A stretch of 64,000 nt of DNA from Bifidobacterium merycicum DSM 6492. Lineage in GTDB: Bacteria; Actinomycetota; Actinomycetes; Actinomycetales; Bifidobacteriaceae. Of the stretch, positions 1 through 64,000 are shown piece after piece. The stretch lies in contig NZ_FQTX01000001.1 in assembly GCF_900129045.1 (NCBI RefSeq), positions 558,001-622,000 on the forward strand. The letters are read 5' to 3'. Made by a program: the position numbers and the translations under genes. The first letter of the stretch is position 1, and each line of letters opens with the position of its first letter. A model generated the notes under the pieces. It ran no database searches and had not been told where the DNA came from. It worked only from the letters and a program-made list of their open reading frames with translations.

Positions 1-1
1 G

Positions 2-991
2 ACCGAGCACATACATCAGATGTATCGACTCGGCGCGTACGTCATGCTGCGTTGGGGCGCCGACGAGCCACGATCCGAAGCCATCGCCCGGATGATGCTC
101 GCCGATGGCGGTCTGGGCATGTGCATGCTCAAGGAGGATGCGAAGGTGATGGCGATGGGTCCGTCACCGGACATGCGTTACCTCAGGGTGATCGACTATC
201 TTGATGAACTTCGTGCGGCGGCGGATAAGGAATACGCGTATGCCGAACACCCCCACGTCAAAGCGCTTGCCGAGCGCGTCGCGGAGTGCTTTATGGATGA
301 TCTCAAGGCGGATGACCGTTACCTGTATGATGCGGACAAACTGATCGAGGCATATGCGGCGTTGTGGGATACGCGGACCATGCCATCCGAACGGATGCGC
401 GGCGACCTGGAATTCAGACGTGTCAAACCCGATTGCGCACTGTGGGAGAATCCCGTGTATCTGCGCGAACTGGCCATATCGCTTATGGGAGCCAACGGTT
501 CGGCGGATCTGGTACAGGGCTTCGAACAGCGTGACCGTGAACGTTTTGAACGTGGACGGGAATATCTGCAGAGGCTGAGGGGGATCGTCGAACTGCGGGG
601 AATCAAGATGTTGCCGCCGATCATGGTCGTGTTGGGCAAAGCATGGGCGGATGACGTGGAACCGGCGTCGAACGTCGAGAGGACCAGGATGCTGCGCGGA
701 TATTGGAGATGCGGCGACGATGCCGCCGTGGTGGTGCTGTCGCGTCTGATGTATGACGGCTCCGCGAGGAAGGCCGCCACGGCCATTGCGGCATGCGATG
801 TCGAGGAATACGTGGCGGCGTTCCCGATGCTGGGCGGTGGTTCATCCGACGGTGGTTCATCCGACGGTGGTTCATCCGACGGTGGTTCATCCGACGATGG
901 TTCGTCCGGTGGTTCGTCTGGTGGTTCGTTCGACGATGACGATGCGTCCGATGAGCGCGATGACGAGAGGGGAGTCGTCGTTCTTGCCTGA
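2..991 (+). CDS. Unrecognised protein with Gly-Ser-Asp repeat tail (5' partial)
   Basis: The reading frame is open to the left window edge; the first ATG, at 20, has no convincing ribosome binding site, so the true start probably lies outside the window. About 330 residues are visible. The body is mixed and helical, rich in Arg, Asp and Ala, with no signal peptide or membrane segment. I do not recognise the family with confidence. A stretch near residues 225-265 (WRCGDDAAVVVLSRLM) loosely recalls the end of the actinobacterial DUF4192 domain, which is a weak guess. The C-terminus is low complexity: GGSSD repeats followed by an acidic segment, probably a disordered tail. No function is proposed. 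Confidence 0.6.
   Translation, partial: TEHIHQMYRLGAYVMLRWGADEPRSEAIARMMLADGGLGMCMLKEDAKVMAMGPSPDMRYLRVIDYLDELRAAADKEYAYAEHPHVKALAERVAECFMDDLKADDRYLYDADKLIEAYAALWDTRTMPSERMRGDLEFRRVKPDCALWENPVYLRELAISLMGANGSADLVQGFEQRDRERFERGREYLQRLRGIVELRGIKMLPPIMVVLGKAWADDVEPASNVERTRMLRGYWRCGDDAAVVVLSRLMYDGSARKAATAIAACDVEEYVAAFPMLGGGSSDGGSSDGGSSDGGSSDDGSSGGSSGGSFDDDDASDERDDERGVVVLA
836..895 (+). repeat. Four perfect 15-bp tandem repeats inside a CDS
   Basis: The unit GGTGGTTCATCCGAC occurs four times in a row and encodes GGSSD each time. Degenerate copies continue to about 935. The unit is a multiple of three, so copy-number change would lengthen or shorten the protein tail without changing frame. Confidence 0.9.
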
Positions 992-1134
992 TTCGTTCGC
1001 CGCCCAGGGGCGTGAACGAGGCCGGACATGGGGCGTATATCGTATTCCGGATGCCGTATGCCGCCGCCCGGCCTCGTCCGATTCCATGGATATCGCGAAC
1101 AGGGACCGCATAGTGGACATGCCGCGAGCGTGGG

Positions 1135-1165
1135 TTGACCCTACAACGGTTGTAGGGTTTAGGGT
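1135..1165 (+). promoter_or_regulatory. MerR-type promoter and operator for the MATE-MerR operon
   Basis: A TTGACC -35 element (1135-1140) is separated by 19 bp from a poor -10 (TAGGGT, 1160-1165). The spacer holds a 21-bp dyad with arms ACCCTACAAC (1138-1147) and GTTGTAGGGT (1149-1158) around one central base. A dyad in an over-long 19-bp spacer is the hallmark of promoters that MerR-family proteins activate by untwisting DNA. The MerR-type gene lies in the operon it would control, which supports autoregulation. Motif and spacing are seen; binding is inferred. Confidence 0.8.
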
Positions 1166-1206
1166 TTCCTGAGGAAATCAGTCAAGGAGAGGACCCGCGG
1201 GAAACC

Positions 1207-2571
1207 ATGGAGAGGAATCTGACGACAGGCAGCGTGTTCAAAACCATCATCACCTTCGCGTTGCCCTATCTGCTTTCGTATTTTCTGCAGACGTTGTACG
1301 GCATGGCCGACCTGTTCATCGCCGGCCAGTTCATCGGGGTGGACGGCATCACCGCCGTGGCGAACGGCAGCCAGGTGCTGTACATGCTGACCGTGGTAAT
1401 CGTTGGACTCGCCATGGGCGCGACCGTCACCATCGGCCATGCGGTCGGGGCGAACCGGTTCAGCGACGCGGCCAGAGTCATCGGCAACACCATCACGTTG
1501 TTCATATGCCTGGCGGTGGTGCTTACCGTGACGTTGCTGTGCAGCGTGCATGGCATCGTCGCGCTGATGGGGACACCGGTCGAGGCGGTGGACGGCACGG
1601 CCGCATACCTGAGCATATGCTTCGCCGGCATCCCGTTCATCGTCGCCTACAACGTCATCAGCTCCATCTTCCGCGGTCTGGGGGATTCACGAAGCCCCAT
1701 GTATTTCATCGCGGTCGCCTGCTTCTGCAACATCGCGCTCGACTATCTGTTCATGGGAGCGCTGCATATGGGGCCGTCCGGCGCTGCGTTGGGCACCACG
1801 CTCTCCCAGACGATCAGCGTGATCGTCGCGCTCATCGCCATCAGGCGCAAGCGCACCGGCATTCATGTGGGTGCCGGCGACCTGCACCCGCAAAGGTCCG
1901 TGCTCAAGGAGATCCTGACGATCGGCGTGCCGACGGCGGTGCAGGACGGATGTATCCAGGTCGCCTTCATCATCATCACGGTCATCGCCAATTACCGTGG
2001 GCTTGATGACGCCGCGGCCGTGGGCGTGGTCGAGAAGGTGATCAGCGCCCTGTTCCTCGTGCCGTCATCCATGCTGGCCACCGTATCCGCCGTGTCCGCG
2101 CAGAACATCGGCGCCGGCAAACCGGCACGCGCACGACGGACGCTTCGGTACGCCACCGCCATCACCGTCATCTACGGCATTGTCATCTCGGTCGTCGTGG
2201 AGTTGACGGCAAGCTCCGTCGTCGGCCTGTTCACCGCCGACACCGCGGTGATCGTGCTGGGCACGCAGTACATCCGCAGTTACATCATCGACAGCATCTT
2301 CGCCGGCGCCCACTTCTGTTTCAGCGGTTTCTTCGCGGCATATGGCCGTTCCTACATCGGGTTCATCCACAACATCGTGGCCATCACGCTCGTCAGGGTC
2401 CCGGGATCGTATCTCGCGTCGAAACTGTTCCCCGACACCCTGTTCCCCATGGGGCTCGCGGCCCCCGCCGGTTCGCTGCTCTCCGTGCTGATCTGCCTGG
2501 GCTTCTACTTCTGGCTCAAGCGTCGCAGCGTGCTTTCGGCAACGGGGGTGAACGTTGACGGCGAAGCGTGA
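1207..2571 (+). CDS. MATE family multidrug efflux transporter
   Basis: A 454-residue polytopic membrane protein with about 12 hydrophobic segments and the two-fold repeat typical of the MATE/DinF class (NorM-like), which exchange Na+ or H+ for cationic drugs. Characteristic stretches are the first helix with TLYGMADLFIAGQFIG and the later repeat beginning KEILTIGVPTAVQDG. Length is normal for the family. The ATG at 1207 follows an AAGGAGAGG ribosome site. The gene shares an operon with a BmrR-like MerR regulator whose probable operator lies just upstream, so expression is probably induced by the compounds exported. Substrates cannot be told from sequence. Confidence in the family is high. Confidence 0.93.
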   Translation: MERNLTTGSVFKTIITFALPYLLSYFLQTLYGMADLFIAGQFIGVDGITAVANGSQVLYMLTVVIVGLAMGATVTIGHAVGANRFSDAARVIGNTITLFICLAVVLTVTLLCSVHGIVALMGTPVEAVDGTAAYLSICFAGIPFIVAYNVISSIFRGLGDSRSPMYFIAVACFCNIALDYLFMGALHMGPSGAALGTTLSQTISVIVALIAIRRKRTGIHVGAGDLHPQRSVLKEILTIGVPTAVQDGCIQVAFIIITVIANYRGLDDAAAVGVVEKVISALFLVPSSMLATVSAVSAQNIGAGKPARARRTLRYATAITVIYGIVISVVVELTASSVVGLFTADTAVIVLGTQYIRSYIIDSIFAGAHFCFSGFFAAYGRSYIGFIHNIVAITLVRVPGSYLASKLFPDTLFPMGLAAPAGSLLSVLICLGFYFWLKRRSVLSATGVNVDGEA

Positions 2572-2587
2572 CGAGGCGGATCACGCC

Positions 2588-3424
2588 ATGCCGAAGGATG
2601 CGAGGCTGTTCCGCATCGGGCAGGTGGCTCGCATGTTCAACATCTCCCTGGGCTCGCTTCGTCATTACGAGCGATGCGGGTTGCTGGAACCCGCATACGT
2701 CGATCGGCGTACCGGATACCGTTACTATGGCGTCAAGCAGTTCGAGGTGCTCAACACCATCCGCTATCTGCGGGTGTTGGATATGCCGTTGGAGCAGATC
2801 GCCGAGTTCCTGCATAATCGCGATGTCCGCGTCATCGAGGACAAGCTGGTCGCGCAGAAGGCCCTCATCGAGCGCAAGCAGCATGAACTGGAGATGATCT
2901 CCAGGAAGATCGGGCATCGGCTGGAACGCTTGCGTGATGCCGTGGATACGGACCTTGACGTGATTCGACTGGTCGATCAGCCGGCCTGCAGAATCGCGTG
3001 GATCCGTGATTCGCCGACGCTTGATTCGTATCTTGGATTGGAATATTCAATCCGTCGTCTGGAGGAGCGGCAGGACGATCCGATGGTTTTCCTCGGCAAT
3101 GTCGGCGTGGGTGTGTCGGCCGAGAATCTGGAACAGGGACGATATGACGATTACGGTCTGGTGTTCCTGCTGCTCGACGACGAGGACGAGTATCGGGGCG
3201 AGACCGTGGAACTGCCGGAAACGAAATGCGTGCGCGTCCGATTCGGCGGCAGTCACGGCGACGCCCCGGAACGATATCGTGCAATCATGCGCTATATCGG
3301 GGAGCATGGTCTCGAGGTCGCCGGGTTCTCGCGTGAGATCGCGCTCATCGACGAGGGACTGACCTCCGACCCCGAGCGTTTCGTGACCGAAATAAGCGTG
3401 CCGGTCCGGCAAGTGCGGCAGTAG
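2588..3424 (+). CDS. MerR family transcriptional regulator, BmrR-like
   Basis: A cytoplasmic activator with an N-terminal winged helix-turn-helix (FRIGQVARMFNISLGSLRHYE, about residues 8-75), a dimerising coiled coil (about 80-120) and a C-terminal region resembling the GyrI-like effector domain of BmrR, which binds hydrophobic cations. The start is uncertain: a TTG at 2555 would overlap the MATE stop, whereas the ATG at 2588 follows a GAGG at 2573-2576 and begins right before the conserved domain, so I chose ATG. It is co-transcribed with the MATE exporter. Binding to the dyad at 1138-1158 is inferred from motif type and gene order. Confidence 0.9.
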   Translation: MPKDARLFRIGQVARMFNISLGSLRHYERCGLLEPAYVDRRTGYRYYGVKQFEVLNTIRYLRVLDMPLEQIAEFLHNRDVRVIEDKLVAQKALIERKQHELEMISRKIGHRLERLRDAVDTDLDVIRLVDQPACRIAWIRDSPTLDSYLGLEYSIRRLEERQDDPMVFLGNVGVGVSAENLEQGRYDDYGLVFLLLDDEDEYRGETVELPETKCVRVRFGGSHGDAPERYRAIMRYIGEHGLEVAGFSREIALIDEGLTSDPERFVTEISVPVRQVRQ

Positions 3425-3441
3425 GGGGAATCCGGGAACGA

Positions 3442-3486
3442 AGAGGCGGGAAGCCAGCCGCGCGATCGCGGCTCGACTTCCCGCCT
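3442..3486. terminator. Long hairpin, probable bidirectional terminator
   Basis: The arms GAGGCGGGAAG (3442-3452) and CTTCCCGCCTC (3476-3486) pair perfectly. An inner stem, AGCCGC with GCGGCT, pairs inside them. It sits between the MerR gene and the converging aldo/keto reductase remnant. There is no clear T run on either side. Confidence 0.6.
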
Positions 3487-3489
3487 CCT

Positions 3490-3540
3490 CGTATGTCATG
3501 ACGTGTCGTATGTCATGACGTGTCGTATGTCATGACATGG
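3490..3540. repeat. Three 17-bp tandem repeats between convergent genes
   Basis: The unit CGTATGTCATGACGTGT is present at 3490-3506 and 3507-3523, with a third, slightly diverged copy at 3524-3540. Each copy contains the palindrome GTCATGAC. The array runs up to the aldo/keto reductase stop codon. No function is evident. Confidence 0.85.
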
Positions 3541-3548
3541 CCGGACGG

Positions 3549-4304
3549 TTACTTGACGCTTTCCTTGAGTGTCGGTGCAAGGGTGCCGGCCAGCGCACGC
3601 TCGCCCGGCCTTGCCAGCGGGCCGACCAGCTCGTGTGCGGTGTACGGTTCCTCGAGATAGTCGATGTCGCTGGGGCTCAGATGCACGCCGAGCGCCTCGA
3701 TGGCATCGTCCACGCGTTCCGGCTTCGAGCAGCCGACGAGGGGAGCCGTCACGCCCTTGGCCCAATGCCATGCGAGGGCGACCCGCGCCATCGGCACGCC
3801 GAGCCGTTCGGTGACTTCGTGCACGCGTTCGATGATCGGCATATCCTGCGCACGCGCCCGGTCATACTTGTTGCGCATGGTGCCGTCGGTGGAGCCACGC
3901 TTGGAACCGGAATCCCAACCCATGTGGGTCAAATGCCCGGACGCCATGGGGGAGTACGGCGTGAGCGCCACGTCATATTGGCGGCAGACGGGGATCATCT
4001 CGCGTTCATCCTCGCGGTACAGCAGGTTGTAATGGCATTGCATGCTGGTGAACTTGGTCCACCCGTTCGCCTCCGCCACGGTTTGCAGGGTATGGAACTG
4101 GTAGGCGTACATCTCGCTCGCACCGAGAGCGCGGACTTTGCCGGCCTTCACTAGGGAATCCAACGCCTCCATGGTCTCCTCGATGGGAGTGCCATAGTCG
4201 AAACGGTGGATGATGTACAGGTCGAGATAGTCGGTGTCCAGACGCTTGAGCGTGCCGTCGATCTCACGTTCGATGGCTTCGCGGGACAGATGCCCCTCGT
4301 TGAA
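3549..4304 (-). pseudogene. Aldo/keto reductase, 5'-truncated remnant
   Basis: The C-terminal 250 or so residues are a clear NAD(P)H-dependent aldo/keto reductase. They include NEGHLSREAIEREIDGTLKR, the segment YIIHRFD with the conserved active-site His, TPIEETMEALDSLVKAGKVR, and LTPYSPMASGHL. Homology stops at about position 4304. Upstream, the open frame runs on to 4523, but it reads the reverse complement of a cupin fragment and resembles no reductase N-terminus. Roughly 80-90 N-terminal residues are therefore missing, including the catalytic Asp, Tyr and Lys. The protein should lack activity even if it is expressed. The same junction removes the start of the neighbouring cupin gene. Confidence 0.85.
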
Positions 4305-4307
4305 AAG

Positions 4308-4484
4308 GAGCTCAAGGCCGGCCAGGCGGTGCGCGTCCCCGCCGATACGAAGCATTGGCATGGCGCGGCTCCCGGCGAATCGTTCTCCCATCTCGCCTTC
4401 ATGGTCCCGACCGGCGATCCGAAGGCGATAAGCAACGAATGGCTCGAGCCCGTGGACGCCGAAGCATACAACGCGCTCAGCTGA
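4308..4484 (+). pseudogene. Cupin-domain protein, C-terminal fragment only
   Basis: The plus-strand frame reads VRVPADTKHWHGAAPGESF and ends NEWLEPVDAEAYNALS. This is the typical end of small single-domain cupins of the carboxymuconolactone-decarboxylase or (R)-mandelonitrile-lyase-like group, including the metal-binding His pair of KHWHG. The first part of the barrel is absent: upstream of about 4308 the DNA is the antisense of the aldo/keto reductase. Its terminator follows at 4514. It appears to be the surviving 3' end of a gene once divergent from the reductase gene. Confidence 0.8.
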
Positions 4485-4513
4485 ACCGGATTCCACGAAA
4501 GACGCAATCGCTG

Positions 4514-4543
4514 AAGACCGCACCCGAAACGGTGCGGTCTTTT
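4514..4543 (+). terminator. Rho-independent terminator after cupin remnant
   Basis: AAGACCGCACC (4514-4524) pairs with GGTGCGGTCTT (4531-4541) around a six-base loop. A short T run follows. Confidence 0.85.
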
Positions 4544-4567
4544 CACATTCGAGGGAATGTCGCTACG

Positions 4568-4606
4568 CTAACTGCCATTATCATGATATTGCTAACGGTT
4601 TTTAGC
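4568..4606 (+). promoter_or_regulatory. Candidate operator region of the TetR-type gene
   Basis: The region holds a perfect TATCATGATA palindrome (4579-4588), two GCTAAC copies, and GCTAA paired with TTAGC (4591-4606), just ahead of the regulator start at 4620. TetR proteins usually repress their own gene from such sites. The assignment is inferred. Confidence 0.35.
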
Positions 4607-4619
4607 CGAGGAGGGCGTC

Positions 4620-5246
4620 ATGAGGAGAAGCGATACGCGGCAAAGGATCATCGAGGAGGCTTTGCACCTGTTCGCATCCAACGGATATGATGCGGTCAGC
4701 GTTTCGCAGATAGCGCAGGCCGTGGGTATCAAAGCCCCGTCCCTCTACAAGCATTTTCCCAGCAAAAGGGCCATTTTCGACGCGATTGTGGAACACATGA
4801 GGCAACTGGACGCGGAGCACGCGAAACAGGCCGAAGTGCCGGGGATGGACGAGGAGGAAGCCGAATCCGAGATCGACGCCCCCGAGCCGGCGAAACTGCG
4901 CGCGTTCATGGTCGACCGGTTCCGTTACTGGACGGAGGACGGCCTCGCCCACGACTACCGGCGCATGCTCACCCTCGAACAGTACAAGTCATCGGAGAAC
5001 ATGGCCATGTACCAGAAGGTGCTCGGCAGCGGACCGGTCGCATACATCGAGGACATGCTCGGCGCGATGCTCGACGAGGGGCTGCTGCGCGGCGACGATC
5101 CGAAGAGGATGGCGATCGAACTGTATGCGCCGTTCTTCCTGCTGGTTAGCGCCGCCGACGCGGTGGAAAGCAAGAACGCCCGCCGTCGCGTGCTCGACAT
5201 CTTCGCGAAGGGCGTGGATGACTTCATGGCCAGATACAAGGCGTAG
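4620..5246 (+). CDS. TetR/AcrR family transcriptional regulator
   Basis: A 208-residue protein with a TetR-type helix-turn-helix at about residues 8-55 (IIEEALHLFASNGYDAVSVS, then IKAPSLYKHFPSKRAIFDAI), followed by an all-helical ligand-binding and dimerisation domain. The ATG follows a GAGGAGGG ribosome site. Residues 72-90 are a very acidic insert. No obvious target lies downstream in the same direction, because the crcB genes have their own riboswitch. The former divergent reductase/cupin pair upstream may have been the target, but that is speculation. Family confidence is high; ligand unknown. Confidence 0.9.
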   Translation: MRRSDTRQRIIEEALHLFASNGYDAVSVSQIAQAVGIKAPSLYKHFPSKRAIFDAIVEHMRQLDAEHAKQAEVPGMDEEEAESEIDAPEPAKLRAFMVDRFRYWTEDGLAHDYRRMLTLEQYKSSENMAMYQKVLGSGPVAYIEDMLGAMLDEGLLRGDDPKRMAIELYAPFFLLVSAADAVESKNARRRVLDIFAKGVDDFMARYKA

Positions 5247-5308
5247 CGCGGCATGTCCGCATGGCGGCGGGCCGCCTTCGCGCGGGTCCACCCCGCGGAT
5301 ATACTGGG

Positions 5309-5380
5309 AGCCCGGTGATGGGACTCGCCTGGGATTCGTATGGATCCCGAACCGCAATTCCGCTGATGGTTCCTGCGACA
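5309..5380 (+). promoter_or_regulatory. Fluoride riboswitch (crcB motif)
   Basis: The leader contains GGTGATGG (5314-5321) followed by TCGCC, then a variable hairpin (GGGAT 5331-5335 with ATCCC 5344-5348), then CTGATGGTTCCTGC (5363-5376). This matches the conserved blocks of the fluoride aptamer: GGNGATGG at the 5' side and CTGATG-N2-CCTRC at the 3' side. It lies 60-130 bases upstream of two fluoride-channel genes, exactly where such switches occur. Downstream, partly complementary GC-rich segments (about 5382-5432) could sequester the crcB ribosome site. Confidence 0.85.
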
Positions 5381-5441
5381 TGCGGGTGTGCCATGCCTTA
5401 AGGCCGGGTTTCCACGCGGCACCCCGCGGAAAAGAGGGTGT

Positions 5442-5876
5442 ATGGCACGATTACATATCATTCGTCTTAATCTCGTATGCGTGGTGTTCCTCGGAGGCTG
5501 CGTCGGCACCGCATTGCGGTACTCGCTTTCGGGCCTCGCCGACCTTGGTCCGTTCCATGTCGGGACGTTCGCCGCCAATATGATCGCATGCTTCGCGTAC
5601 GCGGCGTTGTCCGCTTGGCTGGGCGGTACCGGCAGGATCGCCGGTCGCGCGAAAGAGTACGTGAACCGCGGATTCGGCATGGGCATGTGCGGCGGCCTGT
5701 CGACGATGTCCACGCTCGCGCTTGAGGAGTTCATGCTGCTGCGCGGCGGCGATGCCGCAGGATGCGCGTTGTATTGCATTGTGACGTTCGCCGTGGGCTG
5801 CGTACTCGCCTACGCCGGGGTGCTCGCCGGTCTGCGTCTCGCCGGTGCGGGGAATGGGAAGGAGTCGAACCGATGA
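5442..5876 (+). CDS. crcB: Fluoride efflux channel subunit CrcB (first copy)
   Basis: A small four-helix membrane protein (144 residues from the chosen start) of the Fluc/CrcB family, which exports toxic F- from the cytoplasm. Visible family motifs are GGCVGTALRYSLS near the start, GTFAANMIACF in helix 2 and GFGMGMCGGLSTMSTLALE in the helix 3 break. The frame is open further upstream, but the ATG at 5442 follows GAGGG and starts directly at the first hydrophobic helix. The stop overlaps the next crcB start by ATGA, so translation is coupled. Paired unlike subunits usually form a heterodimeric channel. Regulation by the upstream fluoride riboswitch is expected. Confidence 0.93.
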   Translation: MARLHIIRLNLVCVVFLGGCVGTALRYSLSGLADLGPFHVGTFAANMIACFAYAALSAWLGGTGRIAGRAKEYVNRGFGMGMCGGLSTMSTLALEEFMLLRGGDAAGCALYCIVTFAVGCVLAYAGVLAGLRLAGAGNGKESNR

Positions 5877-6244
5877 ACGCGTTCATCGTCATGGCGGTAT
5901 GCCTGTGCGGCGGCGTCGGGGCTTCGGCGCGGTACATCTGCGATTCGTATATCAAGGCCTTCTGGAGGAAGGCGTTCCCGCTGTCCACGTTCGCCATCAA
6001 CATCGTCGCCGGGTTCCTGGCGGGACTGGTCGCCGGCCTGTACGCGGATTCGGCCATGTCCGGGCAGGCGCGTCTGCTGATGGCCACCGGTTTCCTCGGC
6101 GGGTTCTCCACGTTCTCGACCATGATGAACGAATCCGTGACCCTGTTGCGCGGCGGGAGGACCGCGGTGTTCGCCGGGTATATGGTGGCATCGATCGTCG
6201 CGCCCGTGGCATGCGCCGCGCTCGGATTCCGTTGCGCCGCGTGA
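5873..6244 (+). CDS. crcB: Fluoride efflux channel subunit CrcB (second copy)
   Basis: A 123-residue, four-helix Fluc/CrcB protein. The motifs are GGVGASARYICDSY, STFAINIVAGF and TGFLGGFSTFSTMMNE, the last carrying the Phe/Ser/Thr pore residues of the family. It differs clearly from the preceding copy, as in Gram-positive bacteria where two subunits assemble as a heterodimer. The start ATG overlaps the preceding stop by four bases and follows GGAAGGAG. A longer in-frame extension upstream lies entirely within the first crcB and is rejected. Confidence 0.93.
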   Translation: MNAFIVMAVCLCGGVGASARYICDSYIKAFWRKAFPLSTFAINIVAGFLAGLVAGLYADSAMSGQARLLMATGFLGGFSTFSTMMNESVTLLRGGRTAVFAGYMVASIVAPVACAALGFRCAA

Positions 6245-6255
6245 GGGGAACGGCC

Positions 6256-6816
6256 ATGGCTTCCAAAGCGGGCACGCCGACGCATGTGGAGCATGGGTTC
6301 GGACCGGTGTGGGACGCCGGGTCGCGCGTGTTGGTGCTCGGTTCCATGCCCAGTCCGAAATCCCGTGAGATGCGGTTCTACTATGGTCACCCGCGCAACC
6401 GGTTCTGGCCGGTCATGGCCGCGATCTTCGGTGACGGTTCCTGCCTGTGCGAAGAGTGCGACGATCCTGCGCAGGTGGTGAGCGAACGCACCGATTTCGC
6501 GTTGCGTCACCATGTGGCGTTGTGGGACGTGATCGCCTCCTGCGACATCGTGGGCGCAAGCGACGCCAGCATCCGCAACGCGGTGCCCAATCGTCTCGCC
6601 CCGCTCGTCGCCGGATCGCGTATCGGCCACGTCTTCACGACCGGCGCCACGGCCGCGCGTCTGTATCGCACGCTGTGCGCGCCCGCATTGGAGGCGGCCG
6701 GATTCGCCGACCTGCCCATGACGCGCCTGCCGTCCACCAGCCCGGCCAACGCCGGCATCGGTCTGCCGGCTCTCATCGAGGTGTACGGATGCGTGGCCCG
6801 GGCCGCCGAATCGTAG
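6256..6816 (+). CDS. DNA-deoxyinosine (hypoxanthine) glycosylase, UDG family 6
   Basis: A 186-residue protein of the uracil-DNA-glycosylase superfamily. The N-terminal motif LGSMPSPKSREM, then FYYGHPRNRFWPVMAAIF and the late motif LPSTSPANAG match the HDG family, which removes hypoxanthine from DNA after adenine deamination. The ATG at 6256 lies 11 bases after the crcB stop with GAGGGGAA upstream, so it is in the riboswitch-controlled operon, or reads through from it. Why a base-excision enzyme sits with fluoride channels is unclear and may be chance. Confidence 0.85.
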   Translation: MASKAGTPTHVEHGFGPVWDAGSRVLVLGSMPSPKSREMRFYYGHPRNRFWPVMAAIFGDGSCLCEECDDPAQVVSERTDFALRHHVALWDVIASCDIVGASDASIRNAVPNRLAPLVAGSRIGHVFTTGATAARLYRTLCAPALEAAGFADLPMTRLPSTSPANAGIGLPALIEVYGCVARAAES

Positions 6817-6863
6817 GCCATCGCCGGTCCGCGGGCGTCGCCGGTGCGCGCGAGCGTGGACCG

Positions 6864-8027
6864 TCACATCATGTCCATGAGCATGTAGCCGAGCATCAGC
6901 TGCATGCGGTTCTTCAAGCGCGACAGATCCATGCCCAGCACGTCGCCCGCCTTGGCGATCTTGTAGTTCACGGTGTTGCGGTGGACGAACAGGTCGGCGG
7001 CGGTGTCGCGCACGCTGCCGTTATGGTCGAGATAGCCTCGCAGCACGTCGGTCAGATCCGTCCCGTTCTCCTTGTCGTATTCGAGCAACGGGCCCAGCAC
7101 CTGCCGGTAGTATTCCTGTGATATCTCCGGATCCTCCACGCCGAGCAGCACGCGGTAGGCGCCGAGATCGTCGAAGAAATTGATCCGGTCGTCCAGTTTG
7201 CCTCTCGATTGCAGTTTCAATATGGATTCGGCCTGGCGATGGCTTTTGCAGATGCAGCGGATGCTCTGCGTCAGCTTGCCGACGCCGATCGAAACGGTCT
7301 CCTTCCCGCGCAGCGCACGTTGCGTGGTCTCCAACACACCTCGCCCGACGTCGCGCAGCTCCTCCGGGCTGGTGCAGTGGACGACGGCCACGATCCGTTC
7401 CCATTCCCCGTAGGTGGCGCTGAAACGGACTCGGCGGCGCAGGTATTTCCGCACGGTTTCGCTCATCGCGTCGATGCGCTTGTACGGATCGTCGGCGAAA
7501 TCGTCAAGACGGATGATGATGACCGCGTAACGCCACTCTATTTCGAAATGGAATTCGGACAGCGCGGGGATGTACAGTTCCTGCCGGTCGGGGTAGGAGA
7601 TGGCGTTGCGGAACGCGTTGCCGATCATACGGTCCTTCGTCTCCTCGTCGATGAGGCGGCGGCACAGCGGGCGTGCGATGCTTTCGAAGGGGACGTCCTT
7701 GGGGATGGCGAACAGGGGGAAGGCGTGTTCATCGCAGAAGGTCGTCACCTCTTCGGGGATGTGGTCGATGTAGTGGCCGGTGTCGAGGGCGACGCCCGCC
7801 GCGTCCCTCGCATACAGGGTGCGCACATAGGACATCAGGTCGTCATCGCCGCCCAACGCGACGCCGGTGGTGAGGATGAGCTCGTCACCACCCAGATAAT
7901 CGCTGAGCATGGTGGACTCCAGCACATGCACCCACGTGACCCGATGTGTGAGACCGTCGGATCCGGCTAGCAGATCAAGCCTTGCGTCGGGGCATCCATC
8001 GAGCAGCTCCCTTAATTCCAAAGCCAT
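6864..8027 (-). CDS. PucR family transcriptional regulator
   Basis: A 387-residue regulator transcribed away from the aminotransferase operon. Residues 1-120 form the PucR N-terminal sensory domain (MALELRELLDGCPDARLDLLAG, then LGGDELILTTGVALG). A GGDEF-like, non-catalytic middle region follows. The C-terminal helix-turn-helix of the PucR/CdaR type reads LTDVLRGYLDHNGSVRDTAA and LFVHRNTVNYKI. The start at 8027 follows AGGGAG. PucR proteins typically activate neighbouring purine, amino-acid or GABA catabolic genes when substrate is present. Its position opposite the permease/aminotransferase operon makes it the likely controller. Confidence 0.92.
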   Translation of the reverse strand: MALELRELLDGCPDARLDLLAGSDGLTHRVTWVHVLESTMLSDYLGGDELILTTGVALGGDDDLMSYVRTLYARDAAGVALDTGHYIDHIPEEVTTFCDEHAFPLFAIPKDVPFESIARPLCRRLIDEETKDRMIGNAFRNAISYPDRQELYIPALSEFHFEIEWRYAVIIIRLDDFADDPYKRIDAMSETVRKYLRRRVRFSATYGEWERIVAVVHCTSPEELRDVGRGVLETTQRALRGKETVSIGVGKLTQSIRCICKSHRQAESILKLQSRGKLDDRINFFDDLGAYRVLLGVEDPEISQEYYRQVLGPLLEYDKENGTDLTDVLRGYLDHNGSVRDTAADLFVHRNTVNYKIAKAGDVLGMDLSRLKNRMQLMLGYMLMDMM

Positions 8028-8179
8028 GCGTAATCTCCCTGAAACATTGATGTAACGGCGTATCGGCGGTCGTTCTCCGATTACTTGGATGCTTTGGAAG
8101 CCTATCGGCGCCATATTGCGCCCTCCTACGCAGGTCCGCATTCCGAACGGCCTGAGTGTGTTAACAAATCCACGCCGAT

Positions 8180-8193
8180 TGTGCCCGGGCACA
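8180..8193. promoter_or_regulatory. Palindrome in the PucR/aminotransferase intergenic region
   Basis: The 300-bp divergent intergenic space (8028-8327) contains TGTGCCCGGGCACA, a perfect 14-bp palindrome about 135 bp before the aminotransferase start. It is the clearest candidate for a regulator site here. No other gene or strong promoter was recognised in this space. The function is inferred. Confidence 0.4.
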
Positions 8194-8327
8194 TTCGTTT
8201 TTGGGTCGGGGCGGCTGGAGAAGGAAAACGGAAACCAACATACTGAAGTCAGTTCACGCCGAAGAATCCAGCTGAACGGATCGCGCGAACCACGATCCAC
8301 ACCAAGCATCGCAAGGAGGACAGCATC

Positions 8328-9545
8328 ATGAAGCTGCAGGATACCGGACTGACCTTCGAAGACATCAAGGGCAAGGTCAACAAGTACATGATCGAAACCT
8401 ACGAGCGTTTCGACTTCCTGGCCGATCACGCCAAGGGCGTCTACATGTACGACGAGAACGACACCCCGTACCTCGATTTCTACGCGGGCATCGCCGTCAA
8501 CTCCGTCGGCAACTGCAACGAGAAGGTCGTCAAGGCCATCCAGGACCAGGCCGCCACGCTGATGCAGACCTTCAACTACCCGTACACCGTGCCGCAGGCC
8601 CTGCTCGCCGAGAAGATCTGCACCTCCATCGGCATGGACAAGATCTTCTACCAGAATTCCGGCACCGAGGCCAATGAGGCCATGATCAAGATGGCCCGCA
8701 AGTACGGCGTCGAGAAGTACGGTCCGGAAAAGTACCACATCGTCACCGCACGCGAATCCTTCCACGGCCGCACCTTCGGCGCCATGTCCGCCACCGGCCA
8801 GCCGGACAACGCCTGTCAGATCGGCTTCGGCCCGATGACCGAAGGCTTCTCCTACGCGCCGTTCAACGATCTGGAAGCATTCAAGGCCGCATGCAACGAG
8901 AACACCATCGGCATCATGGTCGAACCGGTGCAGGGCGAGGGCGGCGTGCACCCCGCGACCCAGGAGTTCCTTCAGGGCCTGCGTGAATTCTGCGACGAGA
9001 AGGGCATCCTCCTGCTGCTCGACGAAGTGCAGTCCGGCTGGGGCCGTACCGGTGCGCTGATGTCGTACATGAACTACGGCATCAAGCCCGACATCGTCTC
9101 CATGGCCAAGGCGATGGGCGGCGGCATGCCGATCGGCGCGATCTGCGCCACCGACGAGGTCGCCAAGGCGTTCACCATGGGCTCGCACGGCACCACCTTC
9201 GGCGGCCACCCGGTCTGCTGCGCCGCCTCGCTCGCGGCGGTCACCGAGATCATCGACCGCGACCTGCCCGGCAACGCCAAGAAGGTCGGCGCCTACTTCA
9301 TCGACAAGCTCTCCAAGCTGCCGCACGTCAAGGAGGCCCGCGGCCAGGGCCTGTTCGTCGGCGTCGAATTCGACGGCACCATCAACGCCGTCGACGTCAA
9401 GCACGGCTGCTTCGACCGCAAGCTGCTCATCACCGCCATCGGCAAGGACGTGATCCGCATGGTCCCGCCGCTGATCATCACCGAAGAGGATGCCGACAAG
9501 GCCGTGGCCATCATCGCGGACGCCATCGATTCGCTTTCCGAATGA
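8328..9545 (+). CDS. Class-III PLP omega-aminotransferase (ArgD/GabT-like)
   Basis: A 405-residue fold-type I enzyme that moves an omega-amino group to 2-oxoglutarate, giving a semialdehyde. Visible motifs are NSGTEANEAMIKMARKYG for phosphate binding, FHGRTFGAMSATGQ, EPVQGEGGV, LLLLDEVQSGWGRTG with the PLP-ring Asp, and SMAKAMGGGMPIGA with Lys261 as the Schiff-base lysine. The sequence looks closest to acetylornithine/ornithine and 4-aminobutyrate aminotransferases. I cannot choose a substrate from sequence. The ATG follows AAGGAGG. It leads an operon with a permease-dehydrogenase fusion that could import the amino acid and reduce the semialdehyde, which favours a catabolic role over arginine synthesis. 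Confidence 0.88.
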   Translation: MKLQDTGLTFEDIKGKVNKYMIETYERFDFLADHAKGVYMYDENDTPYLDFYAGIAVNSVGNCNEKVVKAIQDQAATLMQTFNYPYTVPQALLAEKICTSIGMDKIFYQNSGTEANEAMIKMARKYGVEKYGPEKYHIVTARESFHGRTFGAMSATGQPDNACQIGFGPMTEGFSYAPFNDLEAFKAACNENTIGIMVEPVQGEGGVHPATQEFLQGLREFCDEKGILLLLDEVQSGWGRTGALMSYMNYGIKPDIVSMAKAMGGGMPIGAICATDEVAKAFTMGSHGTTFGGHPVCCAASLAAVTEIIDRDLPGNAKKVGAYFIDKLSKLPHVKEARGQGLFVGVEFDGTINAVDVKHGCFDRKLLITAIGKDVIRMVPPLIITEEDADKAVAIIADAIDSLSE

Positions 9546-9590
9546 CCTCCGATCTGATCGGAAGGCACAACGCATGAAAGGCGGAACAGC

Positions 9591-10181
9591 ATGAAGCACA
9601 TGGTCATCACCATCGGCTGCGAATACGGTGCCGGCGGTCCGGAGATAGGCAGGATGCTCGCCGACGCGCTCGGTATCGAATACTACGACCGCGATCTGGT
9701 CGACAAGATCGTCAACGATCTGGACGTCGACAAGGAGCTGGTCGAGAAGGCCGACAAGTCGACGAACGTCCCCTACACCTTCGAAACGACGCTGGGCCCG
9801 CGCTACGCGAACCTGACGAACCGGGTGATCTCGCTGCAATACCAGGCCATGCACAAGATGGCCGAGAAATCCTCCTGCGTGATCATCGGACGCAGCGCGA
9901 ACTACCTGCTGCAGGACCGCGACGATCTGGTCAACATCTTCATCTACGCGCCGGAGGAGGACCGGGTGCGAGCGGTGATGGAACGCCAGTCGGTGAGCGA
10001 AGCCAAGGCGCGGGAGATCATCAGCTACAACGACGAACGCAACCGCAGCCGGCACCAGTACATCACCGGCACGAACCGCGGCGACCGCACCCAGCGCGAC
10101 CTGCTCATCGACAGCAGCCTGCTGGGCTGGGAGAAGACCTGCCAGTACCTGCTCCTGCTGGTGGAAATGCTGAACGAATAA
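9591..10181 (+). CDS. Cytidylate kinase-like P-loop protein
   Basis: A 196-residue protein of the cytidylate-kinase-like family. It has an N-terminal loop GCEYGAGGPEIGRMLADALG in place of a classic Walker A, then YYDRDLVDKI, CVIIGRSANYLL and VFIY-type strands ending in a LID-like Arg-rich segment (ERQSVSEAKAREIISYNDER). These proteins resemble dCMP/CMP kinases but are encoded beside transporters and metabolic genes, and most have no proven substrate. Here it sits between the aminotransferase and the permease-dehydrogenase fusion, with 45- and 80-base gaps and the same strand. A sensing or regulatory kinase role is possible but unproven. Confidence 0.8.
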   Translation: MKHMVITIGCEYGAGGPEIGRMLADALGIEYYDRDLVDKIVNDLDVDKELVEKADKSTNVPYTFETTLGPRYANLTNRVISLQYQAMHKMAEKSSCVIIGRSANYLLQDRDDLVNIFIYAPEEDRVRAVMERQSVSEAKAREIISYNDERNRSRHQYITGTNRGDRTQRDLLIDSSLLGWEKTCQYLLLLVEMLNE

Positions 10182-10261
10182 CACACGATCCGCCGTGCGG
10201 CCCGGGGAGTGAGGACCGCACGGCGATGCCATCGCACAGGACGCATTCGGAAGGAACGACG

Positions 10262-12934
10262 ATGGAAACACATACAAGAACAAATTCGAATTTCAACAAG
10301 ACCTTCAGTTCCATGGACATCCTGATGATCGCCTTCGGCGCCATGATCGGATGGGGATGGGTGGTTTCCACCGGCGACTGGATCGGCACGGCCGGCGTCG
10401 TCGGCGCCATGCTGGGCTTCATCCTCGGCGGCGTGATGATCTTCTTCATCGGCATGGCCTACGCCGAACTGACGCCCGCCATGCCGGAATGCGGTGGCGA
10501 GCACGTGTTCAGCATGAGGGCCATGGGGCCGGTCGGCTCGTTCATCTGCACCTGGGCCATCATCCTCGGCTATGTGAGCGTCGTATGCTTCGAGGCGTGC
10601 GCGTTGCCGACCATCATCACCTACGTGTGGCCGCAGTTCCTGCAAGGCTACCTGTATTCGGTCGCCGGATTCGATATCTACGCCACCTGGCTGGCCACGG
10701 CCATCGTCTTCGCGGTGTTCATCACCGTGATCAACATCATGGGCGCGAAAACCGCCGCCAAACTGCAGAACATCCTGACCCTCGCCATCGGCGCGGCCGG
10801 CATCCTGCTCATCGCCGCATCCGTGGTCACCGGCAACCCCTCCAACCTGGAAGGGCAGATGTTCGCCGGCAGCGGCATGCAGGGCATGATGAGCACCATC
10901 ATCAAGGTCGCCGCCGTCAGCCCGTTCTTCTTCATCGGCTTCGACGTCATCCCGCAGGCCGCCGAGGAGATCAACGTGCCGCTCAAGAAGATCGGCAAGA
11001 TCCTGATGCTCTCCATCGTCCTCGGCGTCGGCTTCTACGCCTTGGTCATCTTCTCCGTCGGCTACGTCATGAACGGCAGCCAGATCGCCGCATCCTACAA
11101 CGGCAGCGGCCTGGTCACCGCCGACGCCATGGCGAACGCCTTCCACAGCACCATCATGGCGAAGGTGCTGATCCTGGCCGGCATGTGCGGCATCATCACC
11201 AGCTGGAACTCGTTCATGATCGGCGGCAGCCGCGCCATGTACTCCATGGCCGAGTCCTACATGATCCCGAAGTTCTTCGGCAAACTGCATCCGAAGACCA
11301 ACACCCCGTACGTTTCCATCCTCGTCGTCGGCCTGCTCAGCGTGCTCGCCCCGTTCGCCGGCCGCAAGATGCTCGTCTGGATCGTCGATGCCGGCAACTT
11401 CGGCTGCATCCTCGCCTACTGCATGGTCTCCCTGTCCTTCATCATCCTGCACGTGAAGGAACCGACCATGCCCCGCCCGTACAAGGTGAAGCATTGGAAG
11501 TTCATCGGCGCCATGGCCGTGCTCATGTCGGCCATCATGATCATGCTTTACATCCTGCCCGGCACGGGGGTCACCCTCGCCCCGCAGGAGTGGGCGATGG
11601 TCGCTGGATGGACGCTGCTCGGCGTGGTGTTCTTCATCTTCAGCAAGCTCGTCTACAAGGAGAAATTCGGCTATTACGCCCAGCTCACCGTCGGCGAAAC
11701 CGCCGGAAACGAAACCGAGGAGGACACGTCCATCCCGGCACGCGCGGCGACCAATCTCATGGCCGTGGAGGCCAGCGCCCCGGACGAGTGGAACCACGGC
11801 TTCGACTACTTCCTGCCGGTCAACCTGGTGTTCGGCCAAGGCAAGGTGGAACAGGTCGGCAAGATCGCCACCGTTCACGGTTCGACCGCGATGATCGTTA
11901 CCGGCGGCAATTCCGTCAAGCGCACCGGCACCTACGACAAGGTCCGCACGCTCCTTGAAAACGAGGGCATGGACACCGTCCTGTTCGACAAGGTCACCCC
12001 CAACCCCCTGACCACCACGGTCGAGGAAGGTGCGAAACTGGCCGTCGAACGGCACGCCGACGTCATCATCGGCCTCGGCGGCGGCAGCGTCATGGATGCG
12101 GCCAAAGGCATCGCCTTCATGGCCATGAACGACGGCGACGTCACCGAATACATCTACGGGGAGAAGACATCCGACAAGGCCCTGCCGCTCATTCTCGTGC
12201 CCACCACCTTCGGCACCGGTTCGGAATCCAACGGGTTCGCGGTCATGACCAACCCCGACAACGGCGACAAGAAATCCCTGCGCAGCCCAGCGCTCGTCGC
12301 CACCGCGTCCATCGTCGACCCCGACCTCATGCGCAGCATGCCGAGCGGTGTCATCGCGGCCAACGGATGCGACATGCTCTGCCACTGCATCGAGGCCTTC
12401 ACCGCCAACAACGCCCAGCCGTTCACCGACGCGCTCGCACTGTACGCGATCCCGCTGATCGCCAACAACATCGTGAGCCTGTACCGTGGCGAAGGCACCG
12501 ACGAACAATGGTCCAAGGTCTGCCTGGCCGGCACCATCGGCGGCATGGTGATCAACACCGCCGGCATCACGCTGGGCCATGCCATGGAACATCCGGTCAG
12601 CGGCCTGAAGGACGTCACCCACGGCAAGGGGTTGGCGGCCATCGAACCCAAGGCCATCGAGGCGACCTGCAAGTACAACCGGTTCAAGTTCGGGCGCGTC
12701 GCGAGGATCCTCGGCGGCTTCACCGCGGAGGATTGCGCGCCACGCATGAGGACGCTGCTCAAGGATCTCGACCTCGACGTGACCCTCACCGACCTCGGCA
12801 TCGAAAAGAAGGACATCCCGTGGCTCGCCGGCAACGCCCGCAAGGTCTCGCCCGGCAACCTGGTGAACACGCCCGGCTCCGAACTCGTCACCACCGAGGA
12901 ATCGTTGGAGCGGCTTTACGAGTCGATGCTCTGA
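10262..12934 (+). CDS. Fusion of APC amino-acid permease and iron-containing alcohol dehydrogenase
   Basis: One uninterrupted 890-residue frame. Residues 1 to about 475 form a 12-helix APC-superfamily permease (SSMDILMIAFGAMIGWGWVV, then AYAELTPAMPECGGEHVF, then PFFFIGFDVIPQAAEEI). A polar linker spans about 476-510. Residues 511-890 form a complete group III, iron-dependent alcohol dehydrogenase: FDYFLPVNLVFGQGKVEQVG, nucleotide loop GLGGGSVMDAAKGIAF, VPTTFGTGSE. Asp704, His708, His773 and His787 fit the four metal ligands, with the family's usual spacing. The ATG at 10262 follows GGAAGGA. The dehydrogenase would hang on the cytoplasmic face and could reduce the semialdehyde made by the upstream aminotransferase. 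The direction of catalysis and the substrate are inferred. Confidence 0.92.
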   Translation: METHTRTNSNFNKTFSSMDILMIAFGAMIGWGWVVSTGDWIGTAGVVGAMLGFILGGVMIFFIGMAYAELTPAMPECGGEHVFSMRAMGPVGSFICTWAIILGYVSVVCFEACALPTIITYVWPQFLQGYLYSVAGFDIYATWLATAIVFAVFITVINIMGAKTAAKLQNILTLAIGAAGILLIAASVVTGNPSNLEGQMFAGSGMQGMMSTIIKVAAVSPFFFIGFDVIPQAAEEINVPLKKIGKILMLSIVLGVGFYALVIFSVGYVMNGSQIAASYNGSGLVTADAMANAFHSTIMAKVLILAGMCGIITSWNSFMIGGSRAMYSMAESYMIPKFFGKLHPKTNTPYVSILVVGLLSVLAPFAGRKMLVWIVDAGNFGCILAYCMVSLSFIILHVKEPTMPRPYKVKHWKFIGAMAVLMSAIMIMLYILPGTGVTLAPQEWAMVAGWTLLGVVFFIFSKLVYKEKFGYYAQLTVGETAGNETEEDTSIPARAATNLMAVEASAPDEWNHGFDYFLPVNLVFGQGKVEQVGKIATVHGSTAMIVTGGNSVKRTGTYDKVRTLLENEGMDTVLFDKVTPNPLTTTVEEGAKLAVERHADVIIGLGGGSVMDAAKGIAFMAMNDGDVTEYIYGEKTSDKALPLILVPTTFGTGSESNGFAVMTNPDNGDKKSLRSPALVATASIVDPDLMRSMPSGVIAANGCDMLCHCIEAFTANNAQPFTDALALYAIPLIANNIVSLYRGEGTDEQWSKVCLAGTIGGMVINTAGITLGHAMEHPVSGLKDVTHGKGLAAIEPKAIEATCKYNRFKFGRVARILGGFTAEDCAPRMRTLLKDLDLDVTLTDLGIEKKDIPWLAGNARKVSPGNLVNTPGSELVTTEESLERLYESML

Positions 12935-12954
12935 AACAGCCCGACGCTTGGTCC

Positions 12955-12998
12955 AAGGCGGGGCCCGCACCGAACCTACGGTGCGGGCCCCGCCTTTT
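12955..12998 (+). terminator. Strong rho-independent terminator of the fusion operon
   Basis: A 17-bp GC-rich perfect stem (12955-12971 with 12980-12996) around an eight-base loop is followed by a T run ending at 12998. It closes the aminotransferase-kinase-fusion transcript. Confidence 0.92.
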
Positions 12999-13151
12999 CG
13001 TGTGCCGCGAATCCCGTGTCGAGTGGGATAAGCTTGTAGGGAACGAGTTTTTCGTCTTGTTCGAACAGACCGGCACGTGAGAGAACGCCATGGGGAACGA
13101 CCGCCGGGTCGACACGGCCGAAACACAACGAAGTGAAGTCGAGGAAGAACC

Positions 13152-14992
13152 ATGGGTAAATACGAAATCGACGTGAAACGCCTCCTGCAATATGTGGGCG
13201 GCAAACCGAACATCAAAGCGGTCTCGCATTGCATCACCAGGATGAGGTTCGTGCTGGCGAATCCGGGCCGGGCGGACATCAGCCTCATCGAGGCGCTGCC
13301 CAGCGTCAAGGGCACATTCACGCAGGCGGGGCAGTTCCAGGTCATCATCGGCAACGATGTGGCCGAATTCTACAACGAGTTCACCGATGTGGCGGGTATC
13401 GAGGGCGTGAGCAAGGAAGCCGTCAAGGACGCCGCCAAAAGCAACCAGAACATCCTGCAACGCGTCATGGGCGTGCTGGGCGAGATCTTCGCCCCGATCA
13501 CCCCGCACTCGTCTGCGGCGGTCTCATTCTGGGCTTGCGTAATGTGATCGGCGAAATCCGTTTCTTCAACGACGGCACCCAGAGTCTGGCCGGCATCTCC
13601 CAGTTCTGGGGCGGCATGTACCAGTTCCTGTGGCTTATCGGCGAGGCCGTGTTCCATCTGCTGCCGGTCGGCATCGTATGGTCCATCACCAAGAAGATGG
13701 GCACCACGCAGATCCTCGGCATCGTGCTCGGCCTGACGCTCGTCTCGCCGCAGCTGCTCAACGGCTTCTCCGTCGCGTCCACGAAGGCCGCCGACATCCC
13801 GTTCTGGGATTTCGGTTTCGCCCATGTGCGGATGATCGGCTATCAGGGGCAGGTCATCGCGGCCATGATGGCCGGCTTCGTGCTGGTGTATCTCGAACGC
13901 CTCTTCCGGAGGATATGCCCCGAGGTCATCAGCATGATCGTGGTGCCGTTCTGCTCGCTGCTGCTCGCGGTGCTCATCTCGCATACGATCGTCGGGCCGA
14001 TCGGCTGGAGGCTCGGTGACGGCATCGCCCATATCGTGTATTCGGGCCTGACATCCCCGTACCGTCTGTTCTTCGCCGCCATCTTCGGCCTGCTGTATGC
14101 GCCGCTCGTGATGACGGGCCTGCACCATATGACCAACGCCATCGACTCCCAGCTGATCGCGGCCACCGGCAGCACCATCCTGTGGCCGATGATCGCGCTG
14201 TCGAACATCGCCCAAGGCTCGTCCGTGGTGGCCATGTCCGTGCTGCAGAAAAGGAACAAACGCGCCCAGCAGGTCAACGTTCCCGCGTTCATCTCCTGCT
14301 ATCTGGGCGTCACCGAACCTGCGTTGTTCGGCGTGAACCTCAAATACGTGTTCCCCTTGGTGTGCGGCATGCTGGGTTCCTCCTGCGCGGCCATGATCTC
14401 GGTCGGCTTCGGCGCGGAGGCGTTGAGCATCGGCGTCGGCGGCATTCCGGGCATCCTGTCCATCAGGCCCCGCTTCTTCCTTGTGTTCCTCGTCGCCATG
14501 CTCGTGGCCATGATCGTGCCGTTCCTGCTCACCCTGATCGTCGGCAAGGCGAAGCTGACCACATCCGAACGCGGCTTGGTATCCGCCGAAGTCGAGGGGG
14601 CGGACGTCGCCGATTCCGCCGCCCGGGGAGCCGGGGATGATGGGGATGCCGTTTCCGCCGTTTCCGCCGGGGCCGCCGAACCCGTCGATGACGGTAAGGC
14701 CACCGCAATCGTCGACGGCAAGGTCATTCCGCTCGATCAGGTGCCGGACGAAGTGTTCTCCAAAAAGGTCGTCGGCGACGGATTCGAATGCCTTGCCGGA
14801 TTGGGAGACAGGGTGCGTCGCGGCGATCCGCTCATCCGCTTCGACGCGGGGAAGATCCGCAAGGCTGGGCATCCATGCACCACGATGCTCATCGTCACCT
14901 CCGAAGGCGACGCGACCGGCATAGCGATGCACACCGGCATCGACGCGAAGGCCGGCAGCACCCCGGTCATCACCTGGAACAACCAATCCTGA
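13152..14992 (+). pseudogene. treB: Trehalose PTS permease EIIBC(A), frameshifted with damaged EIIA
   Basis: The gene begins with an EIIB domain (phosphorylation Cys27 in SHCITRMRF) and should continue into EIIC, but frame 1 stops at 13547. The EIIC domain resumes one frame over at about 13505: a missing G between CCG and CA turns the expected ITPALVCGGLILG into ITPHSSAAV. The EIIC part closely resembles TreB, with PQLLNGFSVAS, FGLLYAPLVMTGLHHMTNAID, WPMIALSNIAQGS, LGVTEPALFGVNLKY and GVGGIPGILSI. A C-terminal EIIA-like tail starts GKVIPLDQVPDEVFSKKVVG but jumps straight to GDRVRRGDPL. About 60 residues with the active-site His are missing. The gene looks non-functional unless the frameshift is a sequencing error. 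Confidence 0.88.
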
Positions 14993-15124
14993 CGCGCCAC
15001 GCCGACGCCCTCCCATGCGGGGCGTCGGCATCCGTCAGCCATCACACCGACAACCGCACCGACAACCGCACCTCCGAAACGGCCATAGCAAACCGCATAC
15101 AACGACCACGATCAAGGACACACC

Positions 15125-16819
15125 ATGAACCACAGCAGCAAACCGCGTGACTTCCGCAAAAGCGTCGTCTACCAGATCTACCCGAAATCCTTCCGCGACA
15201 GCGACGGCGACGGATTGGGCGATATCAACGGCGTGATCGAGAAACTCGACTACATCAGGGATCTCGGCGTCGACTGCGTCTGGCTGACGCCGTTCTTCGT
15301 CTCGCCGCAGTATGACAACGGCTACGACGTGGCGGACTATTACAATATCGACCCGCGATACGGCACCATGGGCGATGTCGAACGGCTCATCGCCGAAGCC
15401 GACAGGCGAGGCATCGGACTGATGTTCGACATGGTGTTCAACCACGTGTCGACCGACCACGAATGGTTCCGCAAAGCCATCGCCGGCGACCCGTACTACA
15501 AGGATTTCTTCTTCTTCCGCAAAGGCAAGGGGGAGGGATGCCCGCCGACCAACTGGGCGAGCAAGTTCGGCGGCAGCGCATGGCAGTATGTGCCGGAATT
15601 CGACGAATACTACCTGCATCTGTTCGACCGCAGCCAAGCCGACCTCAACTGGGAGAACGAGAACGTGCGCCGTGAGATCCGCAGCATCGTCCGCTTCTGG
15701 ATGGACAAAGGCGTCAAAGGCTTCCGTTTCGACGTCATCAACCTCGTCAGCAAGGCCGCGTTCGAGGACGACCCCAAGGGCGATGGCCGCAGGTTCTACA
15801 CCGACGGGCCGAAGATCCACCGGTATCTGCGCGAACTGAACGCGACCACCTTCGGCACCGACGCGCGGATCGTCACCGTGGGGGAGATGTCCAGCACCAG
15901 CATGGAGGAATGCTACTGGTATGCCGGGCACATGGCCGGCGCACTGTCCATGGTGTTCAGCTTCCATCATCTCAAGGTCGATTTCGCCGGCGATGACGAA
16001 TGGGTGATCGTCCCGCCCGACTTCGCCAAACTCAAGCGCGTCATGTTCGACTGGCAGACCGGCATGGCCGACCATGACGCATGGAACGCGGTCTTCTGGT
16101 GCAACCACGACCAGCCGCGCATCGTCTCACGGTTCGGTGACGACGGTCGGTATTGGCGGCAGTCCGCCACGATGCTGGCCACCATCATCCACTGTCTGCG
16201 CGGCACGCCATACGTGTACCAGGGTGAGGAGCTGGGCATGACCAACGCCGATTTCACCCGTATCGACCAGTTCCGCGACGTGGAAAGCCTGAACTACCAT
16301 CGCATCCTGCAGGACAGGGGACTGAATGCCAAGGATGCGATGCGCATCGTGCAGATCCATTCGCATGACAACGCACGTACGCCCATGCAATGGGACGGAT
16401 CGCGGTACGCGGGGTTCATGGACGAGCCGGAACGAGGCGCGCGGCATGCGAAGCCATGGATCGGCGTCAACGCGAACCATACGGTCATCAACGTCGAAAA
16501 GGAGAACGACGATCCCGATTCCATCCTGAACTATTACCGTGCGCTCATCGCCCTGCGCAAGAAGCTCGACATAATCGCCTACGGCGATGTGGAACCGCTT
16601 GCACCCGCCCACCCGTCGATGTTCGCCTACCGCCGCCGCCATGACGGCCATGAGCTCATCGTGGCCGCGAACCTCCACGGCAAGGACTGCATGTGGGAGG
16701 AAACCCCGGATCTCGCGGGATTCGAACGCGTGCTCGGCAACTACCCGAACCAGCGGGTCAAGGCATACGCCCGGCGCGTGCTGCTGCGCCTCTACGAGGC
16801 CAACGTCTGGTATCGCTGA
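15125..16819 (+). CDS. treC: GH13 alpha-glucosidase, probable trehalose-6-phosphate hydrolase
   Basis: A 564-residue cytoplasmic GH13 enzyme of the TreC/oligo-1,6-glucosidase group, which cleaves trehalose-6-phosphate to glucose and glucose-6-phosphate. It opens with VVYQIYPKSFRDSDGDGLGD and carries MFDMVFNHVSTDHEWF. The catalytic residues are Asp203 (GFRFD nucleophile), Glu254 (VGEMSS acid/base) and Asp329 (NHDQPR). Length is normal and the frame is intact. The adjacent TreB-type PTS gene points to trehalose-6-phosphate as the substrate. With that transporter broken, the enzyme may be relict or act on other alpha-glucosides. No treR regulator is present nearby. Confidence 0.87.
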   Translation: MNHSSKPRDFRKSVVYQIYPKSFRDSDGDGLGDINGVIEKLDYIRDLGVDCVWLTPFFVSPQYDNGYDVADYYNIDPRYGTMGDVERLIAEADRRGIGLMFDMVFNHVSTDHEWFRKAIAGDPYYKDFFFFRKGKGEGCPPTNWASKFGGSAWQYVPEFDEYYLHLFDRSQADLNWENENVRREIRSIVRFWMDKGVKGFRFDVINLVSKAAFEDDPKGDGRRFYTDGPKIHRYLRELNATTFGTDARIVTVGEMSSTSMEECYWYAGHMAGALSMVFSFHHLKVDFAGDDEWVIVPPDFAKLKRVMFDWQTGMADHDAWNAVFWCNHDQPRIVSRFGDDGRYWRQSATMLATIIHCLRGTPYVYQGEELGMTNADFTRIDQFRDVESLNYHRILQDRGLNAKDAMRIVQIHSHDNARTPMQWDGSRYAGFMDEPERGARHAKPWIGVNANHTVINVEKENDDPDSILNYYRALIALRKKLDIIAYGDVEPLAPAHPSMFAYRRRHDGHELIVAANLHGKDCMWEETPDLAGFERVLGNYPNQRVKAYARRVLLRLYEANVWYR

Positions 16820-16822
16820 AAC

Positions 16823-16867
16823 CGTCGTGTCGGGCGGGTCGCCATGGCCGATCCGCCCGACACGACG
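16823..16867 (+). terminator. Hairpin terminator after treC
   Basis: Arms of 19 bp, at 16823-16841 and 16849-16867, pair with a single G-T wobble around a seven-base loop. No strong T run follows. Confidence 0.7.
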
Positions 16868-16983
16868 CCATCCCATGGGCTCGCCGTTCCGGCTTGCGCC
16901 GGGGCATCCGATATGAGACGCCGCGCCGAAACGCAACCGTCCGCCATTATGCTGTGTGGTGTTTTCGGAAAGGAACCCCACAC

Positions 16984-17658
16984 ATGTACATCCATTCAAG
17001 AACGGCATCCATCATCTACAAATTCGCTCTGACGCTTATCGGCGTCGCGGCGCTGCTGTACGCCGCGGGCTTGGGCGACGGGCATTTCAACGGCTCGTTC
17101 TTCTGCTATTTCACCAACCTGAGCAACATCGCCGTCGTCGCCTACCTGTGCGCCGCCGCCGTGGCCGCGTTGCGCAACGGCGCACTCTGGCCAGAACCGT
17201 GGATGCCGAAGCTCAAGCATGCTCTCATGCTCGCCATCACCGTCACCTGGCTGGTCGCGCACTTCCTGCTCGACCATGGCGGCGTGTTCGCGGGCGGCAC
17301 CTTCCATTGGACATCCCTCGTACTGCATTACATCGTGCCCATCGGCATGATTCTGGACTGGCTGCTGTTCGACCGCAAGGGCACGATGCGCGCCGTCGAA
17401 CCACCGTTCTGGACGGTGTTCCCGCTGTGCTACCTCGTTTGCATCATGGTGGGTGTCTGGTGCTTCGGCCTGAACGTGCGCCCGGCCCAGCACAGCCGTT
17501 GGCCGTATGATTTCCTCGACTTCGACCATAACGGCGTGCCCGCCGTGACGGTCACCATCCTACTGCTGATTGTCGGTTTCGTGGTGCTCGGGTACGTGTA
17601 CATGCTGATCGATCATCTGATGGCGAGGAAGGGCGTGGACTCGCAGCCGAACATCTGA
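16984..17658 (+). CDS. Pr6Pr family six-helix membrane protein
   Basis: A 224-residue protein with about six membrane helices and the motif FFCYFTNLSNIAVVAYL near residue 40. Further features are LVLHYIVPIGMILDWLLF and WPYDFLDFDHNGV. The FTNLSN and HYxxPxxxxxDWLLF patterns match the bacterial Pr6Pr group, which is related to FAR-17a/AIG1-like proteins and has no known biochemical role. The ATG at 16984 follows GGAAAGGA and begins the hydrophobic protein; the longer upstream frame is non-conserved. It stands alone between treC and the bile salt hydrolase. Confidence 0.8.
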   Translation: MYIHSRTASIIYKFALTLIGVAALLYAAGLGDGHFNGSFFCYFTNLSNIAVVAYLCAAAVAALRNGALWPEPWMPKLKHALMLAITVTWLVAHFLLDHGGVFAGGTFHWTSLVLHYIVPIGMILDWLLFDRKGTMRAVEPPFWTVFPLCYLVCIMVGVWCFGLNVRPAQHSRWPYDFLDFDHNGVPAVTVTILLLIVGFVVLGYVYMLIDHLMARKGVDSQPNI

Positions 17659-17801
17659 CGGGCATGCCGTGGTCCCAGGCGCCCCGGCCCATGGTCGCTA
17701 CTCTGCTGGCGAAACACGGTTTGCGCAACGGGGTGCGGGCGTAGCATGGCTTTCGTCGGCAGACGTCGGATCGGCCGACCAACCGATGAAGGAGTTTTCA
17801 T

Positions 17802-18749
17802 ATGTGCACTGGCATTCGCTTCACCGACGACGAAGGCAACATGGTATTCGGACGCAACCTTGACTGGAGTTTTTCGTACGGCGAAACCGTTCTGGTCACG
17901 CCCCGCGGATTCTCCGGCGACTACGCATACGGTGACATCGACGGCGAGCGCAGCCGTGCGGTAATCGGCGTCGGCGTGGAAATGGGCGGCATGCCCATGT
18001 ACTTCGACTGCGCGAACGAATCCGGGCTGGCCATCGCCGGCCTGAACTTCCCCGGTTACGCATCGTTCGCCTCTGAACCGGAGGACGGCCGTATCAACAT
18101 CCTCACCGGCGAATTCCCGCTGTGGGTCGCCCGCAACTTCGACACCGTCGACGAGGCCGAGAAGGCACTGGCCAACGTCACCCTCGTCGCCCCCGACGAT
18201 CCCAAGCGTCCCAAGTCGTTCCTGCACTGGTTCGTCGGCGACGCTACTCGCAGCATCGTCATCGAGCAGATGGCCGATGGCATGCACATCCACCACGACA
18301 ACGTGGACGTGCTCACCAACCAGCCGACCTTCGACTGGCATATGGAAAACCTGCGCAACTACATGAACGTCGGTAGCGACATGGCCGAACCCGTCACATG
18401 GGGCGAACAACAGTTGACCGCATGGGGTGCCGGCGTGAGCATGCACGGCATCCCCGGCGACGTGAGCTCGCCGTCCCGCTTCGCCCGTGTGGCGTACACC
18501 AATACCCATTACCCTGTGCAGAACGGCGAAACCGCGAATATCGCCAGGCTGTTCCACACGCTCGGCTCCGTGCAGATGGTCGAAGGCATGGCCAGGATGG
18601 CTGACGGCAAATATGAGCGGACACTGTTCACCAGCGGTTACTACGCGAAGACGAACGCCTACTACATGAACACCTACGAGGATCCCGCCATCCGCACATA
18701 CCCGCTCGCCGACTACGACCTTGACTCCACGGAGATCATCAAGGCCTGA
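17802..18749 (+). CDS. bsh: Bile salt hydrolase (choloylglycine hydrolase)
   Basis: A 315-residue N-terminal-nucleophile amidase that removes glycine or taurine from conjugated bile acids in the cytoplasm. The N-terminus MCTGIRF exposes the catalytic Cys2 once Met is removed. Arg18 and Asp21 (GRNLDW), Asn82 (GLNFPGY), Asn173 (TNQP) and Arg226 (SSPSRF) fill the other active-site positions of the family. Strings such as YFDCANESGLAIAGLNFPGY and TAWGAGVSMHGIPGDVSSP are the bifidobacterial form, which supports the organism call. The gene is preceded by GAAGGAG. It appears monocistronic, with a very long hairpin downstream. Confidence 0.96.
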   Translation: MCTGIRFTDDEGNMVFGRNLDWSFSYGETVLVTPRGFSGDYAYGDIDGERSRAVIGVGVEMGGMPMYFDCANESGLAIAGLNFPGYASFASEPEDGRINILTGEFPLWVARNFDTVDEAEKALANVTLVAPDDPKRPKSFLHWFVGDATRSIVIEQMADGMHIHHDNVDVLTNQPTFDWHMENLRNYMNVGSDMAEPVTWGEQQLTAWGAGVSMHGIPGDVSSPSRFARVAYTNTHYPVQNGETANIARLFHTLGSVQMVEGMARMADGKYERTLFTSGYYAKTNAYYMNTYEDPAIRTYPLADYDLDSTEIIKA

Positions 18750-18780
18750 CCGGCATACCGCGAAACACGTCGCGCCCCGC

Positions 18781-18857
18781 GCACATCACGGCAAGGCCGC
18801 TTCCTCGCGATGGGAACCTTCCACCCATCGCAAGGAAGCGGCCTTGCCGTGATGTGC
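18781..18857. terminator. Exceptionally long perfect hairpin after bsh
   Basis: The outer arms at 18781-18805 and 18833-18857 are a perfect 25-bp inverted repeat. Inside them CGATGGG (18808-18814) pairs with CCCATCG (18824-18830) around a short loop. There is no T run. Position suggests transcription termination or 3'-end stabilisation of the bsh message; the length far exceeds an ordinary terminator. Confidence 0.75.
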
Positions 18858-19078
18858 AAGCGGCCATCATCGCGACTAACCAGCACAGCGCCGCTGTTCC
18901 CGACTGCCACCCGCGGCAATCGGGAACAGACGGCAGGGTAGTCACCGCACAATATTGGGTATGGTCTTTCGCCCATGCGCCGATACGGGGACACATACAC
19001 GGCGGACGACATACCACTCTTCGCGCACGCCGAAAACTGCTAGAATGCTACGTGCCGCGCATTGCCGCAGATTGCACG
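18858..19078. other. Intergenic space with a second small hairpin, no gene seen
   Basis: With the long hairpin, this completes a 329-bp gap between bsh and the convergent hydrolase gene. GTTCCCGA (18896-18903) pairs with TCGGGAAC (18920-18927) and an inner TGCC/GGCA; this could end the hydrolase transcript. No coding frame with a ribosome site was recognised. Confidence 0.5.
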
Positions 19079-20083
19079 TTACTGCAGGCCAAACGTGCGC
19101 CTGATGAAACACTCCACCTTATGCCAGTACGCGTCCGGTGCCACGTCTGAACTTTCCATATGGTCGGCGCCGGGCACGAGCAGCCGTTCGCGATCGATGC
19201 TGGAACAGGCATTGTAATTCATGGCGAGGAAACGCGGGCTCACCATCCGATCGCCGCCGCCGTGGATGAACAGCATGGGAACGACCGCATGTTTCAACGA
19301 CTTGACGCAGGACGCCTCGGTGAAATCGTAGCCCGCACGCTTCCGGCAGATCAGTCCGGCCGCATCCACGCACATCGCCGCTGCCAAACGCGGCAGGTGG
19401 AACATGGAATGCGCCATGTCGATGAACTCGTCGCGGGCGGAGGAATACCCACTTTCCGCGATGCCCGCGACCACATTGCGAGGTAGGCGCGGATCGCCCA
19501 CCGTGTTCATCACCGTACTTGCACCCATCGAACCACCGTACAGCAGAATCCTCGCATCGGGGTCGCTGGCGACGATGAGACGAATCCAATCCAGCAGGTC
19601 ATTGCGTTCCAGCCAGCCCATGCCCACATAACGCCCTTCGCTGAGCTCATGGCCGCGCTGCGCCGGGGTCAGTACCGTGAATCCGAGACGGGCGTAACGA
19701 TGTGCCCACTTCGCCATCTCCGCCGGGGCACCGGTATAGCCGTGCACGCAGATCGCATAGGCATGGGGCAGGGGAGCGGCGCAATCCGGGTCGAACAGCC
19801 AGCCGTGCATGCGAAGACCGTCGGAGCTGACGATCCGCACCGGCTGCTTGGCCTGTTCGAACCATTCACCGGCCTCCTTGGCCTCACCCATGTTCATCTT
19901 CTCGTTGCGGTCGGGCGCGATGAGATTCCTACGGAAGATGGAGTTCTTGGACCGGGTGTCGATGGCGAATCGGAACATGCCGTCCGCGGTGATGGCAAGC
20001 AGTCCCGTCGCCGCGAGTGTGGCCGTCGTGGCTGCAATACAGGAAGTACGAACGATATCGTGGGTGTCATGCTGCGTCATCAT
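19079..20083 (-). CDS. Membrane-anchored alpha/beta hydrolase
   Basis: A protein of about 334 residues with an N-terminal hydrophobic segment (SCIAATTATLAATGLLAITA, about residues 12-32) that probably anchors it. An alpha/beta-hydrolase domain follows. AYAICVHGYTGAPAEMAKWA carries the oxyanion His-Gly, LLYGGSMGAST is the nucleophile elbow with Ser, PMLFIHGGGDRMVSP carries the Asp, and PGADHMES carries the His. It resembles the COG1073-type hydrolases of Gram-positive bacteria. The substrate is unknown. The start was set at 20083, after GAGG; the frame is open further upstream, but that stretch looks non-coding. An extracytoplasmic location is inferred. Confidence 0.85.
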   Translation of the reverse strand: MMTQHDTHDIVRTSCIAATTATLAATGLLAITADGMFRFAIDTRSKNSIFRRNLIAPDRNEKMNMGEAKEAGEWFEQAKQPVRIVSSDGLRMHGWLFDPDCAAPLPHAYAICVHGYTGAPAEMAKWAHRYARLGFTVLTPAQRGHELSEGRYVGMGWLERNDLLDWIRLIVASDPDARILLYGGSMGASTVMNTVGDPRLPRNVVAGIAESGYSSARDEFIDMAHSMFHLPRLAAAMCVDAAGLICRKRAGYDFTEASCVKSLKHAVVPMLFIHGGGDRMVSPRFLAMNYNACSSIDRERLLVPGADHMESSDVAPDAYWHKVECFIRRTFGLQ

Positions 20084-20307
20084 TGCCTCGTTTCGGACAT
20101 TCACTACTTCAGTACAGCTTACCTTCCTCCGGAGCGTTCGCGGCGTGCGGAGGTTTGTCCGGGCCATGCGTATGATTGAGAAGGCTTTGGCGAGGGAAGG
20201 CACGTGCGTGCGCTTCCGTTATCGACTCGGCGTATCTCACCCTCCTCGGGTGTTGTTCGGCGCGTCGTGGCGCCAATACAAGAACACTACGAAGGAGCAA
20301 TTCCAAC

Positions 20308-20928
20308 ATGGCCAACACCATTTCCCTGAACGGTGAAGCACGTAACGAGTTCGGCAAGGGCGTCGCCCGTCGCCTGCGCGTCGCCAACAAGATCCCGGCG
20401 ACCATCTACGCCGGTGGCACCGAGCCCGCATACCTCACCCTGCCGATGCGCGAGACCACCCTGGCCCTGCGTCACACCAACGCCCTGTTCAGCCTCACCT
20501 TCGACGGCCAGACCAAGATGGCCGTCGTCAAGGACGTGCAGAAGAACCCGGTCAAGCGTATCATCGAGCACATCGACTTCCTCGAGGTGAAGGCCGGCGA
20601 GAAGATCGACGTCGAGGTGCCGGTGTTCGTCGAAGGTCAGCCGAAGGGCGCCGCCGTGGCGTTCGTCGACATCCAGGAGCTTAAGGTCCGCGCCGATGTT
20701 GCCAACCTGCCTGAGAAGATCGTCGTGAATGTCGAAGGCCTGACCGACGGCACCAAGGTCCTGCTCAAGGACGTCCAGCTGCCGGAAGGCGCCGAGCTCG
20801 ACATGGACGATCTCGAGGAGTCCGTCGTCACCGTCGAGGTGCCGGAAGACGCCACCGAGACCACTGCCGCCGCTGCTCCGGCCGCCGATGCCGCTGCTGA
20901 TGCTGCTCCGGCCGCCGACGCCGAGTGA
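20308..20928 (+). CDS. rplY: 50S ribosomal protein L25, CTC form
   Basis: A 206-residue protein. The N-terminal domain (residues 1-90) binds 5S rRNA (RNEFGKGVARRLRVANKIPATIY, then DVQKNPVKRIIEHIDF). The C-terminal TL5/CTC domain (about 95-185) is present, and the tail is rich in Ala, Asp and Pro. It has the usual length for the long L25 form. The ATG follows AAGGAG; an upstream in-frame extension is not conserved. A terminator follows at 20963. Confidence 0.96.
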   Translation: MANTISLNGEARNEFGKGVARRLRVANKIPATIYAGGTEPAYLTLPMRETTLALRHTNALFSLTFDGQTKMAVVKDVQKNPVKRIIEHIDFLEVKAGEKIDVEVPVFVEGQPKGAAVAFVDIQELKVRADVANLPEKIVVNVEGLTDGTKVLLKDVQLPEGAELDMDDLEESVVTVEVPEDATETTAAAAPAADAAADAAPAADAE

Positions 20929-20962
20929 GCGTAATCGCCGCAGACGTGACCATATAGTTTGA

Positions 20963-20992
20963 CGAAGGCCCGCGAATGATCGCGGGCCTTCG
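20963..20992 (+). terminator. Rho-independent terminator after rplY
   Basis: CGAAGGCCCGCGA (20963-20975) pairs with TCGCGGGCCTTCG (20980-20992) around a four-base loop. Confidence 0.85.
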
Positions 20993-21124
20993 TTGCTTTC
21001 ACGATGTGAACCTTTCCCGCGGCAAGCCGCATCGCTGTGAGAAAGTAAACATCAGCGCCCGCCACAAGCGGACAACATAGGAAACGGCCGCCCCCAACGG
21101 CCATCGATGTCAAGAAGAAGTGAA

Positions 21125-22252
21125 ATGACTGAGAACACACATCACGATCCCGCAGCTTTGGACAAGCTGACCGAGGCATTCACCGTCCTGCCGAACGAGA
21201 ACCCGGCATCCGACGCCAAGCGCAACGAACTGATCGACAAGCCGGCGTTCGGCCAGGTCTTCTCCGACAACATGGCGCACATGACCTGGACCAAGGGCGA
21301 AGGCTGGTCCGATCGTCGCATCGAACCGTACGCACCGCTGAAGATGGATCCGGGCGCATCCGTGCTGCACTACGCGCAGGAATGCTTCGAAGGCCTGAAG
21401 GCCTACCGTCACGCCGACGGCTCCACGTGGCTGTTCCGTCCGGATGCGAACGCCGAGCGTTTCCAGAACTCCGCCAAGCGTCTGTACCTGCCCGAACTGC
21501 CGATCGACGACTTCATCGGCTCCGTCGCGGCCCTCGTCAAGCGTGATGTGAACTGGGTTCCGTCCCGCCGCGAGTACACCCTGTACATGCGTCCGTTCAT
21601 GTTCGCCTCCGAGCCGTTCCTGGGTGTGCGCGCCCCGCAGGAAGTGGACTACTGCGTGATCGCCTCCCCGTCCGGCCCGTACTTCCCGGGTGGCGTCAAG
21701 CCCGTGAGCATCTGGGTTGAAGACAAGTGGTTCCGCACCGGCCCCGGTGGCACCGGCTTCGCCAAGTGCGGCGGCAACTACGCCGCGTCCCTGCTCGGCG
21801 AATACACCGGCATCGACCACGGCTGCCAGCAGGTCTGCTTCGTCGACGCCGCGACCAAGACCTACCTTGAGGAGCTTGGCGGCATGAACATGATGGTCGT
21901 GCACAAGGACGGCCACGTGGAGACCCCGTCGCTGACCGGCAACATCCTGCCGGGCGTGACCCGTCGCTCCCTGATCCAGCTGCTGCAGGACGACGGCCAC
22001 GATGTGGTCGAGACCATGATCGCTCTGGGCCAGTTGCTCGAGGACATCAAGTCCGGCGAGGTCACCGAGGTGTTCGCCTGCGGTACCGCCGCCATCATCA
22101 CCCCGATCGGCCGCTTCAAGTCCGAGAAGTTCGACGTGACCGTCGCCGACGGCAACTCCGGCGAACTGACCATGGCCCTGCGCAACCAGCTGCTCGGCAT
22201 TCAGCTCGGCGAGATCGAGGATCCGCACAACTGGATGTGGAAGGTTTGCTGA
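21125..22252 (+). CDS. ilvE: Branched-chain amino acid aminotransferase
   Basis: A 375-residue class-IV PLP aminotransferase for the last step of Leu, Ile and Val synthesis and the first of their breakdown. It has HYAQECFEGLKAYRHADG, RPFMFASEP, GTGFAKCGGNYAASL with the PLP Lys, and EVFACGTAAIITPIG for the phosphate. It is of the long actinobacterial/Bacillus type. The ATG at 21125 follows AAGAAG; the in-frame ATG at 21107 has no ribosome site. It stands alone between two terminators. Confidence 0.95.
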   Translation: MTENTHHDPAALDKLTEAFTVLPNENPASDAKRNELIDKPAFGQVFSDNMAHMTWTKGEGWSDRRIEPYAPLKMDPGASVLHYAQECFEGLKAYRHADGSTWLFRPDANAERFQNSAKRLYLPELPIDDFIGSVAALVKRDVNWVPSRREYTLYMRPFMFASEPFLGVRAPQEVDYCVIASPSGPYFPGGVKPVSIWVEDKWFRTGPGGTGFAKCGGNYAASLLGEYTGIDHGCQQVCFVDAATKTYLEELGGMNMMVVHKDGHVETPSLTGNILPGVTRRSLIQLLQDDGHDVVETMIALGQLLEDIKSGEVTEVFACGTAAIITPIGRFKSEKFDVTVADGNSGELTMALRNQLLGIQLGEIEDPHNWMWKVC

Positions 22253-22286
22253 TTCGCATCCGCTGAATCACTAACGTGAACCGCCG

Positions 22287-22331
22287 GAGGGCGGGACATG
22301 CGCCGCTTAACGCGACGCGCGTCCCGCCCTC
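22287..22331 (+). terminator. Hairpin terminator after ilvE
   Basis: GAGGGCGGGAC (22287-22297) pairs with GTCCCGCCCTC (22321-22331). A GTTTCGTTGTTT tract follows. Confidence 0.75.
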
Positions 22332-22432
22332 TGTTTCGTTGTTTCCGAACATCGTGACCGGGGCGGGATGCCGGGATTCGGAATCAGGCGAATGATGGTA
22401 GGCTCGCCTAGGCCGAAGGAATGGAGGAAGTT

Positions 22433-23164
22433 ATGGAAGTCGCCTTGGAGAGCAACGCGTTCTTCTGGGGAATCGAATATCTGGCGACGTTCTGCTGCGG
22501 CATGGTCGGGGGACTGACCGCAGTGCGCAAAGGGTATGACATTTTCGCGATTCTCGTCACGACATGGCTGACGGCTTTGGGCGGAGGCATCATCCGCGAC
22601 GTGCTGCTCGGCGTATCGCCGCCCGTGGGCGTTTCTGACAAAGGACTGGTGATCACGGCCCTGCTCGCGGCGATCACGGTGGCCGTGGCGCATCCCGAAA
22701 TCAACAAGTTGAAATGGTCGATGCTGACCTTGGACGCGTTGGCGTTGGGCCTGTATGCCGTCAACGGTACCAGCAAGGCCATGATGTACCACATGTCCGG
22801 CATCGCCGCCGTGTTCCTGGGCATGTTCACCGCTCTGGGCGGCGGGCTGATCCGCGACATGCTCATCAACGAAGTGCCCATGGTGATCCGCGACAAGCAC
22901 TGGTATGCGGTGCCATCAGCGGTCGGCTGCGTGCTCACCGTGATCGTCTGCAAGGGCGTGGACGCAGGCATCATCGATTTCGCTACGGAGGAGATACTCG
23001 ACGTGCTGATCGTGGCGCTGATGGTCGGCATGAGATTGGTATCCGTGATCTTTGACATCCAGCTTCCCGGGGCGTTGACACGGCATACCGCCCATCTTCC
23101 GGAAAATGCGAAGAAGGGGGACACGCCAGCGGCGCGCCGTGGGGAACGCGAGCGCAACGACTGA
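22433..23164 (+). CDS. TRIC-type cation channel family protein (YadS/UPF0126)
   Basis: A membrane protein of about 243 residues with seven hydrophobic helices and two repeats carrying the family signature GGGIIRDVLLG (first half) and GGGLIRDMLINEVP (second half). Prokaryotic TRIC proteins form K+-permeable trimers. The physiological role in bacteria is not established. The ATG at 22433 follows GGAGGAAG; an ATG at 22421 has an SD too close to it. The charged tail after residue 215 is disordered. A shared terminator separates it from rpsT. Confidence 0.9.
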   Translation: MEVALESNAFFWGIEYLATFCCGMVGGLTAVRKGYDIFAILVTTWLTALGGGIIRDVLLGVSPPVGVSDKGLVITALLAAITVAVAHPEINKLKWSMLTLDALALGLYAVNGTSKAMMYHMSGIAAVFLGMFTALGGGLIRDMLINEVPMVIRDKHWYAVPSAVGCVLTVIVCKGVDAGIIDFATEEILDVLIVALMVGMRLVSVIFDIQLPGALTRHTAHLPENAKKGDTPAARRGERERND

Positions 23165-23191
23165 CGGATTGCCGTGAGGGCTTTGCATAAC

Positions 23192-23223
23192 AAAAAATCC
23201 CGCAGGAAAACCTGCGGGATTTT
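23192..23223. terminator. Bidirectional terminator between the TRIC gene and rpsT
   Basis: AAAATCCCGCAGG and CCTGCGGGATTTT pair around a four-A loop, giving a T run on both strands. Confidence 0.95.
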
Positions 23224-23243
23224 CATGTGCTAGGCGCTACGGC

Positions 23244-23504
23244 TCACAGAGCGTTGATCGCCAAGGCGAGACCGGACTTGCGGTTGGCGGCCTGATTCTT
23301 GTGAATCACGCCGGCGCCGGCAGCCTTGTCGAGCTTCTGAGCGGCGACCTTGTAGGCGGCTTCGGCAGCGGCCTTATCGCCGGCCTCGATGGCCTTGCGG
23401 GTGGCGCGGATAGCGGTCTTCAGACCGGACTTCACGGCCACATTGCGCTTGTGCGACTTCTCATTGGTGAGAACGCGCTTCTTCTGCGACTTAATGTTTG
23501 CCAC
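23244..23504 (-). CDS. rpsT: 30S ribosomal protein S20
   Basis: An 86-residue, Lys/Ala-rich helical protein, [20 protein letters not shown] at the start, matching bacterial S20, which binds 16S rRNA early in assembly. The start codon is GTG. It is transcribed divergently from lepA, an arrangement often seen in bacteria. Confidence 0.97.
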
Positions 23505-23671
23505 GTTTACTCCAAACGATGTGTATTACAAGGACATACAAAAGTTAGAGGATAGCATGGGGGTTGGAAAAAGTCAGGATGCCACGCCGTAAACAGCGCG
23601 GGAATGACGGCGAACAGGCCGGCACTTGCTACACTGGGTGAAGTTTGAGCATTCGTCAGGAGGCATATTCG

Positions 23672-25552
23672 GTGGTCGTTCAGCACAACCAACCCGGTTC
23701 CACAGATCAGTCGTTGATCCGCAACTTCTGCATCATCGCGCATATCGACCATGGCAAGTCGACCGTCGCGGACCGTATTCTCCAGTTAAGCGGCATCGTG
23801 CCGGAACGTGAGATGCGCGACCGTTTCCTCGACCGCATGGACATCGAACAGGAGCGCGGTATCACCATCAAATCCCAGGCGGTGCGCGTGCCGTGGACCT
23901 TCGACGGCACCGAATACACGCTCGGCATGATCGACACCCCCGGCCATGTCGACTTCACCTACGAGGTCTCCCGTGCGCTGGCCGCGTGCGAGGGTGCCGT
24001 GCTGCTGGTGGACGCCACGCAGGGTATCGAGGCGCAGACGCTGAGCAACCTGTACATGGCCATCGACCACGATCTGACCATCATCCCCGTGCTGAACAAG
24101 ATCGATCTGCCGAGCGCCGAACCGGACAAGCATGCGGAAGAGATCGCCGGACTCATCGGTTGCGAACCGTCCGACGTGCTGCGCGTCTCCGGCAAAACCG
24201 GCGAGGGCGTGGCCGATCTGCTCGACCAGATCGTCATGGACGTGCCCGCGCCCAAGGGCGATCCGGAGGCTCCCGCCCGAGCTTTGATCTTCGATTCCGT
24301 GTATGACTCGTACCGCGGCATCGTCACATACATCCGTATGGTCGACGGCGAACTGCGTTCCCGTGAGAAGCTGCACATGATGGGCATCGGCATGACGCAC
24401 GATCCGATCGAGATCGGCGTGATCAGCCCCGACATGACGCCTACGAAGGCGCTTGGCGCCGGCGAGGTCGGCTATGTGATCACCGGCGCGAAGGACGTCA
24501 GCCAGTCCAAGGTGGGCGACACCGTCACCTCCGCGCTCAAGCCGGCGACCGAACCGCTGCCCGGCTACCGCGATCCGAAGCCGATGGTGTACGCGGGCCT
24601 GTTCCCGATCGACAACGCCCAGTTCCCCGAACTTCGCGAGGCGTTGGACAAGCTCAAGCTCAACGACGCTGCGCTGGTCTACACGCCGGAAACGTCGGTC
24701 GCATTGGGATTCGGCTTCCGTTGCGGCTTCCTCGGCCTGCTCCACATGGAGATCGTGTCCGAACGACTCAGCCGTGAATTCAACCTCGACCTCATCCAGA
24801 CGGCTCCCAACGTCACCTATGAGGTGACCGCCGAGGATGGCAGTGAGCATCATGTGACCAATCCGAGTGAATTCCCGGACGGCAAGATCAAGAAGATCGT
24901 CGAACCGATGGTCGCCGCCGACATCATCGCGCCGAAGGAGTTCATCGGTGCCGTCATGGATTTGTGTCAGGATCACCGCGGCCAGATGGGCACGATGGAA
25001 TACATCTCCACCGATCGCGTGGAAATGCATTACCGTATTCCGTTGGCCGAGATCGTGTTCGATTTCTTCGACCAGTTGAAGAGCCGCACGAAGGGCTATG
25101 CGTCGCTCGACTATCACGAGGACGGCGAGCAGTCCGCCGATCTGGTGAAGGTGGATATCCTCATCCAGGGTGAGAAGGTCGATGCGTTCAGCGCCATCGT
25201 GCACCGCGACAAGGCTTACAGCTACGGCGTGATGATGACGAAGAAGCTGCGTGAGCTGATTCCGCGCCAGCAGTTCGAGATTCCGATCCAGGCGGCCATC
25301 GGTTCGCGCATCATCGCCCGCGAGAACATCCGCGCCTTGCGCAAGGATGTGCTCGCCAAGTGCTATGGCGGCGATATCACACGTAAGCGCAAGCTGCTCG
25401 AAAAGCAGAAGGCCGGCAAGAAGCGCATGAAGATGCTCGGGCATGTGGAGGTGCCGCAGGAGGCGTTCATCGCCGCGCTGTCCACCGGCGAGGACGCCAC
25501 CGACCGTGACACCAAGGACAAGATCCGCGCCGCGCAGAAGACCGAAGGCTGA
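23672..25552 (+). CDS. lepA: Elongation factor 4 (LepA) GTPase
   Basis: A translational GTPase of about 626 residues that rescues stalled or mispositioned ribosomes. G motifs are AHIDHGKST (G1), [10 protein letters not shown] (G2), DTPGHVDF (G3), NKIDLPSA (G4) and SGKTG (G5). Domains 2 and 3 follow, and the LepA-specific C-terminal domain holds [23 protein letters not shown]. The GTG at 23672 is preceded at eight bases by AGGAGG and is preferred over the TTG at 23645. It lies directly upstream of hemW, as in many bacteria. Confidence 0.97.
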
Positions 25553-25606
25553 TGCTCGAGGTTGACGCAGTGAAGCGGGAAGCCCTGTGGGCTTCCTGTA
25601 GGCGAG

Positions 25607-26857
25607 GTGAGCGGCTTGCCGCGAAGGCCGCAGCGCGTGGAACGGGGGTATCCCTTGGAATATGAGATCTACATCCACGTCCCATTCTGTATGAGACGCT
25701 GCGGCTACTGCGATTTCAACACGTATACCGCCGTCGATCTGGGCGGCGGCGCATCGCGCGGCAATTACGCCAATATGGTGATCCGCGAGATGCGGTTGGT
25801 GCACGACTGGCAGCAGGCGCATGGCATTGATGAGCCGCCGGCTTCGACCGTGTTTTTCGGCGGCGGCACGCCGACCATCCTCAAGGCCGCCGATCTGGTG
25901 GCTGTGTTGGACGCCATCCGCGAGACTTGGGGAATCGTGGATGGTGCGGAGATCACCACCGAGGCGAATCCGGATACGGTGGACGCCGATTATGTGAGGG
26001 AACTGGCCGATGGCGGGTTCAACCGTATTTCCTTCGGCATGCAGTCGGCTGTGCCGTCCGTGTTGCGCACGCTTGACCGCACGCATACGCCGGCCAATGT
26101 CGTGGCGGGCGTTGAGGCGGCGAACGCCGCTGGCATGCGTTCCAGCGTGGACCTGATTTACGGTGCGCCGGGGGAGAGCCTCGACGATTGGCGCACCTCT
26201 GTGAAAACCGCCATCGATTTGGGTGTGAACCATATTTCCGCGTATGCGTTGGCCATCGCCCCGCATACGAAAATGGGTCGTCGGATCGCCGCGGGAACAT
26301 TGTCCACGCCCGATGATGACGATGAGGCGAGCAAATACGAGATCGCTGACGACCTGTTGGGCGCCGCGGGACTCGAATGGTATGAGATCAGCAACTGGGC
26401 GCGGCCCGGCTACGAGTCCCGGCATAATCTCGGTTATTGGCGCAATGTCGATTGGGCGGGACTGGGCCCTGGGGCGCACAGCCATTACAACCGCTGTTCC
26501 GTGGATTCCCCTGAAGGCGTGGGGGAGAGGACGACTACGCCGCTCGGCCTGCGCAGTTGGGATATCGCGCATCCCCGGCTGTGGGGGCGATCCATTGATG
26601 GCGGCAAGGTGCCGTGGGCCGGAAGCGAGCGGATCTCCCGCGAGGAGAATCTTGAGGAGACCATCATGCTTGGTCTGCGCATCCGTGAGGGTCTGGACTT
26701 GAGTCGTCTCGGTGGTGCGGTCGACATGGCCCGTATCCGCCCTATGGAGGATGAGGGTTTGATCGAGATCCGCGACGGTCGTGTGATTCCCACGCGAACC
26801 GGTCGCCTGCTCAACGATACCGTCATCGAACGGTTCTTCGATGCCTGCTCGTTGTAG
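25607..26857 (+). CDS. hemW: Radical SAM heme chaperone HemW
   Basis: A 416-residue radical-SAM protein. The cluster motif is PFCMRRCGYCDF, Cys-x3-Cys-x2-Cys followed by Phe two residues after the last Cys. That marks HemW, whereas true coproporphyrinogen oxidase HemN carries a fourth Cys at this position. FFGGGTPTIL and DLIYGAPGESLDDW are family motifs. HemW binds heme and passes it to acceptor proteins. Bifidobacteria make little or no heme, so the client is unclear. A GTG start was chosen at 25607. It lies in the lepA-hemW pair with a 54-base gap. Confidence 0.93.
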   Translation: MSGLPRRPQRVERGYPLEYEIYIHVPFCMRRCGYCDFNTYTAVDLGGGASRGNYANMVIREMRLVHDWQQAHGIDEPPASTVFFGGGTPTILKAADLVAVLDAIRETWGIVDGAEITTEANPDTVDADYVRELADGGFNRISFGMQSAVPSVLRTLDRTHTPANVVAGVEAANAAGMRSSVDLIYGAPGESLDDWRTSVKTAIDLGVNHISAYALAIAPHTKMGRRIAAGTLSTPDDDDEASKYEIADDLLGAAGLEWYEISNWARPGYESRHNLGYWRNVDWAGLGPGAHSHYNRCSVDSPEGVGERTTTPLGLRSWDIAHPRLWGRSIDGGKVPWAGSERISREENLEETIMLGLRIREGLDLSRLGGAVDMARIRPMEDEGLIEIRDGRVIPTRTGRLLNDTVIERFFDACSL

Positions 26858-26877
26858 GTGCACGTGCGGATAACACT

Positions 26878-26911
26878 GAGGGGTGCGGAACATGATGTCC
26901 CGCACCCCCTC
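26878..26911. terminator. Bidirectional terminator between hemW and the MFS exporter
   Basis: GAGGGGTGCGG and the CCGCACC-CCTC arm pair around about ten bases between convergent genes. A short T-rich tail follows on the plus strand. Confidence 0.75.
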
Positions 26912-26928
26912 AATCATTCTTTCGGCTG

Positions 26929-28937
<2,009 letters not shown>

Positions 28938-28948
28938 GGTTCCTCCAA

Positions 28949-28966
28949 TAGTCTGAGAATGGACTA
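28949..28966. promoter_or_regulatory. MarR operator 1
   Basis: TAGTCTGAGAATGGACTA is an 18-bp dyad (TAGTC-N8-GACTA) lying 12 bases upstream of the MarR gene start codon, overlapping the leader. Confidence 0.75.
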
Positions 28967-28969
28967 ATA

Positions 28970-28987
28970 TAGTCCGAGAACAGACTA
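28970..28987. promoter_or_regulatory. MarR operator 2
   Basis: TAGTCCGAGAACAGACTA repeats the same TAGTC-N8-GACTA dyad exactly 21 bases, two helical turns, from operator 1. It could bind a second dimer on the same DNA face. Confidence 0.75.
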
Positions 28988-29225
28988 AACAATGGTGTGG
29001 CCAAAGAGGGGATGGCTCTGGGCGAGGGGGAGTGACGGGAACGATGATATGGAGAACGGCTCATTGCGAATCGACGTCGTTCCCTCGTGAGAAAGGGTCT
29101 TGACTTTTCCCGGTATTCGTTATATGGACATGATAATGTTCATGACACAAGGGGGCGGTATTCTAATCCACGCATTAAAGAACCGCAAGACTGTTCTTGC
29201 CCAAAAAACAATGAAGGTGGTTTCG

Positions 29226-32200
29226 GTGACTTTCCACGCCCCGTTAGATCTAACGATCCATGATTCCCAAGGTATGTACGATCCTGGAGCTGAGCATGAC
29301 GCTTGCGGCGTGGGTATGGTCACCACCCTCAACAAGCGCCCGGAACGCAAGATCGTCGACGACGCCATCGAAGTGCTCGTCAACCTCAACCATCGTGGCG
29401 CGGTGGGCGCCGAGGAGAACACCGGCGACGGCGCCGGCATCCTCATGAGCATGCCCGACGAGCTCATGCGCGCGACCATCGACGCTGAACTGCCCGAGGA
29501 AGGGCATTACGCCGCGGGCATCGCATTCCTCGACCGTGACATCGCGACCTCCGGCCAGCAGGAACAGGCCATCGCCCGCATCGTGAGCGAAGAGGGCCTG
29601 GAGACGCTCGCCTGGCGCGTGGTGCCGACCAATCCCGACGGTCTGGGCCTGCAGGCGCTGGCCAGCATGCCGTCCTTCAAGACGCTTGTCGTGGCCGATC
29701 CGGAAGGCAAGCTCGCGGGCGTGGAACTCGACCGCAAGACCTTCCGCATCCGCAAGCGCGTGGAGCATGAGGTGGGCATCTACTTCGCCTCGCTGTCCGC
29801 GCGTACCATCACCTACAAGGGCATGCTCACCACCATGCAGCTCAAGCCCTTCTTCCTCGATCTTTCCGACGAACGCATGAAGGCCAAGGTCGCCATCGTG
29901 CACTCCCGCTTCTCCACCAACACCTTCCCGAGCTGGCCGCTGGCGCAGCCGTTCCGCCTGCTGGCGCACAACGGCGAGATCAACACCATCCAGGGCAACC
30001 GCAACTGGCTGTCCGCGCGTGAAGGCCGACTGAGCAGCGAACTGCTCGGCGAATTCGAGCCGCTGCTGCCGATCACCACACCCGGCTACTCCGATTCCGG
30101 TACTTTCGACGAATGCCTCGAACTGCTGCACCTCGCCGGCAGATCCCTGCCGCATGCCGTGTGCATGATGCTTCCCCCCGCGTGGGAGAAGAACGATCAG
30201 CTCGATCCGGACGTCAAGGCGTTCTACGAGTACAACAACACGCTCATCGAACCGTGGGACGGCCCCGCGCACATCGTGTTCACCGACGGTACCCAGGTCG
30301 GCGCCCTGCTGGACCGCAACGGTTTCCGCCCCGGCCGCTGGCAGCTCACCGACGACGGCTACGTCGTGCTGGCCTCCGAAGCTGGCGTGCTGCCCGAGAT
30401 CGCGGACGAGCACATCGTCTCCAAGGGCCGCTTGGAACCGGGCAAGATGTTCCTGGTCGACACCGATGAAGGCCGCATCATCCCCGACGAGGAGATCAAG
30501 AAGAACCTCGCCTCCCAGCACCCGTACCGCAAGTGGGTCGAAGGCAACACCATCGAGATGAGCCAGCTGCCCAAGCGCGAGCACGTGAACCACTCCGGCC
30601 AGTCCGTGCAGCGCCGCCAGCGTGCGTTCGGCTACACCGAGGAGGACCTCAAGCTGCTGCTCACCCCCATGGCCAACACCGGCAAGGAGCCGCTGGGATC
30701 CATGGGCAACGACGCGCCGCTCGCCGCCCTGTCGTCCCGCAGCCGCATGCTGTTCGACTACTTCACCCAGAAGTTCGCGCAGGTCACGAACCCGCCGCTG
30801 GACTGGGAGCGCGAGAAGATCGTCACCTGCCTCGAATCCGCCATCGGACCGGAGCCGAACCTGCTGTCCGACAGCGAACTGCACGCCAAGAAGATCCTGA
30901 TTCCGCTGCCCGTGCTCAACTCGGATGAGATGGCGCAGCTCAAGCGCCTGGACAAGGCCAAGCTGCTCGGCGGCTACTACAAGCCGTACGTGGTCAAGGG
31001 CCTGTATCAGGTCGCAGGCGGCGGCAAGGCGCTGAAGGAACGTCTGGACGAGATCTTCGTCGAAATCGACGAAGCCATCGCCGCGGGCAAGAATTTCCTC
31101 GTGCTTTCCGATCGTGATTCCAACCATACGTGGGGCCCGATCCCGTCTCTGCTGCTCACCTCCGCCGTACAGCACCACCTGCTGCGCCGCCATACGCGTA
31201 CGCAGATCTCCATGGTCGTGGAGGCCGGCGATGTGCGCGAAATCCACCATGTCGCGCTGCTCATCGCCTACGGCGCCGCCGCGGTGAACCCGTATCTGGC
31301 GTTCGAATCCGTCGAGGACCTGGCCCGTCGCGGCTACCTCAACGTGGATGCCGAAACCGCCGTGAGCAACCTCACCAAGGCGCTGTCCACCGGCGTGCTC
31401 AAGATCATGGCCAAGATGGGCGTCTCCACCATCATGAGCTACCGTGGCGCCCAGCTGTTCGAAGCCGTCGGCCTTGACAAGAGCGTCATCGACGAATACT
31501 TCACCGGCACCACCTCCCGTGTGGGCGGCGTCGGCCTCGACGAGCTCGCCGAGGAGGTCGCCACCCGTCACCGCGTGGCCTATCCGAACCAGTGGACCGC
31601 GACCCCGCATCGCAACCTCCGCACCGGAGGCGACTACAAGTGGCGTCGCACCGGCGAGGATCATCTCAACGATCCGGAGGCCATCTTCCTGCTGCAGCAG
31701 TCGACCCAGCGCGGCGACTACGGCATGTTCAAGAAGTATTCGGACCACATCAACGACACGTCCAACCGTCTGATGACCCTGCGCGGCCTCATGAAGTTCA
31801 AGCAGACCCGCAAGCCGATCGACATCTCCGAAGTCGAACCGGCCAGCGAGATCGTCAAGCGTTTCTCCACGGGTGCCATGAGCTACGGCTCCATCTCCCA
31901 GGAGGCGCATGAGACGCTCGCCATCGCCATGAACAAGATCGGCGCACGTTCCAACTCCGGCGAGGGCGGCGAATCCGAGGACCGCATCAATGATCCGCTG
32001 CGCTACAGCAAGATCAAGCAGATCGCATCCGCCCGCTTCGGCGTCACCAGCGATTACCTGGTCCACGCCACCGACCTGCAGATCAAGCTCGCCCAGGGCG
32101 CCAAGCCCGGTGAGGGTGGCCATCTGCCCGGCGCCAAGGTCCCACCGTGGATCGCCAAGGTGCGTCACGCCACTCCTGGCGTCGAACTCATCTCCCCGCC

Positions 32201-33797
32201 GCCTCACCACGACATCTACTCCATCGAGGATCTGAAGCAGCTCATCAACGACGCGAAGATGGCCAACCCGAAGGCCCGCGTGCACGTCAAGCTCGTCTCC
32301 GAGTTCGGCGTCGGCACCATCGCCGCAGGCGTGGCCAAGTGCCATGCTGACGTGGTGCTGATCTCCGGCTACGACGGCGGCACCGGCGCAGCTCCGCTCA
32401 ACGCCATCAAGCATGCCGGCACCCCGTGGGAGATCGGCCTGTCCGAAACCCAGCAGACGCTGGTACTTAACGGCCTGCGCTCCCGCATCACCGTGCAGTG
32501 CGACGGCGAGCTCAAGACCGGTCGCGACGTCGTGATCGCGGCGCTGCTCGGCGCCGAGGAGTTCGGCTTCGCCACCGCGGCGCTGATTGTCGAAGGCTGC
32601 GTCATGATGCGCGCCTGCCAGAAGAACACCTGCCCGCAGGGCATCGCCACCCAGGATCCGGAACTGCGCGCACGGTTCAAGGGCAAGCCCGAACACGTGA
32701 TCAACTTCTTCATGTTCATCGCCGAAGAGGTCCGCGAACTGCTCGCCCAGCTCGGTTTCCGCACGCTTGAGGAGGCTGTCGGCCACGTCGAATGCCTCGA
32801 CCAGAACGACGCGATCAAGCGCTGGAAGTCCGATGGCATCGACCTGAGCAACGTGCTCATGCAGCTCGGCCCGGTTCCGGGAACGATCCTGCACAAGACG
32901 ATCGATCAGAACCATGAGCTTGACAAGGCGCTGGACAACAAGCTGATCGAAATCGCGCAGCCGGCCCTCGAGAACAAGGAGCCCGTGCGTATCGACATGC
33001 CGATCCGCAACGTGAACCGTACGCTCGGCACCATGGTCGGTTACGAGATCACCAAGCGTTACGGCGAGGAAGGCCTGCCCGACGACACCATCGACATGAC
33101 CTTCCACGGTTCCGGCGGCCAGTCCATCGGCGCGTTCATTCCGCGCGGCGAGACCATGCGCATCTACGGCGAAGTCAACGATTACGCAGGCAAGGGCCTG
33201 TCCGGCGGCCGCATGATCGTGCGCCCCGAATCCGGCATCACCTTTGATCCGCACACCAACGTGATCGCGGGCAACGTGACCGGCTTCGGCGCCACCTCCG
33301 GCCAGATGTTCGTCGCCGGCCGTGCGGGCGAACGCTTCGGCGTGCGCAACGGCGGCGCGACCTTCGTGGTCGAAGGCGTCGGCGATCACGGTTGCGAGTA
33401 CATGACCGGCGGCACCGTGGTCATCCTCGGTTCCACCGGGCGCAACCTCGGCGCTGGCTTCTCCGGCGGCAACGTCTACGTGCTCGACCTCGACATGGAC
33501 AAGGTCAACCCGGATGCGGCGAAGAACGGCGCCCTGCTGTTCGAACCGCTCGACGGCGAATCCGACAAGCTGGTGCATAGCCTGGTCAAGCAGCACGCCG
33601 AGGAGACCGGTTCCGCGTTCGCGGCCGACCTGCTCGCCGACTGGGCGAACGCGTCCAAGCGGTTCACCCGCATCGTACCGAAGCACTTCCTCGCCATGCA
33701 GAAGGCGATGAAGGACGCCGAGGAGAAGGACATTGATTTCAATACGCCCGGCGTCTGGGAACAGGTGTACGAGCAGGTTATGGAAGGAGCGCGCTGA
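29226..33797 (+). CDS. gltB: Glutamate synthase (NADPH) large subunit
   Basis: A protein of about 1,523 residues that converts glutamine and 2-oxoglutarate to two glutamates. After a short propeptide, HDACGVGMV supplies the N-terminal glutaminase Cys, about residue 27. The central and FMN domains hold SGEGGESEDR, KPGEGGHLPGAKV and SGYDGGTGAAP. CQKNTCPQGIATQDP gives the 3Fe-4S cysteines. The C-terminal GXGXG beta-helix domain holds GAFIPRGETMRIYGEVNDYAGKG. The frame is open to 29100; I chose the GTG at 29226, after AAGGTGG, because it leaves a normal propeptide. It is followed after one base by gltD. Confidence 0.95.
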   Translation: MTFHAPLDLTIHDSQGMYDPGAEHDACGVGMVTTLNKRPERKIVDDAIEVLVNLNHRGAVGAEENTGDGAGILMSMPDELMRATIDAELPEEGHYAAGIAFLDRDIATSGQQEQAIARIVSEEGLETLAWRVVPTNPDGLGLQALASMPSFKTLVVADPEGKLAGVELDRKTFRIRKRVEHEVGIYFASLSARTITYKGMLTTMQLKPFFLDLSDERMKAKVAIVHSRFSTNTFPSWPLAQPFRLLAHNGEINTIQGNRNWLSAREGRLSSELLGEFEPLLPITTPGYSDSGTFDECLELLHLAGRSLPHAVCMMLPPAWEKNDQLDPDVKAFYEYNNTLIEPWDGPAHIVFTDGTQVGALLDRNGFRPGRWQLTDDGYVVLASEAGVLPEIADEHIVSKGRLEPGKMFLVDTDEGRIIPDEEIKKNLASQHPYRKWVEGNTIEMSQLPKREHVNHSGQSVQRRQRAFGYTEEDLKLLLTPMANTGKEPLGSMGNDAPLAALSSRSRMLFDYFTQKFAQVTNPPLDWEREKIVTCLESAIGPEPNLLSDSELHAKKILIPLPVLNSDEMAQLKRLDKAKLLGGYYKPYVVKGLYQVAGGGKALKERLDEIFVEIDEAIAAGKNFLVLSDRDSNHTWGPIPSLLLTSAVQHHLLRRHTRTQISMVVEAGDVREIHHVALLIAYGAAAVNPYLAFESVEDLARRGYLNVDAETAVSNLTKALSTGVLKIMAKMGVSTIMSYRGAQLFEAVGLDKSVIDEYFTGTTSRVGGVGLDELAEEVATRHRVAYPNQWTATPHRNLRTGGDYKWRRTGEDHLNDPEAIFLLQQSTQRGDYGMFKKYSDHINDTSNRLMTLRGLMKFKQTRKPIDISEVEPASEIVKRFSTGAMSYGSISQEAHETLAIAMNKIGARSNSGEGGESEDRINDPLRYSKIKQIASARFGVTSDYLVHATDLQIKLAQGAKPGEGGHLPGAKVPPWIAKVRHATPGVELISPPPHHDIYSIEDLKQLINDAKMANPKARVHVKLVSEFGVGTIAAGVAKCHADVVLISGYDGGTGAAPLNAIKHAGTPWEIGLSETQQTLVLNGLRSRITVQCDGELKTGRDVVIAALLGAEEFGFATAALIVEGCVMMRACQKNTCPQGIATQDPELRARFKGKPEHVINFFMFIAEEVRELLAQLGFRTLEEAVGHVECLDQNDAIKRWKSDGIDLSNVLMQLGPVPGTILHKTIDQNHELDKALDNKLIEIAQPALENKEPVRIDMPIRNVNRTLGTMVGYEITKRYGEEGLPDDTIDMTFHGSGGQSIGAFIPRGETMRIYGEVNDYAGKGLSGGRMIVRPESGITFDPHTNVIAGNVTGFGATSGQMFVAGRAGERFGVRNGGATFVVEGVGDHGCEYMTGGTVVILGSTGRNLGAGFSGGNVYVLDLDMDKVNPDAAKNGALLFEPLDGESDKLVHSLVKQHAEETGSAFAADLLADWANASKRFTRIVPKHFLAMQKAMKDAEEKDIDFNTPGVWEQVYEQVMEGAR

Positions 33798-33798
33798 C

Positions 33799-35346
33799 AT
33801 GGGAGATCCTCGTGGATTCCTGAAGGTCCGTACCCGTCGCGAACTGGCCGAACGCCCCGTTGAGGAGCGAATCAAGGATTGGTTCGACGTCCACGCCGAA
33901 TCCGGCCTGCAGCCTTGGACCACCGAACAGGCCGCACGCTGCATGGATTGCGGCACCCCGTTCTGCATGAACGGCTGCCCGCTGGGCAACATCATCCCCG
34001 AATTCAACGATCTGGTCCGCCAGGAGAAGTGGGAGGACGCGTACAACCGTCTGTCCGAAACCAACAACTTCCCCGAGGTCACGGGCCGTATCTGCCCCGC
34101 GCTGTGCGAGGCCGCCTGCGTGCTGGGCATCCACCAGCCGCCGACCATGATCAAGAACGACGAGTGCACGATCATCGATCAGGCATGGAACCTGGATTAC
34201 GTCAAGCCGCTGCCGCCGCAGCGTCTGACCGACCAGACCGTGGCCGTGGTCGGTTCCGGCCCCTCCGGCCTCGCCTGCGCCCAGCAGCTCACCCGCGCCG
34301 GCCACACCGTGGTCGTGTACGAGCGTGACGACGCCATCGGCGGTCTGATGCGTTACGGCATCCCGAACTTCAAGCTCGACAAGCGACTGCTGGACCGTCG
34401 TGTGGAGCAGATGGAGGCCGAAGGCACCGTGTTCCGCACCGGCGTGGAGATCGGCAAGGACATCTCCTGGGATGATCTGCGTTCCCGCTATGATGCCGTG
34501 GTTGTGGCCATCGGCTCCACCGTGCCGCGCGACATGAAGCTTCCCGGCCGCGAGCTCGAAGGCATCCATTTCGCCATGGAGTTCCTGCCCGACGCCACCC
34601 GTCGCGTGTACGGCGTCAAGCCGGTGCACGATATCACCGCCAAGGACAAGCACGTCGTCATCATCGGCGGCGGCGACACCGGTTCCGACTGCCTCGGCAC
34701 TTCCATCCGCCAAGGCGCGAAGGACGTCACCGTGCTGCAGATCATGCCGCAGGAGCCGAACGAGCGTCCCGACAACCAGCCGTGGCCGACCTTCGCCCGT
34801 CTCTACCAGAAGACCTCCTCCATGGAGGAAGGTTTCGAGACGGGACGCGCCGAATACGTCTACAACACCGATTCGGTGAACTTTGTCGGCTCCGAGGAGG
34901 ATCAGGCCAAGGTCACGATCGAGAACTCCACCGCCACCGAAGGCTTCGTCGCCGACGAGAACGGCCATGTGACCGGTCTCAAGGTCGTGAACGTCGCCCC
35001 TGGCGAGAACGGTCCGTTCACCCGCCGGCCCGGTACCGAGCGCGTGATCCCCGCCGATCTGGTGCTCATCTCCGTGGGTTTCTTGCACCCGGACACCACC
35101 ACGCTGGTCGACCAGCTGCCCGTCGAACTCGACGGTCGCGGCAACGTGGCCCGCAACGACGCTTTCGCCACCTCGCAGGATGGTGTGTTCGCCTGTGGTG
35201 ATGCCGGTCGCGGCCAGAGCCTCGTGGTCTGGGCCATCGCCGAAGGCCGTTCCTGCGCCGCGGCGGTCGACGAGTACCTGACCGGAGCCACCGAACTGCA
35301 GGCGCCCATCGTCGCTTCCAAGCGTCCGATGATGCTGCCTCGCTGA
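33799..35346 (+). CDS. gltD: Glutamate synthase (NADPH) small subunit
   Basis: A 515-residue FAD/NADPH subunit that feeds electrons to GltB. Two Fe-S cysteine groups appear near residues 45-115 (CMDCGTPFCMNGCPLGN, then GRICPALCEAACVLG). VVGSGPSGLACAQQL is the FAD Rossmann loop, IIGGGDTGSDCLG the NADPH loop, and GVFACGDAGRGQSLVVWAI the C-terminal FAD motif. GAAGGAGCG precedes the start and only one base separates it from the gltB stop. Confidence 0.97.
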   Translation: MGDPRGFLKVRTRRELAERPVEERIKDWFDVHAESGLQPWTTEQAARCMDCGTPFCMNGCPLGNIIPEFNDLVRQEKWEDAYNRLSETNNFPEVTGRICPALCEAACVLGIHQPPTMIKNDECTIIDQAWNLDYVKPLPPQRLTDQTVAVVGSGPSGLACAQQLTRAGHTVVVYERDDAIGGLMRYGIPNFKLDKRLLDRRVEQMEAEGTVFRTGVEIGKDISWDDLRSRYDAVVVAIGSTVPRDMKLPGRELEGIHFAMEFLPDATRRVYGVKPVHDITAKDKHVVIIGGGDTGSDCLGTSIRQGAKDVTVLQIMPQEPNERPDNQPWPTFARLYQKTSSMEEGFETGRAEYVYNTDSVNFVGSEEDQAKVTIENSTATEGFVADENGHVTGLKVVNVAPGENGPFTRRPGTERVIPADLVLISVGFLHPDTTTLVDQLPVELDGRGNVARNDAFATSQDGVFACGDAGRGQSLVVWAIAEGRSCAAAVDEYLTGATELQAPIVASKRPMMLPR

Positions 35347-35558
35347 CCAGCGTTCCGCCGATAATACGGGTGTAATACGGGCGGTCGTGCGATTCCCTGC
35401 CGATGCGGGGGTTGCGCGGCCGCCCGATTGCTATGTGAAAACCGCCGTGCGAAGCGGGAATCGGAACGAAAAACGACCGAATCCCGCGCCGTGACCGGGA
35501 AAAACGACCGGCATGCAGTAAAGTGACATGCAGCGATACGTAACAAAGGAGTGTTTCA

Positions 35559-36020
35559 ATGCCCAATCGTGCAGAACGTCGCGCCAAGGCCAAAGCCGAC
35601 CGCAGGGGAGTGCCCTCCCAGTACGACCAGACCCGTGGGCGCGGGCGTGCGGGAATGATCGACGAATACCAGTTGCAGGAGAAGTCCCGCAGACTGCAGG
35701 AGGGGACCGACGGCCCCTGGAAGCCCACCGCACACACCATCACGGAGCAGGAGAGCCTGCTGACCACGAACCCCGATTACACGAATCCGAAGATGTTCAA
35801 GGCCCCGCATTCCGTACGCCAGTGGTTCCGCGTGGTCAGCTGGGTGCTGATCGCCCTGTCCATCATCGGCTTCTTCGTGGTGATGTGGCTGCCGAGCCAC
35901 CCCATGTGGCTGATCGCCACCGTATCCGGCGTGTTCATCGTGGGCGTGCTGAGCCTGTTCTTCACAGCCGGCAACTACAAGCACAATCCGAATCTCGACG
36001 AAAACGGCACCGCGGTCTGA
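35559..36020 (+). CDS. Small two-helix membrane protein, function unknown
   Basis: A 153-residue protein. The first 85 residues are charged and Arg/Lys-rich (NRAERRAKAKADRRG at the N-terminus). Two hydrophobic helices follow (about 92-112 VVSWVLIALSIIGFFVVMWL, and 118-138), with a short polar tail. AAAGGAG precedes the ATG. I do not recognise the family. The cytoplasmic basic N-terminus and hairpin-like membrane part suggest an inner-membrane accessory protein. It stands alone between gltD and the helicase. Confidence 0.8.
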   Translation: MPNRAERRAKAKADRRGVPSQYDQTRGRGRAGMIDEYQLQEKSRRLQEGTDGPWKPTAHTITEQESLLTTNPDYTNPKMFKAPHSVRQWFRVVSWVLIALSIIGFFVVMWLPSHPMWLIATVSGVFIVGVLSLFFTAGNYKHNPNLDENGTAV

Positions 36021-36181
36021 CGGCGGTCGACCGTATGCCGTGTATGGCGTAACGGGGATGCGGACGGGACAAACCGTCATTCGCATTCCCGTTTTCGTAT
36101 ATGCCCCGGGCATAGGGGGAGCACGGGCGGCTGATATGGTTGGACGGGGAAACGGTTCGCCGGGTAAGAGAGGTTAACGGG

Positions 36182-39100
36182 GTGGCAGACGATTCACTGA
36201 AATGGCTTGGCGATGAGATCCGCAGCGAATGCGGCGAGGGGATGCTGCAGCGCGCGCAACGGATCGTGTGGTATGAGCAGGACCGGATAATGGGGGCGCA
36301 ATGTCTGGATTCGTCGGACGGTGACGGCACCCGCATCACCCTGACCGCCCGTATGCGAGCCGCGTCGACATCGGCCGGCACCTATACCGTGCAGGCGACC
36401 ATCGACCTCGGCGACGAACTGCTCCTGTCACGGTATTGCAGTTGCCCGGCGTTCGGGAAAACCGATGCGGGCGGATACCGGAGCATGGCCGGGTACCGTG
36501 ATTTCGACACGGACGATTACGGGGATGGCGGCGCGTGCGGCTCATACGGCTCGTATGGGGATTACGACGACTACGACGATTCCGGGTATGAAAGCTACGG
36601 CACGGGTGGTTCGACGTTCGGCCATGTTCCCAATGACGATGAGCGGGGCGTCACACCCGCACACTGGTCCGGAAGCCTGACCGCGAACGCGCGCTATACC
36701 GGGGTCTGCAAGCATGTGGCGGCCATGATCCTGCTGTTCCTCGACAATCCGGACTTGTTCCACGGCTACCATGGGGTGGCCGGTGCGACGCCGCGACGGC
36801 TGGCTGACTATATGCGTCAGCTCGACGGGCGGAACGCCGGAACGGATGAGGATGTTCGCAGTGTTCTTCTCGAACGCATGGACGGGGCGAGACGGCGTCT
36901 CGCCGCCGAACAGGGCAAGCCGCAACCATCGGTCGGCAGGCCGGGCGCAGCAAAACGCGCCGGCACGCCGCCCGCGGTCAGACCGGGAAGCGTGGAACTG
37001 GAACCGACGCTGGTGCTCGGCTACGGGACATGGTCGCTGCAACTGCGCATCACGCATGCCGCGGGCGGGGCGAACGCCTCGTATGTGGTGCGGAACATCG
37101 CGAAGATGGTGGCCGACATCCGATCCGGCGTATACACCAGTTACGGCAGGAAACTCGCTTTCCGTCACTTCCCGGAGATGTTCTCCCCGTTCTCCCGGAG
37201 CCTGATCGATTTCATCGAACGCGCGATCCGATCCCGCAGGATCGCCATGCTGCAGAACCATCAGTACGCATCCGGCGTGATGGTCGACCGCGAATTGTTC
37301 CTCGCCGACTGGGAGGTTTGTGATCTGCTGGACCTGTACCATGAGCTGCCCGCCTCGATCGGCCTGCGATTGGACGGCACGACCGTATCGGGTGAGCAGG
37401 GTGCGCCCATAGTGGAAGGCGGCCCGGATGTCACCTTCCACGCGGAGTACACGCGTCGCATGGCTTCCGGCGGAGTGCGGATCACCGGCGATCGCACGGT
37501 GCTCGCCACCATTGCCGGCCAGCACAGCCGGTACATCCTCGCTTCGAAGGGCGGGCGTTCCCGGCCGGAGCTCCACCGTTGCCCCGCCGCGTTCGCCCCG
37601 GCGCTGCATGCGTTGGAATCATTGTGCACCGGTGAACCGGACGGCGTGTTCGTGCATGAGAACGACTGGCCGATGTTCGCCCGTACCATCCTGCCGGCGC
37701 TGGCGAAGGCCGGCATCGGCTTCGACGTGCCGCAGGAGATCGCGTACATCGCAAACGGCGAATGCGGGCTCGAATTCTACCTGGACCGCGATCTGAACGG
37801 CGTCACCTGCGAAGCCGTGGCCCGATACGGTGATTTCGCGTTCCAGCTCGTTCCCGCGGCGAAGTCGTTGCGCGGCATCATCCATCCGGATTCCACCAGT
37901 CGGGCGTCGCTCGTCAAACGCGACGCGGAACATGAACGGCTCGGCGTGGAACTCGTCGAACAATTGTTCCCCGAACATGACGATCATAGCCTTGCACGCA
38001 TCGACGAACAGGATGAGGATGCCGTTCTGCTGCTGCTCACCGACGGCGTGGACATGCTCCGTTCCATCGGCGAGGTGTTCTCCACCGCCGCGTTCGACGG
38101 CATGCTCAAGGAGAGCGCTCCGACGGTGAAGGTCGGCCTGTCCATCGATTCGAATCTGGTGGAGATCTCACCAATCGCCGACGAGGTGCCGATGAACGAG
38201 GTCGGTTCGCTGCTGGCAAGCTATCGGCGCAGGCGCCGCTACCACAGGCTGCGTGACGGTTCCTTCGTCGACCTGAAAGACGCCGATCTCGATGAACTCG
38301 ACACGGTCGCCGTCGATTTCGGGCTGACCGAACGCCAGCTCAACGAAGGCGGCATCGAATTGCCTGGCTATCAGGCGTTCCTGCTTGACTCTGACGTTTC
38401 CGACACCGAAAAAAGCGCATCGTTCCGCGCATACGTCGACGACGTCAAGGTGATCGACCCGCGGCGCTATGAGGTGCCGCAATCGTTGCGCGGCGTGCTG
38501 CGCCCATACCAGGTCGAGGGATTCCAATGGTTGTCGACGCTGTGCGACAAGGGGTTCGGCGGCATCCTCGCCGACGAGATGGGTTTGGGCAAATCCCTCC
38601 AGACGCTCACCCTGCTCGAATCCCGCAAGGGTAACGGTTGTTCGCTTATCGTCTGCCCGGCGTCGCTGGTGTACAACTGGGCCGCGGAATGCGCGAAGTT
38701 CACGCCCGACCTGCATGTCGAGATCGTCGCGGGGGGCAAGGCCGAACGCCGTCGCGTGCTGGCGACCGTGGCGCGGCCTGCGGATGCCGACGATACAGGG
38801 GAGTCGGGCGGGGCGGGCGATACTGACGAGGCCCGCGCCGCTGATGCGCCGGACATCCTGATCACGTCCTACGATCTGCTGCGCCGTGACATCGACGATT
38901 ACGGGGATTGCGCGTTCGATTGCGTGGCGATCGACGAGGCGCAGTACATCAAGAACCATACGACCAAGGTCGCCAAGGCCGTGAAGCGGCTGCGGGCCGA
39001 GCATCGTTTCGCGCTCACCGGCACGCCGATCGAGAACCGGTTGAGCGAACTGTGGAGCATCTTCGATTTCCTCATGCCGGGATTGCTTGGTTCCTACGCG

Positions 39101-39955
39101 AGATTCCGCGAGCGCTACGAGCAGCCGATCCTCGCGCCGGGGCCGGAACAGTCGGTCATGGCCGCCAAACTGCAGGCGCTGGTCGGTCTGTTCATCAAAC
39201 GCAGGCTGAAACGCGACGTGCTCACCGACCTGCCGGACAAGTTCGAGAACGTCGTCACCGTCAGGCTTGAGGGGGAGCAGCGCAAGCTGTACGCCGCGCA
39301 TGAGCAGCGTCTGCGCGCCTCGCTCGACAAGGTCGACGATGCCGATTTCGATACGAGCAGGATTCGTATCCTCTCCGAGTTCACGCTGCTGCGTGAGATC
39401 TGCTGTTCGCCGAAACTCGTGTACGCGGATGCGAAGAACGCCTCCGCGAAGCTTGACGCGATCGACGATCTGGTGTCGAGTTGCATGGATTCCGGCAAGA
39501 AGGTGCTTATCTTCTCGCAGTTCACCTCGTTCCTTGATCTGATCGGCGAACGGCTCGCCCAGCATGGCGTCGCGTTCCATTCGATCACCGGCGAGACACC
39601 CAAGAAGCGTCGCGTCGAACTGGTCGACCGGTTCAACGGCGATGATGTGCCCGTGTTCCTCATCTCGTTGAAGGCGGGCAACACCGGTCTGAACCTGGTG
39701 GGCGCGTCCGTGGTCATCCATGCCGACCCGTGGTGGAACGCCGCCGCGCAGAACCAGGCCACGGATCGTGCACATCGCATCGGGCAGACGCACGATGTGA
39801 ACGTGTACCAGATCGTGGCGCAGGACACCATCGAGGAGCGTATCCTGCGACTGCAGAAGGAGAAAAGCGAACTCGCCAAGCAGTTCACGGATGGCACCGC
39901 GGGCGGTGGCGTGGGTTCGCTCACCAAGGACGAGCTGCTCGGCCTGCTGTCCTGA
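36182..39955 (+). CDS. SNF2-family DEAD/DEAH helicase with split SWIM zinc finger
   Basis: A protein of about 1,257 residues. An N-terminal SWIM-type zinc finger (Cys86-x-Cys88 and Cys176-x-His178) is interrupted by an 87-residue segment rich in Tyr, Gly and Asp. A bacterial SNF2-associated domain follows. The SNF2 ATPase contains GILADEMGLGKSLQTL (Walker A, near 800), AIDEAQYIKN (Walker B) and ALTGTPIENRLSELW. The C-terminal helicase lobe has IFSQFTSFLDLIG, NTGLNLVGASVVIHADPWW and QATDRAHRIGQ. Such proteins are ATP-driven DNA translocases or remodellers of uncertain role in bacteria. The GTG at 36182, after GAGAGG, is preferred over a TTG at 36140. Confidence 0.92.
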   Translation: MADDSLKWLGDEIRSECGEGMLQRAQRIVWYEQDRIMGAQCLDSSDGDGTRITLTARMRAASTSAGTYTVQATIDLGDELLLSRYCSCPAFGKTDAGGYRSMAGYRDFDTDDYGDGGACGSYGSYGDYDDYDDSGYESYGTGGSTFGHVPNDDERGVTPAHWSGSLTANARYTGVCKHVAAMILLFLDNPDLFHGYHGVAGATPRRLADYMRQLDGRNAGTDEDVRSVLLERMDGARRRLAAEQGKPQPSVGRPGAAKRAGTPPAVRPGSVELEPTLVLGYGTWSLQLRITHAAGGANASYVVRNIAKMVADIRSGVYTSYGRKLAFRHFPEMFSPFSRSLIDFIERAIRSRRIAMLQNHQYASGVMVDRELFLADWEVCDLLDLYHELPASIGLRLDGTTVSGEQGAPIVEGGPDVTFHAEYTRRMASGGVRITGDRTVLATIAGQHSRYILASKGGRSRPELHRCPAAFAPALHALESLCTGEPDGVFVHENDWPMFARTILPALAKAGIGFDVPQEIAYIANGECGLEFYLDRDLNGVTCEAVARYGDFAFQLVPAAKSLRGIIHPDSTSRASLVKRDAEHERLGVELVEQLFPEHDDHSLARIDEQDEDAVLLLLTDGVDMLRSIGEVFSTAAFDGMLKESAPTVKVGLSIDSNLVEISPIADEVPMNEVGSLLASYRRRRRYHRLRDGSFVDLKDADLDELDTVAVDFGLTERQLNEGGIELPGYQAFLLDSDVSDTEKSASFRAYVDDVKVIDPRRYEVPQSLRGVLRPYQVEGFQWLSTLCDKGFGGILADEMGLGKSLQTLTLLESRKGNGCSLIVCPASLVYNWAAECAKFTPDLHVEIVAGGKAERRRVLATVARPADADDTGESGGAGDTDEARAADAPDILITSYDLLRRDIDDYGDCAFDCVAIDEAQYIKNHTTKVAKAVKRLRAEHRFALTGTPIENRLSELWSIFDFLMPGLLGSYARFRERYEQPILAPGPEQSVMAAKLQALVGLFIKRRLKRDVLTDLPDKFENVVTVRLEGEQRKLYAAHEQRLRASLDKVDDADFDTSRIRILSEFTLLREICCSPKLVYADAKNASAKLDAIDDLVSSCMDSGKKVLIFSQFTSFLDLIGERLAQHGVAFHSITGETPKKRRVELVDRFNGDDVPVFLISLKAGNTGLNLVGASVVIHADPWWNAAAQNQATDRAHRIGQTHDVNVYQIVAQDTIEERILRLQKEKSELAKQFTDGTAGGGVGSLTKDELLGLLS

Positions 39956-40066
39956 TGCGGTCACAGGGGATTTCCGTACGCGCCGGCGCTGCCTCCGGTA
40001 CGTCACCGTGCCGATGAGGTAAGCTGAAAACGACTCCAATTCCAATGATGGAAAGGATCTTCCCCC

Positions 40067-41311
40067 ATGAAAGTCGACATTCTCACCCGAGAGTATCCTC
40101 CGCACGTCTACGGTGGTGCCGGCGTGCACGCCGAGGAACTCTCCAAGGTTCTGGCGGAACGTATCGACGTGACGGTACGCGCGTTCGACGGTGCGCGCAC
40201 CGACGCGGATATCCCCGCCATTCCCGGAACCGACCCGAAGGGCTCGCTGCGCCTGTTCGGCTATGACACGCCGGCCGAGCTGAGTGATGCCAACGCGGCG
40301 TTGAAGACCTTCGGCGTCGACCTGCAGATCGCCAACGACGTGGACGCCGATCTCGTCCATGTGCACACTTGGTATGCATGCTTCGCGGGGCGTCTGGCCC
40401 AGCAGCTGCACGAGGTGCCGTTGGTCATCACCGCGCATTCGCTGGAACCCTTCCGCCCGTGGAAGCGCGAACAGCTTGGCGGCGGCTACAACCTGAGTTC
40501 GTGGGCCGAACGTGACGCCTATGAGCATGCCGACCGTATCATCGCCGTTTCCGGAGGCATGCGCGAGGATATTCTCGCTGCCTATCCGAACGTCGACCCG
40601 GATAAGGTCGTCGTGGTGCACAACGGCATCACCATGTCCGATTTCGCCACCCCGGCCGAGGACGATGAAGGCTGGAAGGTGTTCGACCGGTACGGCATCG
40701 ACCGCAGCAAGCCGACGCTGCTGTTCGTCGGTCGTATCACACGTCAGAAGGGCCTGCCGTACCTGCTCAAGGCGCTGCATCTGGTCGATCCGGGCATTCA
40801 GGTGGTGCTGTGCGCCGGCGCCCCGGACACCCCGGAGATCGCCGAGGAGGTCAAGACCGCGTTCGCCAGGCTTGATGAGGAACGCGGCAACATCATCTGG
40901 ATCGAGGAGATGCTGCCCAAGCCCGAACTCAACGCGTTGGAGCATGGCTGCGATGCGTTCATCTGCCCGTCGATCTACGAGCCGCTCGGCATCGTAAACC
41001 TCGAGGCCATGGCCTGCGGTCTGCCGGTGGTAGCCTCCGCGACGGGCGGCATCCCGGAGGTCGTGGTCGACGGCGAAACCGGTTACCTGGTGCCGATCGA
41101 CCAGCTGCATGACGGCACCGGCACGCCGACCGATCCGGACAAGTTCGTGGCCGACATGGCCGCCGCCATCGACAAGGTGATGGCCGATCCGGAACTGGCC
41201 AGGAAGATGGGGCAGGCCGGTTATGAGCGTGCACGCGATCATTTCAGCTGGGAGTCGATCGCCGACCAGACCGTCAAGGTCTACGAGGACGTGCTCGCCG
41301 AACGCAAGTAA
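40067..41311 (+). CDS. glgA: Glycogen synthase, corynebacterial GT4 type
   Basis: A 414-residue GT-B glycosyltransferase of family GT4, matching the actinobacterial glycogen synthase/GlgM group, which uses ADP-glucose to extend glycogen or make maltose-1-phosphate. It begins MKVDILTREYPPHVYGGAGVH (donor loop). HVHTWYACFAG, TAHSLEPFRPWKREQLGGGY, LLFVGRITRQKGLPYLLKAL and CPSIYEPLGIVNLEAMACGLPVVAS carry the sugar-nucleotide Lys and the EX7E pair. AAAGGA precedes the ATG. A terminator follows at 41377. Confidence 0.93.
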   Translation: MKVDILTREYPPHVYGGAGVHAEELSKVLAERIDVTVRAFDGARTDADIPAIPGTDPKGSLRLFGYDTPAELSDANAALKTFGVDLQIANDVDADLVHVHTWYACFAGRLAQQLHEVPLVITAHSLEPFRPWKREQLGGGYNLSSWAERDAYEHADRIIAVSGGMREDILAAYPNVDPDKVVVVHNGITMSDFATPAEDDEGWKVFDRYGIDRSKPTLLFVGRITRQKGLPYLLKALHLVDPGIQVVLCAGAPDTPEIAEEVKTAFARLDEERGNIIWIEEMLPKPELNALEHGCDAFICPSIYEPLGIVNLEAMACGLPVVASATGGIPEVVVDGETGYLVPIDQLHDGTGTPTDPDKFVADMAAAIDKVMADPELARKMGQAGYERARDHFSWESIADQTVKVYEDVLAERK

Positions 41312-41376
41312 GCCAGGTCCGGCCGCCGATCCGCACGTGTTCGTGACGGCTGGTGGACGGCGCAAGGCATGATGGC

Positions 41377-41419
41377 AGGCCGCGCGATATTCTTGCACAC
41401 GGAATATCGCGCGGCCTTC
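41377..41419 (+). terminator. Rho-independent terminator after glgA
   Basis: AGGCCGCGCGATATTC (41377-41392) pairs perfectly with the arm at 41402-41417 around a nine-base loop. Confidence 0.8.
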
Positions 41420-41455
41420 GTGTCGCAGGACAACGCATATGCGAATGGGGATGAG

Positions 41456-42304
41456 ATGAACGAAACCGTATTGCAACTCGACAACGTGGAATTCCGCCGC
41501 AACCGTCGTGTGATCATCACCGACATGAACCTGACCATCCATGCGGGGGAGCGCTGGGTGCTGTTCGGCCCCAACGGCATCGGCAAGTCGACCACCGTCG
41601 GCATGCTCGCCACGCGCACTTTCCCCTCCGAAGGCAAGGTGTTCATCCTCGGCCATCAGCTCGGCAAATACGACGTGTTCAAACTGCGCACCCGCATCGG
41701 CCTCGCCTCCGCCGCGCTCGGCCGGCAGTTCCCCGAAGGCGAGGACCCGTTGAACGCGGTGGTCACCGGATTGACTTCGGTGACCGGCAAATGGCATGAC
41801 GAATACACCGCCGAGGAGTATGAACGCGCACGCCGTCTGCTGCATGATTTCTCTGTGGGCTATCTCGAAGGCAAGCAGATGTGGCGCCTGTCCGAGGGCG
41901 AGCGCACCCGCGTGCTCATCGCCAGGGCGTTGATGGGCGACCCGGAGCTGCTCATCATGGATGAGCCGACCACGGGTCTTGACTTGGGCGGCCGTGAACA
42001 GGTGATGCGCACGCTGAGCCGTATCGGGCGCGAATCCTCGGAACGTGCGGTGGTGCTCGTCACGCATCGTCTTGAGGAGATTCCCGAAGGCTTCGACCAT
42101 ATCGCCATCATGGGGCGCAAACCCGTCTCCTCGGAGGACGCCACCGAGGATGGCATCGACGCCATGGGCAATCCTTCGGCCGGCACGATCATCTACACGG
42201 GCTCCCTGGAGGATGGTCTGACGGACGAACGCCTGTCTGCGCTGTTCGGCATGCCCATCGAGGTCGAGCATTCGCACGGGCGCTGGGCCGCATACGCCGT
42301 GTGA
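41456..42304 (+). CDS. ABC transporter ATP-binding protein (orphan)
   Basis: A 282-residue ABC ATPase. GPNGIGKSTTVGML is Walker A (about residue 38), WRLSEGERTRVLIARALMGD the signature motif, LLIMDEPTTGLDLGG Walker B, and VTHRLEEIPEGF the H-loop. It resembles ModF/YlmA-type single-domain ATPases that lack an encoded membrane partner, and none is seen here. The ATG at 41456 follows GGGGATGAG; the longer frame runs back through the glgA terminator and is rejected. Transport, or a ribosome-associated role, cannot be decided. Confidence 0.88.
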   Translation: MNETVLQLDNVEFRRNRRVIITDMNLTIHAGERWVLFGPNGIGKSTTVGMLATRTFPSEGKVFILGHQLGKYDVFKLRTRIGLASAALGRQFPEGEDPLNAVVTGLTSVTGKWHDEYTAEEYERARRLLHDFSVGYLEGKQMWRLSEGERTRVLIARALMGDPELLIMDEPTTGLDLGGREQVMRTLSRIGRESSERAVVLVTHRLEEIPEGFDHIAIMGRKPVSSEDATEDGIDAMGNPSAGTIIYTGSLEDGLTDERLSALFGMPIEVEHSHGRWAAYAV

Positions 42305-42385
42305 GGGAACCTGTCCTCGGTTCCCGTGACTTTCGACGGGGGCATCGTCCGTCTTTCGCGCAAGTCGCGGATACTATGTGAGAAA

Positions 42386-42420
42386 AGCCGTGCAACTGTC
42401 CAGTTGCGCGGCTACTTTCG
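42386..42420 (+). terminator. Hairpin terminator after the ABC ATPase
   Basis: AGCCGTGCAACTG (42386-42398) pairs, with one mismatch, with CAGTTGCGCGGCT (42401-42413) and is followed by ACTTTCG. It ends seven bases before the leuS start, so it may also shape the leuS leader. Confidence 0.65.
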
Positions 42421-42426
42421 TTCCTT

Positions 42427-45363
42427 ATGAGTGAGACTGAACCGAAGTTCCGTTACAACGCCGCAATGGCGCAGGACATCGAAACCAAATGGCAGAAGAA
42501 GTGGGATGACGAGGGCACGTTCTGGGCGGCGAACGTCGCCGGCGATCTGAAGGACGGCAAGGGCCGCAACGCCGAAGGACGCCCGTCGTACTTCGCGATG
42601 GACATGTTCCCGTACCCGTCCGGCAAGGGTCTGCACGTGGGCCATCCGCTGGGTTACCTCGCCTCCGACGTGGTGAGCCGCTACCACCGAATGAAGGGCG
42701 AGAACGTGCTGCACGCCATGGGCTATGACGCCTTCGGCCTGCCCGCCGAGCAGTACGCGGTCCAGACCGGCCAGCATCCGCGCGTGACCACCGAGGCGAA
42801 CATCGCCAACATGTCCCGCCAGCTGCACCGCATGGGCCTGAGCTTCGACAACCGCCGCAGCTTCGCCACCATCGACCCCGGCTACGTGCGTTGGACGCAG
42901 TGGATCTTCTCGCGCATCTACGATTCCTGGTATGACGAGGACGCCACCAACCCGAGCGGTTCCAAGGGTTCCGCTCGTCCGATCAGCGAACTGGTCGCCA
43001 AGTTCGAATCCGGCGAGAAGGCCATCCCCGGCCATGAGGGTCAGGCTTGGGCCGATCTGAGCGAGGCCGAGCAGGCCGACGTGCTCAACGATTTCCGTCT
43101 GGCCTACATCTCCAAGTCCCCGGTGAACTGGTGCCCGGGCCTGGGCACGGTGCTCGCCAACGAGGAGGTCACCGCCGAAGGCAAGTCCGAACGCGGCAAC
43201 TTCCCGGTGTTCCAGCGTGAACTGCGCCAGTGGTCCATGCGCATCACCGCGTACGGTCATCGCCTCATCGCCGATTTGGACGGCATCGACTGGCCCGAGA
43301 AGGTCAAGCTCATGCAGCGCAACTGGATCGGCGAAAGCCACGGCGCGTCCGTGCATTTCGAGGTCGAGACCGCTGACGGCGTGCAGGACATGGAGATTTA
43401 CACCACCCGTCCCGACACCCTGTTCGGCACCACGTTCGCCGTGGTCTCCCCGGAGCATCACCTGCTGGAACACGTGCCCGCCGCATGGCCGGAAGGCACT
43501 CCGGAGGATTGGAAGGGCGGCTACGCCACGCCCGTCGAAGCTGTGAAGGCCTACCGTCTCGAAGCGGAATCCAAGACCGCCAAGGATCGTGTGGACGAAG
43601 CCTGTGAGAAGACCGGTCTGTTCACCGGCCTGTACGCCGTCAACCCGATCACCGGCGCCAAGCTGCCGCTGTTCACCGCCGACTACGTGCTCATGGATTA
43701 CGGCACGGGCGCCATCATGGCGGTGCCGGGCGGCGATCAGCGTGATTACGATTTCGCCGTCAAGTTCGGCCTGCCGGTCATCTACACCGTGCAGCCGCTG
43801 CCTGAATCCGGTGACGACCTGTCCGCCTACGAAGGCAAGGCGCCGTTCGTCTCCCACGACGGCATCGTCATCAACTCCTCCGTCGAGGCGACCAAGGCCA
43901 AGGGCGACGCGCTGAGCCTCAACGGCCTGCGCGTGGACGATGCCATCGCCAAGGTGAACGAGTGGCTCGAATCCGCCGGCGTCGGCAAGGGCACCGTCAG
44001 CTACCGTCTGCGCGACTGGCTGTTCAGCCGCCAGCGCTACTGGGGCGAACCGTTCCCCATCGTGTACGGCGAGGACGGCACCCCGCATCTGCTGCCGGAT
44101 TCCATGCTGCCGATCAACCTGCCGGACGTGCCGGACTATTCCCCGCGCACCTTCGACCCGATGGACGCCGAATCCAATCCGGAGGCCCCGCTGAGCCGCA
44201 ACGAGGATTGGGTGAAGATCCGCCTCGATCTGGGCGACGGCGAGAAGACCTACTACCGCGACACCAACACCATGCCGAACTGGGCCGGCTCCTGCTGGTA
44301 CTACATGCGTTACATCGACCCGAACGACACCGCCAACATGGTCGAGAAGAACGAGTTCGACTACTGGATGGGCCCGAACCACAACAAGTATTCGGGCGAC
44401 GAAGGCGGTGTGGACCTGTACATCGGCGGCGTGGAACACGCGGTGCTGCACCTGCTGTACTCCCGCTTCTGGCACAAGGTGCTGTTCGACCTGGGTTACG
44501 TGGATTCGGCTGAACCGTTCCACAAGCTGTTCAACCAGGGCATGATCCAGGCCTACGCCTACACCGACGACCGTGGCCAGTACGTGCCGGCCGACGAGGT
44601 CGTGGAAGGCCCCGCCGGCGAGGACGGCGAGCCGACCTTCACCTGGAACGGTGAACACGCCAACCGTGAGTTCGGCAAGATGGGCAAGAGCCTGAAGAAC
44701 ATCGTCACCCCGGACTACATGTACGAGAACTACGGCGCCGATACCTTCCGCCTGTACGAGATGAGCATGGGCCCGCTGGACGAATCCCGTCCGTGGAACA
44801 CCCGCAACGTCGTCGGCAGCATGCGTTTCCTGCAGCGCCTGTGGCGCAACGTGATCGATGAGGAGACCGGCGAGGCGAAGGTGACCGAGGATACCCCCGA
44901 CGTCAAGACCCTCAAGCTGCTGAACAACACCATCGCCGACGTGACCGTCGAGATGGAGGGCATGCGTCCGAACACGGCCATCGCCAAGCTCATCGTGCTC
45001 AACAACCATCTGACCGGCTTGAAGAGCGTGCCGCGTGCGGCCGTCGAACCGCTGATCCTCATGCTCGCCCCGATCGCGCCGCACGTGTGCGAGGAACTGT
45101 GGAGCAAGCTGGGTCATGGGGAGTCCCTGTCCGCCGCGCCGTGGCCGGTCGCCGACGAGCGTTACGTCGGTCAGGACACCGTCACCGCGGTCGTGCAGAT
45201 CAAGGGCAAGATCCGCGCCAAGCTCGAAGTCTCCCCGGACATCGCTTCCGGGGACCTGCAGCGCATGGCGTTGGAGGCCGTCGCCGACCGTCTGGGTGGC
45301 AAGGAGCCGCGCAAGGTGATCGTCAAGGCGCCGAAGATCGTGTCGATCGTCCCCGCCGAGTAA
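42427..45363 (+). CDS. leuS: Leucyl-tRNA synthetase
   Basis: A 978-residue class-I synthetase. YPSGKGLHVGHPLGYLASD carries the HIGH motif (HVGH), the CP1 editing domain lies at about 310-500 (TTRPDTLFGTTFAVVSPEHH), WAGSCWYYMRYIDP follows, and KMGKSLKNIV is the KMSKS variant. Length is typical of actinobacteria. The start lies right behind a hairpin and lacks a strong ribosome site, so its translation may be leaderless or structure-linked. Confidence 0.98.
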   Translation: MSETEPKFRYNAAMAQDIETKWQKKWDDEGTFWAANVAGDLKDGKGRNAEGRPSYFAMDMFPYPSGKGLHVGHPLGYLASDVVSRYHRMKGENVLHAMGYDAFGLPAEQYAVQTGQHPRVTTEANIANMSRQLHRMGLSFDNRRSFATIDPGYVRWTQWIFSRIYDSWYDEDATNPSGSKGSARPISELVAKFESGEKAIPGHEGQAWADLSEAEQADVLNDFRLAYISKSPVNWCPGLGTVLANEEVTAEGKSERGNFPVFQRELRQWSMRITAYGHRLIADLDGIDWPEKVKLMQRNWIGESHGASVHFEVETADGVQDMEIYTTRPDTLFGTTFAVVSPEHHLLEHVPAAWPEGTPEDWKGGYATPVEAVKAYRLEAESKTAKDRVDEACEKTGLFTGLYAVNPITGAKLPLFTADYVLMDYGTGAIMAVPGGDQRDYDFAVKFGLPVIYTVQPLPESGDDLSAYEGKAPFVSHDGIVINSSVEATKAKGDALSLNGLRVDDAIAKVNEWLESAGVGKGTVSYRLRDWLFSRQRYWGEPFPIVYGEDGTPHLLPDSMLPINLPDVPDYSPRTFDPMDAESNPEAPLSRNEDWVKIRLDLGDGEKTYYRDTNTMPNWAGSCWYYMRYIDPNDTANMVEKNEFDYWMGPNHNKYSGDEGGVDLYIGGVEHAVLHLLYSRFWHKVLFDLGYVDSAEPFHKLFNQGMIQAYAYTDDRGQYVPADEVVEGPAGEDGEPTFTWNGEHANREFGKMGKSLKNIVTPDYMYENYGADTFRLYEMSMGPLDESRPWNTRNVVGSMRFLQRLWRNVIDEETGEAKVTEDTPDVKTLKLLNNTIADVTVEMEGMRPNTAIAKLIVLNNHLTGLKSVPRAAVEPLILMLAPIAPHVCEELWSKLGHGESLSAAPWPVADERYVGQDTVTAVVQIKGKIRAKLEVSPDIASGDLQRMALEAVADRLGGKEPRKVIVKAPKIVSIVPAE

Positions 45364-45393
45364 CGGCGGCATCCCGGTTCGCCGGGCATTGAA

Positions 45394-45433
45394 CGAAAAA
45401 CGGCATCCGCATTCGTGCGGATGCCGTTTTTCG
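45394..45433 (+). terminator. Rho-independent terminator after leuS
   Basis: AAAAACGGCATCCGCA pairs with TGCGGATGCCGTTTTT around a TTCG tetraloop, with T runs on both strands. Confidence 0.95.
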
Positions 45434-45594
45434 TATTCGTGGCATCACGGCGCAAGCACCGTGGAAGAAAGTCGTCTGCGCTTCGGTCATCCGTCGCATC
45501 GGTAACAATGGTCCGCTACGATGTTCTGCGGTCCGCGCATGGGGTCGGAGGGATCCGCGTGCACATCCCGAGAGAAAGAAACGGATACAAGACT

Positions 45595-46884
45595 ATGGAT
45601 AAAGTCACGAAAATGTTCAAGGGCATTGCCGCCAAATACAACGGCGTGGCCCTGATCCTGCGTATCGTGATCGGCATGATCATCGGCACGATTCTGGCGT
45701 TGACCGTGCCGGGAGCCGTCTGGATCGGCGAGTTCGGTACGCTGTTCGTCAGCGCGTTGAAGGCCATTGCCCCGATCCTGGTGTTCGTGCTGGTGGCGAG
45801 CGCACTCGCCCAGGGCAGTTCCAAGCTGGACAGGCGTTTCGGCCTGGTGCTGTGGCTCTACCTGTTCACCACGTTCATGTCGGCCGTGGTGGCCGTGTTC
45901 TCCAGCCGTCTGTTCCCGCAGACGCTGGCGCTCGGCAAGGCGGCGAAATCCGATGTGGTGCCGCAGGGGCTCAGCGAGGTGGCGCAGAACATGCTCACCG
46001 CCATCGTCACCAATCCGATCCAATCCATGATCGACGGCAATTACATCGGCATCCTGCTGTGGGCGTGCCTGTTCGGCCTGGCCATGAAGGGCATCGCCTC
46101 GGAGAGCAGCAAGACCTTCATGGCGAATGTGGCCGATTCCGTGTCGCAGCTGATCCGCTGGATCATCAACCTCGCGCCGTTCGGCATCATGGGCCTCATC
46201 TTCACCAACGTCTCCGAGAACGGCCTGTCCACCTTCGCCAAGTACGGCAGCCTGCTGTTGCTGCTGGTGGGCACCATGCTGTTCATGGTGCTGGTGGTCG
46301 CCCCGGCCATCATGTTCGCCTACCTGCACCGAAACCCGTATCCGCTGGTGTACCGCTGCTACAAGGAATCCGGTCTGACCGCGTTCTTCACCCGCAGCTC
46401 CGCGGCGAACATCCCGGTCAACATGCAGCTGTGCGAGAAGCTCGGACTCGATAAGGACATGTATTCCGTGTCCATTCCGCTGGGCGCGACCATCAACATG
46501 AACGGCGCGGCCATCACCATCACCATCATGTCGATGGCGGCGGCGAACACCATGGGTATCCAGATCTCCCTGCCCGCGGCGATCGTGCTGTCCGTGGTCA
46601 CGGCTTTGGGTGCGTGCGGCGCTTCCGGCGTGGCCGGCGGTTCGCTGCTGCTCATTCCGATGGCATGCTCCCTGTTCGGTCTGTCCAACGATGTGGCCAT
46701 GCAGGTGGTAGGCGTCGGATTCATCATCGGCGTGATCCAGGATTCCGTGGAAACCTGCGTCAACTCCGCCAGCGACGTGGAGTTCGCCGCCACCGCGGAA
46801 TACCGTTCCTGGATCAAGCAGGGGCGCAGACTGCCCGATTTCATGTACTCCAGGAAGGAACGCAAGGAGCTCGGCATCGCCTGA
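45595..46884 (+). CDS. sstT: Serine/threonine:Na+ symporter, SstT-like (DAACS family)
   Basis: A 429-residue carrier of the dicarboxylate/amino-acid:cation symporter family. SSLAxS-type re-entrant loops appear as AFFTRSSAANIPVNM (HP1) and CGASGVAGGSLLLIP (HP2). GATINMNGAAITITIM is the TM7 NMDGT-like motif, and SVETCVNSASDVEFAA the TM8 substrate site. The overall pattern fits SstT, which takes up serine and threonine with Na+. The ATG at 45595 starts the conserved N-terminus; the frame is open to 45415 through the leuS terminator, which is rejected. Terminator at 46927. Confidence 0.88.
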   Translation: MDKVTKMFKGIAAKYNGVALILRIVIGMIIGTILALTVPGAVWIGEFGTLFVSALKAIAPILVFVLVASALAQGSSKLDRRFGLVLWLYLFTTFMSAVVAVFSSRLFPQTLALGKAAKSDVVPQGLSEVAQNMLTAIVTNPIQSMIDGNYIGILLWACLFGLAMKGIASESSKTFMANVADSVSQLIRWIINLAPFGIMGLIFTNVSENGLSTFAKYGSLLLLLVGTMLFMVLVVAPAIMFAYLHRNPYPLVYRCYKESGLTAFFTRSSAANIPVNMQLCEKLGLDKDMYSVSIPLGATINMNGAAITITIMSMAAANTMGIQISLPAAIVLSVVTALGACGASGVAGGSLLLIPMACSLFGLSNDVAMQVVGVGFIIGVIQDSVETCVNSASDVEFAATAEYRSWIKQGRRLPDFMYSRKERKELGIA

Positions 46885-46926
46885 TGCGATGCGTTTCGCC
46901 TGTTCGGCGTTCCGGTTTGTCCGGTG

Positions 46927-46958
46927 ATGGCCCGGCCCGTTATGGGCCGGGCCATTTT
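46927..46958 (+). terminator. Rho-independent terminator after the sstT-like gene
   Basis: ATGGCCCGGCCC (46927-46938) pairs with GGGCCGGGCCAT (46944-46955) around GTTAT and is followed by a T run. Confidence 0.92.
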
Positions 46959-47091
46959 CGTGCCATTGCCGGTTGCCGGCATATCGGTTACCTGCATGCC
47001 GTTTGTGATGGAAACGTGACGGATTACGAGGGTCCCGTCCACATGCCCCGTACGGTTGGACATTCCACGTGCCATGGCCCACTGTGGTGGC

Positions 47092-47853
47092 ATGGGTCTT
47101 CAACGTGAGCGAATCAATGCGGGTGCCGCGGCGCGTAGGCTGCGTTCCCTGGAGGAGCCGGGCGACGTCGATGTGCGGCGTGCCGGGCGGAGCAGCGCCG
47201 TCGACGCCGGGCGTCCGGGTCGTCTTGCGCCGCCGCGCCCGCCGATCCCGCCCCGTGCGGGTCGCCGGGGCGCGGGGAAAACCTCCATCGGCGAACTTTC
47301 CGGTGTCAGGCCGGGGGATGCGGATGTCACGGTCGAACATCGCATGCGCAGGGACGCGCCTCGTCTCAGGTTCACGCCGGGGCACGCGCTGGCGGCCATG
47401 CTGCTGTTGGTGGCCGTCACCTGCGCGAGCCTGACGTTGCTGGTGCGCCAATCCCTGAACTATGCGACGGTGGGCCAAAGCGCGAGCCATGGCATCGTGC
47501 GCACATACGAGGATACGCAGGGGGAGTCGGGTGCAACGTCCGATGCGACGCAACCGCAGGGGACCGTGACGCAACCGCAGGGGTCCACGGAGCAGCCATC
47601 ACAGCCGGAACCGCAGACGTCGAACGGATCGCAGGAACCGCAGGGCATGGACGCGAAGGATACGCGCATCAACCTCAATACGGCCACATTGGAGGAACTT
47701 GATTCCATCAACGGCATCGGACCGGTGACCGCGCGGAAGATCCTCGACTACCGTGCTCGCACGGGCGGTTTCTCCAGCGTCGACCAGCTGCTCGAGGTGT
47801 CGGGGATCGGTGCGAAGACCTTGGAGAAGATCCGCGCGAAGGTGACGGTGTGA
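47092..47853 (+). CDS. comEA: ComEA-like DNA-binding protein
   Basis: A protein of about 253 residues. A long Arg/Pro-rich cytoplasmic region comes first, then one membrane helix (ALAAMLLLVAVTCASLTLLV, about residue 105), then a low-complexity Gln/Pro/Thr linker and a C-terminal helix-hairpin-helix domain (INLNTATLEELDSINGIGPV, then VSGIGAKTLEKIRAKV). This is the layout of ComEA, the surface DNA receptor of competence. The start is uncertain (ATG 47092 or TTG 47056). The stop overlaps the comEC start as GTGA. Confidence 0.88.
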   Translation: MGLQRERINAGAAARRLRSLEEPGDVDVRRAGRSSAVDAGRPGRLAPPRPPIPPRAGRRGAGKTSIGELSGVRPGDADVTVEHRMRRDAPRLRFTPGHALAAMLLLVAVTCASLTLLVRQSLNYATVGQSASHGIVRTYEDTQGESGATSDATQPQGTVTQPQGSTEQPSQPEPQTSNGSQEPQGMDAKDTRINLNTATLEELDSINGIGPVTARKILDYRARTGGFSSVDQLLEVSGIGAKTLEKIRAKVTV

Positions 47854-49643
47854 CGATGGGTGGCGCGGACGCCGATATGGGGCGTGAACGGGGGAGCCGT
47901 GACTGCAGGCTGCTCCCCGCGGCCCTTGTATTGTGGACCGCGATTCTGGCCGCCGAAGCGTTGTTCGCCATCCTCATCAAAGGGGAACAACCGTTAGCCG
48001 AATGGTCGGGGGACGGCGCATCGTGCGCGCCCGGCTGGCTGATGCCCGTATGCATGGCGACGGGTGGTTTCGCTGTGGGTGTCATCCTGTCGAAACGGGG
48101 GATGACGTTCATCCGACACGGCGCAGACATGCGCGTCGCCATGATGGTCGTGATCATGGTCTCGATCGTGGGCGTGACCTCGGCTTGGGCGCATCTGCTC
48201 GTGCGATGGCATGATCCCGCCGCGGCCGGCGCCCGGAACGGGAAGGTCGAGGTCGTCGCCGTCGGGCGCATCACGGAACCGTTGAAGACGTCGACCATCC
48301 GCGAAGCGGACTGTCAGGCGGAAATGAAGCTCGAATCGATACTGCTGCAGGGGGTTTCAAGGCGTTCCTCGACCCAGGTCAGGGCATTCTTCACGGGAGG
48401 TGATTGCGCCGCGGCGTCCCGCGGCGCGACATACCGCGTATCGGGCGTATTGCGCGAGGCGGAGTACGGGGGCACGCCATTGTGGCTCACGGTCGGCTCC
48501 GACCGCAACGTCGAACGTGTCCGGGATCCACCCGTGACCGATCTCGTCCGGGCGCACATGCAGGAGCGGTTCTTCGACGCGGTCTCCCGTCTGAGCGATC
48601 AAGGGCGTGTACTGGTCCCCGGGTTGACCATGGGCGTGCTCGGCCAGGATCATGTGCCGTCCGACGGCCGATGGGAGGCTGGCATGGTCGACGAGACCTA
48701 TGCGAACCGGTTGGAGGATTCGTTCCGCAACGCGGGCATCATGCATCTCATGGCGGTGTCGGGCGGGCATTTCGTGCTCATCGCCTCGCTGGTGCGCCGC
48801 CTGTGCTCGAGGTTCCTGCTGCCACGCGCCGTGACCGCCTGCTGCATCGCGGCGAGCTACGGATTACTGGCTTCGTTGATGGCGCCCGGCGATTCGGTGT
48901 CGCGGGCGCTGATCATGGGATGGTTCAACGCGGCAGCCATGGCAGTGGGGCGCAGACCGCAGGCGTTGAGCGCATTATGCTGCACGGTCATCGGAACATT
49001 GCTGGCCGACCCGGCCATGGCACAAAGCTACGGTTTCGCGCTGTCATGCGCCGCGGTGCTCGGCATCGTCATCCTGACCGGACCGCTCACGTCGGCGTTC
49101 ACGAGGATCCTTCCGAAACCGATCGCATCCGGTCTCGCCATGACCGTGGCCGCGCAGTATGCGACCATGCCGATACAGATACTGATGAAACCCCAATTGC
49201 CCGTGCTGTCATGCGTGGCGAACCTGCTGGTCGCGCCGGTCGTATCCTATGCGACGCTGCTCGGCCTGGCCGCATTGCTATGCGCCTGGGCCGACGATGA
49301 TGTGGCGTACGGTCTTGTCTGGCTCGCCTCCCTGGGCACGCGCGTGATGGAGGTCGTCGCCGACGGCCTCGGCAATGCGGATGTCGCGGTGCTGCCATGG
49401 AAAGACGGCATCACCGGGGCATTGGCGATGGCGGGCATTGAAGCGGCGGCGCTCATCGCCATCCGCATGATCGTGCGCCGGGGCGGACGCGGGAGCGATG
49501 ACGGGCCTGCCGCCAAACGGTTCACCCGCGATCCGCGCAACAGGCTGGGCATATGGTTCGCCGACACCGTGCGCCTCGTGACGGACTCCAACCGGACCGC
49601 ATGGCGTGGTCGGGAAGTGAATCTTCACGGCGAATCCGACTGA
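47850..49643 (+). CDS. comEC: ComEC/Rec2 family DNA-channel protein (short form)
   Basis: A 597-residue membrane protein. Three N-terminal hydrophobic segments are followed by an extracytoplasmic OB-like region (about 120-260) and the ComEC competence domain with FRNAGIMHLMAVSGGHFVLIASL, SRALIMGWFNAAAMAVGRR and SYGFALSCAAVLGIVIL. The C-terminal metallo-beta-lactamase nuclease domain of classic ComEC is absent: the protein ends in a 60-residue basic tail. A GTG start at 47850 couples it to comEA; an ATG at 47856 is possible. The pair would take up single-stranded DNA, but competence in this group is unproven. Confidence 0.9.
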   Translation: MTMGGADADMGRERGSRDCRLLPAALVLWTAILAAEALFAILIKGEQPLAEWSGDGASCAPGWLMPVCMATGGFAVGVILSKRGMTFIRHGADMRVAMMVVIMVSIVGVTSAWAHLLVRWHDPAAAGARNGKVEVVAVGRITEPLKTSTIREADCQAEMKLESILLQGVSRRSSTQVRAFFTGGDCAAASRGATYRVSGVLREAEYGGTPLWLTVGSDRNVERVRDPPVTDLVRAHMQERFFDAVSRLSDQGRVLVPGLTMGVLGQDHVPSDGRWEAGMVDETYANRLEDSFRNAGIMHLMAVSGGHFVLIASLVRRLCSRFLLPRAVTACCIAASYGLLASLMAPGDSVSRALIMGWFNAAAMAVGRRPQALSALCCTVIGTLLADPAMAQSYGFALSCAAVLGIVILTGPLTSAFTRILPKPIASGLAMTVAAQYATMPIQILMKPQLPVLSCVANLLVAPVVSYATLLGLAALLCAWADDDVAYGLVWLASLGTRVMEVVADGLGNADVAVLPWKDGITGALAMAGIEAAALIAIRMIVRRGGRGSDDGPAAKRFTRDPRNRLGIWFADTVRLVTDSNRTAWRGREVNLHGESD

Positions 49644-49837
49644 ATGTGAGACAAGATGGCCGGTTTTGTCTACGATAATCGTATGATTCACACCGGTTCG
49701 CATTCCTCGACGCCGGTATGCGGCACGCGTTTGCCTCCCATTCAGGGGCTTGTGGAGGTGTGTCGTTCCTTGTACCGGATGCCGTCGTGGTTGACGGCAC
49801 CGTTAACGATTCGCTCTTTTTGTGAGGTTTTCCCAAC

Positions 49838-50803
49838 ATGGATATGGTAATAGCGTTGCTTCCCGCCCTGTTCTTCGGTGCGACGGGCATCATCACCACG
49901 CTGCTCGGAGGCAAGGCCGTACAGGGCACGCTCGGCATGACCTACGGCGCGGTGATCTTCGGACTCGGTCTCATGCTGATCTACGTGGTGCCCAACGCCG
50001 GTTGGGATTACGTGCTGAACCCGCGCATCTGGGTGGTCGGTTTGTTCTCCGGCCTGTTCTGGGCGGTCGGATCGGCCGGACAGTTCACCGCGATGAAGCA
50101 GATCGGCGTCACGCTGGCCATCCCGCTGTCCACCGCGGGCCAGATCGTCACCAACGCGCTCATGGCCGCGCTGGTGCTCGGCGAATGGAACACCGGCCGC
50201 ATGTGGCTGTTCGGCCTGATCTCCGTGGCTTTGGTCTGTGTCGGCGCGTTGTGCACGTCCGTGCAGGACAAATCAGAGGAGCAGGGCGTGCAGCAGGTGC
50301 CGAAAAGCCAGTTCACCGCGGGCCTGATCTCCGTGGCGATCTCCACGCTCGGATTCATGCTCTATTTCGTCTTTCCGAACCTGTTGTCCAAGATCGGCTA
50401 CATCTCCGACGACGTGCACGACGCTCCGAACGGTACCGGCGTGCACTACATGACCGCGGTCATCGCCCCGCAATCCATCGGCATGCTCGCAGGCGCCCTG
50501 CTCATCGTGCTGTTCGTGGCGAAGGAGCCGTCGTTGATCGTCGAAAAGCACACGTTCCTCAACATGATCACCGGCGTGGTGTGGGCCATCGGCAACGTGC
50601 TGATCTTCATTTCCTGCGCCAATCCCAACATCGGCCAGGCGGTCGCCACCACGTTCTCCCAGCTGAACGTGATTGTGGCGGTGCTGGGCGGCATCCTCAT
50701 CCTGCACGAGAAGCGCACGCGCAGGCAACTGTGGTTCATCGCCCTGGGCACGCTACTCATCGCGGCCGGCGCGGTGCTCATGGGCAATCTCGGCGTACTG
50801 TGA
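49838..50803 (+). CDS. glcU: GRP-family sugar transporter, GlcU-like
   Basis: A 321-residue protein with ten membrane helices of the DMT-type glucose/ribose porter family. LLPALFFGATGIITTLLGGKA opens it, and FWAVGSAGQFTAMKQIGVTLAIPLSTAGQ and VVWAIGNVLIFISCANPNIGQAVATTFSQLNVIVAVLGG are diagnostic of GlcU/RbsU proton-linked uptake. GTGAGG lies upstream of the ATG. It comes after a 194-base gap from comEC and is not in its operon. Glucose is the likely but unproven substrate. Confidence 0.9.
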   Translation: MDMVIALLPALFFGATGIITTLLGGKAVQGTLGMTYGAVIFGLGLMLIYVVPNAGWDYVLNPRIWVVGLFSGLFWAVGSAGQFTAMKQIGVTLAIPLSTAGQIVTNALMAALVLGEWNTGRMWLFGLISVALVCVGALCTSVQDKSEEQGVQQVPKSQFTAGLISVAISTLGFMLYFVFPNLLSKIGYISDDVHDAPNGTGVHYMTAVIAPQSIGMLAGALLIVLFVAKEPSLIVEKHTFLNMITGVVWAIGNVLIFISCANPNIGQAVATTFSQLNVIVAVLGGILILHEKRTRRQLWFIALGTLLIAAGAVLMGNLGVL

Positions 50804-50906
50804 CATCGTCCGGTCCCGGCGCGCGTCCGCATGCCGGGACCCGTGTCAGGGAATGGCGTGTTTCGGCTAAGCTGCAAGGAAGGAACCGACCGCAAAGGAG
50901 AACACC

Positions 50907-51512
50907 ATGGCGCAGGCGTTGATCATCGTGGACGTGCAGCCGACCTTCTGCGAAGGCGGCGAACTCGGCGTACGTGGAGGCAACGCCGTGGCCGAACGCA
51001 TCGCCCGATACGTGGCCGCGCACCGCGGCGACTACGCGTATATCGCGACCACGCAGGACTGGCATATCGAACCCGGCGAACACTGGTCGCAGCAACCGGA
51101 TTTCGTGGACACCTGGCCCGTGCACGGCAAGGCCGGCACGCCGAACGCGGACCTGCATCCCGCCATCGCCGCCCTGCAGGTCGAGCATCATTTCAAGAAA
51201 GGCCAATACTCGCCCTCATATTCCGGTTTCGAAGGGTACGAGGACAACACCGACCGCATTCCCACCCGTGAGGAATCCGCCGCCATGGCCCGAACGAACA
51301 CCACGCTCGCGAGCGCCTTGGCCGGGGCCGGCGTCACACGGGTCGACGTGGTCGGCCTGGCCGAATCGCATTGCGTCAAGGAAACCGCGCTCGACGCGCG
51401 AAACCTCGGCTACGAGGTCCATGTCATCGAAGACCTGACCGAACCGGTCAGCGAGGAACTTGGCGCCGCCGCCCGCAAGCGGATGCGCGAAGCCGGCATC
51501 ATCCTCGATTAG
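50907..51512 (+). CDS. pncA: Nicotinamidase (isochorismatase-type Cys hydrolase)
   Basis: A 201-residue alpha/beta Cys hydrolase that turns nicotinamide into nicotinic acid for NAD salvage. Asp9 (IIVDVQPTF), a Lys in HHFKKGQYSPSYSGFEG and the nucleophile Cys in GLAESHCVKETALDA make the triad. TTQDWHIEPGEHWS supplies the metal-binding Asp/His residues. AAAGGAG precedes the start. It matches actinobacterial PncA in length and motif order. Confidence 0.93.
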   Translation: MAQALIIVDVQPTFCEGGELGVRGGNAVAERIARYVAAHRGDYAYIATTQDWHIEPGEHWSQQPDFVDTWPVHGKAGTPNADLHPAIAALQVEHHFKKGQYSPSYSGFEGYEDNTDRIPTREESAAMARTNTTLASALAGAGVTRVDVVGLAESHCVKETALDARNLGYEVHVIEDLTEPVSEELGAAARKRMREAGIILD

Positions 51513-51615
51513 CATGCTGCGACGCACTCCCACCGCGAAACCCTCGACGTGAATCTCCCCGGCGGGAGGATAATGGTTCCGGCCCAACCGAGAGACGAGG
51601 AAAGACAGGGGAGAC

Positions 51616-52986
51616 ATGGCCGACGCAGCGGAACATGAGCAACGAACAGGCAGCCCATTGGGAACCGCGCCCGTCGGACGATTGGCCGTATCGCTCGCCT
51701 TCCCCGCGATCGTGGCGCAGGCATGCAACGCGCTCTACACCATCATCGACAGACTGTTCCTGGCCCGCATCCCCGGAATCGGCGATCTTGCCATGACGGG
51801 CGTGGGCGTCTGCTTCCCGATCATCCTGGCCGTCTCCTCGTTCGCCGCGCTCATCGGCAGCGGCGGCGCACCCCTCGCATCCATCGAACTCGGCCGCGGC
51901 GATGTCGACAAAGCGGAACGCATCCTCGGCACCAGCGTCGCCGCGCTCGTCATCATGGCCATCGTTCTGCCCGCGCTTCTGCAGGCTTTCAGGGAACCCA
52001 TCCTGTTCGCCTTCGGCGCAAGCCCGGACACCATACCCTACGCCACGCAATTCCTCTCCGTATATCTTTCCGGCACCATCTTCGTGCAACTCGCGCTCGG
52101 ATTGAACACGTTCATCACCGCCCAAGGCAAGGCCCGCATCGCCATGGTCTCCACGCTCATCGGCGCACTGCTGTCCGTGGCGCTCGACCCGCTGTTCATC
52201 TTCACGCTCCACATGAGCGTATACGGCGCCGCGTTGGCCAATGTGCTGGCGCAGGCCGTGTCCGCGGCGTGGGTGGTCATGTTCCTATCGTCGAAACGCA
52301 GCGTCATCCGTCTTCGTGCGCGCAACATCCGTGTAGGCAGGACGCTCGGCTCCATCCTCATGCTCGGCGTCTCGCCGTTCATCATGCAGTTGACGGAATG
52401 CGTGATCCAGGTCGTGTTCAATTCGAGCCTGCAACGGTACGGTGGAGACGCGTACGTGGGCGCGATGACCATCATCACCAGTCTGATGCAGCTCGTATGG
52501 GTGTTCTCGAACGGTGCCACGCAAGGCGTGCAGCCGATCATCGGCTACAACTACGGTGCCGGGAAATTCGATCGCGTGCGCCGCGCCTACCGTGGCACGA
52601 CCGTCACGCTGATCATCCTGAACAGTCTCATGGTGTTGACGTATGCGATGTTCCCCTTCGCGTTCGCGGGACTGTTCACCTCCGACCAGGACATCACGGA
52701 CGTGGTGGTGCGCATGCTGCCGTTGTTCAGCTGCGGCATGGGCGTGTTCGGCGTGCAGAGCGCCACGCAATGCGCGTTCGTCGGCATGGGCCAGGCGAAA
52801 CCCTCACTGTTCCTGGCGATCCTGCGCAAGATCATCCTGCTGGTACCCCTCGCGTTGCTCCTGCCGCATGTCGCGAACCTGGGAGCCGCGGGCGTGTTCC
52901 TCGCCGAACCGATCTCGGACGTCGTATCCGCCATCACGGCAGGCATCCTGTTCCACAGACTGTCGCCGAAACTGCTCGGCGAATAG
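51616..52986 (+). CDS. MATE family efflux transporter (second copy)
   Basis: A 456-residue polytopic protein of the MATE class, MepA-like subgroup. VSLAFPAIVAQACNALYTIIDRLFLARIPG starts the first repeat, and LGSILMLGVSPFIMQLTECVIQVVFNSSLQRYGGDAYVGAM is typical of the second. It is distinct from the MATE at the left end of the window. GGGGAG precedes the ATG. The 3' 400 bases are overlapped on the other strand by the open frame of the YczE-type gene. Confidence 0.93.
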   Translation: MADAAEHEQRTGSPLGTAPVGRLAVSLAFPAIVAQACNALYTIIDRLFLARIPGIGDLAMTGVGVCFPIILAVSSFAALIGSGGAPLASIELGRGDVDKAERILGTSVAALVIMAIVLPALLQAFREPILFAFGASPDTIPYATQFLSVYLSGTIFVQLALGLNTFITAQGKARIAMVSTLIGALLSVALDPLFIFTLHMSVYGAALANVLAQAVSAAWVVMFLSSKRSVIRLRARNIRVGRTLGSILMLGVSPFIMQLTECVIQVVFNSSLQRYGGDAYVGAMTIITSLMQLVWVFSNGATQGVQPIIGYNYGAGKFDRVRRAYRGTTVTLIILNSLMVLTYAMFPFAFAGLFTSDQDITDVVVRMLPLFSCGMGVFGVQSATQCAFVGMGQAKPSLFLAILRKIILLVPLALLLPHVANLGAAGVFLAEPISDVVSAITAGILFHRLSPKLLGE

Positions 52987-53729
52987 CGGCGAAACGCCCC
53001 GGAACCATAAGCTGCCCGACCGGCAGACCTGCCTGATCTGGCGTTCGCGCTCGCCGGCGCGAGGCGTCGGCGGTCGCGATCCGTGACCAGTGCGAGCGAA
53101 CGGATACGTTCCGGGAACGAGAACATGCGGTTGATGGCGTTGATGATGGAACCGACGCACAACGCCGAAACGACGGTCCCCAAGCCGACGCCGCGCAATT
53201 CGCCGAAGAACACGAACGAGAGTGCGACCGCGACGGCGATCAGCGTGATATCGAACACGATCTTCGTGGTGCCGTACTTCACATGGGAAACAATCGACAA
53301 GGCACGCACCGCGCCCTCGCCCGGAACCATGAGCACATTGGGGGACACCTCGATCACGATGCCGAACCCCATGATGCAACAGCCCGCCACAATGCACGCC
53401 AGACGTTGCCACAGCATCGTCGGGGTCAGGAACGACAACAACGACATGCTCACATCGATCATCGAACTGAACAGCAGATTGACCACGATCTGCAACAACT
53501 GCACCGGACGGAACCCACGACGCAGCAACACGATCTGCAACACGATGAACAGCATGTTCATCACGAACGTCATCGCGCCGAAACTCAACGGAAAACGTAT
53601 ACTCAACACATACGGCACACTGGAAATCTGCGACGTACCCATATCGCCCTTGGTGATCAACGCGATGGCGAAGGAATTCACCACCACCCCGCACGCAAAA
53701 CACGCAAAACGAACGACGATATGGTTCAC
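52587..53729 (-). CDS. YczE/YyaS-type membrane protein lacking a nearby stop
   Basis: The N-terminal 205 or so residues are a five- to six-helix membrane protein like YczE/YyaS of Gram-positive bacteria (GVVVNSFAIALITKGDMGTSQ, then GFGIVIEVSPNVLMVPGEGAVRALS, then NRMFSFPERI). The GTG at 53729 follows AAAGGAG. The family normally ends near residue 210-220, yet here no stop occurs until 52587. The frame runs through the intergenic space and 400 bases antisense to the MATE gene, adding about 170 residues of Arg/Ser-rich sequence with no family likeness. The native stop was probably lost by a small indel or deletion. The real end is uncertain. Confidence 0.7.
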   Translation of the reverse strand: MNHIVVRFACFACGVVVNSFAIALITKGDMGTSQISSVPYVLSIRFPLSFGAMTFVMNMLFIVLQIVLLRRGFRPVQLLQIVVNLLFSSMIDVSMSLLSFLTPTMLWQRLACIVAGCCIMGFGIVIEVSPNVLMVPGEGAVRALSIVSHVKYGTTKIVFDITLIAVAVALSFVFFGELRGVGLGTVVSALCVGSIINAINRMFSFPERIRSLALVTDRDRRRLAPASANARSGRSAGRAAYGSGAFRRYSPSSFGDSLWNRMPAVMADTTSEIGSARNTPAAPRFATCGRSNARGTSRMILRRIARNSEGFAWPMPTNAHCVALCTPNTPMPQLNNGSMRTTTSVMSWSEVNSPANAKGNIAYVNTMRLFRMISVTVVPR

Positions 53730-53946
53730 AGCATCTCCTTTCCGACCAAATGCATTGGATAACGTAAGGAGGCGTCTCGACACCAGAACGACACCACGCC
53801 ACACGCCACGCCACGCCGCACCCGGCACCCCCATGGCCACACTGTGAAACAACACTCGGAACACGACGGCGGAAGAGGTAGACCAGAACTAGTTCCGATC
53901 CGGCAACGACGCAGAGAACGGAACACCATTGGAGGTACAGAACATC

Positions 53947-54093
53947 ATGCGCAAGAACACCATCGACACCATTCGCAACACCCACGCCATCGACTTCATC
54001 CCCGACGACTCAGCCAGCCACGAATGGACCGAACACGACAGCCGCCTCGTCGAAGAATACGCGGCACAACTACGAACCATCAACCTCGACTAA
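53947..54093 (+). CDS. Short ORF, 48 residues, function unknown
   Basis: A small frame with a GGAGG at 53931-53935 and an ATG at 53947. It encodes a polar, acidic peptide (RKNTIDTIRNTHAIDFIPDD, then EWTEHDSRLVEEYAAQL) without membrane segment or signal. It shares the A/C-rich codon style of holA downstream. Family not recognised. The good ribosome site and amphipathic C-terminal helix favour a real gene, but evidence is limited. Confidence 0.5.
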   Translation: MRKNTIDTIRNTHAIDFIPDDSASHEWTEHDSRLVEEYAAQLRTINLD

Positions 54094-54256
54094 CCCACCA
54101 ACCCAAACCATCCAAACCAAACACACGTCCCGCCCGCCGAACCAACACCACCCACACCCAAGACAACCGGCATGCGGGGCGTTCCCAAACCACCACAATC
54201 GAACAAACGTTCGAACACAGGAAAGGATTGTCCACCGATATAGAGAAATTGAAACC

Positions 54257-55222
54257 ATGGCAAAACATGCAGGAAACCCACCCATGCGCATCGTATACGG
54301 AGGAGACAGCTTCCTCAACGACCAAACCATGCGCGACCTATGCCATAAGGCACTCACCGTCCGCCCCGACGCCGAACTCATCGAACTCGACGCAACCAAC
54401 ACCGACCAATACGCCTTCGACGAAGCAGTCAGCCCCTCACTGCTCTCCGACACCGCAGTTGTGCACATCACCAACCTGCAAAACGCCGACGACAAACTCG
54501 GCGAAGCCATGATCGCATACTGCAAACAAGCCTGCGCCAACCCCAGCGAATCCAGCATCGTCATCTGCCAACACGAAGGCGGCAACAAAGGCAAACGCCT
54601 CATCGACAAACTCACCCACGCAGGAGCCGGCAAAGAAGACATCCCCGACCTCAAAAAACCCGAAGCCAAACTCAACTTCACCATCAGCCAATTCGAACGC
54701 CACAACCGACGCGTCGAACCACAAGCCGCACAACAACTCGTCGACGTCCTCGGCGAACACACCGGCGAACTCGCAGCCATGTGCAACCAACTCTGCTTCG
54801 ACTTCGACGACAACCCCATCAGCCTCAACCGTGTCAACCAATACCTCACCGCCAACGCCCAAGTAACCGGATTCGCGCTCGCCGACACCGCGCTCGCCGG
54901 CCGCACCGCCGACGCGATCATCATGATGCGCTCCGCCATAGAACAAGGCACCGCACCCATCGCACTCATCGGCGCGCTCGCCTCCAAACTCCGCGGCATA
55001 GCCAAAGCCGCCGCAGTGAAATCAGGCACCATCTCCACCGCCGAAGCGGGCATGCCGTCATGGATGCTCAAACGCATCAAACTTGCAGGATGGACCTCCG
55101 CCGGACTCTCCACCTGCATCCAAACCCTCGCATGGGCCGACGAACAAAGCAAAACCAACGGCGGCGACCCCGTCTACGCACTCGAACGCAGCATCGAATG
55201 CATCGCGTCGAAAGGACGATGA
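54257..55222 (+). CDS. holA: DNA polymerase III delta subunit
   Basis: A 321-residue clamp-loader subunit that opens the beta sliding clamp. RIVYGGDSFLNDQTMRDL starts the N-terminal AAA-like domain, without Walker motifs, as expected for delta. SIVICQHEGGNKGKRLIDKL and FERHNRRVEPQAAQQLVDVLG follow, and the C-terminal collar has IALIGALASKLRGIAKA. Codon use is strongly AAA, CAA, CTC and CCC, unlike most of the window. The ribosome site is weak. It begins a tight series with tsaE and tsaB. Confidence 0.93.
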   Translation: MAKHAGNPPMRIVYGGDSFLNDQTMRDLCHKALTVRPDAELIELDATNTDQYAFDEAVSPSLLSDTAVVHITNLQNADDKLGEAMIAYCKQACANPSESSIVICQHEGGNKGKRLIDKLTHAGAGKEDIPDLKKPEAKLNFTISQFERHNRRVEPQAAQQLVDVLGEHTGELAAMCNQLCFDFDDNPISLNRVNQYLTANAQVTGFALADTALAGRTADAIIMMRSAIEQGTAPIALIGALASKLRGIAKAAAVKSGTISTAEAGMPSWMLKRIKLAGWTSAGLSTCIQTLAWADEQSKTNGGDPVYALERSIECIASKGR

Positions 55223-55229
55223 AACGAAC

Positions 55230-55814
55230 ATGCAACCCAACACCACAACCAGCGCAACCATCACCATCGAAGCGCCAACCAGCATAGCCATGCGCGAAAT
55301 AGGCGAACACATCGCCCACATCGTCCACGGCGGCGACGTACTCCTCCTCTCCGGCCCCCTCGGCGCAGGCAAAACCACCCTCGCACAAGGCTTCGGCACC
55401 GGGCTCGGCATCAAAGAGCCCATCGTCTCACCCACTTTCACCATCGCCCGCGAACTCAACGGCACCTTCCCCAACGGCGACCACGCCCACATGATCCACG
55501 TAGACGCCTACCGACTCGGCGGCAACGACTACGCCCCCGGACAAGACGGCATCGGCCGGCTCCTCGACGAACTCGAATCACTCGGCCTCGACGAAGAACT
55601 CGAAGACCCCAGCGGCAACACCGTCATCCTCATGGAATGGGGAGAGCAAATGGCGGCCGCCCTCGCACCCGAACGACTCGAAATCCACATCAGCAGGCCC
55701 ACCGCACCCACACGAAACACCAACGAACCGACCAGCGAAGGTACTAGAATCGTCACCTTGGTGCCAGTCGGCAGCGACTGGGCACAACGAGCAGCAACCC
55801 TCGCAGGAAAGTGA
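55230..55814 (+). CDS. tsaE: tRNA t6A synthesis ATPase TsaE
   Basis: A 194-residue P-loop protein (LLLSGPLGAGKTTLAQGFGTGLG, Walker A about residue 41; SPTFTIARE; HVDAYRLGG; ILMEWGEQMAAAL). TsaE supports TsaB-TsaD during N6-threonylcarbamoyladenosine formation at A37 of tRNA. The ATG at 55230 lies eight bases after holA. The tail after residue 155 is longer than usual. Same A/C-rich codon style as holA. Confidence 0.93.
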   Translation: MQPNTTTSATITIEAPTSIAMREIGEHIAHIVHGGDVLLLSGPLGAGKTTLAQGFGTGLGIKEPIVSPTFTIARELNGTFPNGDHAHMIHVDAYRLGGNDYAPGQDGIGRLLDELESLGLDEELEDPSGNTVILMEWGEQMAAALAPERLEIHISRPTAPTRNTNEPTSEGTRIVTLVPVGSDWAQRAATLAGK

Positions 55815-55820
55815 CACAAC

Positions 55821-56603
55821 ATGGGCGCGAACGAAACAATGCTGGTAATCGACACCTCATACGGATCCACCGTCGGCATAACCGGACACGAACCCCTCAC
55901 CGAAACCGACTCACGCACCCACGTCGAAAAACTCCAAGTCAACATCGCCACAGCCGTACAGCAAGCAAAACTCACCCCCAACAACATCACCACCATCGTC
56001 GCAGGCATCGGCCCCGCACCCTTCACCGGTCTACGTGCAGGCATCGTCGCAGCCAAAGCGCTCGCCTTCGCCACCGGCGCCAAGCTGGTAGGTCAGGATA
56101 TCCTCGCCCCTCAGGCGTGGTGGAACGCCGAACGTCGCGGTGAAACCGACGCCGATACGCGCGTGCTGACCCTCGCCGTGAACGACGCACGCCGCAAGCA
56201 GCTGTATTTCGAGCTGTGCGCTCCCGTCAGCGGCGAGAATCCGGATCCGGAACCGTTGATCGCCATGGACATCGACTATCCTGCGGGCATCGTCACGCGC
56301 GTCAACGAAGCGGTAAACGCCTATGAGGCGAGTACAGGCAAGCGCGTGCTGGTCGATGTGGTGGGGCATGGCGCGGCCAAATACGCCAGCGTGCTGCAGG
56401 GCATCGATTCGTTGGGCGATGTGGTGGACGAATCCGTACTCGACCAAGGCGCGCATGGTCTCGATATCTTCACGCGCCGGGCCGTCGCGCGCGTTGCGGA
56501 CGATACGCCGGTTGAGCCGCTGTACCTGCGTCGCCCTGACGCCGAAGTGCCGAATCCGCTGAAGCATGTGCTCGGCCATGGCGGCGCGAAGGCCACACGA
56601 TGA
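55821..56603 (+). CDS. tsaB: tRNA t6A synthesis protein TsaB
   Basis: A 260-residue ASKHA-fold partner of TsaD (MLVIDTSYGSTVGI, then SRTHVEKLQ, then AGIGPAPFTGLRAGIVAAKALA). Codon use changes within the gene: up to about 56,080 it uses AAA, CAA and CCC, and after that AAG, CAG, CCG and CGT. The protein is colinear with the family across the switch. Its stop overlaps the rimI start as ATGA. Confidence 0.94.
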   Translation: MGANETMLVIDTSYGSTVGITGHEPLTETDSRTHVEKLQVNIATAVQQAKLTPNNITTIVAGIGPAPFTGLRAGIVAAKALAFATGAKLVGQDILAPQAWWNAERRGETDADTRVLTLAVNDARRKQLYFELCAPVSGENPDPEPLIAMDIDYPAGIVTRVNEAVNAYEASTGKRVLVDVVGHGAAKYASVLQGIDSLGDVVDESVLDQGAHGLDIFTRRAVARVADDTPVEPLYLRRPDAEVPNPLKHVLGHGGAKATR

Positions 56604-57115
56604 TCATCGACATCAACGAGCTCGATAGGGAACTGGTGGTCCGTTCCATCGCGACGTTGGAACGGGAACTGTTCGGCAAGGGCGCGTGGAGCGAATCCGC
56701 CGTGCGGCAGGAACTGGACGCGCCCGCCCGTTTCTATTTCGCCGATGTGGCGGAAGCGGATGGCGGCGCGGAGGGGCGTCCCGTCATCCGTGGATACGCG
56801 GGATTCTGGTACGACGGCGACGATGCTGAGATCATGACCATCGGCGTGGGACGTGACTATCAGCGCCATGGCATCGCCGCGGCTTTGCTGCAACGGCTTA
56901 TCGATGAGGCCCGTACGCAGGGGGCCGCACGCATGCTGCTCGAAGTGAGGGTGGATAACGACCCGGCATTGGCATTGTATGAACGATTCGGCTTCCAGCG
57001 GCTCGGATTGCGCAAACGGTACTACCAGCCTGAAGGCATCGACGCATACACCATGAGCTTGGATGTGGCCGGGCCCCGCATCGTGGGATTCCAATCCGGG
57101 CATACCGCCGCATAA
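56600..57115 (+). CDS. rimI: Ribosomal-protein-alanine N-acetyltransferase RimI-like
   Basis: A 171-residue GNAT enzyme. IMTIGVGRDYQRHGIAAALLQRL is the acetyl-CoA loop, and ARMLLEVRVDNDPALALYERFGFQRLGLRKRYY matches RimI including the final substrate strand. RimI acetylates the N-terminus of ribosomal S18 and is commonly encoded between tsaB and tsaD, as here. Translation is coupled to tsaB. Confidence 0.92.
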   Translation: MIIDINELDRELVVRSIATLERELFGKGAWSESAVRQELDAPARFYFADVAEADGGAEGRPVIRGYAGFWYDGDDAEIMTIGVGRDYQRHGIAAALLQRLIDEARTQGAARMLLEVRVDNDPALALYERFGFQRLGLRKRYYQPEGIDAYTMSLDVAGPRIVGFQSGHTAA

Positions 57116-57190
57116 CCGCGCACAGGGAAGCGCACAAGCAAGGAACCATACGTGAAGCGCGGGAAACGCGCAGAAAAAAGGAGGACGGCA

Positions 57191-58234
57191 ATGAACGAAC
57201 CCATTGTCCTGGGCATCGAATCCACCTGCGACGAAACGGCCGCCGCCGTCGTGAGGGGGCGTACGCTGCTGTCCAACGTGGTCGCGTCCTCCATGCAGGA
57301 GCATGCCCGATACGGGGGAGTGATCCCCGAAATCGCGTCACGCGCCCATGCGGAGGCTTTCGTCCCATGCGTGAGCAAGGCGCTGGCGGACGCGAACATG
57401 ACCCTGTCCGATGTGGATGCGATCGCCGTATCCGCGGGCCCGGGTCTTGCCGGCTGTCTCGCCGTGGGCGTCTCCGGAGCCAAGGCGCTGGCCTGGGCGA
57501 GCGGCAAACCGCTGTACGGCATCAACCATGTGATCGGGCATATCGCCGTGACGCAGCTGCAATTCGGTCCGGTTCGCGAGAACACCATGGCGTTGATCGT
57601 CTCCGGCGGGCACACGTCGCTGCTGCATGTGACCGACATCGCACGCAAGATCGATGTGGTCGGCACCACGCTGGATGACGCCGCGGGCGAATGCTTCGAC
57701 AAGGTGGCGCGACTGCTCGGCTTCCCATATCCGGGAGGACCGCACATCGATCGTCATGCGCGCAACGGCAATCCGAAGGCCATCAAGGTGCCCCAGGGGC
57801 TCACGCAGGGTCAGGCGGGTGCCAGGCACCCGTACGATTTCAGTTTCTCCGGCGTGAAAACCGCCGTGGCGCGTTGGGTGGAAGGCCAGCAGGAGCTGAG
57901 CAACGAGATCCCCGTGGACGACGTGTGCGCCTCCCTGGCGGATTCGGTGGCGACCGTGCTGTCGAAGAAAACGATGCGCGGATGCCGCCAGTACGATTCC
58001 GATACGTTGATCGTGGGCGGCGGTTTCTCCGCCAACTCGCAGCTGCGCGCCAAGCTCGTCGAATACGGCAGGAGCAACGGCGTGGACGTGCGTATCCCAG
58101 AGATCAAGCTCTGCACGGATAACGGCGCGATGGTCGCCGTGCTCGGCGCGAATCTTGTGGAGGCCGGGGTCGCCCCAAGCGCACCTGATTTCTCCATCGA
58201 TTCCGCCATGCCGTTGACGACGATTTCCTTGTAA
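57191..58234 (+). CDS. tsaD: tRNA threonylcarbamoyladenosine transferase TsaD
   Basis: A 347-residue Kae1-type enzyme that places the threonylcarbamoyl group on A37 of tRNA. VLGIESTCDETAAAVV opens it; INHVIGHIAV gives metal-binding His113 and His117; ALIVSGGHTSLLHV, DDAAGECFDKVARLLGFPYPGGP, FSFSGVKTAV and GGGFSANSQLRAKL follow. The ATG at 57191 sits seven bases after a perfect AGGAGG; an upstream in-frame start is rejected. Confidence 0.97.
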   Translation: MNEPIVLGIESTCDETAAAVVRGRTLLSNVVASSMQEHARYGGVIPEIASRAHAEAFVPCVSKALADANMTLSDVDAIAVSAGPGLAGCLAVGVSGAKALAWASGKPLYGINHVIGHIAVTQLQFGPVRENTMALIVSGGHTSLLHVTDIARKIDVVGTTLDDAAGECFDKVARLLGFPYPGGPHIDRHARNGNPKAIKVPQGLTQGQAGARHPYDFSFSGVKTAVARWVEGQQELSNEIPVDDVCASLADSVATVLSKKTMRGCRQYDSDTLIVGGGFSANSQLRAKLVEYGRSNGVDVRIPEIKLCTDNGAMVAVLGANLVEAGVAPSAPDFSIDSAMPLTTISL

Positions 58235-58275
58235 ACCCTTGCAACACAATGGGACACGCCGTAAGTGAAATCGAC

Positions 58276-58303
58276 TTGCGTTCGTTCCCATTGTGTGTAT
58301 TAT
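58276..58303 (+). promoter_or_regulatory. Candidate sigma-70 promoter of the tRNA-Asn genes
   Basis: TTGCGT (58276-58281) is spaced 16 bases from TATTAT (58298-58303), 39 bases before the first tRNA. The A/T-rich pocket stands out in this GC-rich region. Confidence 0.45.
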
Positions 58304-58341
58304 ATGTGTCTTGTGCGCAAGGGAAACCTTGCAGGCTACAT

Positions 58342-58414
58342 TCCCGCGTAGCTCAGTTGGCAGAGCGTCTGACTGTTAATCAGAATGTCGCTGGTTCAAG
58401 CCCAGCCGCGGGAG
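58342..58414 (+). tRNA. tRNA-Asn (GUU), copy 1
   Basis: The acceptor arms TCCCGCG and CGCGGGA pair fully. GTAGCTCAGTTGGCAGAGC is the D arm, CTGTTAA the anticodon loop with GTT, and GGTTCAAGCC the T arm. Length is 73 nt without encoded CCA. Confidence 0.97.
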
Positions 58415-58460
58415 CTCGGAATGGTTTTCCGCAGGAAAGTCGTTCGAAACAATTGAACAT

Positions 58461-58533
58461 TCCCGCGTAGCTCAGTTGGCAGAGCGTCTGACTGTTAATC
58501 AGAATGTCGCTGGTTCAAGCCCAGCCGCGGGAG
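58461..58533 (+). tRNA. tRNA-Asn (GUU), copy 2
   Basis: Identical in all 73 bases to copy 1, 46 bases downstream. The two are almost certainly one transcript ended by the hairpin at 58542. Confidence 0.97.
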
Positions 58534-58541
58534 CCCATCGG

Positions 58542-58572
58542 AGGCCGTCGGCGTTACGCCGGCGGCCTTTTT
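58542..58572 (+). terminator. Rho-independent terminator of the tRNA-Asn pair
   Basis: AGGCCGTCGGCG pairs with CGCCGGCGGCCT (one wobble) around a three-base loop and is followed by five T. Confidence 0.92.
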
Positions 58573-58604
58573 GTTTTCCATGATGACGTTCCGGCTGCTG
58601 CATT

Positions 58605-58745
58605 CTACTGGCGTCCGCCCATGATGCGGATGATCTGCTTGATGACGGCGAACGGGAACATGATGACGAAGCCGATCAGCCAGAGCAGGCCGCGCACGGC
58701 GCAGATGATGACGGCGGTCAGGATGGAACCGAGCAAAAACCACAT
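58605..58745 (-). CDS. Very small membrane protein (46 residues)
   Basis: A single hydrophobic stretch covers most of the protein (WFLLGSILTAVIICAVRGLL, then GFVIMFPFAVIKQIIRIMGG), broken by one Arg, with a basic end. AAGAGG lies six bases before the ATG at 58745. The frame is open further upstream but the extension is poor in hydrophobic residues. No family recognised; possibly a stress-related small membrane protein. Confidence 0.6.
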   Translation of the reverse strand: MWFLLGSILTAVIICAVRGLLWLIGFVIMFPFAVIKQIIRIMGGRQ

Positions 58746-58996
58746 GGTATGCCTCTTTCGTATGGCGCTTCTTCTTCGTTGTCTTACGTCCCCGTTTGCG
58801 GGGGACTTGCTTACATAGGTATTCACCGGACAAAACGGGTTCGGTGTGTCCTGCAAGCGTCACCTGTCGTTCTTAAGTAGACATATTGATGACAAGTGTA
58901 TAATTAATGCTGCGTGATGATGCGTACGATTCGATCCATGAAGGGGGAACGGTCGCAATCATCATTGATATTGCCCGTTACGGTTCTCGGGAGGTG

Positions 58997-59239
58997 ATGT
59001 CGTTGGTGGCGGCATTGAAAAGGGGCTGGGTCATCATGTATGCAGTGGGTACCGCGGTAGCATACGCGGTTGCTGTGTACTTCTGTATGGACGTTCGGTT
59101 CCTATTCAGTTGGAAGGGCATATCCATCGTCGTGTTCTTCACCTTGGTCTCGACATTCGTAACGGCCTGGTTGTCGCGTGTCGATCATCCGGATATCGGC
59201 GAGGAAACGGAGGATGATGATTCGAATATCACACCATGA
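58997..59239 (+). CDS. Small two-helix membrane protein (80 residues)
   Basis: Two hydrophobic helices (WVIMYAVGTAVAYAVAVYFC and ISIVVFFTLVSTFVTAWL) are followed by an acidic tail (EETEDDDSN). GGGAGG is close before the ATG at 58997, which is preferred to the ATG at 58907. A TATAAT-like element at 58899-58904 may be its promoter. Codon use is less GC-biased than its neighbours. Function unknown. Confidence 0.6.
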   Translation: MSLVAALKRGWVIMYAVGTAVAYAVAVYFCMDVRFLFSWKGISIVVFFTLVSTFVTAWLSRVDHPDIGEETEDDDSNITP

Positions 59240-59273
59240 TGATTCCCGTCTTCTGATTTTCGCATAAGGTCAA

Positions 59274-59310
59274 TGTGAGTGGCGCCGTCATAACGATGGA
59301 GCCACTCACA
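59274..59310 (+). terminator. Hairpin after the small membrane protein gene
   Basis: TGTGAGTGGC (59274-59283) pairs with GCCACTCACA (59301-59310) around a 17-base loop. No T run. It lies in the thrS leader, which otherwise shows no T-box signature that I can recognise. Confidence 0.55.
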
Positions 59311-59450
59311 TATGGTGCGATCGCGCGCCTTCGCGATCCGCGTACGACACCGTTTGCATTTGTCGCGCCGAATGCCTATCGTGGCTGCTGTTGATACCCA
59401 GTCCAGGCCTGCACATTGGTACCGCGGGCCCCGATAGCAAAGGACACATC

Positions 59451-61484
59451 ATGGCGCAAAGCTCCATCTCCATCACAGTCAACGGCGAAGCGAAGGAGGT
59501 GGAAGCAACCACCACCGGCGTCGAACTGTTCTCCGATGACAAGAACATCATCGCGGTGCGTCTGAACGGCGAACCCCGCGACCTGTACACGCCGCTCTCC
59601 GACGGCGACGTCGTCGAAGGCATCGCCCTCGACTCCGAGGACGGCATCGCGATCATGCGTCACTCGGCCACCCATGTCATGGCCCAGGCCGTGCAGGAGA
59701 TCTACCCCGACGCCAAGCTCGGCGTCGGCCCCGTGATCAAGGACGGCTTCTACTACGATTTCGATGTCGAACAGCCGTTCACCCCCGAGGATCTGAAGAA
59801 CATCGAGAAGCGCATGCAGCGCATCATCAAGTCCTCCCAGTCCTTCCGCCGCCGTGTGGTGACCGAGGAGGAGGCCCTGGCCGAGGAAGCCGATCAGCCG
59901 TACAAGATCGAGCTCATCAAGGACAAGGAAGCGCATCTCGATCCGGCCGCCGCAACCGAGATCAGCGAGAAGGAACTGAGCTTCTACGACAACGTCGACC
60001 GTGATGGCAACGTGGTGTGGAAGGATCTGTGCCGCGGACCGCACCTGCCGAACACCCGTTACATCAAGGCCTTCAAGATCGAGCGTTCCGCCGCCGCCTA
60101 CTGGCGTGGCAGCGAATCCAACCCGATGCTGCAGCGCATCTACGGTGCGGCGTTCGCCACCAAGGAGGATCTCAAGGCCTACCAGACCCGTCTTGAGGAG
60201 GCCGCCAAGCGCGATCACCGCAAGCTCGGCGCCGAGATGGACCTGTTCTCCTTCCCGGATGAGATCGGCCCCGGTCTGGCCGTGTTCCACCCGAAGGGCG
60301 CTGCCGTCATCAACGCCATGGAGGACTACTCCCGCGAGATGCACCGCAAGCATCACTACAGCTTCGTCCAGACCCCGCACATCACCAAGGGCGGTCTGTA
60401 CGAGACCTCCGGCCACCTGCACTGGTACAAGGACAGCATGTACCCGCCGATGCGTCTGGACGAGGAGAAGGACGAGAACGGCAATGTGACCAAGCAGGGC
60501 TTCGACTACTACCTGAAGCCGATGAACTGCCCGATGCACAACCTGATCTTCAAGTCCCGCCAGCGTTCCTACCGCGAGCTGCCGCTGCGCCTGTTCGAGT
60601 TCGGTACCGTCTACCGTTACGAGAAGTCCGGTGAGGTGCACGGTCTGACCCGTGTGCGCGGCCTGACCCAGGACGATTCCCACATCTACTGCACCCGTGA
60701 GCAGATGAAGGATGAGCTGAAGAACCTGCTGAACTTCGTACTCGGCCTGCTCAAGGACTTCGGTCTGGACGACTTCTACCTGGAGCTCTCCACCAAGGAT
60801 CCGCACAAGTACGTCGGCTCCGACGAGATCTGGGAGGAAGCCACCAACACACTGGCTGAAGTCGCCAAGGAATCCGGTCTGGAACTGGTCGACGATCCGT
60901 GCGGCGCCGCATTCTACGGCCCGAAGATCTCCGTCCAGGCCCGCGACGCCATCGGCCGCACCTGGCAGGTCTCCACCATCCAGCTCGACTTCAACCTGCC
61001 TGAGCGCTTCCAGCTCGAATATATCGCCGCCGACGGCACCCATCAGCGTCCGGTGATGATCCACCGCGCCCTGTTCGGTTCCATCGAGCGCTTCTTCGCC
61101 GTGCTGCTCGAACACTACGCTGGCGCCTTCCCGGCATGGCTCGCCCCGGTCCAGGTGCTCGGCGTCCCCGTCGCCGACGAGTTCGCCCCGCACCTGCAGA
61201 AGTTCATCGCCAGCTTGGAAGAGGAGACCGTCCGCTGCGAGATTGATCTGTCCGATGATCGTTTCGGCAAGAAGATCCGCAACGCCTCCAAGTCCAAGGC
61301 GCCGTTCATCCTCATCGTCGGCGAGGAGGACATGAACAACAACGCGGTGAGCTTCCGCTTCCGCGACGGCAGCCAGCTCAACGGCGTTCCGGTCGATGAG
61401 GCCAAGGCCGACATCATGAAGGTCATCAAGAAGCGTGTTCAGGTGAACACCGTCGATGATTTCAAGGCGGCCATCGCCGACTGA
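59451..61484 (+). CDS. thrS: Threonyl-tRNA synthetase
   Basis: A 677-residue class-II synthetase. The N-terminal TGS domain (residues 5-70) and the editing domain ([18 protein letters not shown] with its HxxxH) are followed by catalytic motifs: motif 2 in [28 protein letters not shown] and motif 3 in [15 protein letters not shown]. The C-terminal anticodon domain is present ([17 protein letters not shown]). The ATG at 59451 follows AAAGGA. Confidence 0.98.
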
Positions 61485-61490
61485 AATCCC

Positions 61491-61524
61491 ATGGCGCTAA
61501 GCGGCAATGTCTGCTTAGCGCCAT
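61491..61524 (+). terminator. Rho-independent terminator after thrS
   Basis: ATGGCGCTAAGC (61491-61502) pairs perfectly with GCTTAGCGCCAT (61513-61524); a T-rich tract follows at 61530. Confidence 0.85.
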
Positions 61525-61569
61525 ACAATCTTTTCGTTTGTCAGTAATCGTTTATTTGCGAGGAGCATT

Positions 61570-62325
61570 ATGTCCGGTCATTCCAAGTGGGCGACCACCA
61601 AGCACAAGAAGGCTGCCATCGACGCAAAGCGTGGCAAGCTGTTCGCCAAGCTCATCAAGAACATCGAAATCGCGGCCCGTCAGGGCGGTGGCGACCCCGA
61701 CGGCAACCCGTCGCTGTACGACGCCATCTACAAGGCCAAGAAAGCCTCCATGCCGGCCGATAACATCAAGCGCGCCGTCAAGCGCGGCTCCGGTGAGGAA
61801 GCCGGCGGCGCCAACTACGAGGACATCGTGTACGAAGGCTACGCACCCGCAGGCGTCGGCCTCATCATCGAATGCCTGACCGATAACCGCAACCGTGCCG
61901 CCGCCGAAGTGCGCTCCACCCTGACCAAGGGCAACGGCTCCCTGGCCACCAGCGGTTCCGTGTCCTTCAACTTCGAGCGTAAGGGCCAGATCGTGGTTCC
62001 CGCCGAGGGCGTGAACTTCGATGACCTGTTCGAGAAGGCCGCCGAAGCCGGCGCCGAAGACGTGACCGAGGACGGCGAGGTCTTCACCGTCATCACCGGT
62101 CCGTCCGACCTGACCGAGGTGCGCAAGGCCCTGCAGGACGCCGGTTTCGACTACGATTCCGCCGATCTGGTCATGGCTCCGAAGAACGAGGTCGAGCTGA
62201 GCCTCGAGGATGCCCAGAAGGTGTCCAAGCTCATCGACAACCTCGACGATCTGGACGATGTGCAGAACATCTACTCCAACTGGACCGCCTCCGATGAGGT
62301 CATGGCCCAGCTGGACGAGGAGTAA
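61570..62325 (+). CDS. yebC: YebC/PmpR family regulatory protein
   Basis: A 251-residue three-domain protein starting [21 protein letters not shown], the family hallmark. [34 protein letters not shown] and [22 protein letters not shown] follow. Long YebC members have been linked both to transcription and to relief of ribosome stalling. It lies six bases from ruvC, the conserved neighbour. GAGGAG precedes the start. Confidence 0.96.
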
Positions 62326-62331
62326 TCCTCG

Positions 62332-62913
62332 ATGATCATTCTCGGCGTCGACCCCGGGCTCACGCGCTGCGGGGTCGGCGTTATTGAAGCCGGCGCCTAT
62401 CGCCGGCTTTCGTTTATTCATGTGGATGTGGTGCGTTCCGCACCGGATGTATCCCAGGATCTGCGCTTGCTCGCCATCTACAACGGGCTCGTCGAGAAGA
62501 TCGAACGGTTCGCGCCGGATGTCGTGTCCATCGAACGCGTGTTCGCGCAATCGAACCACAATACCGTGCTCGGCACCGCGCAGGCGGCGGGGCTGGCCAT
62601 GCTCGCCGCCGCGCAGCGCGGCATTCCGGTGGCGCTGCATACGCCTACCGAGGCGAAGCTCGCCATCACCGGCGACGGTAGGGCACAGAAGATCCAGGTC
62701 GAGCGTATGGTCACCCGTATCCTGAACCTAAGCGCCATGCCGACACCGGCCGACGCCGCCGACGCCTTGGCTTTGGCGATTTGCCACGCTTTGCATCCGG
62801 CGGGCGCATTGCAGGGAGGGGAGCGCGAACAGCATCTCACCCCGGCTCAGCGGCAATGGGCCCAAGCCGCGCAGAAAACACGCCGTCGTTCCTCCACGGA
62901 TAGGGGAATGTGA
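62332..62913 (+). CDS. ruvC: Holliday junction resolvase RuvC
   Basis: A 193-residue nuclease that cuts Holliday junctions. [16 protein letters not shown] gives the first active-site Asp, [23 protein letters not shown] the Glu, and the late [12 protein letters not shown] the final acidic pair. A basic tail beyond residue 160 is longer than in E. coli. The start follows GAGGAG inside the end of yebC. Confidence 0.96.
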
Positions 62914-62952
62914 CGGTTGGTGCTGCGCATCATGCCGAACTCGTGTAAACTG

Positions 62953-62968
62953 TCGAACAGCTGTTCGA
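62953..62968. promoter_or_regulatory. LexA box (SOS operator) before ruvA
   Basis: TCGAACAGCTGTTCGA is a perfect 16-bp palindrome that contains CGAAC-N4-GTTCG, the Bacillus/actinobacterial LexA site. It ends 13 bases before the ruvA start. It implies damage-inducible expression of ruvAB, separate from yebC-ruvC. Confidence 0.88.
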
Positions 62969-62981
62969 ATAGGGAGGCGTG

Positions 62982-63599
62982 ATGATCGGTTCATTACGGG
63001 GAACCGTCGAAGTGGTCGATACCACGCAGGCGGTGATCGAGGTCGGCTCGGTCGGTTACGAGGTCCGCATGCCATCGGCGGATCTGTCCCGTCTGCACAC
63101 TGGGCAGGAAACGCATGTGTGGACGTATCTGAATGTTTCGCAGGATGCCATCACATTGTATGGCTTCCTGGATTCCTCATCGAAGAAGATGTTCCTGCAA
63201 CTCATCAAGGTCAGCGGCGTCGGGCCGAAGGTCGCATTGTCGCTGTTGTCGACGCTGTCTCCCAACGATCTGGCCAAGGCGGTGGCCGACAACGACGCGG
63301 CGGCGCTGGCGAAGGCGCCGGGCATCGGCAAGAAAGGGGCGCAGAAGATCATCCTTGAGCTGAAAAGTTCCATCAAGTTGGAGGATCTGGGGGAGTCGGA
63401 TGCCCGTCCGCAGCAGGTCGCCGATGCCGGTGCCATGCAGGTCGTGGAAGGTTTGATGTCCCTTGGCTGGCATCAGCAGGACGCGCAATACGCGGTGCAG
63501 GCGGCATGTGAATCGAACGGCATCGCGTTGCCGTTGTCGCAGGAGGATGTGCCGCAGGTGCTCAGGCTGGCGTTGACTTCTTTGGATAGAGGACGGTGA
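62982..63599 (+). CDS. ruvA: Holliday junction branch migration protein RuvA
   Basis: A 205-residue protein. The N-terminal OB fold (residues 1-65, IGSLRGTVEVVDTTQAVIEV) is followed by tandem helix-hairpin-helix motifs (LIKVSGVGPKVALSLLSTLS, then LAKAPGIGKKGAQKIILELK) and a C-terminal RuvB-binding domain after an acidic linker. The ATG at 62982 is best spaced from GGGAGG. ruvB starts five bases after its stop. Confidence 0.97.
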   Translation: MIGSLRGTVEVVDTTQAVIEVGSVGYEVRMPSADLSRLHTGQETHVWTYLNVSQDAITLYGFLDSSSKKMFLQLIKVSGVGPKVALSLLSTLSPNDLAKAVADNDAAALAKAPGIGKKGAQKIILELKSSIKLEDLGESDARPQQVADAGAMQVVEGLMSLGWHQQDAQYAVQAACESNGIALPLSQEDVPQVLRLALTSLDRGR

Positions 63600-63603
63600 A
63601 TGA

Positions 63604-64000
63604 ATGGCACAACCATATGAGCGGGTGAACACCGACGCCAACGAGGAATCATTGCGCATGGTTTCCTCACAGCCTATCGGCAATGAACCGGTCAGCGACG
63701 AGGAACTGCGCCCGCATGTCCTGGATGGCTTCATCGGCCAGCCTCAGCTCAAAGCGCAATTGCGCCTGTTCCTCGACGCCGCACGCAAACGCGAAACGCC
63801 TCCGGATCATATCCTGCTTGCCGGCCCTCCGGGCTTAGGCAAAACAACGTTAGCCATGATTGTGGCTAACGAACTTGAGGTTCCGATTCGCATCACCTCC
63901 GGCCCGGCCATCCAGCATGCCGGCGATCTGGCGTCCATTCTCAGCTCGTTGGAACCGGGGGAGGTGCTGTTCGTCGACGAGGTGCATCGTTTGCCACGTG
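63604..64000 (+). CDS. ruvB: Holliday junction helicase RuvB (3' partial, window edge)
   Basis: The first 132 residues are visible. [21 protein letters not shown] is the RuvB N-terminal motif, [20 protein letters not shown] is Walker [21 protein letters not shown] follows, and [12 protein letters not shown] is Walker B. RuvB is the ring ATPase that drives branch migration with RuvA. The gene runs off the right edge. Confidence 0.97.

Follow-up and report, generated by a model that had tools for sequence, protein, structure and literature searches.

Within the 64,000-nucleotide stretch of Bifidobacterium merycicum DSM 6492 DNA analysed here (the window), positions 10262 to 12934 of the forward strand form a single open frame that begins with an ATG at 10262, closes with the stop codon ending at 12934, and encodes 890 amino acids with no internal stops. 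The gene joins an APC-type amino-acid permease, a linker and an iron-type (group III) alcohol dehydrogenase (ADH) in one chain. The permease part (residues 1-470; 10262..11671) carries an AA_permease_2 domain at residues 19-447 (2.4e-34) and exceeds the Pfam cut-offs for both AA_permease (113 bits vs 24.6) and AA_permease_2 (119 vs 27). By hydropathy its hydrophobic 19-mers span residues 17 to 464, and by sequence it matches the PDB entries 5oqt and 6f34. The ADH part (residues 519-890; 11816..12931) consists of an Fe-ADH domain at 519-687 (4.8e-51; 173 bits vs a cut-off of 31.3) and an ADH_Fe_C domain at 699-860 (1.6e-34; 120 vs 27). The metal ligands Asp704, His708, His773 and His787 and the GGGS loop at 606-609 lie at the residues given by a first-pass annotation of this DNA, and are invariant in all 33 aligned fused proteins, a chosen subset of the fused homologues found.

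The two halves are separated by a variable, disordered linker (residues 477-517; 11690..11812). The continuous permease-to-dehydrogenase frame of the first-pass annotation holds. That annotation also called for a structural model, and in an AlphaFold2 prediction built from an alignment of fused proteins (mean pLDDT 80.9, pTM 0.53) both domains fold, and the linker is the longest of the segments with pLDDT below 50, the others being residues 1-5, 75-80 and 807-818. Since the pTM is low, the relative placement of the permease and ADH halves is not predicted by the model. The best 50 Foldseek rows are ADH structures alone, and the permease fold therefore rests on sequence and hydropathy. Linker length differs among the aligned fused homologues. 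Separate translation of the ADH by an internal restart was considered and rejected: by eye, an AGGAGG-like stretch near 11720 has no start codon at the normal distance, and the methionine in the linker is not conserved.

Upstream of the fusion on the same strand are two genes, a class III aminotransferase of 405 amino acids (8328..9545) and a cytidylate-kinase-like protein (PF13189; 9591..10181) that is kept beside the fusion in the neighbourhoods compared. Divergent from this operon is a PucR-family regulator on the reverse strand (6864..8027; Pfam PucR, HTH_30 and GGDEF_2), whose start at 8027 was placed by means of a 387-residue orthologue at another locus (L065). An inverted repeat between the regulator and the aminotransferase (8176..8197) is a predicted operator, and its core can be recognized by eye in 6/6 aligned intergenic regions of the bifidobacterial group to which the window belongs (clade 1, below). 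The regulator would presumably respond to the substrate of the operon. The order PucR, aminotransferase, kinase-like protein and fusion is found in the window and at all five other clade-1 loci; at the four loci of a second bifidobacterial clade the order is kinase-like protein, fusion and a GABA-transaminase-like gene, with no PucR match in the four stretches. The PF13189 protein accompanies loci with transaminase, permease and ADH in bifidobacteria and in Clostridia-side genomes alike (the window, L069, L070, L108-L113, L060, L063 and L114).

By profile, PDB match and genome comparison the aminotransferase is an ArgD-like paralogue. It passes the argD family TIGR00707 (427 bits vs a cut-off of 410), and acetylornithine enzymes are the structures it matches best in the PDB; the GABA transaminase family TIGR00700 (cut-off 506.65) lies outside the best 25 of 70 families, the 25th of which scores 216 bits. 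It is not the ArgD of the arginine pathway, which sits on another contig in an apparent arg cluster (read from protein starts and gene order, with ArgD alone tested by profile). That ArgD passes PRK03244 (576 bits vs a cut-off of 457) and is 38% identical to the window enzyme, which thus looks like a dedicated paralogue.

The fusion was found, as a near-full-chain match with no internal stop, in 10 of 112 Bifidobacterium species genomes, its own included and B. pongonis, B. erythrocebi and B. moukalabense among the named holders. These uninterrupted matches rule out a sequencing error that hides a stop codon. Nor are the halves encoded as two genes in close relatives, as all ten holders in the genus carry the fused form and no split form was detected at E 1e-55 among the 112 genomes. 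The holders fall into two clades, one of six genomes (clade 1, 85-100% identity) and one of four (clade 2, 64-65%). In the protein database, 2,496 of 7,991 scored candidates passed E 1e-3, and the 120 listed all carry both domain families; one of the proteins (P0037, 601 amino acids) is a shorter piece. Source names among the listed fused homologues include Bilifractor and Chordicoccus, both Lachnospiraceae, and Bilifractor is the name attached both to a fused protein (P0040) and to a protein of the aminotransferase list (P0238). By eye, four pairs of entries in the fused and aminotransferase lists share the length of their longest contig, a hint at a common neighbourhood that may be due to chance. 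The Lachnospiraceae fusions come from protein records. No fused gene was found in 38 genomes of other genera of the same order, in the genomes of four families (40, 11, 70 and 189), or in 391 genomes of the class and 398 of the phylum to which a Ruminococcus metagenome-assembled genome belongs; in the 189-genome, class and phylum sets scoring was confined to each genome's two to four top first-look candidates, and the sets outside the genus overlap in part. One chain-spanning match in the 189-genome set (G1194) contains an internal stop and corresponds to two neighbouring genes.

Against four clade-1 orthologues, dN/dS is 0.06-0.17 for the permease, 0.10-0.15 for the ADH and 0.32-0.51 for the linker, and in three clade-2 pairs it is 0.37-0.42 in both halves. 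The linker, counted here as 471-513, has the highest value of the three parts in 7/7 usable pairs (seven of nine comparison genes were used, L009 and L013 being left out). The low values against the clade-1 orthologues indicate purifying selection on both halves and, together with the invariant metal ligands, exclude a decayed half, in keeping with the earlier impression that both were intact. The data support a transporter-redox fusion that is real, intact and selected.

Trees were built with 28 fused homologues besides the ten bifidobacterial ones. Both bifidobacterial clades are well supported. In the permease tree clade 2 groups with four fused proteins (P0057, P0071, P0074 and P0113; 96/82), clade 1 belongs to a different group (96/91), and five unfused permeases (L108, L110-L113) branch together with fused ones at a fork that the tree does not resolve. 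In the ADH tree, where the outgroup branches are very long, eight of nine unfused close ADHs cluster with two fused rows (96/90), and the ninth (L114) does not resolve. The simplest reading is that an already fused gene would have reached the bifidobacteria in two separate arrivals. From the placement of the unfused forms, some of them may be later fissions.

Unfused relatives of the parts occur in several settings. In the family of genome G777, a strong match was found in 7/189 genomes, and the surroundings were retrieved for six of them (L108-L113, without G1184; contig ends truncate L109 and L111). In each of the six the order is that of the window, with an aminotransferase 70-80% identical to that of the window, the kinase-like protein, a permease (64-65%) and an ADH; unlike in the window, the genes are separate and the ADH belongs to another Fe-ADH subfamily, 30-33% identical to the fusion ADH. 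No PucR match was found at these six loci, and four have an HTH-cupin regulator in its place. Unfused ADHs of the type found in the fusion (48-58% identity) occur in 11 genomes, and loci were retrieved for nine of them (all except G526 and G529). A GABA-transaminase-like gene lies in five of these nine stretches and the ArgD-like aminotransferase in two, and the remaining two contain neither. At L060, L062 and L063, three of the nine loci, every one of the three subunits of a polar amino acid ABC transporter has a match. Eight GABA-transaminase-like proteins were tested against the TIGR00700 cut-off; those of L055, L057, L062 and L152 pass and those of L060, L063, L117 and L121 fail. In five of 17 retrieved loci with unfused permeases (L053, L056, L058, L071 and L072), neither type of class III aminotransferase was seen. 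At two of these, the close permease homologues (58-60%) lie in what looks like an unrelated cluster, amid genes for ATP-grasp, C-C bond lyase and acyltransferase proteins, as read from Pfam for L056 and from shared gene clusters for L053. The parts thus look exchangeable, with transaminases and transporters of two types each and ADHs from several subfamilies serving one apparent pathway logic. Such exchange is the chief argument that the ArgD-like enzyme shares the kind of substrate used by GABA transaminase.

The B. merycicum genome holds a second, unfused set on another contig (L152), with a PucR regulator, a CN hydrolase, a permease, a GABA transaminase above its cut-off and an Fe-ADH. Compared with the fused locus, it has the regulator, permease, transaminase and ADH as separate genes, and its ADH is of another Fe-ADH subfamily (30-33% identity to the fusion ADH, as for L108-L113); the best PDB sequence match of that ADH is Cvir-Hbd2 (3.5e-106), and its match to PDB 30sm is strong. 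The presence of two sets in one genome suggests that the substrate of the fused locus may differ in chain length from that of the L152 set, or be another amino acid. The succinate-semialdehyde dehydrogenase (SSADH) family TIGR01780 has no match at E 1e-20 in this genome, which is 100% complete, in a search whose control was positive in 12 of 14 well-known genomes, and a reductive end to the pathway is therefore plausible here. An SSADH-family aldehyde dehydrogenase scoring below the cut-off is present in 6/10 genomes with the fusion, so that the missing oxidative route is not generally tied to the fusion.

The setting resembles a GABA locus, with a divergent PucR regulator, a palindrome, a class III aminotransferase, a permease and an ADH. 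In the known GABA locus of Corynebacterium glutamicum, a PucR-type GabR is divergent from gabTDP (PMC7652997), and the two loci would share the divergent regulator, the aminotransferase, the permease and an aldehyde-handling enzyme. Among the features expected of a gabR-gabTDP-type locus, the divergent PucR, the class III aminotransferase and the permease were found, and a succinate-semialdehyde dehydrogenase was not found in this genome at E 1e-20. In C. glutamicum, GabD oxidises the aldehyde and a gene of its own encodes the permease, whereas the ADH fused to the permease in the window would reduce the aldehyde; the window layout resembles gabR-gabTDP in which a single chain stands in for GabD and GabP (PMC7652997).

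On balance, and by a small measure, it is probable that the compound imported by the permease half is GABA or a closely similar omega-amino acid, for example 5-aminovalerate, and that the tethered ADH reduces the resulting semialdehyde to an omega-hydroxy acid. In favour of this reading are the conserved gene order, the GABA-transaminase-like genes at clade-2 and unfused-ADH loci, the parallels with C. glutamicum gabTDP and with TauF (below), the missing SSADH match in this genome and the low dN/dS. Against it stand the ArgD-like type of the window aminotransferase, the second set in the same genome, the equivalog scores of the ADH half, the SSADH-family proteins in 6/10 fused genomes, the loci with no PucR match and the unfused-permease loci with no class III aminotransferase. 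GABA or 5-aminovalerate would enter through the permease half. A separate enzyme, presumably the neighbouring aminotransferase, would transfer the amino group to 2-oxoglutarate, yielding glutamate as a nitrogen source and the semialdehyde. The tethered ADH would then use NAD(P)H to reduce the toxic aldehyde, forming a hydroxy acid (4-hydroxybutyrate, for instance) and returning NAD(P)+ to the fermenting cell. The ends of APC permeases are cytosolic, and we infer a cytosolic position for the ADH, as we do its substrate and the direction of its reaction. Profiles give the ADH half no substrate-specific family name, because it passes none of the equivalog cut-offs listed: ErcA (NF041833, 229 bits vs 550), 4-hydroxybutyrate dehydrogenase (NF058672, 169 vs 500) and the SarD sulfoacetaldehyde reductase (NF050025, 182 vs 700). 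An ErcA-like regulator was rejected, as this best profile reaches less than half its cut-off and the metal site is intact.

Direct channelling of an intermediate between the halves, as the first-pass annotation had envisaged, is unlikely, since an amino acid would be imported, the ADH would act on an aldehyde, and the enzyme for the intervening transaminase step is encoded by a separate gene. Its other suggestion, that uptake is coupled to the oxidation of NAD(P)H, could hold only loosely, in that the pathway would end in a reduction. The tether would keep the aldehyde reductase at the membrane in a fixed ratio to the importer; candidate roles are this fixed ratio, local removal of the aldehyde and the feeding of an exchanger. 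It is also a serious, if lesser, prospect that the fusion is a stop-loss accident, with two independent proteins on one string and nothing gained from the tether, an account compatible with the pathway just proposed. In its favour are the linker, which is disordered, variable in length and fast-evolving, and the existence of loci with four separate genes; yet the fused state has been kept in all ten bifidobacterial holders and in the 28 other fused homologues of the trees, and the gene was apparently passed on in that state twice.

The identity of the amino acid may also be divided between the two sets of the B. merycicum genome, with the fused locus serving 5-aminovalerate (by way of glutarate semialdehyde to 5-hydroxyvalerate) and the unfused locus serving GABA. 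Two complete sets in one genome would suit such a division, as would the aminotransferase type, because acetylornithine transaminases act on a delta-amine, which is also present in 5-aminovalerate. Proline Stickland fermentation yields 5-aminovalerate, which C. viride converts via 5-hydroxyvalerate (PMC8473912). However, clade-2 bifidobacteria pair the same fusion with a GABA-transaminase-like enzyme and none of the sequence features examined tells the two substrates apart, and this division of labour is considered rather unlikely.

It is improbable that the substrate is a sulfonate or some other omega-amino compound (taurine, beta-alanine). The precedent is a proposed taurine route in Bifidobacterium kashiwanohense, in which a transaminase and then the metal ADH TauF would serve nitrogen assimilation (PMC6616044). 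That putative pathway shares with the window locus transport, a transaminase and a metal-dependent ADH reducing an aldehyde in a nitrogen-scavenging fermenter, and TauF (PDB 6jko) is from the same genus and superfamily. TauF differs in being a distant relative, studied as a single protein, with Gln196 as a metal ligand where spacing places His708 in the fusion (PMC6616044). Against this substrate class, 6jko is not among the closest structures by sequence (139 bits vs 192 for the best), and the ABC genes found next to unfused ADHs are similar to the L063 ones, whose scores mark them as transporters of polar amino acids. An exchanger is a similarly long shot: the permease would take up GABA (or 5-aminovalerate) from outside in exchange for 4-hydroxybutyrate (or 5-hydroxyvalerate) that the tethered ADH makes inside, at the cytosolic mouth of the transporter. 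A single chain would then take in nitrogen, dispose of NAD(P)H and export the product.

Bifidobacteria and Lachnospiraceae are gut groups, and if GABA or a close omega-amino acid is indeed the substrate, some of their members would clear GABA-type amino acids and give off hydroxy acids, 4-hydroxybutyrate for example. Such a route would be an alternative to the GABA shunt that ends in reduction instead of oxidation, and its reductase would be physically attached to the importer. The fused and unfused versions of a near-identical operon would also offer a natural, conserved test of enzyme-transporter tethering. The first-pass annotation knew of no described protein with this layout. The architecture is already catalogued, as shown by the automatic name "bifunctional amino acid transporter/iron-containing alcohol dehydrogenase" that some of the fused homologues bear at NCBI, and this is a name only; a literature search on name-like phrases returned no paper, and a looser search none on the architecture by title.

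Two further observations concern the flanks of the locus. Downstream of the fusion, the frames at 13152-13547 and 13229-14992 look like one gene split by a frameshift near 13500, or by an assembly error there; by eye we take this gene (13152-14992) to be a PTS EIIBC component. Upstream, positions 5388-6244 hold two small overlapping ORFs, which by eye look like a CrcB/Fluc fluoride channel gene pair.
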